Origin: Saccoglossus kowalevskii
Taxonomy: Eukaryota; Hemichordata; Enteropneusta; Harrimaniidae
Reading direction: 5' to 3'
Length of the DNA: 39,598 nucleotides
Assembly (NCBI RefSeq): GCF_000003605.2
Contig: NW_003120919.1
Coordinates: 384,976-424,573, forward strand
The position numbers and the translations under genes are program-made. This document shows positions 1 to 39,598 of this stretch, piece by piece; the stretch's first letter is position 1, and each line of letters opens with the position of its first letter. Below the pieces are notes generated by a model that did not search any database, was not told the DNA's origin, and saw only the letters and a program-made list of their open reading frames with translations.

Positions 1-96
1 TCATGAGCCTTTGCGTTTTAGCGTGTGTTGTTATCGTCGCTTGGGACTCAATTCCCGCGCGTGCGCAGGTGACGACCCCCCCCCCCCCCGCTTTAA
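1..96 (+). mobile_element. TTAA-flanked MITE (family A), 3' part cut by the window edge
   Basis: The segment matches the right half of the intact copy at 19240-19404 almost base for base (GAGCCTYTGCGTTTT, then GTTATCGTCGCTTGGGACTC), and ends in CGCTTTAA with TTAA at 93-96. The terminal GATCCTCC of the intact copy is replaced here by a run of 14 C (76-89). The left half lies outside the window. Confidence 0.7.
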
Positions 97-1731
97 TGTG
101 CTGTAGTTACCGATGAAAACTGATTGCGGACGTGTTGTGAATTCACAAATGGAGGAAACCAATTCTACATGAATACAAAAATTAACGATGGATTTTGTTT
201 TGTTTTTGTCTATTTACCGGTCAATAATGAATCAAAATACTTTCAGATTAGTCATGTCATAACAATCATGTACAGAAAATATACATGTGTCAATCATATA
301 ATAATGACATATTGTTTGGCTCATATCTTCCGTGATGCGTTGTCACGCATTGAACAATGGTGTTATGTTGTAATCATTTGAAAATGAGTCAAATGCCAAT
401 CATAATCAAATATGTCAATCACCAATCATGTTTAGTTCAAATATTTTGTCTTTTAGTCATGTCTGTTCAAGTTGGTGTGTGCAATTATTGACAACAGTGT
501 ACGTGTCATTGAGCTAATTATAAACCCTGTGGCTCTTAAATATTAGTATATGTTATAATATTAATGCTAGTGAAATTAAAATAACATATCAAATCACAGA
601 TCATCGTATAGGAAAATGTACTACGAGGGATCAAATCCAATGACTTACAGCAAGTAAATATTTTTTCAATTGGTTTGGTATATATGTTGCCTCATCATCA
701 TAGTACCACTGTTATAGTAACCGCGATACCTATTCTATTTAACCCCTGTCGTTGGTGAGAACATTAAACGTTCAACTGTAGTATTGTGGCATTTCAGCTG
801 TGGTATTTTCTTTGATATAGTATAGTATATAGTTTTCTTGAATTCTAACGTCGCATATAATACACTATTGATAATTATTCGAAAATTCGGTTTATTGGTT
901 TCTCAGATATACCTGTGCTTATTTTATTTAAACTAGGTGTGAATATTAACCATGGTGGGTTACTAGGGTACATCAATTCGTTTTGTGATTAGATTCAAAA
1001 TGGCCGATTTATTACCGTTTGTGTCAAAAAATGAAAATGAGCTGCCATAAAAATAAGCCATGTCACATGGCATATCTACTCATTCGATACCACAGTAAAA
1101 TGTTAGTCTATTATTATAAAAATATTAAAATATTGGCAAAAACTTGTAATACACATTGCTTTTGAGTACGATAATGTATTCCTTTATACGCATTTTCCGA
1201 TTGTCCAAGTTTTTACATGTATGTCTAATTGCCTTATGGTGCTTTTGTGATTTTTGATGTGTATGTGTGTGCATATTTGTTTGTGAATATCATTTTTGAA
1301 TTTCATTGACCATATTTTAATACCGCAAGGGTGCTGTACTTCCTGTTTGCCTTTGAGTTTGCGTGTTTCCGAAGAATTATAACACTAAATTGAAAAACAA
1401 ATCAATTCTCCATTTAAATTAAATGATTAATATTTTTCACCCATTTTTTAATTTTTTAATAGCTATAATAATATATATGTCTGCCAAATAAATAAGCATA
1501 CGATAATATATTGTATTTTCAAATATTATTTTATAATATCTTGCAAAGTACAAAGGGTTTTGTTGGGATATCATAAACAATCTAAATTTGTACCCCACGT
1601 GATTAATTTGTGACTACCATTTTGATTTTCATTATACGAACTAAATTGCGTAAAAAGCATAAAAAATACATATATAAAGACAGCTCATAACCCTTTTCAA
1701 TACTCATTGTGTAGAATGTGCGAGTGCGACT
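97..1731. other. AT-rich intergenic stretch, nothing recognised
   Basis: The sequence is AT-rich with short random ORFs only, the longest being an 85-codon frame at 124-381 without family motifs or coding-like codon use. I see no convincing splice-site pairs, RNA gene or repeat structure before the 36-bp array begins. Confidence 0.6.
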
Positions 1732-4144
1732 ATTCACGATATAACCAACCAATCACTGTGTAGTAGCATTCACGATATGACCAACGAATCACTGTTTAGT
1801 AGCATTCATGATATGACCAACCAATCACTGTTTAGTAGCATTCATGATATGACCAACCAATCACCGTGTAATAGTATTAACGATATGACCAACCAATCAC
1901 TGTGCAGTAGCATTCGTAATATGACTAACCAATCACTGTGTAGTAGCATTCATGTTATGACTAACCAATCACTGTGTAGTAGCATTCATAATATGACCAA
2001 CCAATCACTGTTTAGTAGTATTCACGATATACCCAACCAATCACTGTGAGGTAGCATTCACGATATGACCAACCATATACTTTGTAGTAACATTCACGAT
2101 ATGACCACCCAACCAACCACTGTGTATTAGCATTCGAGATATTACCAACCAATTACTTGAGGTAGCATTCGTAATATGACTAACCAATTACTGTTTAGTA
2201 GCATTCATGTTATGACCAACCAATCACTGTGTAGTAGCATTCGTAGTATGACTAACCAATCACTGTGTAGTAGCATTCATAATATGACCAACCAATCACT
2301 GTTTAGTAGTATTCACGATATACCCAACCAATCACTGTGAGGTAGCATTCACGATATGACCAACCATATACTTTGTAGTAACATTCACGATATGACCACC
2401 CAACCAACCACTGTGTATTAGCATTCGCGATATTACCAACCAATTACTTGAGGTAGCATTCACGATATGACCAACCAATTACTGTGTAGTAACATTCACG
2501 GTATGACCAACCGACCAACCACTGTGTATTAGCATTCGCGATATTACCAACCAATCACTGTTTAGTAGCATTCACGATATGACCAACCAATCACTGTTAG
2601 GCAGCGTCCACGATATGACCAACCAATTACTGTTTGGTAGCATTCATGATATGACTAACCAATCACTGTGTAGTAGCATTCGTAGTATGACTAACCAATC
2701 ACTGTGTAGTAGCATTCATGATATGACTAACCAATCACTATGTAGTAGCATTCACGATATGACTAACCAATCACTGTGTAGTAGCATTCATAATATGACC
2801 AACCAATCACTGTTTAGTAGTATTCACGATATACCCAACCAATCACTGTGAGGTAGCATTCACGATATGACCAACCATATACTTTGTAGTAACATTCACG
2901 ATATGACCACCCAACCAACCACTGTGTATTAGCATTCGCGATATTACCAACCAATTACTTGAGGTAGCATTCACGATATGACCAACCAATTACTGTGTAG
3001 TAACATTCACGGTATGACCAACCGACCAACCACTGTGTATTAGCATTCGCGATATTACCAACCAATCACTGTTAGGCAGCGTCCACGATATGACCAACCA
3101 ATTACTGTTTGGTAGCATTCATGATATGATCAACCAATCACTGTGTAGTAGTATTCACGATATGACCAATCAATCACTGTGTGGTAGTATTCACGATATA
3201 CCCAACCAATCACTGTGATGTAGCATTCACGATATGGCCAACCAATCACTGTGAGATAGCATTCACGATATGACCAACCATATACTTTGTAGTAACATTC
3301 ACGATATGACCATCCAACCAACCACTGTGTATTAGCATTCGCGATATTACCAACCAATTACTTGAGGTAGCATTCACGATATGACCAACCAATTACTGTG
3401 TAGTAACATTCACGGTATGACCAACCAACCAACCATAGTGTATTAGCATTCGCAATATTACCAACCAATCACTGTTTAGTAGCATTCATGTTATGACCAA
3501 CCAATCACTGTGTAGTAGAATTCACAATATAACCAACCAAACACTGTGAGGTAGCATTCACGATATGACCAACCAATCACTGTTAGGTAGTGTTCACGAT
3601 ATGACCAACCAATTACTGTTTAGTAGCATTCATGTTATGACCAACCAATCACTGTGTAGTAGAATTCACAATATAACCAACCAAACACTGTGAGGTAGCA
3701 TTCACGATATGACCAACCAATCACTGTTAGGTAGTGTTCACGATATGACCAACCAATTACTGTTTGGTAGCATTCATGATATGACCAACCAATCACTGTG
3801 TAGTAGTATTCACGATATGACCAACCAATCACTGTTTAGTAGCATTCACGATATTACCAACCAATCACTGTGTAGTAGCATTCACGATATGACTAACCAA
3901 TCACTGTTTAGTAGCATTCATGATATGACCAACCAATCACCGTGTAATAGTATTCACGATATGACCAACCAATCACTGTGTAGTAGCATTCATAATATGA
4001 CCAACCAATCACTGTGCAGTAGCATTCGTAATATGACTAACCAATCACTGTGTAGTAGCATTCGTAATATGACTAACCAATCACTGTGTAGTAGCATTCA
4101 CGAAATAACCAACCAATCACTGTTTAGTAGCATTCATGATATGA

Positions 4145-4149
4145 CCAAC
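4145..4149. repeat. Left target-site duplication of the solo LTR (CCAAC)
   Basis: CCAAC immediately precedes the TGTCGC start of the LTR and is identical to the 5 bases after its end. Confidence 0.85.
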
Positions 4150-4187
4150 TGTCGCATGCGACTTATTTACCACTTCCGTGTCACTGA

Positions 4188-4304
4188 GAATGTTCTAGAA
4201 CCGTAATGTGTCTGGGTGGAATATTCTATATTTTTTTTAGAAACTGGTTGAATAGGTAATAGAACACTGTAGGAGGCAATGGAAGGTAATGGAACATTCT
4301 AGAA
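4188..4304 (+). promoter_or_regulatory. Cluster of heat-shock elements in the LTR U3
   Basis: Two perfect three-box heat-shock elements of the form GAAnnTTCnnGAA are present: GAATGTTCTAGAA at 4188-4200 and GAACATTCTAGAA at 4292-4304. A two-box version, GAATATTC, lies at 4219-4226. They sit about 65-180 bp upstream of the LTR TATA box, where enhancer sites are expected. A short direct duplication (GGTAATRGAACA) surrounds the last one. The nGAAn inverted-repeat arrangement is the established HSF binding site. Heat responsiveness of this LTR is inference. Confidence 0.72.
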
Positions 4305-4369
4305 ATTTGTAGTAAGTTCAAGACTCATTATGTATGCTGATGTAATGGTCTATTTATAGACAGTGCGAG

Positions 4370-4377
4370 TATATATA
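4370..4377 (+). promoter_or_regulatory. TATA box of the solo LTR
   Basis: TATATATA lies in GAGTATATATAGGGGAG, within the LTR. Initiation would be expected about 30 bp downstream, near the TTCAGCACTGAG segment around 4400. Confidence 0.65.
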
Positions 4378-4652
4378 GGGGAGTTGTTCAGCACTGAGAT
4401 CAGATCGGAGATCTCGTTGAATTGTATTAGAGTTTAAGTATCTAGTTATTGGAGTAGTGGAGTTTTACCGCGTTATTGTACTTGATGTTTGCAGAGTATA
4501 ATAATACCGGTACCAGTTGAAACCTCATCTGTTGGCTCCGTGTTCGTATTTTATCATCGCCGCCAGGGAAGTCTTTTTGTTACTGTTGCCATTTTGGTAT
4601 TTGAACCATCACACCTGTACGGTATTACGGTAATATTACGTTGCGTGTGACA

Positions 4653-4657
4653 CCAAC
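4653..4657. repeat. Right target-site duplication of the solo LTR (CCAAC)
   Basis: CCAAC immediately follows the GTGACA end of the LTR; the array resumes in register with CAATCACCGTG. Confidence 0.85.
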
Positions 4658-5294
4658 CAATCACCGTGTAATAGTATTCACGATAAGACTAACCAATCAC
4701 TGTGTAGTAGCATTCGTAATATGACTAACCAATCACTGTGTAGTAGCATTCATAATATGACCAACCAATCACTGTGTAGTAGTGTTCACGATATGACCAA
4801 CCAATCACTGTTTAGTAGCATTCACGATATTACCAACCAATCACTGTGTAGTTATAGCATTCACGATATGACCAACCAATCACTGTTTAGTAGCATTCAT
4901 GATATGACCAACCAATCACCGTGTAATAGTATTCACGATATGACCAACCAATCACTGTGTAGTAGCATTCGTATTATGACTAACCAATCACTGTGTAGTA
5001 GCATTCACGATATAACCAACCAATCACTGTTTAGTAGCATTCATGATATGACCAACCAATCACCGTGTAATAGTATTAACGATATGACCAACCAATCACT
5101 GTATAATAGCATTCGTAATGATGTCTAACCAATCACTGTTAGGTAGCGTTCACGATATGACCAACCAATCACTGTGTAGTAGTATTCACAATATAACCAA
5201 CCAAACACTGTGAGGTAGCATTCATGATATGACCAACCAATCACTGTGTAGTAGCATTCACGATATGACCAACCAATCACTGTGAGGTAGCATA

Positions 5295-7608
5295 CACTAG
5301 TTGTAAATTGTTAAGGGAATATTTATCATATCTATAACAGTTATTAAGCTCAGGTTAAATTTACACAGGTGTATCACCCAAAATTTACTATAGGAGTATG
5401 TATGAAAACTATATGTTCACACCGAGATCTTTAAACCTCAACTGTGCGTGACATTCCCATATTTGTATTGCCGACACGTACACTCGCGTTATTGAGATAA
5501 GACATTTCGATATGCATATATATTGTATTTAATAATTATATCTAACAATGATTGTGATTTCCATGTTTTTCTTTTAATCAATAGTGCTAGTTATTCAGAA
5601 CCATGTTTCATTTTTAGAATGAATTCCTACAGACATTTTTAATAAATGTTAATAAATTCTACTTTAATAGAAATCCATTGCAATGTGCTTTCATGCAGGA
5701 AAAAAACACACACATTCGTACGTAAAAGGAATCGTTTGTATCAAAATATCACGTCTCAAGTTAAATGTTTCCAATTCATTGGTATCGAATTTAATCAACA
5801 GGTGAATTCTAATTAAAAACTGCAGTTTCACTTTATTGCAATATTAGCAAAATTACACATTTTGTATGCGACTGAAAATAATGTAATATAAAAAGAGACA
5901 AAACAATCCTTGTTTATCGGACCTACTCGTAATTGGCGGATTATATTTTGGAATTATTTCTTCAACTGAGCATAAATTTAATTGACCGTTGCTGGCGCTG
6001 CGAAATTCTCGCAAACGGTGATAGTTTTCTGTATGTATTCTCAACCATGTTTATAGAGATTGTTCACTTTTGCGTTTTGCACATGGTTTGAAGGACTTTA
6101 AATATGATTATAATTGTTCATTTTTGGGGGGTAAAAAACTGGATTTTGTTATTTGTTTAGACTAAATTAGAACGGTGACACTTGCTCTATAAAGTGAACG
6201 CGTAACTTGAAAGGTTGTTTATATGTCAGGGAAGATTTCATTTTACTATTTGCCCCCGGCTTTTTGGTCCCCGGTTCATTTGCCCATGTATTTTGCCCTC
6301 ATTTTGTTAAGATTTATAAAATTAAATAAATATTTTGAAATACTAAAATATTATTGGAAGTTTTAATAACGTAGTAACTCTGAGCCTGAGTGTCGATCAG
6401 AAAATTCCGAGCTTTACTCTGAGTGTGACCTGAGCATTTTTTGTGAAACAGAAGTGAGTATATTCTAGTGTTTGTACAAGTTGCTTACGTTTATATTTAT
6501 TACTAAAAATAAAATATCTCAAATTACCATGGATTGGAAATGTTTCTATGCGCTCTAAAAACCTAATAAAATAGACCATTTTGAAATGTTCTAATACAGC
6601 CAGTCCTAGTATTATATTTTACACTCGTAAAATCCTACCTACAAGATTCTGTGTCTACCGCACACAAAAATACGACTATTGATGAATTCATGTGTCGGTG
6701 TGATACCAGATACGTATGTAGCTAGAATTAAACAACAGGTTCCATCAGCAATTCATCAAAAATACAACACTATCAATATACTATATTTGTAAAATTACTA
6801 AAACCACAAAACAATGTGACTCGGCAATCGGATTACTCTTACTTAACAATCAAGATTGCGCTAAGGACTACAATGACAATTGTTTTCGTGTACTTGGCAA
6901 TGCTCGTTCATTTAGGGACTTTAGAAGTGGTTTACATAAAAACAAAGAAACCCATGCTCCGTGTAGACAAAAGGAATATGTTTACCATTCACTACGGCTA
7001 ATGTCAAACATAGTGTTAATCGGTCGAGAGCATGCCGGGAAGACCCCAGGGCCGAAATACGCATGTCCGGAGATAGAATTCTGACTGACTGTAATTGGCA
7101 GTATATCGTGTGCGTTGGTAATTTTTCGTTGAAAAAATTGTGGTTAGCAAGTAGTCAACTGTGTCGTTCATCGTTATTTTACTACCAGCGTGCTGATCAA
7201 GAGACTAAAATTACATTGGGCGAGACTTGGTTTAATTTTTTTGGCTGAGATTAATCAAAATGTCCCATATCACATATTTGACTGTATCATGAATGCTATA
7301 CAATGTATTTTGTCGAACTACACATTCAGTAGCTTTTGAAAACACGTGAATTTGAAATAAACAATGATGTGACGAAAGTTATTACCACATTGTCACTATG
7401 CAAAAAGTGGAGCGAAGTTTTCTAATGATAAGGGGACGCGAGTCTCGATGATTTTTACTAATTATACAGTTAATCGCAATGGCCAACTCGATACGAAATT
7501 TATTCTCCTGATTGTCATTTACAATGTGTACATTTATGTGTTAACAAATGTATTATACCCATTATTGTTACAATATTGCACAATTGTGTGCTTGATTGGA
7601 ATGCTACC
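5295..7608. other. Intergenic, no confident gene
   Basis: Mostly AT-rich. Between about 6797 and 7084 (+) an ATG-less frame stays open for more than 90 codons (beginning CDSAIGLLLLNNQD) and overlaps a 61-codon ATG frame at 7063-7248. Neither has a recognisable domain or clear splice sites. The minus-strand frame at 5853-6044 is also unrecognised. Confidence 0.5.
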
Positions 7609-7791
7609 TCATCCAAACATTCGCATGGTGTGTGTGTGTTGATTTAATTTTACAATAAGCGCTTTTGAACGCAGAGTACGGTAGTTTTGTCCTTCCATCA
7701 TCTCACAGGGCACTGGGTGTTTGCGCTTTTCAATGGGAATGCACCGGTTCCTTGTGGCTGACCTGATGTTGTCCGTGAGAGTCGACCCCAT
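7609..7791 (-). CDS. Unrecognised 60-codon ORF in a GC-elevated block
   Basis: The frame starts MGSTLTDNIRSATRN and ends MRMFG before TGA. Its first 45 codons are noticeably richer in G and C than the flanks and rich in Arg, Lys and Thr. The last part runs into a CACACA-type tract and looks non-coding. A second minus-strand frame (7823-8005) lies just upstream, and the whole 7640-8010 block is denser in CpG than its surroundings. I recognise no family. It may be an exon, an old transposon fragment or chance. Confidence 0.2.
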   Translation of the reverse strand: MGSTLTDNIRSATRNRCIPIEKRKHPVPCEMMEGQNYRTLRSKALIVKLNQHTHTMRMFG

Positions 7792-8254
7792 CGACCATTG
7801 ATAGGCGCGAACACCGTCAGTCTCACTGCATTAAGATTCGAATTTCCGTCGTAATCGCTTGCCGGACTAGTAACGTGAATTTGCAGTAAATCCGTTTGGG
7901 TAAATAAACGTTCGAATTTCCCTCGCGTAACCGTCGAAACTGAATCGACGTAAATTTAGAAGTTGTGCGTTTGATACATCCAGTGTAAACAGCGGAAATT
8001 TCCAAATTTGCTGTCGTTTTACGCTGAACTTAAAGAACTGATATACTACGTTGATACTATACGGAAATCACGCACCTTGAACTGCCGCACTACTGGTTTG
8101 ACATGGTAGAAATCATTCACTTTTCATATAAACCTGCTTCCATGGCCCGGTTTAAAGACTATAGAAATAAGTTTCTAACGAATCGGTTTATAATTTACTA
8201 ATTTATCGTCACCTATATATATTTTGTCCCGTGTATATATTTATATTGGTCACG

Positions 8255-8312
8255 ATGTCGTTTGAACTAATACTCAACGATTCGATTGTGGCGGAGTGCT
8301 TGTCTAGCGACT
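8255..8312 (+). CDS. Possible first coding exon ending at a GTAAGT donor
   Basis: An ATG at 8255 opens a frame of 19 codons (MSFELILNDSIVAECLSSD). It is cut in phase 1 by GTAAGTAT at 8313-8320, which matches the intron side of a consensus donor fully, although the exon side (ACT) is weak. TATATATATTTT-like runs lie 20-45 bp upstream. The frame otherwise stops after 30 codons. No downstream exon in a matching phase was found, so this rests on the donor alone. Confidence 0.25.
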
Positions 8313-8970
8313 GTAAGTATACATTACAAAAATATGCCGACATATGATCATTTGTTACATACGCATTCGTAGTGACAAAAAACAACATTACTTCTGTTAT
8401 TGCCCCCTCGCTGATCGCATATCCAGTTAAACTTTACAACTCATGCGAAGCTAAAATAGCTCCTTTTCATGGCTTACGTACACGATTGAATGGTTGTGCG
8501 CCCTCTGTAAAATGTGTATGTTTGTCTATTGAATTAACACTTTAGCGACTATTGACATTTTGTGTAGTGGCCTTGGATAAGGTGTGGGTTTAACCCGCAC
8601 CTTCGCTAATCCTACGAGCACGAAATATATTTTGAAGTTAACCTGAATTTGAGATTTACTGGATTCCGGCAGAGCAAGATCCCGGCGGACATTATCTCAG
8701 AAAACATGTGTTTAGATAATGTACTTTCTAAGTTACTGGCAGTACATTACAATAGAACAAGATCGACAAGGAACGTTGATGTAGATCTAAAAGGTCACCA
8801 ATTTCAATCTGCATTTTAAAATACAAATAGTCCTATTGGGGCTTCATAAATCGCGGGACACAAGAAATAATATGTAGCTCAAAACATAGGTGGTTTAACA
8901 ATTAACGGATTATGGTACGCTCACATTAAATGACATTGTCTTCATGCGATTTGCTTTCTGGGAGTTTGTT
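8313..8970. other. Non-coding stretch, nothing recognised
   Basis: No ORF, repeat or RNA gene that I can support. Confidence 0.5.
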
Positions 8971-9001
8971 CACAGTCCTTCAGTTAAGTTGAGGGACTGT
9001 G
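8971..9001. repeat. Hairpin 1 (12-bp arms, CACAGTCCYTC family)
   Basis: CACAGTCCTTCA (8971-8982) pairs with TGAGGGACTGTG (8990-9001) across a 7-nt loop, with one G-T position. The arms are the same sequence as those of the hairpin at 10241-10269. Confidence 0.75.
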
Positions 9002-9193
9002 GTTTGTTCTACGTGGATTATTGGACTGAAAATGTGTCATGTTCAGTCTTGATGAGGGGGCAATATCAGCATTCTTTATTTTATGTTTTTGTCATATTAC
9101 CTCAAACCCTGCAAATAGAAGTGTGCACGGAATCCTGGGAAGACTGTGTGCATTGTCGTGTGATAAAAGTGATTGACAGGTCATACTTGTTTT

Positions 9194-9321
9194 CAATTCT
9201 GGAAGAACAGTGGAATCTACCAGGTTTGCTTGCGATTTACATAACAAAGGGTGTTTACAATTTTGGAAGGAGAATTGGAATCTACCAGGTGTGCTGTTAT
9301 TTGAATAACAAAAGATGTTTA
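9194..9321. repeat. 64-bp direct tandem duplication
   Basis: Two adjacent copies, 9194-9257 and 9258-9321, share CAATTYTGGAAG, TGGAATCTACCAGGT and a conserved ATAACAAARG-TGTTTA end, and have diverged moderately. This keeps a 126-codon plus-strand frame (8944-9324) open, but that frame shows no domain. Confidence 0.75.
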
Positions 9322-9358
9322 TGATCTACATGACACAGCTGCTAACAAGATCACACTC

Positions 9359-9443
9359 TGATTGGCTCATGTGGAAACCCAGGTGGTGCACTGAACCATG
9401 CCTATAAATTGGATAGACTCAGAACAGCTGGAGTCCATCATTT
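9359..9443 (+). promoter_or_regulatory. Promoter-like block: inverted CCAAT, TATAAA, initiator
   Basis: GATTGGCT (inverted CCAAT box, 9359-9366), CTATAAA (TATAAA at 9403-9408) and a TCATTT initiator match (9438-9443) occur in order. The TATA-to-initiator distance of about 37 bp is slightly long. Downstream there is a pyrimidine-rich acceptor (TTGTTGTGTTGCAG, near 9620), a GTGAGT 38 bp later, and ATTAAA near 9766. This could be a decayed LTR or a non-coding transcript promoter. No product can be named. Confidence 0.3.
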
Positions 9444-9913
9444 CAACTTGGTATCCAGTGTGTGCTGCTACAATATTGTGTGACAAGTGATATAGGCTAC
9501 AACCATCATTTTGTGAGACTTGTATGAACTGCTCTGCGATCTCCTGCTTCCAGTGGTGCCCTCCAGAATACCTGCGTTGCTCTGCAAGCAAGACTTCTGT
9601 ATTTCTTCGTTGTTGTGTTGCAGAAGCCACTGACTGTCGTCCATTATTTCATCCTGGAACTGTGAGTTATCACCAATGCACACTTCCCTAAGCAATCCCC
9701 TATTTTAGTGACTTTATTCATTGTATTTTTCTGTGCTCTATTTCTTGTAATTATTTTGAGAGGTATTAAAGCCATGAGCTTTAACTCGATATTTTGGTGT
9801 ATGTGTATTTCATTTTCAGTACTATTGTATTGTCTACCCCATTATAGCAGTAAAAGAACCCCCTGTCCAGTGTGAGTTCTGTGGGTGGCCCTCTCAATTG
9901 CGATAAGCAGGCC

Positions 9914-11060
9914 TTACACTGGGACAATCTGACCACATTGTTTACATCTATAAGTAGGTGCTCTACTTAATGCATCTGCATTGCCATGACGTTTGCCTGG
10001 CCTATGGACAATGGTGAAATCAAATTGTTGCAATAATTCAATCCAGCTAGCCAGCTGACTCTGATTTTTAAATCGCAATAACCATGTTAAAGAAGCATGA
10101 TCTGTCTGAAGTGTAGACTTTCTTCCTAACAAATAATGACGATAGTATTTGACATAATTTACAACTGCCAGCAACTCCCTTCTGGTCACACAATATCTGC
10201 GCTCTGCAGCTGACAAAGCCCATTTTGGCATTGTGTTGCCCACAGTCCCTCTGTGATAGAGGGACTGTGCGTTGCCCAATAAAAAAAAACGTTCTTCTTT
10301 GTCAACCAATTAAAGAACGAGACTCTGTCACAGAACTGGGTATAGGCCAATGCGTATTATATCCACCTTTCCTGTATCTGTCTCAACTCCATATTCTGCG
10401 ATTCTGTGACTCATAAATTCAACAGCACATATTTGTTAGGTTTTAGTTTTTACCCAGCCGATTAAAAATCAATTCTAATCACTTCAACTCCTCCTAAACT
10501 GTTCTGGCGAATACAATGTCATCCAGATACAAGATTAAGAATTTCCATGACAAACCACTGGAACAACGTTTCATAGTTCTTTCAAAAGTGTTTACACCAA
10601 TGGAAGCACCTTCCACTTGTATAACCCTTATATACAAAAGGCAGCGTATAGTTCAAACTCTTACTCTAGTTCAATTTGCCAATATCCTGATTGTAAATCT
10701 AACGTAGAAAACCATTTTGACTGTGAGTGACTCCAAAGCATTATCTATCCTTTGGAGAGGAAAGCTGTCCTGGACTGTAACTGAATTTATTTTACATGTA
10801 CATAGTCTATGCACAACCTTTGCGTCCCATCTTTTTTTTGCACCAAGATTACTGGGGAGACCCAAGGACAAATAGACCTCTCAATTAATCCCCTATCCAA
10901 GAGATCTTTTGTCTGTCTCTCTATCTCATTGTGTTTCCATATTAGAGTATGGTATGGGACTTGTCGTACTGGTTTTCGTACTACTATCTCGTGTTTTATT
11001 TGATCCACCTTCCCTAAATCATCCAAACGAAAGACACCAGTAGTTTTGACCAACAAATCA
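9914..11060 (-). pseudogene. Degraded Ty3/gypsy-type pol fragment: reverse transcriptase and RNase H
   Basis: Read on the minus strand from 11056, a pre-RT segment is followed by reverse-transcriptase motifs spread over different frames: VSPVILVQKKDGTQRLCIDY, then DSFPLQRIDNALESL, then WFSTLDLQSGYWQIELE near 10690, then the catalytic YLDD near 10530. An internal TAG and several frameshifts separate them. A linker with LTKKNV follows near 10290. The RNase H part then runs ALSAAERRYCVTRRELLAVV to HRPGKRHGNADALSR (about 9940-10220). The N-terminal half of RNase H, with its first catalytic Asp, is missing, and a perfect hairpin (10241-10269) sits at that junction. No integrase, gag, LTR or primer-binding site was found in place. 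Non-functional. Confidence 0.92.
10241..10269. repeat. Hairpin 2, perfect 12-bp stem, at the RNase H deletion junction
   Basis: CACAGTCCCTCT (10241-10252) and AGAGGGACTGTG (10258-10269) are perfect reverse complements around a 5-nt loop. It lies between the polyprotein linker and the surviving C-terminal half of RNase H, and shares its arms with the hairpin at 8971-9001. Confidence 0.85.
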
Positions 11061-11728
11061 ACAAACTATCGCTAATTTCACCTTGCTTTGGCTACCAGCA
11101 ACCAAAGCCTCGCTGCCAACGGGAATGACAGAATCATTTTCAGTAACACTGAAACATGGTGCGCCATTAGTTTTTTGTGACATCGAATAACAAACAATTG
11201 CAACAAGCCGGTAGGTTGATTGGTGATTTACAACGCTAAACAAATCAGCTGTTGTCATGGTAATGATAGAGCACACACTCAAGCAAATTAGATATGAGAT
11301 ATGTCCGAGATTTTGAATCAAAGATTTTTATAAGGATATATTATGCCTGACGCTACGACCATCATATCAAATTTTCGCCCGTTGTCATGGCAGCAGCTAT
11401 TTTTAAAAAAATTTTCCACCTTTGTAGAGTGCAGGTGTACCTGCCTGTCAAGTTCTACCAATACTTCACTGGCGAAACGTTATTCCAAATTCAAAGTAAA
11501 ATTTTCCGGCAATGAAAAAACAACAAAAATGTTTACAACATTTTGGTTCACACTCTAGCTGAGTAGAATGAGATATGTCCACGGGTATTAATCTGAGTTT
11601 GTAAGAGAAGATACATTGGTGCGAAGGTACTAAAAAATCAATTTTGTATTTGCCATGGCAACGATGAGCCAATTTTTTTTCCAGATTTGAACACAATTAG
11701 CCGGGCCAAAAACAATCACAGAAGATTA
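11061..11728. other. Non-coding stretch between the pol fragment and the 66-bp array
   Basis: Only short frames without motifs. It may include upstream remains of the pol element, but nothing recognisable as protease or gag. Confidence 0.5.
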
Positions 11729-12652
11729 GTAGATTTACAACATTAGCCAAGTACAGTTATACAAAGGTCCGTCAGTGCATAGATGGCTAAGGTTGTAGAT
11801 TTACAAAATGAGTCAAGTACAGTTATACAAAGGTACGTCAGTGCATAGATGGCTAAGGTTGTAGATTTACAAAATGAGCCAAGTACAGTTATACAAAGGT
11901 ACGTCAGTGCATAGATGGCTAAGGTTGTAGATTTACAAAATGAGTCAAGTACAGTTATACAAAGGTACGTCAGTGCATAGATGGCTAAGGTTGTAGATTT
12001 ACAAAATGAGCCAAGTACAGTTATACAAAGGTACGTCAGTGCACAGATGGCTAAGGTTGTAGATTTACAAAATGAGCCAAGTACAGTTATTCAAAGGTAC
12101 GTCAGTGCACAGATGGCTAAGGCTGTAGATTTACAACATTAGCTAAGTACAGTTATACAAAGGTACGTCAGTGCATAGATGGCTAAGGTTGTAGAGTTAC
12201 AAAATGAGCCAAGTACAGTTATACAAAGGTACGTCAGTGCATAGATGACTAAGACTGTAGATTTACAAAATGAGTCAAGTACAGTTATACAAAGGTACGT
12301 CAGTGCATAGATGGCTAAGGCTGTAGATTTACAAAATGAGCCAAGTACAGTTATACAAAGGTACGTCAGTGCATAGATGGCTAAGGTTGTAGATTTACAA
12401 AATGAGCCAAGTACAGTTATACAAAGGTACGTCAGTGCATAGATGGCTAAGGTTGTAGATTTACAAAATGAGCCAAGTACAGTTATATAAAGGTACGTCA
12501 GCGAATAGATGGCTAAGGTTGTAGATTTACAAAATGAGCCAAGTACAGTTATACAAAGGTACGTCAGTGCATAGATGGCTAAGGCTGTAGATTTACAGCG
12601 TGAGTCAATTACTGTTATATAAAGAACATGAATGCAATGGTGGCTATATATT
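11729..12652. repeat. 66-bp minisatellite, about 14 units
   Basis: Units begin GTAGATTTACAAAATGAGYC and continue AAGTACAGTTATACAAAGGT, ACGTCAGTGCATAGATGGCT, AAGGTT. Start points fall at 11729, 11795, 11861, 11927 and every 66 bp through 12587, where the last unit decays. Almost every unit carries TACGTCAG (half-CRE core TGACGTA on the reverse strand). As 66 is divisible by three, a minus-strand frame stays open for 186 codons (22-residue repeats), which I read as a by-product. Confidence 0.95.
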
Positions 12653-13193
12653 TGCTGCGTGGATGCATGTATTATACATTGGAACGCACCATTGATCATG
12701 GTTACACTTGGTAATAATGCAATTGTTTAGAAAGAAATATGTAATAAACGAAACATACTCTATATTTCAGTGCATATAATTTCAAAATCGGGGTAGTTAA
12801 CAATTTTTCTTTTTCAGTCGCAATGTCTTGTCAATATAATTCGGTTTCCATTGAAATGATTGTGTGTTCTGTGTTGTGATTAAAACCAGTTGATTTTTTT
12901 TTTAAATTTGTTAAAATTAATAAAAGTGCTTACACCGTTGTTGGAAAGACGTATTGCAATGCTATAAAATATTTAAAATACGGTTAAAGTCGGCAATAAT
13001 TCTCATTAAACAATGTAATAGTATATGTAATGCTTTATTGTATAAACTATAATAAATAACATGAATTGTATCTGTTATCGATGTATGCAAATAGTAACGC
13101 CATTCTTCTTATCCCTCATTACATTCTCAGTCAATGCTATAAATCATCACAGCTCGTTATGGGCAACCAATCGCTGGAAAGACAAAAAAAACA
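12653..13193. other. Intergenic, AT-rich
   Basis: No supported gene. It lies downstream of the secreted-peptide gene on the minus strand. Confidence 0.5.
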
Positions 13194-13203
13194 TTTATTT
13201 ATT
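13194..13203 (-). terminator. Polyadenylation signals (AATAAATAAA) for the secreted-peptide gene
   Basis: TTTATTTATT on the plus strand gives two overlapping AATAAA hexamers on the minus strand, about 185 nt downstream of the stop codon at 13385. This is a normal 3' UTR length. Use of the site is inferred. Confidence 0.5.
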
Positions 13204-13384
13204 CATTCATTAATTTTGTCCATACTTACTAGTATATGCCAAGGAAGCTGCGACTTAATATAACCCGGTTACTATTAGTAGCGCCCGCTTTCAATGTAAA
13301 TTGATAAAACGAAAGAAGTTCAATAAGTCAATATTTTTTGGATCTGCAGTCGCCTGCCAACATGGTAAACATATTAAAACTGAG

Positions 13385-15711
13385 TTAACACTGACCACCG
13401 CATGGCGGACAATTGCTGTTGCTATGGCAATTGTAACAGCCACAACCTGCTGGAATCGGTCCACCGCCGTACATTTTAATTGCAATGTCAGAGTCAGTGC
13501 CATCTAAGTCAAGGTTAATATTCATCTTGTACGCGACATCCCCTACACAATATAATAGATGACGAATCATTAGAACAATACCACCACCACAAAAAACAAC
13601 AACAACAATAACCACTCCGAAAATTATCCGATAATCGCAAATTCAGACAAATGCTTTGTCCAAGATTTACACAGATGTAACCCGCCTAATTTCACTGGCG
13701 CTCTCCGGCAAAGAGTTGTTTGTTATCACTGTTGCTGGTGATTGTCAGACACGGTCAGATAGGTTACTATTATTTAAGTAGATGTGATGAACCCAGATAA
13801 AGATGCAGGTAGAGTGAGTATACGAATTACATGAGTGGACGAAACAACGAGCAATCATCAACATAAGATCAACACTGTGTTAAATATTAAACATCAGATC
13901 AACACTACGCGAACAACTCCAGTCGTCAGTCTTATACGGGATTCGAGCACAGACCTTTCAGTATGCTACACTAATATGCAAATTGGGTATTTTCGACGAT
14001 TAGCCACGTGGTTCCCAGCACACAGTCTTTCAAATGACATTATACGGATCTGCCATGGGGAAAAGGCTCACAAACATTCAAACGAATTAATTCAGAGAAA
14101 GTGAAATAGATGGAACTCCAAAGTTACCACTTTTAAATTGGATCCATAGAACAAATAAAACTAGAGTGAGTATAAATTGGAGAAACAAAACATCAATCAA
14201 CAACCGTATGTGAAAAAATCGAATCCAAAATCCTCAATGTGCCAGACTAGTAAATCAATCGATGGCGACATAGTGTTGATCATAGCTTTAATTTTAATAA
14301 CTGAATTTCCAATCAAATCAAACGTGTTTTGATTGACTTAGTGAGCTTCAATAACTGAATCTCCAATCAAATTAAATGTGTGTTGATGGACCTAGTGTTG
14401 ATCATAGCTTTAATTTTAAAAACTGCATCTCCAATCAAATTAAATGTGTGTTGATTGACCTGGTGTTGATCATAGCTTTAATTTCAATAACTGAAACAAT
14501 GACATTTATGTTTATTGACCAAGTATTGATCACAGCTTCAATAACTGAATATCCAAAAAAAATCAAATGTGTATTTATTGACATAGTGTTGCTCATAGCC
14601 TCGATATAGGAAAGTGTTGATTGGTCTAGTGCTACTTTTAGCTTTAATTGTGTTTTTCATTTCAATACATTACGTGATGGGCAGCAATATATTAGCAGAA
14701 ACGTCAGATATTAATGAAGAGTGCGTAAGCAGTGGAAGATACCATGGTAACAAGGCTAACACAAATTAAATTTAGTCAATAGGAAAAGTTTGTTAAGAAG
14801 ATTGTCATTATGACTATTTTGCCATCAATTGGATGTATAGTTGGGTGTGTTTTGTTTTGTTTTATCATTTGGTTCAATCTTGTTGTTTCATGTCAGTGTC
14901 TACTTCAATACATCCCATCCAATGTCGTCTGTTTGTATGTTATTACACAACACGTTATGTGTTTGTATATGATTTTTAATTTGCCCTAGAATTTGGCAGG
15001 GGAGGTTGTAACCTTTTGCAGTGAGAACCAATGTGACTGACCTGCCCACGGGGTTCTAAAGGTTGTTTTTTTCTAAATTACATGTTCAATAAATGTTAGG
15101 GTTTTTGTTTTATTTTACCTGTGAATCAAAAATCACTGTAAACCCTGTATTTTTACTGGCATTAAATTTCACAATTGTGATATTGTGTGCATTTCACATG
15201 GTTTTAAATTCACAAATTTACCATAGTATAATGAGTTGTATTGTAATTTTGACATATTCTTGTGAATTTAATCCAACGAAGTTTACACCCAGTGAATAAA
15301 TAATATATTCACAGTAATCATAATCACGATTGTACAAATTTGAAGCATGCCCTCAAGCGACATGACGCTCCAGTGTTTTTAGTGTCTCTAAGAGACGCCG
15401 TTCGATTGGTCAATGACCTATATCATGCTTTAAAGCTTTACCATCAACAAAACAGGGTTGTCTATTGCACAACATTTTTTTAACAACCGGTAACGTCATT
15501 TTTTACGTCACGGAATAGTTGTGTCGCTAGAGGGCGATTTATATGAACATGTATTAATTATGATTGAAACAAAGCAGTAAATATGTTGACGCCTTATAAT
15601 TATTGATGAACCCAAAAAAAACACCTCCCGCGCTTTGACAATCGAGGCGTACTTACCTAAAGTTCGTCCAGTCAAAGCACATACGAAAGCTACAACCATT
15701 AACAATCTCAT
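13385..15711 (-). CDS. Two-exon gene for a 70-residue secreted cysteine-rich peptide
   Basis: Exon 1 (15711 to 15657, 55 nt) encodes MRLLMVVAFVCALTGRTL, a typical signal peptide, and ends at the consensus donor TTTAG|GTAAGTAC. Exon 2 (13542 to 13385, 158 nt) starts after the acceptor TTATATTGTGTAG. Both junctions are phase 1, and joining them gives a continuous 71-codon frame including the TAA. The mature part, probably from about residue 20, begins DVAYKMNINLDLDGTDSDIA, is acidic, then has a GGGPIP hinge and ends in a compact six-Cys tail (Cys 52, 54, 57, 63, 66, 70; pattern CxCx2Cx5Cx2Cx3C, including CPPC). An exon boundary at the signal-peptide end is common for secreted peptides. I recognise no family; CxC and CxxC spacing allows disulfides or metal binding. 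TTTTTTATAG|AGACC just before the ATG could be an acceptor, implying a further 5' UTR exon. Confidence 0.72.
14274..14650. repeat. Degenerate tandem repeat, unit about 55-68 bp, six copies
   Basis: Copies share TGTTGATCATAGCTTTAATT, AATAACTGAATCTCCAATCAAA and ATGTGTGTTGATTGAC. Clear starts lie at 14274, 14396 and 14464, with shortened or decayed copies from about 14341, 14523 and 14587. It lies wholly inside the intron of the secreted-peptide gene. Confidence 0.85.
15110..15300. repeat. Dispersed repeat, copy 1 (CpG-decayed)
   Basis: Shares TTTTTACTGGC, TTAATTTCAC or TAAATTTCAC, AATGAGTTRTATTG, ACATATTC and TTCACAGTA, in the same order, with 26110-26280. Several TTCACAAATTT and TTGTGAATTT pieces look like TTCGCGAATTT after CpG loss. 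Ends are not defined. Confidence 0.6.
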
Positions 15712-15740
15712 GATGGTCTCTATAAAAAATAATTATGCTG

Positions 15741-16440
15741 CCGTCATCGGTTTTGTTGTACGTACGAATGAGTAGTAGTGTTTGAATCTGTGCGTTACAG
15801 AACACATGGGGGAAGCTGACGTCATCGGTTTTGTTTTACGTACGAATGAGTAGTATGTTTGAATCTGTGCGTTACAGAACACATGGGGGAAGCTGACGTC
15901 ATCGGTTTTGTTTTACGTACGAATGAGTAGTAGTGTTTGAATCTGTGCGTTACAGAACACATGGGGGAAGCTGGCGTCATCGGTTTTGTTTTACGTACGA
16001 ATGAGTAGTAGTGTTTGAATCTGTGCGTTACAGAACACATGGGGGAAGCTGACGTCATCGGTTTTGTTTTACGTACGAATGAGTAGTAGTGTTTGAATCT
16101 GTGCGTTACAGAACACATGGGGGAAGCTGACGTCATCGGTTTTGTTGTACGTACGAATGAGTAGTAGTGAGTGAACCTGTGCGTTACAGAAAACATGGGG
16201 GAAGCTGACGTCATCGGTTTTGTTGTACGTACGAATGAGTAGTAGTGAGTGAACCCGTGCGTTACAGAAAACATAGGGGAAGCTGACGTCATCGGTTTTG
16301 TTGTACGTACGAATGAGTAGTAGTGAGTGAACCCGTGCGTTACAGAAAACATGGGGGAAGCTGACGTCATCTGTTTTGTTGTACGTACGAATGAGTAGTA
16401 GTGAGTGAACCCGTGCGTTGCAGAAAACATGTTGCATGGC
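15741..16440. repeat. 78-bp minisatellite, nine units, at the 5' end of the secreted-peptide gene
   Basis: The motif TCATCGGTTTTGTT starts at 15744, 15822, 15899, 15977, 16055, 16133, 16211, 16289 and (as TCATCTG) 16367, giving an exact 78-bp period with a single 1-bp deletion. Two sub-types exist: units nearer the gene carry TGTTTGAATCTGTGCG, distal ones GAGTGAACCYGTGCG. The first unit starts about 30 bases upstream of the ATG at 15711. Two minus-strand frames stay open (26-residue repeats) because 78 is divisible by three. Confidence 0.95.
15817..16369. promoter_or_regulatory. Array of seven perfect CRE sites (TGACGTCA) at 78-bp spacing
   Basis: TGACGTCA occurs at 15817, 15894, 16050, 16128, 16206, 16284 and 16362. 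The unit at 15972 has TGGCGTCA, and the unit nearest the gene has CCGTCA only. The 8-bp palindrome is the full consensus for CREB/ATF bZIP factors. TACGTACGAATGAGTAG in each unit adds a second palindrome and an AP-1-like half site. Position upstream of the signal-peptide exon suggests a regulatory role; this is inferred. Confidence 0.6.
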
Positions 16441-16452
16441 GACTGAAATCAA

Positions 16453-16878
16453 GTTACGTACGTTAGGTGTTGAAGGTAAACAAAATAACCATTTTCAGAA
16501 AAATGGTATAAAAATATAATGAAATATATATATCTTGTATCAGATTGATGTTGCAATCATTTTACTTCCATGGAATGCAAATTTAATGCGTTACAATTGT
16601 CACTCAGCGTCGTGTTTTTTATAGGCTCATACTCGACGTATACAACGCGTGTAAAATACATTGTTTGTTTACATGAAATTTGAACAGGCGCTGCACGACG
16701 AGTGTAGTGCTTTATAAGTGCATTCGTTAATCCGTCAAAAAGTAACGAGTGTATTTGATCACCCTATTGAAGGGTTATGTGTATAATATGCTTTCGTTAT
16801 AATCAATTTACAGTCGCAAATAGTTTAAAAAGTGTGGCTGGTTGTGGAAAAGGTACGATAACATAAACCACGTGTTTA
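16453..16878. other. Gap upstream of the 78-bp array
   Basis: On the minus strand TATATATATTTC and TTTTTATACC occur near 16515-16540 and could serve as distal promoter elements for transcription across the array. Nothing else is recognised. Confidence 0.35.
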
Positions 16879-17073
16879 TTACTTATTTCTAAAATCTACA
16901 ACAACGACCTGTTTCATCTCCCAAATTACATCGATTGCGAGCTCGATGTTAACATTGTTCCCAACAAACCCGCACATGCGCGAGGCCGTGTCTTTTAATT
17001 CGGTAAAACGCATGACGGAAAACGCCCAGTCACAGTTGGCGGAGGAAGTGGCAACAAATATAGGGTCGATCAT
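16879..17073 (-). CDS. Unrecognised 64-residue ORF with coding-like codon use
   Basis: The frame starts MIDPIFVATSSANCDWAFSV, is preceded by an in-frame TAA 9 nt upstream, and ends DFRNK-TAA, with AATAAA overlapping the stop (16880-16875). Many codons end in G or C (GCC, TCC, GAC, ACG, CGC) in an otherwise AT-rich area, which favours real or recently decayed coding sequence. Predicted content is mixed alpha/beta with no signal peptide or membrane segment. It is divergent from the small plus-strand ORF at 17273, 199 bp away. No family recognised; it could be a fragment of a transposon or a truncated gene copy. Confidence 0.38.
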   Translation of the reverse strand: MIDPIFVATSSANCDWAFSVMRFTELKDTASRMCGFVGNNVNIELAIDVIWEMKQVVVVDFRNK

Positions 17074-17272
17074 TTTAAATTACTTGAGTGGCTGAAAAAT
17101 TTGTTCCAAAAAATGCGAGCTAGATACCGAGAGAAAAAATGCATGCAATGTGTTACGGGGAAGAAATGTTAGAACATTTAAGAAAAAGTAAAAATGTACC
17201 GAAAAGACACGGCTGAAAAAATGCTCAAGTTGACAAATAAGTACACCGAATTATACCCATGCCCAAACAAAC

Positions 17273-17443
17273 ATGGCTTTTTTAAAAGACTTTAAAGGTG
17301 TACATTTTCAAGAAAATGAATCATTCGAAGTACCAAAACACCAAAATCAAACCCTATTTGCGAGGGGAGTCCCAGGAACTCTGAACGTCATGTATACTGG
17401 GATTCATATTCGCCCCGGAGATTCACCGGCGTGTTCGCTGTAG
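17273..17443 (+). CDS. Unrecognised 56-residue ORF
   Basis: ATG in a good context (AACAAACATGGCT) opens MAFLKDFKGVHFQENESFEV and closes PGDSPACSL-TAG. It has no signal peptide or membrane segment and resembles no family I know. Downstream, 17441-17750 carries scattered GACTAG and TTCGCC-GGAG-TTCAC repeats, so the block may be an old mobile element. Confidence 0.3.
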   Translation: MAFLKDFKGVHFQENESFEVPKHQNQTLFARGVPGTLNVMYTGIHIRPGDSPACSL

Positions 17444-17895
17444 ACTAGATGCCGTCTATTATCGTGAGACTTTGAAATATCTGCGACAAATAGACTAGTG
17501 AATCGGTCTGGAGGGCTGTGGGCGGGTCAATCTGCGCATGCGAGTTCCCATGGTAATTTACGGAAGTCGTGCAGACAACCAATCAGTGATGACACAGACT
17601 TGTGTGCCGTCTACGTATTTTATTTTCGTAGCGATTCACCAGACCATTCTCGAGAACAGTGCATGGGAAGGGTACTCCGAATGGCTGAATTCCAGACTAG
17701 TTTCGCCAGGGAGGTTCACAAAAGAAATTAAGACATAATGATTGAAAAATAACATTATTTCGTTTTGTTTTCGAATCTTAATAATGTTAAACAATGTAGG
17801 CATACAATTGCTAGATAGGTTGACACAAAACAATAGACAATAATACTATGATATCAGAGCATTAGAGAACGCATGTAATCTCGGCAAATAGGAGC

Positions 17896-18114
17896 ATGAT
17901 TTGTAGTAATAATATATTAGTACACACTTGTTTGACGTACTATTGGTGGTTGTCTTTACTTTATATACACAACGTTTGGTACAAAAGGCGTCAAATCGAC
18001 GATTTTACCCCGAATTCGAATACGAACAAGTCAAAACTACAAAATGATGATGAAAATGACTTTACAAGATATGGAATCACACTTACCAATCAAGACAACT
18101 TGGAACTTTCAAAG
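17896..18114 (+). CDS. Possible exon with membrane segment and acidic/Asn-rich tail, ending at GTAAGA
   Basis: From ATG 17896 the frame gives a hydrophobic stretch (CLTYYWWLSLLYI), a basic stop-transfer-like KRRQ, then a polar Asn/Asp-rich segment ending NQDNLELSK. At 18115 the sequence AAA|GTAAGAG fits a donor that would remove the TAA otherwise read there. The topology resembles the junction of a membrane anchor and a cytoplasmic tail. No acceptor or partner exon was assigned, and codon use is not distinctive. Confidence 0.25.
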
Positions 18115-18115
18115 T

Positions 18116-18721
18116 AAGAGCGTGAAAAATGCTTTTGTAATGTGGTCAATTTAAAACGGGTATTTATACGGTAGAAGCGCGTGACAGATCGTTACACTCG
18201 TGTGAATATTATAGCCTTCAAATTGCACATAAACAGCACTTTCTATTAACTGAGGCCATTCGTGCAGGTAATATAGCGCACAACGTTTTAAAAAGTAATT
18301 TAATTTACTTCAACCCCGTAATCGATCAGTGTTAAGAACGACCAATTAACCCCTATTTTCCATTGGAAACACGTCCATTGTTTGGAAAACTCTTTATTTT
18401 ATGAAAGATTGACTTTGGCCCTCAAAAGGTTTACATTATTGCCGACTGTGTATCACAACGTCCTTACTTAAATTTAAGACAAACTGTTTGACATTGCCAA
18501 TAGGACAAGTTATTTGAAATTGTTTTTTTATCGCCATAAAGTTAATTGAAATAGTGTTTATTCGTGTGCCCCGGGATTTAAATTTTTGGGCGAATAACAC
18601 CCAAATACAATAAGGACGTGCAATAAGCTATTAAAAACGATGTAATATGTAAAATAAACCAAATGTTATAAACGTTTTAAAACTTTACATATGTACAACA
18701 TAAATCCAAAGCCGTTTCAAG
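18116..18721. other. Non-coding stretch before the MITE
   Basis: AT-rich; no gene or repeat recognised. Confidence 0.5.
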
Positions 18722-19014
18722 TTAAAGGGCAGTAGTCGTCGCGCCACGCATGCGCGAGATATATGGGTCTCATATAAACAAAGATGGCGACTTTGACTGT
18801 TGGGCAGATCAACGAGTACAAACTGAGACGCTATCAAGCTTTAATTAGGTATTTTTTAGGTGATAGAAAAGTATCGAATGAGTCACCAGCAGTAATTAGT
18901 GAAAGTCGCCCCATCTTGTGATTTTCAATAGAAGAGCGCATTGGATTGTGGAAAAATTAATGTTTATCAACACAAATGTCGCACATGCGCGGCGCGACGA
19001 CCAACGCCCTTTAA
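18722..19014. mobile_element. TTAA-flanked MITE (family B), 293 bp
   Basis: Both ends read TTAAAGGGC inward. The left end (18722-18757) and the reverse complement of the right end (18979-19014) match at about 31 of 36 positions, including GTCGTCGCGCC and GCATGYGCGA. A 4-bp TTAA duplication with purine-rich AGGG termini fits the Kolobok superfamily better than piggyBac, whose termini usually begin with C. Inside lies a short ORF (18784-18921). No transposase is present, so the element is non-autonomous. Confidence 0.82.
18784..18921 (+). CDS. 45-residue ORF inside the family B MITE
   Basis: AAGATGGCG opens MATLTVGQINEYKLRRYQAL and continues to PIL-TGA. The first 25 codons read like genuine protein, and the pattern loosely recalls the start of a SAP-type helix-turn-helix, but this is a weak impression. 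It may be the 5' remnant of the autonomous element's coding region or a captured host exon; ATTAG|GTATTT at 18845-18854 could be a donor. Confidence 0.3.
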   Translation: MATLTVGQINEYKLRRYQALIRYFLGDRKVSNESPAVISESRPIL

Positions 19015-19239
19015 ATGTTCTAGAACTACTTATAAGGGGCTGGGAATACACCTTTGTAATTGTCACTGAAATATCATTGAGCAATATCTGTAAATAGTGA
19101 TTTTATAATTTAAAATAACAAAAATAAATCGAACTGAATCGTTTTGTTGAATAACTGGTGTACAGTTATCATGTACGTTAACATATAATGATCATGACAT
19201 CAAAGATTTCGTGACATTGCGTGGAACTAATTTTTACTG

Positions 19240-19404
19240 TTAAAGCGGCGGAGTCGTCACCTGCGCATGCGTCAGACGGCCATAGCGTGTCATTGTTTAC
19301 AAACAAGCGTCTACCCATGAGCCTCTGCGTTTTTAGCGTGCGTTGTTATCGTCGCTTGGGACTCAATTCCCGGGAGTGCGCATGTGACGATCCTCCCGCT
19401 TTAA
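19240..19404 (+). mobile_element. TTAA-flanked MITE (family A), 165 bp, intact copy
   Basis: The left end TTAAAGCGGCGGAGTCGTCAC and the reverse complement of the right end, TTAAAGCGGGAGGATCGTCAC, form an inverted repeat of roughly 28 bp continuing into TGCGCA. TTAA is present at both edges (19240-19243, 19401-19404). Related copies lie at 1-96 and 32692-32829. Family B shares the TTAAAG-start, GTCGTC and GCGCATGCGC features, so both probably depended on the same transposase. Confidence 0.85.
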
Positions 19405-19609
19405 GTATAGATGAGTGTCAAGTCGTGTCACGCTATGCTACATGTTTCTAATGGGACAGTCCATTCTGTACTGAACATGTATGACATGAAAGTAATTAAT
19501 ATGCTCATTCACGAATGTTTATTTACTGAATATACAGTGTGTGGCACAAAGTCGAGGCTTTGCTTGTGAACATTGCGAATCCCGGTCATCAGCTGTCATT
19601 CAAATTCAA

Positions 19610-19960
19610 ATATTTAATAGTGTTTGGTTAATAGCTAAACATTGTCGACATCAGACTCATGATCGGTAGACCCAAGTTCAAATCCTACCTTAGGCTGAAC
19701 ATCAAAGGGTCGACCCCTACCCTGGGTTAGTGTGCCACAGACTCAATGATAGTGCCAATTTCACTGGCCGAGATTCATTCACTAACGAATGTGACCTTGG
19801 TTAAGGTCAGCAGGTGCTTGTGTTCGACCGAGCCTGGTTGACGCCAGGATAGCGCATTAAAATTGCCATTTGATAGAGATATGGCCACACAGCCCTGTCA
19901 TGTAATCCTTAACATGAATATGACTTCTGTGGCAAAATGCACTAGCATCAGGAGAAACAA
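19610..19960 (+). mobile_element. tRNA-derived SINE-like element
   Basis: The head (about 19615-19690) looks like a decayed tRNA: GTTTGGTTAATAGC as an A-box region, CATCAGACTCATGATCGG as an anticodon-arm-like region (CAT at the anticodon position), then CAAGTTCAAATCCTACC, a close match to the RNA polymerase III B box. A non-tRNA body follows to about 19900 or beyond, with no coding frame. No poly-A tail or target duplication was defined, so the ends are approximate. A tRNA pseudogene is the alternative; the structured body favours a SINE. Confidence 0.6.
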
Positions 19961-22900
19961 CAGTGACTCTCAATGTCCAGAACTGTAGCCTGGCACAACA
20001 ATTTTATAAATATTGTCTACAAACATAATGCATGTGACATAGCAATTGAGTCAGCCCGTGCGTTGATTCAATGGACAGCAATGCTCATGAAATAGGAAAT
20101 TTTGGCTTGACCATACAAAACATTGGTTGGCATTGCACATGATTAAGTACATCATGGAGTGAGGACTCCAGTGGGCATGTTGAAAAGATAGAGAGAAATC
20201 TCTGACAGTGGTGACAAAGTTGATCACGTGGTTGTAATATATGCAAATATACCATTGTGGGATGGGTAGACTACTTGTTGTTTGTATCAGGTTATCATGG
20301 CTGGTGGTATGCACAGAGAACAACGTGCACATTTCATACCAACGTTTTTATGTAATAAATAAATCAACTGCAATTATTAAAGTTGTCAAAAGACTAAACT
20401 GAGAACTGTAAACTGACGTAAAAACTGATTTTTCAAGCACATCACCAAGTGCATATAATCTCAATAATTTTGTTTTGTATGTTTTATCACAGATAGAGGA
20501 ACTATGATTTATATAACAATAAACAGAAGTGAAGTTAGTCATTTTTGTATCAGAACTGTATATCGTCCATGAATAAAGGTTGATTGGATCTTGTTTTGAA
20601 ATGGCGAAAAGGCTCTGCTTAGAATCTTGAGAGAACTGATACTATACTTAACACAACATTGACAACATTATTCTAAGGCATATTTCCATACTTTTTAAAA
20701 ACGCTAATTTGCATGACTGAGATACGTATAGCAACGAGTCAGGTAGTATACTTAGAAATGACATGTCGAATATGAATTTACAAGCCACTAACAGTGTTGA
20801 GCCAAGACACTGGAATCAATACATTGTTGTTTTTTACATTGTCACACTTAATCACTTTTGTCTGTGCCAAAGCTGTACTTTCATTCATTGCTGCTGCATC
20901 TTTCGGGTTTTTATTTTTTTATAATGCATTTCGTTTTCGTTTCATTTTTGTGTAGTGTCATCTAATATTCTTGTCTGCGCCATTTTAGAAGAATACAATA
21001 TGCACAATTTGTATTTTAGATGTCATATCTGCACCATTGAATTCTGTAAAATGCTCATCTTTATTACATACATGCTATCTGCCATATTATGCAATAATTG
21101 CATCTTCAAATCTCTAAATAACGTACATTTCAGCAACGTAATATTTCATGTAAGATCATTAATTGTGAACATTTTCGAACGAACGTCTAAGAATGAACTT
21201 GTTTTACACTCAACTGACAAATAATTTTGCAATCGTTATTTATGCATAGTTCAATTCAATACAGTAGACAGTACCACTGCACCGCAGTGTTTGTCTGTTT
21301 CCTGAACTGATTGCATAATATAGGGCACACCATCGTGACATATAATATAAGTAAACCTACTATGACTTTCGTTCTTGTAACAATATTTAAACTGTTGAAC
21401 GAATTGCGCGCTCGTCAGTATAATTCATTTGATATTTTATTATTTATTTATCTTTGCATCGTGTCGTGTCGTTTGGCCATTTTGTAAAATCGTAAATGTA
21501 ATTGTTGAATAATGCACTAATGAATAACTGAGGTGATCTCACAACTGAGTGCTCTGATCTCAGATACACGTTGACATTTTTTCCCCGAATAATCGGCAGT
21601 CATATAAATATACATATTCCACTTAAAGATAACTTCTGCTGCGTATCTGCCCCAAAGCCAACCAAGCGTAGAAAAGTATGGGCAAAATATGAACTGTAAT
21701 GATGATTTATAAAAGTGTATATTTTTATAACGTTTATAACAACCACAGCTGTATGCCCTTCACTGTATTTCGTCAACAATACTTTCTGATTTTAGAAAAA
21801 ACTTAAAGGACACACTACTTCAGTATGTATGTATGTATGTCGACGACCATGCTAACAAATTAATATGAAATATAGTAAACCTATTACTATATTATTCTTA
21901 ATATATGCGTTATGTATACTTAAACATTGGCAATTATTTTATTCGCCCTCGCCTCGTTAAGAACAAATGTCCATAAGACTTTCTGGGTTTCCCGAGATTC
22001 TAAAATTCATCAGTTTCAGTTTCTTGTCCAGGGTCGCATTCTGAATTTTTATTTTGGACTAAATCTCCTAAAAAGCGCGTCCATCGCATTCATTCCTTTT
22101 CGTTTCTTTCAACTCAATGATGGTTTCGTCTTCTTTGCTTGTACTAAATAAATCATACCTTAATATTAGCTCATCAAAGTGGTATATCCGTGAATAGAAA
22201 ATAATAAAAACAGAGTGCAGAATAAATGTAACTAATGGGCACACGTATTACGAAAATGCTCAAAATACATCTATATTGAGTTGAACCATGCATAAATAAA
22301 CATGCAAAATTATTTGATAGTTGAGTGTAAAACAAGTTAAATTTTAGTCGTTCGTTCGAGAATATTCACATTTAATGATAATGAATGAAATATAACGTTG
22401 CTGAAATGAACGTTATTTAGGGTAAAGTACAGTTCAGCTAAATCAAGTGCACCCCCGAAGACATGCTCGACTTAAACAGTTTTAGACCAACTTACCTGAT
22501 TACTGCTCTTTTACAAACACGGCATATACATCATTGCATTTTACAATATGCCATACACCTTAGATTGTTTCACAACTCAAATGCAGACTAGCGTCATAAA
22601 GACGATGTTTAAAAAAAATGGTTTCATTTGCCAGTTTTCGATAAATAGATAGTAGTATGAGTAGTAGCCTTAAAACAAGTTAATTTCTCGCTATCACGGT
22701 CACGTACATTTCAGTAATGTACATTTGTTTCATCCACATATATTGCACACGATAGCCAACTAAATGTGTGGCGATATTATGCAGATTTGTGCACGTGTTC
22801 TCTCTTCATAAATCTAAATGCATGCGGTAAGAATTTTATATTTGTAAAAAATGGCCAAAAATTAAATATTCTCGAGTTATACTGATCGAAAGCCGGGATA

Positions 22901-25029
22901 GTGCATCATTTATCGATTGACTATGTCATTTAAACACTTAAATCGTACACTTGTTCCCCTCGTAGCTCTAATTGTCCACTTTTAATTTGTTTTATCATTC
23001 TCACATGAGTCAACTTGCGTTATTATCAATCAAAGTGCATCACCGTGTTCGCCAAGCATTAGAAATGTTAACATTCAACGATCACTAAGAATTTACCGAT
23101 GGCATTTGCAGAATTAAACATGATGCTATATCATGGGTAGAATCAGATGTGTGTTCATGTTAAAAATATGGTTTAAAACTGATTGACACGTTAATCAGTT
23201 AATGAATCTCATTACAGTTCTAAATCGAATCTACTAGATTATAAAAACAATATAATGAGTTTGATTTGCTGTCGTGATATGATTTACGATATTGATATCA
23301 TAAAGGGTAATCTGATTGAACACGTTAATCCAATTTCGCATTGCGTTCTGTGACGTCATATGACGATGGTACGTCAGTCATCATAGGTTAGTATAGAATC
23401 TCAGTAAACTATATGGTTTGTGTAACATGAAATCATTTTTATTTTTGGTATTCATACTGAAAGCCTAAATTATGAATGTAAGGGAGAAAAAGTCAAACAA
23501 ACCTTCCACAACCTCCACAATCGAAAGTACATACGTCGATAGTATTTTTTGTTTGTTTGGAGATTATTTAAACCTACTATACTCACGCGATCAAAGCCCC
23601 CACTCCTTCATAAAATGATTGTAAATCGCCTGAGACATTGACGATGTTATGTCGACAATGAAGTTTTATTTTAGTAGAAACAACTATGATTTGATTGTTC
23701 AAAAATAATAAAAAAGGTAATGTAAAAATGCTTGATAGAATTGAGTTAAAGTTTGCGTTTCAATCGACTCTGGCACAAAGTCTCGCAGGCTTTTCCAAGG
23801 CTGGGCTAGACATGTTATTATATTTACATTCTCTACACTTGTCTCGGTGGTTGGATTGTCATTGATAATATATATATCAGTTTCAATACTGGAAATAAAG
23901 ACAAATGGTTGGCTATAGCGTCCTCTAGCATGTTGTATGTCAGCCATGATAGCGGTTCAGGGCACTGATGGTCGACAAAAATCAGTTCCTGGCTATGCTT
24001 CAGTGAATCTTTTTCTTGACCTTTTATGTGAGATAATTGTCACATATAGTTTTCCAAGAATGTTGTCTGTCCGTGTTTCCTTTGTTGAATCATATTAACT
24101 GGACTCATACATACAACCGACTGGTATACAGGTTTCTCTGTTTTTAGTGAAAATTAAGCTGATTTTATTGCCCAAGTGGCGGGAGATTATTTATTTTTAA
24201 GAACACTTATTTCCAAGTGGCACACTTTAGACAGGGGAGTAAAGTCTGACATTGGCTGGAGCATTTTTATATATGGAAATTGTGACTGCAAACTGGCTTG
24301 TCAAATTTGGTAACAAATATAAGAAATAAGAACTCCCTGCTCTGTTTACCTCGCTTTTACTAAGAGAAATGTACTTTATTTTCATTTACATTTCTCTAAA
24401 CATTCATCGGTAATTGGCTTGTTTTAAACTGAATACAATATACAAGTGTTTTCTGTAGTCAATAATTCGTATTGCTGTAAGTGAAATACGATCTACGATC
24501 ATAATTGTATTCACTTCCATAAGAGAAGGTTGAATACATATATGGGGCAAGAGAAATTGACATCTCTCGCTTTACTCTACATTCATCGAGAATTTGATTT
24601 TGATCGTGTTGTGGCTACGTTCGCAAAGTTACATCCAAGGAGGATAACTTAGATATAAATGATATATCATGTAAAAAATGATTTTACAAGAATGAAGAAA
24701 ATGAAATAAAAATATGAGGTCACCGTTCTCGATCAATAAAATAACGCTAGCATGTTTTGTCTGTTTTATGGTATAATGCTATTGTTTTATATGGCAAGCA
24801 TATATCCCAATATCTCACATTTTTTATCGCGGTAATATATGATGAAAACGAGATATATAGTGCCTGACAAGTTTCTTATTGATGTCTTAGAAAATTGACA
24901 ATATTTTTAGTGGGTTCATAAAAAGGAAATGTAGTCATTGTAGTATATGGAGACCGCTGTATGCATATTATTTTACTGCCCCCCCCCCCAAAAAAAAAAA
25001 CGGATTTACAGCGAACCAAACAAAAAATT
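19961..25029. other. 5-kb gene-poor stretch
   Basis: AT-rich with no long ORF. Points noted: a perfect minus-strand donor CAG|GTAAGTT at about 22499-22490 without a coding frame behind it, possibly a non-coding exon; an 82-codon minus frame at 23699-23947 starting MADIQHARGRYSQ with no domain; and a C11-A11 tract at 24979-25000. The 89-codon plus frame at 20955-21224 looks like AT-rich noise. Confidence 0.5.
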
Positions 25030-25039
25030 TACATACTGT

Positions 25040-26057
25040 AAGAAACTTGGTAGTATGCCATTGGATAGTCATTGTGCCAGCTATTTATTATGGTAGCGAG
25101 ATATGGGGGTACGAATACTCGGAGATCATCGAGCGGCTACAGACAACATTTTGCAGATCTATTTAGCGTTAATAGTTGTACAAACAATGTAGCGATGTTG
25201 GACGAATGTGGAAGGCTGCCATTATGCTGTGGTCATTTCAAGCGTTGCATCTTATATTGGTTATTTCAAGCGTTGCATCTTATATTGGTTATTTCAAGCG
25301 TTGTATCTTATATTGGTTAAAATTACTTGAACTAAAAATTAGCTGGCACCCGAAAACATGTTATATAATGTTTAAACGATTAAACGAGACCGGCAGACTT
25401 ACGTGGGCAGCCCACATAAAAAATCTCCTGTTCAAATATGGTTTCGGCATTGTCTGCTTTGAACAAGTTGGGGAATACTGCAAATTTCTTAGAGATATTT
25501 ACTCGAAGAATAAAGATTGTTGTCGGCAAGAATCTTTGCCTTTCACAATCATCCAGGCTGTGTACAAATCAAAGTAGTTTTATTACTTTATTAGCATGCA
25601 ATTATAGGCTAAAATATATACTGACGAGTTTTCGCTGTTTTGTCCATAAACTTAATGTTGAGTTCGGCACACACACACACAAACACACAAAACTACCACT
25701 AGATAATGAATTTGTAGTTTTTGCAGTGATACGTTTGAATTTAGAGTGATAGAAAATGAATTTTATATGTGCATTTATAATGACCTAAGGGCTGATCTTT
25801 TGTCAATAACACTATGCAATTATGCAAATACTGACAGTCTGGGCTCACTTCTCCTCTCCACAAACGGACACACCATTTATCAAACAGCTCTGTATCTTTT
25901 AATAGATTTCAAGCGACGAGGTGAATATTAATCCAGCTTCACGTAGTACCATATGTTGTATTGTTTTTAAAATGTTTTATGCACTTTTCTATCCATTGCA
26001 TTATAACAACTTGGCTCTGCACTAAAACAAATAATAATAAAATTACATAATAATAAA
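25040..26057 (+). pseudogene. 3' end of a non-LTR (CR1/Jockey-like) retrotransposon, broken
   Basis: The reading begins at the end of the reverse transcriptase with PAIYYGSEIWGYEYSEIIER (from about 25078), then in shifted frames NNVAMLDECGRLPL, YFKRCILYWLKLLEL, PKTCYIMFKRLNETGRLTWA and LLFKYGFGIVCFEQ, and on to YNDLRADLL. The final C-terminal segment ends KRRGEY-TAA at 25931. The YGSEIWG motif and the long region after the RT with no RNase H are typical of CR1/Jockey/LINE2-type ORF2. In-frame stops, a 28-bp triplication and frameshifts make it dead. A short 3' UTR and an (ATA/ATAA)-rich tail close it at about 26057. The 5' part is missing, as usual for 5'-truncated copies. Confidence 0.85.
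25233..25316 (+). repeat. 28-bp tandem triplication inside the non-LTR element
   Basis: TTATTTCAAGCGTTGCATCT plus TATATTGG occurs at 25233-25260, 25261-25288 and 25289-25316 with one or two differences. It encodes YFKRCILYW once in the intact protein. The two extra copies add 56 bp and shift the frame. Confidence 0.95.
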
Positions 26058-27082
26058 TTGACTAATACTAAAATGAATAATTGTAGACAAATTGTAGGCA
26101 AAATTTCGGCAACGATTTATTTTTACTGGCGTTTAATTTCACTATTTTGATGATTTGGGCAATTTCACCGGGTTTAAAGTTCACGCACTTTGCAGAGAAA
26201 CAATGAGTTATATTGTTTGTTTTTTTACATATTCACGAAGTTTTAAAATAATTAATTCGTTCACAGTATACTGTTCATAAATAGAAACTGCCAGTGACAA
26301 CATGGCTATACTATATATACAATTATTTTATATTTATCTTAATCCCAGGGGATGATGGGTAACCATTAGCATGACCAACATACATCTTCTCTTTAGCATC
26401 TTCCATATCAATGAATTACTCTCCGTTTGGACTTACTTCGATAATGAAGAACTACGCCACTCGCGACTTTGTGTGGCCTAGCCAGACATTTTATTAAGGT
26501 GCCACCAAAAAGTACACTCTCATGCATTAGTGTGAGACTTGCACGTTGTTGTTACAATTAGATGTCTTATAATCTTATAAGAAAGCAGTATATGTTAGTT
26601 GCGCCATCACAGTTAAAATAGAGAAATGCTCAGCCAATTAGAATGCCCATTTCATACGTTACAGGGAATATACAAACTAATTTGGGCATATTTCACCTGC
26701 ATGGTGTATGTCAACAGTTCTCTTGGGTCATAATGTCATGTATACATTTTTGTTGGAGGTTTTTGCTGTTATGGATAGGCGACTTTCGTTTAGTGTTTGT
26801 CTTTGATAGTATTAAGGCACGAATTATTGTGTATGTAAACAGGTATGCAAACCAGGTAGCATCTTCTATTCTATAAATACTATCTTTTATTTTATAATAA
26901 TGTTAAAATGGCAGCTGTAAATTACTGGGCGTTGTGGCGTGCGCCTGTGTTCCAGTTACTAGAAGACGGGAGTTGTTGGGCGGTTTGAGGTTGGGAGTCC
27001 TGTATAGTCTTCAAAGATGTCCTCTTATAGTTTTAGTTTATTGTGAAACGTATATTGCATACGTAGTATTGAATTTAAAATG
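26058..27082. other. Non-coding stretch with one dispersed repeat copy
   Basis: Apart from the repeat at 26110-26280 nothing is recognised. The 77-codon frame at 26643-26876 has no motif. Confidence 0.5.
26110..26280. repeat. Dispersed repeat, copy 2
   Basis: Shares ATTTTTACTGGCGTTTAATT, CAATTTCACCGGGTTTAAA, CAATGAGTTATATTGTTTGT, ACATATTCACGAAG and TTCACAGTATA with the copy at 15110-15300, in the same order and orientation. It retains a few CpGs the other copy has lost. Ends undefined; it probably belongs to a short non-autonomous transposon family. Confidence 0.6.
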
Positions 27083-27180
27083 TTATCTCATCTAATGATA
27101 TTGAATCATATCCAAGATCAACGGGAACATTACTGAACCTTAATTAATCATGTAAGGTCTCATGTCACCAATTAGTCTAT
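27083..27180. repeat. Dispersed 98-bp direct repeat, copy 1
   Basis: TCTAATGATATT, ATATCCAAGATCAACGGGAAC, TGAACCTTAATTAATCAT and AAGGTCTCATGTCACC match 28121-28217 at most positions, in direct orientation about 1.04 kb apart. Confidence 0.85.
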
Positions 27181-27463
27181 TTTATGTGGGTTTTTTTCTT
27201 ATTTCACATTATGGCAGACATGTTTAACAATTTGTAATGCGGTCATCACTAAATTTACCTTATTCAAAGTTTAATGACGTCAAATTCCAAAATATTCGTA
27301 TTCCTTCTCAAAATTGTATTGTATAATTTGTCACTGACAAGAGTGCTGCATCCTGTCAAAATATTGGCATAATACAACTCTTTCAATTACACTATTATTG
27401 CTATTTGCTCTGACTTTTGCTAATTAGTCATATCTTAACATTATTATTGAACAGTGATTGTAA

Positions 27464-27478
27464 CCCCCCCCCCCCCCC
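27464..27478. repeat. Poly-C tract (15 C)
   Basis: Homopolymer run after GATTGTAA; length may be unstable or a sequencing uncertainty. Confidence 0.8.
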
Positions 27479-27542
27479 ATTAATCAGAAACTCCGTTGAT
27501 TTGACCAATGACACTAGAGTATTTTCTAGTGTGTTTGACTTT

Positions 27543-27575
27543 GGTCTGATCACGGTTTGATCACGGTCTGATCAT
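27543..27575. repeat. 11-bp x 3 tandem repeat containing TGATCA
   Basis: GGTCTGATCAC, GGTTTGATCAC, GGTCTGATCAT in tandem. Each contains the palindrome TGATCA. Confidence 0.85.
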
Positions 27576-28120
27576 GTGCAATAGGGGTATATTTTTATTT
27601 TTATTTTTTCTAAATCATAAAATTGTTCTTCAGAACTATTTTTTTTTCACATAATATTTGACAATGCTTTTTATGTAAAGCAAATTTCATGCGTGATCAT
27701 GGTCAGTCGAACCACTGCTGTGTTTTGGTATTTTCAAGGTCACAGGTCTCCAGCCTTAACTCAGGTACCATGGAATTGTTTTTGTTTTATTATTATTAAT
27801 GAGCTGATGAATTGATACTTTTGATTTAATAGAATTATTTTTCCACAATTATAGTAATAAACTACTTTTAATAGTATATGTATTATTTTTTGAAATGAAT
27901 TAAAATTTGTTGGTCTGTGTGGTGAATGAGGACATTAAACTTTACAGTACTGCATCTAAGATTCAGACCTATGCATATTGCATACCATCTAATTTGGTGT
28001 CACTCTGAGTGTGTATGGTGCCAGTTTTTAAAACTAATTGTATAGGGCGCCACCTAGTGGTAGATTTTGATTAATTACTCCCTGGGTTTAAATTTGGGGG
28101 GATTTTCATTGCATGGAAAA

Positions 28121-28217
28121 TTACTCGTCTAATGATATTATACTATATCCAAGATCAACGAGAACTTTATTGAACCTTAATTAATCATTAAAGGTCTCAT
28201 GTCACAAATTAGCCTAT
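28121..28217. repeat. Dispersed direct repeat, copy 2
   Basis: Partner of 27083-27180. The segment between the copies has no coding content, so they may be two insertions of one element or the flanks of a duplicated or short LTR-like unit. Confidence 0.85.
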
Positions 28218-29437
28218 CAGAGTTCGTTCTTAAGGTTGTTGTTTAAATAACCAATGGGTTTTCTTTCACCGCGTTTTATCTGAAACGCGATGTATGAGGG
28301 CGTACTTCAATTGTGTCAGCTGTTAAGACTTGCGTGTGCAGCTTTGCTTATTGACAAGTACCGGGAATCTTTCAAACGGGCTGCATTTCTGAGAATATTG
28401 AAGGTAGAATGACTGACAAAACTGTGTGTTTTGTTTACATCCATTTTGTAGGAGTGTACGCTGGCCAACATGTGTTTTACTGCCCAGAATTCTATTACAT
28501 ACATGTGGTTTCAACAAATTAAAAAATATTTTGATCTTTGTAACCCTTTTCTAGGCGAAATTTTACCCAAACGCTAACATTATAGTCTATGGAGTTCTAA
28601 TTAGTGGTATGAGACATATAATTCGTTTTATTACTAGTATTAGGAAATAGTTGTTTACATTAAAAAAAGTGCAAGCTACAACGCAAGTTATCCGATGTTT
28701 ACAGCTGCGAAGAAACGTGACACAGCAAATATTTACGGCCATCAATTTTGTGAAATCGACACTTTGATAAATAAGCAAACACGTTATTTACGCGAGGCTA
28801 AGCATTGGATCAGAAGAAACTTTCCGACAATGACCTTAACAATGTACAAACTTACGAGCGTTCATGATTTTTTATTACTTTTAAGTTGTCCTACTTTTTA
28901 TATTTTTAAACAGCTATTGATGTTCTTTTGTAATGGGTTTTCAATTTGTTCCAGTCGCTCGCTAAAACGGGGCGCCGCACTGACTTGTCATCGCGGATAC
29001 CGGGTCTGAAACAGCTGGTTTGATTTTGAACACCTCCCTCAATAAGAGTAGATTTTAGATGCAAACACTTGACGGTATATGTCATTAATAGCTAGAGAAT
29101 CAAAAATCTTGTTTTTGTTCCACAAATAGTGTTTACTAATATATGAAACCATGGTTACTGGAACAGTGGGGAGGATAGAACACTATTTGCCAAGAAAACA
29201 AGTATTGTGACTCTTTCACTTTCAGCGAGGTCTCAGCAGCTGTTTGCTTCAAATGCCTGTCGTGAGACTATTATTCTGTACAAACTTTTATATTGACCTA
29301 AGTAGTCGTAGAGGGCAGTAAACAGCAATGTTTGTGTTGCGGAATGAAGATATGTTTCACAGTATAGCCGTTAACTATTGGTCTGATCGGGGTTGTAAAC
29401 AGTCGGGATATGGTATGAGGGGTCACATGACTCGAGG
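28218..29437. other. Intergenic, no confident gene
   Basis: A 104-codon plus frame at 28695-29009 (MFTAAKKRDTANIYGH...) lies here but has no domain, signal or splice evidence. Its 3' end is GC-rich. Otherwise nothing. Confidence 0.45.
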
Positions 29438-29474
29438 TATTTAAGTGTGGGACAGAAGGTTTGAATATCAGTCT
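29438..29474 (+). promoter_or_regulatory. Core promoter: TATTTAAG and TCAGTCT initiator, 32 bp apart
   Basis: TATTTAAG (29438-29445) precedes TCAGTCT (29468-29474), a full match to the animal initiator TCAKTY. If A 29470 is +1, the TATA element begins at about -32, the expected distance. The ATG of a small ORF follows at 29539. Confidence 0.5.
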
Positions 29475-29538
29475 AGGCCAGTCTTGCTATGTACAGTTTT
29501 CAAATTAATTTGTTTTGTAAGTTGTTTTTTTTATCAAA

Positions 29539-30378
29539 ATGGGTGACACCTGCCATGTTCCTCTGGGCACGCTCGACATTGCGACGGGTACAGGTTTGTC
29601 CAATTTCCTATAAGAAGTTTTTTTTATTCCTGTTTTTTTCCTGAGTGGTCGGCGTGTCATTTATAATCAGTTATTTTAAATGTTTCTTTGACCCAGTAAT
29701 GTTAGTGGCATTTGCCGAGCACCAATAATCATTCTTTTCGCAGCTTATGTGGACTTTTTGAAGTTGTATAATGCTAATTCAAGTTATTTTTTTCCCATTT
29801 AGTTTTTTTTATTTTCAATCTGTATATGCAATGTAATGCCAGTAGTTTTTTGTCTGATTTTAGGGTTATGTTATTAAATAAATGGTTCACCGGACTGACT
29901 GCACGTACTTGGCCGCACTAGGCAAAAGCCTTACCTTATGTAAGTGTGTGTTGTACTTTGTCGGATGTGATGAGTCTGGAAAAGACGTAAATTTATAAAC
30001 GTATCAACTACTGAGGGCGCTCTTAAAAACGGAAAACCACAACGCAATATGAACGGTGGCCTTCATTTGCATATGTTTTCCTCTGTGTTCGGTAGCATTG
30101 ATTTGTTCAGTTTACAAACCCGCCAAGTGTTATCTGTTGACAAAATAGTAGGCAGAGGTCATGGTAACAATAGCATCAAAGGGAGTTCAGTCTCCTTTTT
30201 TTAGCTGCATCTTTTTTCTAGCTCCATGCTCAAATTCATGACTGTTTCTTTTCCCCCAGCATCGTGCCATGTAAAGAAACAGCACAAGCACGACACCAAA
30301 ATCGTTTTCAGCCATGTTTTTATTCATACTAAGTTATTGAGGGCACTATTCCTTTCGGCTCTGATCGAACTGAATTGA
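29539..30378 (+). CDS. Possible two-exon small protein (57 residues)
   Basis: ATG 29539 has a strong context (ATCAAAATGGG) and opens MGDTCHVPLGTLDIATGT, ending in phase 1 at ACAG|GTTTGT (exon 29539-29593). A strong acceptor, TGTTTCTTTTCCCCCAG, lies at 30243-30259. Exon 2 (30260-30378) continues in phase as SCHVKKQHKHDTKIVFSHVF to IELN-TGA, and ATTAAA follows at 30426. Promoter, start, splice phases and poly-A signal are thus mutually consistent. Against it: the donor is weak, exon 2 is not clearly coding-like, and GTAAGTTG at 29517 in the leader could splice the ATG out. No family recognised. Confidence 0.32.
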
Positions 30379-30591
30379 AATCTGACAGATCTCGGTTTTC
30401 GTTCGGCCACCGATCGTGTAAACGCATTAAAGATACTAGTAATCTCCTATTAATCGGTGGGATGAGCAGTAGTTGGTCTCCGATAGAATGCTGCCGCGTG
30501 AAGATAGCAATTGTGTGGAGCGAATGGTGAGATGCTTGACGGAGGAATGCTCTCTCCGAGCACTTCCTAATTCATTAATAGTTTAAAACAG

Positions 30592-30597
30592 TTTATT
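30592..30597 (-). terminator. Polyadenylation signal AATAAA for the terminal exon at 30644
   Basis: TTTATT on the plus strand, 47 nt beyond the minus-strand stop codon. Confidence 0.5.
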
Positions 30598-30643
30598 GAT
30601 TTTTTTAACTTGTAAGTTACAACTTGAATATCCCGTACTGAAC

Positions 30644-30749
30644 CTAAATAATCGTGTTATCATCGTTTTGTGTTGTACAATTCACCGCCGTGACGCCATT
30701 CAGTGAGCGGACATAGATGACAGCCTGCTCCCGGTAGGTGTACCATAGC
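30644..30749 (-). CDS. Probable terminal coding exon of an unidentified minus-strand gene
   Basis: On the minus strand, after a T-rich tract (TTTTGTTTGTTTTATTTCGAG), a frame reads LWYTYREQAVIYVRSLNGVT followed by AVNCTTQNDDNTII and TAG. Nearly every codon up to Asn-Cys ends in G or C, against strongly AT-rich flanks, which is a clear coding signature. AATAAA follows 47 nt after the stop. The exon would enter in phase 2. The acceptor ends GAG rather than CAG or TAG, which is rare, so the 5' boundary is uncertain. Upstream exons should lie above 30760; I could not place them. Family not recognised. Confidence 0.45.
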
Positions 30750-30888
30750 CTCGAAATAAAACAAACAAAATATGATTTTGTTTTAAATAGAGGCAAAATC
30801 CAAATCACAATAGTAGTTTTCACTCTACACAAAGTACGGACTAATATTTAAGTTTATCTTATATGTCGCATATCGGATAGACCCAATT

Positions 30889-31312
30889 GCGTTCACGCAC
30901 GGGAGGGAACAGTGCATAGCACGGCCTAGGGAACGCCCAAACTTGTTAAGTATATACAACATCTTCAGTCATTTTAACTATGATCGCTCAGTATAGTAGC
31001 ATAACGGGAAGTAGTTAGTTTTTTTTTTCTCAAGAACGATGTCCGTTGATTGTAATGTCGGCAGTGGCCTACTGAAATGAATGGTTATGAATATAAGAGT
31101 AGATCGTCCAAATGAACATTAAATACAATGGCGTTTTGATGCTTGGCCCGAGCTAAGCGTTCACGCACACGTTGTTAGCCCGTGCCAAAGGTCTGGACCG
31201 GGTCTTATAAACAGGCCAGATTTAACCCGTGGTAAGCGTTCACGCACGTTTTCTTAACACGGGCTAAGGTATTTAACCTCTTAGTCCGTTCTAATGAGCT
31301 GTGCGTGAACGC
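30889..31312. repeat. Cluster of a 12-bp motif GCGTTCACGCAC within palindromic repeats
   Basis: GCGTTCACGCAC occurs exactly at 30889-30900, 31157-31168 and 31236-31247, and inverted (GTGCGTGAACGC) at 31301-31312. Around the last three the wider context TTARCCCGTGSTAAGCG and CACGGGCTAAGG forms further inverted repeats, with about 79 bp between direct copies. Confidence 0.75.
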
Positions 31313-31550
31313 TACTAACCACTTATTCACTTCACCGACACACCTTTTATCATATATAATACCTTCTCGTGAATTTGCAGTACGTGGTTTGTACAGCAAA
31401 TACAATGCAATGGAAAATAAAATAAAGGGTACACTTTAGAGAGATGAAAGGCACACACGATTCCAAAGAATGGATTTTATTTCATATCATTTCATGCAGT
31501 ACGATCATACAGAAAATTCTAGAAATAGGTAAAAGTGCTTCAAGTAAGTA

Positions 31551-31889
31551 TTATCGGTTTCGACCAAACAGAAAGAAATTGTCGCAGTGAAAATTCTTGA
31601 TTATATCATGAAAGGAACCATTATGATTTGAAACAAACACAAGTGCATTATGAAAGTATGGTCGGTTGCGTTTTTTGGAAACATTTTGATCTAAACAATA
31701 GTTGTTAAAACTGATCGAGAATATGATGTTGAAATTGACAAATCTGAGGTTTCCATTACACGCACGTAACATAATGTGTAGCAGTGAAGTAAATATATAA
31801 AATTGTAATAAAAGTAATACTAAAATATTTGCACTAATTACAATTATGCTCGACTTGAAAATGCTCTGCTCTAAACAATTCATGAACAC
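31551..31889 (-). CDS. Doubtful 112-codon ORF
   Basis: The frame starts MFMNCLEQSIFKSSIIVISA, has one hydrophobic segment (ILVLLLLQFYIF, about residues 22-33) and ends FLFGRNR-TAA. An AATAAA lies about 70 nt downstream (31481-31476). Codon use follows the local AT bias, and the length is near what chance gives in this composition. No domain or homologue recognised. Confidence 0.17.
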   Translation of the reverse strand: MFMNCLEQSIFKSSIIVISANILVLLLLQFYIFTSLLHIMLRACNGNLRFVNFNIIFSISFNNYCLDQNVSKKRNRPYFHNALVFVSNHNGSFHDIIKNFHCDNFFLFGRNR

Positions 31890-32691
31890 ATTTCAAAGGC
31901 TTCCTTACTACAAATACGGGATTTTAAAAGTGATTTAAACATGTGAACTTTTGGAAATAAATAATGTACATGTAGTAACAATGAAATACATAAACTATCG
32001 TATAATGGTCAATTAAGTACAAAGTAAAATTCATTCTCGTTGAAAATATGTATGAAAATGTATACTACTAATAAACATCACTTGCAAATATCAATAGAGA
32101 AAACATTGCCCTATCTGTTCGCTACTCAAACGAGGTATTCATATTCTCTATACTATACGAATGACTACAACTTTCGTTTTGTCAATATTATTGGAAAACA
32201 TTAATGAAATGCTGCATTCCCACCATGAAATCACAAAATATTACAACATCGTTCACAATTCTTCTCAATTTACATAATCATTTATTTAAAATAAAACAAA
32301 CAAAATTCCCAACATAAACAAATATTTCCCTAGACTATCCATTGGGGGGGGGAAGTACCAGACTAAAAAAATGTCAGAGAAACATACTAATAATTTTATT
32401 TTTTTATATATAATAAATTACCACCATCTTTTAAAATATCATACATTACTATATATTTACAAAATATCCTAAATTGACACTTTTCTCACCAAATGGTGGA
32501 ACTGTAACAAAAAGACTCAACACCAGTTCCTATCATTTTTAGAACATTTTGAGATTTGGAGATTTGGAGGTTTTGACATAAACATTTACCGGGTGAAAAC
32601 ATTTTTTGATTTCGTGAGCTAACTAATTTTTCATTCGCTCAAAGAAGATGTAATGCATTTAAAACATGTTACTACTTCATATTACTAGTAA
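31890..32691. other. AT-rich intergenic stretch
   Basis: No supported feature beyond homopolymer runs (G9 near 32344, T runs near 32398). TTTATT at 32395-32400 is the first AATAAA on the minus strand that I see downstream of the GPCR, about 700 nt after its stop. Confidence 0.45.
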
Positions 32692-32829
32692 TTAAAGCGG
32701 AGGGTTGGGGCGGCGGACGGCCAGAGCCAAGAGCCTTTGCGTTTTAGCGTGCGCTGTTATCGTCGCCTATAGATCAAACCCCCGCGTGTACATTCGTGTC
32801 GACTGTTAGGAACGACCCCTTTGCTTCAA
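32692..32829 (+). mobile_element. TTAA-type MITE (family A), decayed copy
   Basis: Begins TTAAAGCGGAGGG, carries the family core GAGCCTTTGCGTTTTAGCGT and GTTATCGTCGC, and ends CCCTTTGCTTCAAG, where the intact copy has CCCGCTTTAAG. The right TTAA has mutated to TTCA. Confidence 0.75.
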
Positions 32830-33104
32830 GTATACTAACGCATGTTTACCCAAAATACATAATAATGTTTGTTTGTATACTGACAATTAATTTCTATTTT
32901 TTTCAATGGCAAAATTGCATAATGATAACACTATAAAGGCGTCTGTTTTAGAGGTAGATTGGGTGACAAACTCTTCCGGTTTGGAAATATCATGCAATAT
33001 TTTCTGACATGGAAAGTGTCAATCATGTTTGTATATGAGATGTACTGCTATAGGTTATCATTGTTTTTAAGAAAAGCAATCAAGTTTCCCTGTAACTATG
33101 GTTA

Positions 33105-34169
33105 TTATATAATAGTTTCTATTACACGGGGTTTCTTTCCTGTTCTATTTCGTTGATTTAGCTCTATTTCGTTGGTAGATTTTTTTTTCATAAAGGGTAG
33201 GTGATTTTTAAACTGGTTAGAGGTTAAGGTGTATATTATAGGATTTACCATGCTGCCCAAACACATAAATGATACACAGAAACTAACTACATGTTCGTTT
33301 CTATATTTATCAATATTGACTATAACTGAACCATAAAATGCAATTGGCAAATATGATATTATAAACATAGAAATTACTGAAGCGACTACCTTCAATATAG
33401 CAAGGTCCTTTGGTTTGCGTTGTCCTTGCTGGCTATTGCCGCTTGCCTTCATAGCTCGTTGAAATGATTTCTCATGCCGATTGATCACGTGGTAGATGTA
33501 GGCATATGACACAACCATTATACACAGTGATAGAAATATTATGAATATGCCACTAATTGTTGCGGTTTTCACTTCCCGACTTACGGGCTCTAAATTACAC
33601 GAGAGGTCGTCCCCGGCCCATGCCTTCCATGTAGCATATCCAAACCCTGTAGTCCAACTGACAGCGATCGAGCAGATGGTTATCATCCTCTTGGTGCTTG
33701 GTGTACACTTACCTGCTACACCTATCGCCCTCGAAACACTGATAGCCCCTAAAGAAACTACAGTTGTGATAGTTGAGGAGTAAAAAATAAATATTTGACT
33801 TGCACAAAACGGACCTGATATGTTGATTTCCCCATGTAGAAGACTTTTCAATATTAAACCAAACCGCAGCGATGATGTTAAGATACAAACTAGCATGTCT
33901 GCTACAGCTAACGATACTAGTTGAATGTTCGCAGGGGTTCTTAGTTTCTTGTTATTGTAGACAATCTTACACACCTGAATATTACCGGAAGTTCCAATCA
34001 ACGCAACGAAAACGAGCATACACGCTGATATTATATCGAAAAATAGATCCCATGGTTTCACACTAATACTGTCGAATACTTCTTCAGTTATATTCGTTGC
34101 ATCGATGTCAAAATATGTTTCAGTTGAATATGTTTCGTTTTCGACAAACACATTTGTCAAATTCGCCAT
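33105..34169 (-). CDS. Class A (rhodopsin-like) G-protein-coupled receptor, intronless
   Basis: The 354-residue plasma-membrane receptor has seven hydrophobic segments at about 42-70, 80-108, 121-148, 161-184, 204-229, 255-284 and 292-316. Family landmarks: N63 in GTSGN (1.50), D91 in LAVAD (2.50), C122 and C191 for the TM3-ECL2 disulfide, W172 (4.50), P275 (6.50) and NPIIY at 309-313. Deviations: the DRY motif is S146-R147-A148, the TM5 proline is absent, and the CWxP position reads SYLP. The extracellular N-terminus (1-41) has glycosylation sequons at N3, N11 and N26; the C-tail is basic. Length is normal for the class. By eye it is nearest the orphan/melatonin-like/moody-Tre1 type receptors, but ligand and subfamily cannot be given. 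The ATG is the first in frame after an in-frame TAG at 34256-34254; a TATA box lies at 34489-34496. Confidence 0.95.
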   Translation of the reverse strand: MANLTNVFVENETYSTETYFDIDATNITEEVFDSISVKPWDLFFDIISACMLVFVALIGTSGNIQVCKIVYNNKKLRTPANIQLVSLAVADMLVCILTSSLRFGLILKSLLHGEINISGPFCASQIFIFYSSTITTVVSLGAISVSRAIGVAGKCTPSTKRMITICSIAVSWTTGFGYATWKAWAGDDLSCNLEPVSREVKTATISGIFIIFLSLCIMVVSYAYIYHVINRHEKSFQRAMKASGNSQQGQRKPKDLAILKVVASVISMFIISYLPIAFYGSVIVNIDKYRNEHVVSFCVSFMCLGSMVNPIIYTLTSNQFKNHLPFMKKKSTNEIELNQRNRTGKKPRVIETII

Positions 34170-34253
34170 AGTTGTATCGGTAAAAGTTTCAGTTGAACTT
34201 GTTGCAATACTACCGAGAGCTGTGATAGAGTTTGTTACAAAGGTATCGAGAAA

Positions 34254-34313
34254 CTATTGAGTTGAATTCGTTGCACGGACATCTAGGGAAGTTTCAGTCG
34301 AATTTGCTGCCAT
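34254..34313 (-). CDS. Short upstream ORF in frame with the GPCR (19 codons)
   Basis: ATG 34313 opens MAANSTETSLDVRATNSTQ, stopped by TAG at 34256-34254. The frame then stays open through FLDTFVTNSITALGSIATSS into the receptor ATG. The STET motif repeats in the uORF (NSTETS), in the linker (SSTETF) and in the receptor N-terminus (YSTETY). This suggests an extended Ser/Thr-rich N-terminus cut by a nonsense change, or a genuine uORF restraining translation. Confidence 0.5.
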   Translation of the reverse strand: MAANSTETSLDVRATNSTQ

Positions 34314-34488
34314 GCTCGATGAATCTATTAGACAGAGGTCGGAGAAGTCACAGTCCAATTTCTTACGGTACGATGATATCGTGAATACAAGAGTTGATAG
34401 AGTAGAAGTCAACGCTAATGAAGAAGACACCGACGATGTTATCTGTTTGATGCTGTATCTATACCTCTAATGGTGACTATGAAGTGAC

Positions 34489-34496
34489 TTTATATA
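34489..34496 (-). promoter_or_regulatory. TATA box of the GPCR gene
   Basis: The minus strand reads AGTATATAAAGTC, with TATATAAA at 34496-34489. Initiation would fall near 34460, giving a leader of about 290 nt that contains the short upstream ORF. Confidence 0.6.
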
Positions 34497-34499
34497 CTG

Positions 34500-35590
34500 T
34501 CGGTTTATATGTAAATGTAAACCATCATGGTTGCTACGGCGGATAATAACCTACTTGACTTGTTGTAGCAATTATTGGAAACGCCCAACAGATTATTATA
34601 TCATAAAAGATGGGTAGTGGGCAATATGCGATGATCATCAACTTTTTTAGCTTCCACATCTGCAATTCACACGTGAAATTTGAATATATAGAACGACTGA
34701 GCTGAAATCTCTGGAAAATATCGTTATATTTCACACGTTATTACTGAAACTTGATAGTAGTAAGTGAAACACAATTATAACTTATAATTCTTATTTTTCC
34801 CATTTTAAATTTGTTACAAACTTTTTGTGTCACTCGGTATTGCTTGTACTCGTGCCCCCTAGCAACGAATTGTGTTTTATTGTGTTTTAGATGACTACCG
34901 AATATTCAAATAACCAAATAGTTACTGATTTGAACGATATTGCCTTCAACCATATACGTAGTCTTGACGCCATGGAAGTGCTCCGTCACTGAAGTACATA
35001 TGCGCATGTGACCTTGCATGTTCTCATTGAAAGTATACCTTAAACGCAAAATGCCACACAATTTGTTAAAACATTTTCCTCTAGGTTATCCATAAAGAGC
35101 CAATGCTCGAAATGTCCAGTTCTTAGAACGATGTTCACCAACTATTATGTATTATATATAATATCTTTAAAATAGTGGGCGAAAGTAATAAAACTCTATT
35201 TCAAGAACAAAAACAAGACTCGCGGTGCCCTCACTTTCTTGGTGATTCATATTTCGAGATTCCGGCGTCATTTGCGTCATATATCAATTGTCTAGTGATT
35301 GGTAGCCGGTTCCTCAATGTCTCTGACATAGACCGACTTTAATATTATCCAAATGTAGGTTATATTTTCCTAAAATCTATCGAAGTGTGCCTCACAGTGC
35401 GACTCCTACATGTGTCATGTTTGAGGGCGGTGTAATTGGTGTTATTCTGAATAGACATGAGTTTCGATAACAAATAACCTATATCAACCAATAAATGTTA
35501 TAATACCATAATTTGCATATCGGAAAATTATTCTGCCGCACATCCACATGGTATTAATGCGTCTAAAATTGTTAAGAACTGAATACTAAT
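34500..35590. other. Upstream region of the GPCR, no gene seen
   Basis: No supported ORF or repeat. ATATGCGCATGTGACC at 34998-35013 recalls the MITE terminal core, but no TTAA-bounded element could be drawn. Confidence 0.45.
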
Positions 35591-35839
35591 ATGTTTCTAC
35601 ATTTATATGTGCAATATGTGAAAGCCAGAATAAGAAATATTAGGAATATTAAATTTAGGTTCATGAAATCAAAAAAAATAGTTCACGTTGACAGAACGAA
35701 AATATACAGTAAATTTACATTGAACAAATGCAATTTGTACATTTCTTCGCTCCTCCCAGTAATTTTATTGGTGCTCATCTTATGCTTCAAAGGTGTGATT
35801 ACACCTGACTTAACGCAATCACCAGAAAACACGAAATAA
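35591..35839 (+). CDS. Possible single-pass membrane protein or anchor exon (82 codons)
   Basis: A basic N-terminal part (KSKKIVHVDRTKIYSKF) precedes one strong hydrophobic segment (ISSLLPVILLVLILCF, about residues 52-67) and a short polar tail ending ENTK-TAA. The layout is that of a type II signal anchor, as at the start of Golgi glycosyltransferases. AAAG|GTGTGA just after the hydrophobic segment could be a donor. M25 (35663) may be the better start. Codon use is AT-biased and no downstream exon was found. Confidence 0.22.
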   Translation: MFLHLYVQYVKARIRNIRNIKFRFMKSKKIVHVDRTKIYSKFTLNKCNLYISSLLPVILLVLILCFKGVITPDLTQSPENTK

Positions 35840-37861
35840 TGCGACTATGGTGTAATGGAGTTTCAGATGTGCGGTGGCGAACTACATACCTACGTCAATG
35901 TGCAAAATATTACACCATATTGTATGACGTTCAAAAGATTAATAATGAGAATTTGGCTGGAAAATAATTTTTCGTAGGCAAATACATTTAAGTTCTTTGG
36001 TCATCGCCTCCCCACTATAACTTGACAGCTCAACCAACGTGTATTTCAGTGTGTCCATTGGCAATACTAAATATATTTTTTCAACGCATTGTCCAATCAA
36101 CTCCCTTGTTATATCACGGACAAATCATATACATTTACAGGAGACGATTACTTTCCCAGCTAAGCTTAGATTGAGCTGACATTTTACAATCAGTTACTTA
36201 GTACTGAAAAGGGCTGATAATCTAAATAGTTAGATTAGTTCACTCTAATAACTTTCCTTTTTTCAACTTAATAGTACACTAAAGAAACACAACTGTCAAA
36301 CACGACCATTGTAATGCACAGTAGTATTTAAGAACACAACGTTGTTGTTAAGCTCATATTAAAAAAACGTATTTTCAATCGTCACACGTTTGAAAACATA
36401 GCGTAGTATTTACGGTTGGACTTTTGGAAATAAACTGATAAATGTTTAAGAATCAGAACAATACAATATTATGCATAGAACGACCCGTGCTTGGGGTAGA
36501 ACACGTCAAACACGCACTGTTACAGGATCTGTGATAAGTCTGCATCAACGTAGTTTTGTTAGTACTGGACAACATATCGAATATAATCCAGTACACTGTA
36601 TATCTGGGAATCACATATTTCTCAATATAACACAATGTTTCAACAAAAAACACACGTGTATCATTAAACATCTGCATTTCAATCAAAACAGTGGCTTTTA
36701 ATTTTTTGAAAAAGTGTTTGTTGGAGTAATTAAAATACTTTAATTTTGATAAGCATATTGTAAAATCACCCATTTTTAATACAGTATTTTACGAGGATAT
36801 GAATGTGTCATTAAAGTGTTTGTTGATTGAACAGTATAAGTAAACATTAAAACGCGGTAGTCCTACATGCAGGTTCGCTATCGGACATAACTTTGTGAAT
36901 CCTTTTATTAATGTGTTGGACTGAACATTAAATAACACCATCATAAAAGGAAGATTGTCACATCTAGAGTATATTACCTATTGTAAATACGATATCTCAG
37001 AAATCCCACAATGTTAATCTGGACTAACCAAAAAAATATACACAAATAAATATTGAACCGAGTTGTGTAGCAGATCATGGACCAGAATCATGATAATTGG
37101 ACTCATATGGCGTGGCTAACACCACTGACCGGGATTCATAACAGACGCGACTTTGGGAATCTTGATTACGGTCCAGAGCTTCCCGTGTTCAGCCGTGGTT
37201 GAATGCGGGCACATAACGTGGCATAATGAATGGACGATATCGCCACACACCTTTATCAAGCGATTCAAAACATGGCTTTTGTCATGTGCACGTGAAGTTT
37301 TCATGATTGTAAAATGGAACAATAGCGATGATGATTTAATTCGATTATTGAGTATACTGATGGACACCATAAATTGCCACTTATATCGCTGTTAAACATA
37401 CTTGTTTCCGCAAAAGTGATATTTGCGACATACATCTGCTTCATTGAACCTCAACCCATTGATCTGGAACACACCTTTTCCGTTTATGTGGAGAAAAGTT
37501 TCAATAAAAATCAAATTAATACTAAATTACTAAAACCTTGTTATTCATCCGCTGCTGTGTTTATTGCATGGGTAAAGAGATGTTCAACTTTAATTTTATG
37601 AGAACCCTGAGATATGGTTATGATGGAATCGGTAGCTGCAAATAATATAACAAACACTACACAACGCACGAGGTGATACAAAATAGTACAACGAATTGAT
37701 GATATCTTAGGAAATATAAATATTCAAGATGGCAGCCAAGATAGATGCCATATTATGTATGGTGCAATATCTTAGCTTCCAGGATAGGATAGGATATGAT
37801 AGGATAATGATCTCGATGTATATGATTAGGTTTTAGAAGCCAACCAATGCGTTATTACTGT
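35840..37861. other. Intergenic, no confident gene
   Basis: Overlapping frames at 36453-36773 (-), 36471-36701 (+), 37116-37395 (both strands) and 37374-37601 (+) have no motif or codon signature. A short GATAG-rich simple repeat lies near 37782-37806. Confidence 0.45.
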
Positions 37862-38025
37862 GAATTAGATATGTGCATAATTAATAAATAAGACACATGA
37901 CCAGTTGACAGATTATTCAAATCCTATCATCCATGTACAAAGCATTATTTAGTAGGAAATGCGTTTCTACAGTTCATTCCTGGGAATCAGATATGCACAT
38001 AATTAATTAGGACACATGATCAGCT
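37862..38025. repeat. Imperfect direct repeat, two copies about 122 bp apart
   Basis: GAATTAGATATGTGCATAAT (from 37862) and GAATCAGATATGCACATAAT (from 37984) are each followed by TAATTA or TAATAAATA, then GACACATGACCAGTTGAC or GACACATGATCAGCTAAT. Confidence 0.7.
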
Positions 38026-39598
38026 AATATCCTTTCCATGTGCACACTATTCATGAATAAATTCTGCAATAGAAGACTACAAATTAAAAAAAAACAATAT
38101 TATCTATACTAACACATCTACCATTCCTTAAAAGTACATGGTGAAATGATATAATGGATGACGGATGGAACTTTGCATATTTACGTCACGTGAAATCTCT
38201 CCGCACAAGATCATATAATTAACATATTCCATCATGGTTACTTGTTTGCACAATATAAAGATTCAAACATTGTAGATTGCACCTAATTATAAAATCATAA
38301 TTAAAACAAAATGGCTAAATGGTCGATGCTGCCATGACAGAACAGCTAAAAATAATATGCTAAAGAATGTATTTTTCACACCTCCAAACATTACGATCTA
38401 AATGTTATATTAAATAAAACCAAATAGCAGCATTGTGGAGCGTCCAAGCGTAAGCATATGAACGTAAAATCATTTCAATATGGATAGTATTGTCAATTAA
38501 ATGAATTGCTAAAGTGCTAAATGTAACCTTTACGTCAAAACACATGGCCAACTGATAACAAGGTCACTGATTTACGACTCGCAGCATATTGTACAGAAAC
38601 AATTCAATTGTGGAAATAGTGGAAACTATATGGGTATATTTATATCACGTTTGGTCCAAGTGTCCTAGCCGTGTGTTTATTTCAACTACTTTGTTTTCTA
38701 TTTAGATGTAGTAATCGTCATAATGTGTATACTATTAACAACTACAGTTTTTTTCATATGCTCTACAGTTTTGTGTCAAACATGGGCAGATTTGTTAGTA
38801 TCAGGAAATTCTAAAGTCACACCTGGAATAAGTGTCAAGGTTTTAAATTTTAAAGGTGAATGTGTACTCTTATTCAACTATTGACAAACTTAGTAAACTT
38901 GTCAACTGTTGACAAAGTGTCCTCTAATAATAAAAACAAACATGGCTGCCACCAGAGTTTGACCGAACTCCACACAAAAAGTTCGCTTATTCTGTTCTAA
39001 ACATTTTGGATTTCGGCATTCCCATAGTGTATCCTCAATTCATAATTTGGGTTCACACCTCTGAACTCAAGTTGGACTCCCATCATCAGAATTTATTTTG
39101 AATAAGATATTTCACAAATCACTCTTCGAAATGCACTATGATTCAAAAGTAAGTAGTAGTTGGTATAATGATGTCGTTATGTAATACATACAATTATAAC
39201 AGGTGTAGTACGCCGTCATACACAAAGGCACTGACAGGAGAAACGTGTCTAGAAAAACGAAACCAGAATTAACAAGATATTGGTAGTTATCAGACATGGA
39301 AAGTTTTATTCACTCATTTGTGGAATACCATATATGATATGTTCAATAATAAATATATCATCCACATTTTCAAGTTGACACGAAAATGGGTCGAATGCTG
39401 TCTAGTACTAGTGATTCACATTCGCAATTGTTTTTCTAAATTAACATTTCTCAACATAATAACTGTCATGACTTTTTTTGAAAACATATTCTTTACAAAT
39501 TATGAGAAAAACAACTTTAAATACACAACATGGTTTGGTGCATGCACGTTGCTGTTGCGAAGAATTACAAAAAAATGGCGTTTATTCACTAATGTGTT
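38026..39598. other. AT-rich intergenic stretch to the window end
   Basis: No ORF, repeat array or RNA gene that I can support. A small inverted repeat, TTGACAAACTT and its partner AAACTTGTCAA, lies near 38881-38905. Confidence 0.45.

Follow-up and report, generated by a model that had tools for sequence, protein, structure and literature searches.

A candidate family of small, acidic, cysteine-rich secreted peptides in Saccoglossus kowalevskii with a shared 55-nt signal exon

Orphan cysteine-rich peptides are common in invertebrates. Among the described groups with which such chains may be compared, inhibitor cystine knots follow the consensus C-x(3-7)-C-x(3-6)-C-x(0-5)-C-x(1-4)-C-x(4-13)-C, metallothioneins have no signal peptide, and the zinc-binding region of DnaJ carries four CxxCxGxG repeats. 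As for gene structure, one published study describes, for secreted proteins, phase-1 introns that interrupt Gly proto-splice codons close to where the signal peptide is cleaved (PMC1626468).

We analyzed a 39,598-nt stretch of the S. kowalevskii genome (hereafter, the window), in which an earlier note, made from the sequence alone, had proposed a gene for a secreted peptide with a knot-like cysteine module. The gene shares with disulfide-rich secreted peptides a short signal exon, a compact cysteine-rich chain, membership in a small multigene family and a phase-1 intron that splits a Gly codon where cleavage is predicted. All four paralogs that we describe below have a short signal exon that ends in phase 1 within a Gly codon close to the cleavage site. 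In contrast to that class, the window family is acidic, has no Pfam match, and is best conserved in its N-terminal part rather than in its cysteine module.

Six cysteines in a small secreted chain recall the inhibitor cystine knot, but the window peptide begins CxCx2C, with one residue between its first two cysteines where the knot needs about three to seven; we rejected the assignment on spacing, which does not support the description of the module as "knot-like". With metallothioneins the peptide shares CxC and CxxC pairs and a high cysteine density; it differs from them in its signal peptide, its tyrosines and its total of only six cysteines, and membership is further opposed by the absence of any Pfam match and by a signal-like exon in four of four genes. 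The DnaJ zinc-binding region likewise has an alternating-residue stretch followed by CxxC pairs, yet the window peptide has the CYNC and CPPC pairs only, without the four repeats. The single NCBIfam match to the window's exon 2, the one segment submitted to that collection, was to DnaJ and at chance level (E 0.098, with 11.7 bits where the cut-off is 338), and with the repeats missing we rejected a DnaJ-like zinc module.

The four full-length members matched no Pfam family at E up to 10, and PDB sequence searches yielded chance-level matches (best E 0.072, 4.2 and 0.51) or, for one query, none. A literature text search with peptide sequence strings and topics found nothing tied to the family, a result that does not establish absence from print. 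No relatives were found in viral contigs or prokaryote genomes, as expected for an animal gene.

Gene model and paralogs

The earlier note had placed a first exon at 15711-15657, with a GTAAGT donor and a phase-1 junction to a second exon beginning at 13542, all of which can be read directly in the sequence. The features of this part of the gene are as follows, a slash marking each junction.

15712..15719, minus strand: probable end of a 5'UTR exon, ..TTTTTTATAG/AGACCATC/ATG, with AG before the ATG as in four of four paralogs
15657..15711, minus strand: exon 1 of 55 nt, with the start codon and the signal-peptide sequence MRLLMVVAFVCALTGRTL/G; ends in phase 1 at TAG/GTAAGT, read directly
13543..15656, minus strand: intron 1; 2,114 nt, phase 1, inside a Gly codon
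13396..13542, minus strand: exon 2 with its end corrected by inference, DVAYKMNINLDLDGTDSDIAIKMYGGGPIPAGCGCYNCHSNSNCPPCG, nearly all of the mature peptide
13385..13395, minus strand: remainder of the exon 2 proposed earlier (last residues and in-frame TAA); probably part of intron 2, possibly the true end

Splice sites were scored and ranked with a generic matrix. By this measure the exon 1 donor is matched by few of the window's 5,151 GT sites (four, itself included, score equally high), and at 13542 the exon 2 acceptor, ...TTGTGTAG/GGG, scores at a level reached by 105 of 3,626 AG sites. The spliced frame of exons 1 and 2 is open and gives 70 residues when read to the stop at 13385, beginning with a signal peptide that was judged by hydropathy alone. 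We looked for comparable two-exon models, defined by a signal-like first exon, a good donor and acceptor, and at least 4, 5 or 6 cysteines in the last 25 residues: none occurred in 150 simulated third-order Markov windows, and the real window held one locus, with two alternative ATGs. The claim that single-frame ORF calling misses the gene holds in part. Exon 2 lies inside an 85-aa stop-to-stop frame with an in-frame ATG, and a caller could report that frame, but with the wrong N-terminus.

Relatives of the gene were sought in its own genome (572 Mb in 4,830 contigs). Used as a DNA query, the exon-2 region matched nothing beyond its own locus, but a protein search with exon 2 identified three further loci: two copies on contig C2792, at 47730 (52% identity, E 1.8e-5) and 54823 (51%, E 1.4e-4), and one on C1350, at 62331 (36%, E 3.8e-5). 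The same four loci came back when a C2792 copy or the C1350 copy served as the query. The family therefore has at least four members, a lower bound because the search scores best candidates only. A possible further copy near L013:4582, with the string RLNLNLDL, was rejected, its frame having no cysteine module and being broken by stops.

Upstream of exon 2, each paralog has a signal-like exon, reading MKFLYLLVLFCVFEERVN/G and MKFLCLLVLFCVLGERVN/G in the C2792 copies and MKLLCLLIAFVAFVERAQ/G in C1350. In all four genes this exon is exactly 55 nt long and ends in phase 1, and in the three paralogs intron 1 has the same place and phase, with distances from the donor of 1,157, 826 and 325 nt. When we scanned 232,206 strand-bases (the window, its two flanks and both paralog regions, on both strands), 55-nt phase-1 signal-like exons were found at exactly the four family members and nowhere else, under thresholds set afterwards to admit the C1350 exon, whose weak donor (2.0) had caused a first, stricter scan to miss it. 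An AG lies 4-8 nt 5' of the ATG in four of four genes, and it is therefore likely that, as suggested earlier, a 5'UTR exon joins the gene immediately ahead of its start codon; the window's own putative acceptor is weak, with 390 of 3,626 AG sites scoring equally high.

The two C2792 copies are 80% alike in exon 1, 94% in exon 2 and 79% in exon 3 with its 3'UTR. They are also alike outside the exons, in a 126-nt stretch of intron 1 (77%) and in an upstream block (67%). These upstream blocks, at C2792:45713-46282 and C2792:52691-53267, have a TATA-like box, together with a CRE in copy 2 and a CRE-like site in copy 1, and are likely the paralogs' promoters.

Comparison among the paralogs also bears on selection. 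Set against copy 1, the window gene shows 0.79 synonymous differences per site, a saturated value, and 0.36 non-synonymous, and between copies 1 and 2 dN/dS is 0.38. Conservation of the reading frame, which had been set beforehand as a test of the gene, thus holds among the paralogs. These results also decide against the view that splice-like signals have combined by chance in non-coding DNA. That view can draw on codon usage, which gives no support for coding: in a test trained on the GPCR frame described below, both another frame and the reverse strand outscored the real one, whose score was also reached by 23.5% of 672 stop-free stretches. Yet three paralogs with the same architecture, and a frame kept in spite of saturated synonymous change, already contradict a chance origin, which we consider extremely improbable. 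The three paralogs, with their identical 55-nt length of signal exon, lend strong support to the proposal that a gene interrupted by a phase-1 intron encodes a secreted, cysteine-rich peptide here, and we regard the gene in the window as almost certainly real.

The C-terminal end

The chain had been thought to close with the residues GGQC at a clean stop. That end is probably misplaced, for a third exon follows in two of the paralogs and an acceptor that would fit such an exon lies at 13173 in the window, which suggests two further features.

13174..13395, minus strand: probable intron 2, GGTG/GTCAGT ... TTTTTTTTGTCTTTCCAG; 222 nt, phase 1, with position and phase like those of intron 2 in the paralogs
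13034..13173, minus strand: probable exon 3, completing an Ala codon and adding I-G-C-P-stop (stop at 13159-13157), followed by 3'UTR and AATAAA at 13039-13034

Because two paralogs continue over a phase-1 intron and the window has this acceptor, the reading that ends at the 13385 stop probably runs on into intron 2 for its final residues. With exon 3 the ending changes from GGQC-stop to GAIGCP-stop (CPPC-G-[A]-I-G-C-P-stop), for a precursor of 72 aa, a mature chain of 53 aa and a cysteine spacing of CxCx2Cx5Cx2Cx4C. The donor of intron 2, which starts at 13395, is modest (rank 117 of 5,151 in the window); the acceptor at 13173 ranks 3 of 3,626. Of 51 acceptors scoring at least 3.0 on both strands of the window, it alone yields x-x-Cys with a stop no more than three codons further on.

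In both C2792 copies exon 2 ends in phase 1 at GTTCTTT/GTACGT, a weak donor (-2.2 in the generic matrix), and a conserved block downstream begins at an acceptor and gives [C]NKC-stop or [C]GTC-stop, then a 3'UTR with AATAAA. A candidate exon 3 in C1350 reads [C]YSC-SF-stop, followed by AATAAA, and was chosen by its x-x-Cys ending among eight acceptors within 4 kb. At the DNA level, exon 3 of the window and that of copy 1 are no more alike than shuffled sequences, 875 of 1,000 of which reach the observed score (433 of 500 in an earlier test); in that earlier test the read-through sequence scored 17 and the exon-3 sequence 16. The corresponding counts of shuffles are 119 of 1,000 for the window and C1350, 112 of 1,000 for C1350 and copy 1, and 2 of 1,000 for C1350 and copy 2. 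As the DNA of the window's exon 3 does not resemble that of the other members significantly, the case for exon 3 rests on the rank of its splice site, its phase, its place and the x-x-Cys-stop ending.

It may instead be that the two-exon model is correct, with a 70-aa product ending in GGQC-stop and the exon at 13173 either absent or confined to the 3'UTR in the window member. An in-frame stop directly after a cysteine, which this model has, is also found in two paralogs, and an alternative donor that would begin intron 2 at 13229 ranks slightly above the preferred one (95 of 5,151) and would put the 13173 exon wholly in the 3'UTR. However, the alternative intron would be only 56 nt long, and it is the preferred donor, together with the acceptor at 13173, that matches the paralogs in the phase and place of intron 2 and in the x-x-Cys-stop ending. 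We therefore think the two-exon model doubtful and a third coding exon in the window gene probable. For the whole of our main reading, namely a real gene under selection, a family of four paralogs and a coding region of three exons, with no mechanism attached, we estimate a probability of about 0.7.

The upstream array and other features of the window

Immediately upstream of the gene lies a tandem array.

15737..16431, no strand assigned: minisatellite with a 78-bp unit repeated 8.9 times; it includes the perfect CRE palindrome TGACGTCA seven times and stops about 25 nt upstream of the ATG

Within the limits of the search tool, a DNA search for the 78-bp minisatellite placed it at this locus only in the genome. 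Among 116,103 bases examined, the palindrome TGACGTCA itself was counted 16 times, with nine of these sites inside the window, and it is also present in the third-exon sequences of C1350 and of both C2792 copies; it is thus not rare around these genes. That the array has a role in cAMP-responsive control of the window gene is a guess.

Other long minisatellites, with units of 36 and 66 bp, lie at 1732-4149, 4652-5297 and 11729-12624. Each is overlapped by an ORF of more than 120 aa, and these ORFs could mislead ORF callers. Pieces resembling a retrotransposon polymerase occupy about 9914-11065 on the minus strand, with an RNase H-like Pfam match at 9914-10309 (E 8e-18) and the rest judged by eye. 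The window also includes a single-exon frame for a rhodopsin-type GPCR (33105-34169, minus strand, 354 aa; Pfam 7tm_1, E 2.4e-28). Just upstream of it, the frame at 34257-34466 on the same strand, MAANSTETSLDVRATNSTQ, looks by eye like the N-terminus of the receptor and is perhaps a duplicated piece. A Pfam scan of one reading frame from each of the two flanking stretches returned no families.

Elsewhere in the genome, the mitochondrial contig C4830 (L026) has COX1, identified by Pfam match, on the strand opposite to frames that by eye resemble COX2 and ND1, an arrangement that seems unusual. Its COX1 reads TGA as Trp (nine codons) and has no AGA or AGG, which fits an animal mitochondrion.

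Proposed role and its alternatives

The N-terminal stretch of the mature chain is better conserved than the cysteine part. All ten residues of YKMNINLDLD agree between the window peptide and the C2792 copies, and between the window and copy 1 its DNA has silent changes. Mature positions 3-13 alternate between hydrophobic and polar residues to a degree reached by 17, 5, 3 and 89 of 2,000 shuffles in the four members, a pattern that suits a beta strand. AlphaFold, given exon 2 alone, returned a model without secondary structure and too poor to read (mean pLDDT 58.9).

In the full-length alignment M1, L4, R16, G19, N26, N28, L29, L31, D32, D35, P47, A50 and five cysteines are invariant. Six cysteines line up in the alignment of the exon-2 frames, where the ends of the window and C1350 sequences include read-through letters. 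If exon 3 is accepted, the module of the window member and that of C1350 have six cysteines each, with the second CxxC missing in C1350; the mature chains of the C2792 copies have nine, eight in the module and one outside it. The disulfide pattern is therefore not fixed in the family, and in the C2792 copies one cysteine would be unpaired or would pair between chains. The mature chains are acidic in every member, with net charges of -3, -3, -5 and -3, counted with the GGQC ending for the window and without exon 3 for C1350, neither of which changes the number of charged residues.

From these features we can outline how the peptide may be made and used. A 5'UTR exon would be spliced to the 55-nt signal-peptide exon, with the phase-1 intron 1 interrupting the codon of Gly19, where signal peptidase is predicted to cut; exon 2 would supply nearly all of the mature chain, and the probable short exon 3 its last residues, including the sixth cysteine. 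The chain would enter the secretory pathway and lose its signal peptide after Gly19, and disulfides among its six C-terminal cysteines would make a small cap that resists proteases. A surface for contact with a partner could then be formed by the amphipathic, conserved strand YKMNINLDLD together with a turn and another strand, DIAIKMY. On this outline the conserved N-terminal strand would make the contact that matters and the cysteine module would be a stabilizing cap that has varied. The product would work outside the cell, as a ligand or in a structural capacity, and would be neither an enzyme nor a cationic peptide that acts on membranes.

An acidic, disulfide-capped secreted peptide with a ligand or a structural or matrix role is thus a mechanism that we consider possible though short of probable. 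What the sequences show is the exon architecture, the paralogy, a conserved frame, conserved cysteines and acidity; expression, cleavage, disulfides, strands and partner are inferred. Stated for the family as a whole, our reading is tentative: an undescribed secreted family combining an acidic N-terminal beta-strand module, N-[IV]-N-L-[DN]-L-D-x-x-D, with a C-terminal module of six to eight cysteines, the last of them from its own tiny exon, acting as an extracellular ligand or scaffold and, in the window member, perhaps controlled by the CRE array.

Two other functions would suit the same gene model. A host-defense role, as a disulfide-stabilized antimicrobial or immune effector, agrees with a small, secreted, cysteine-rich product from a multigene family of few members, in which separate exons encode the signal and the mature part, and mussel defense peptides have similar gene layouts. 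The acidic charge of all four mature chains (-3 to -5) nevertheless argues against a classical cationic antimicrobial peptide, none of the four full-length chains has a Pfam match, and the better conservation of the N-terminal stretch than of the cysteine part would be unlike the rapid evolution of effectors; we judge a defense role unlikely. Still less can be said for a secreted metal binder that would chelate zinc or copper through its CxC and CxxC pairs. The spacing of CxC, CYNC and CPPC, with six cysteines in about 20 residues, is suggestive, as is the weak resemblance to DnaJ, but that match fell far below its cut-off and the C1350 member is without the second CxxC. Moreover, secretory chains are normally oxidized, and metal binding in such a compartment is for that reason very unlikely. 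We accordingly retain the extracellular ligand or structural peptide as the preferred, though tentative, function.

Tiny, multi-exon secreted peptides are among the genes most easily lost in annotation, and tiny secreted peptides include hormones, venom components and defense molecules. Here, a gene model read by eye and then tested against the whole genome led to a family whose members, four or more in number, share a 55-nt signal exon. By itself the finding overturns nothing; it is a solid orphan-family find, and it supplies a searchable signature and exact junctions.
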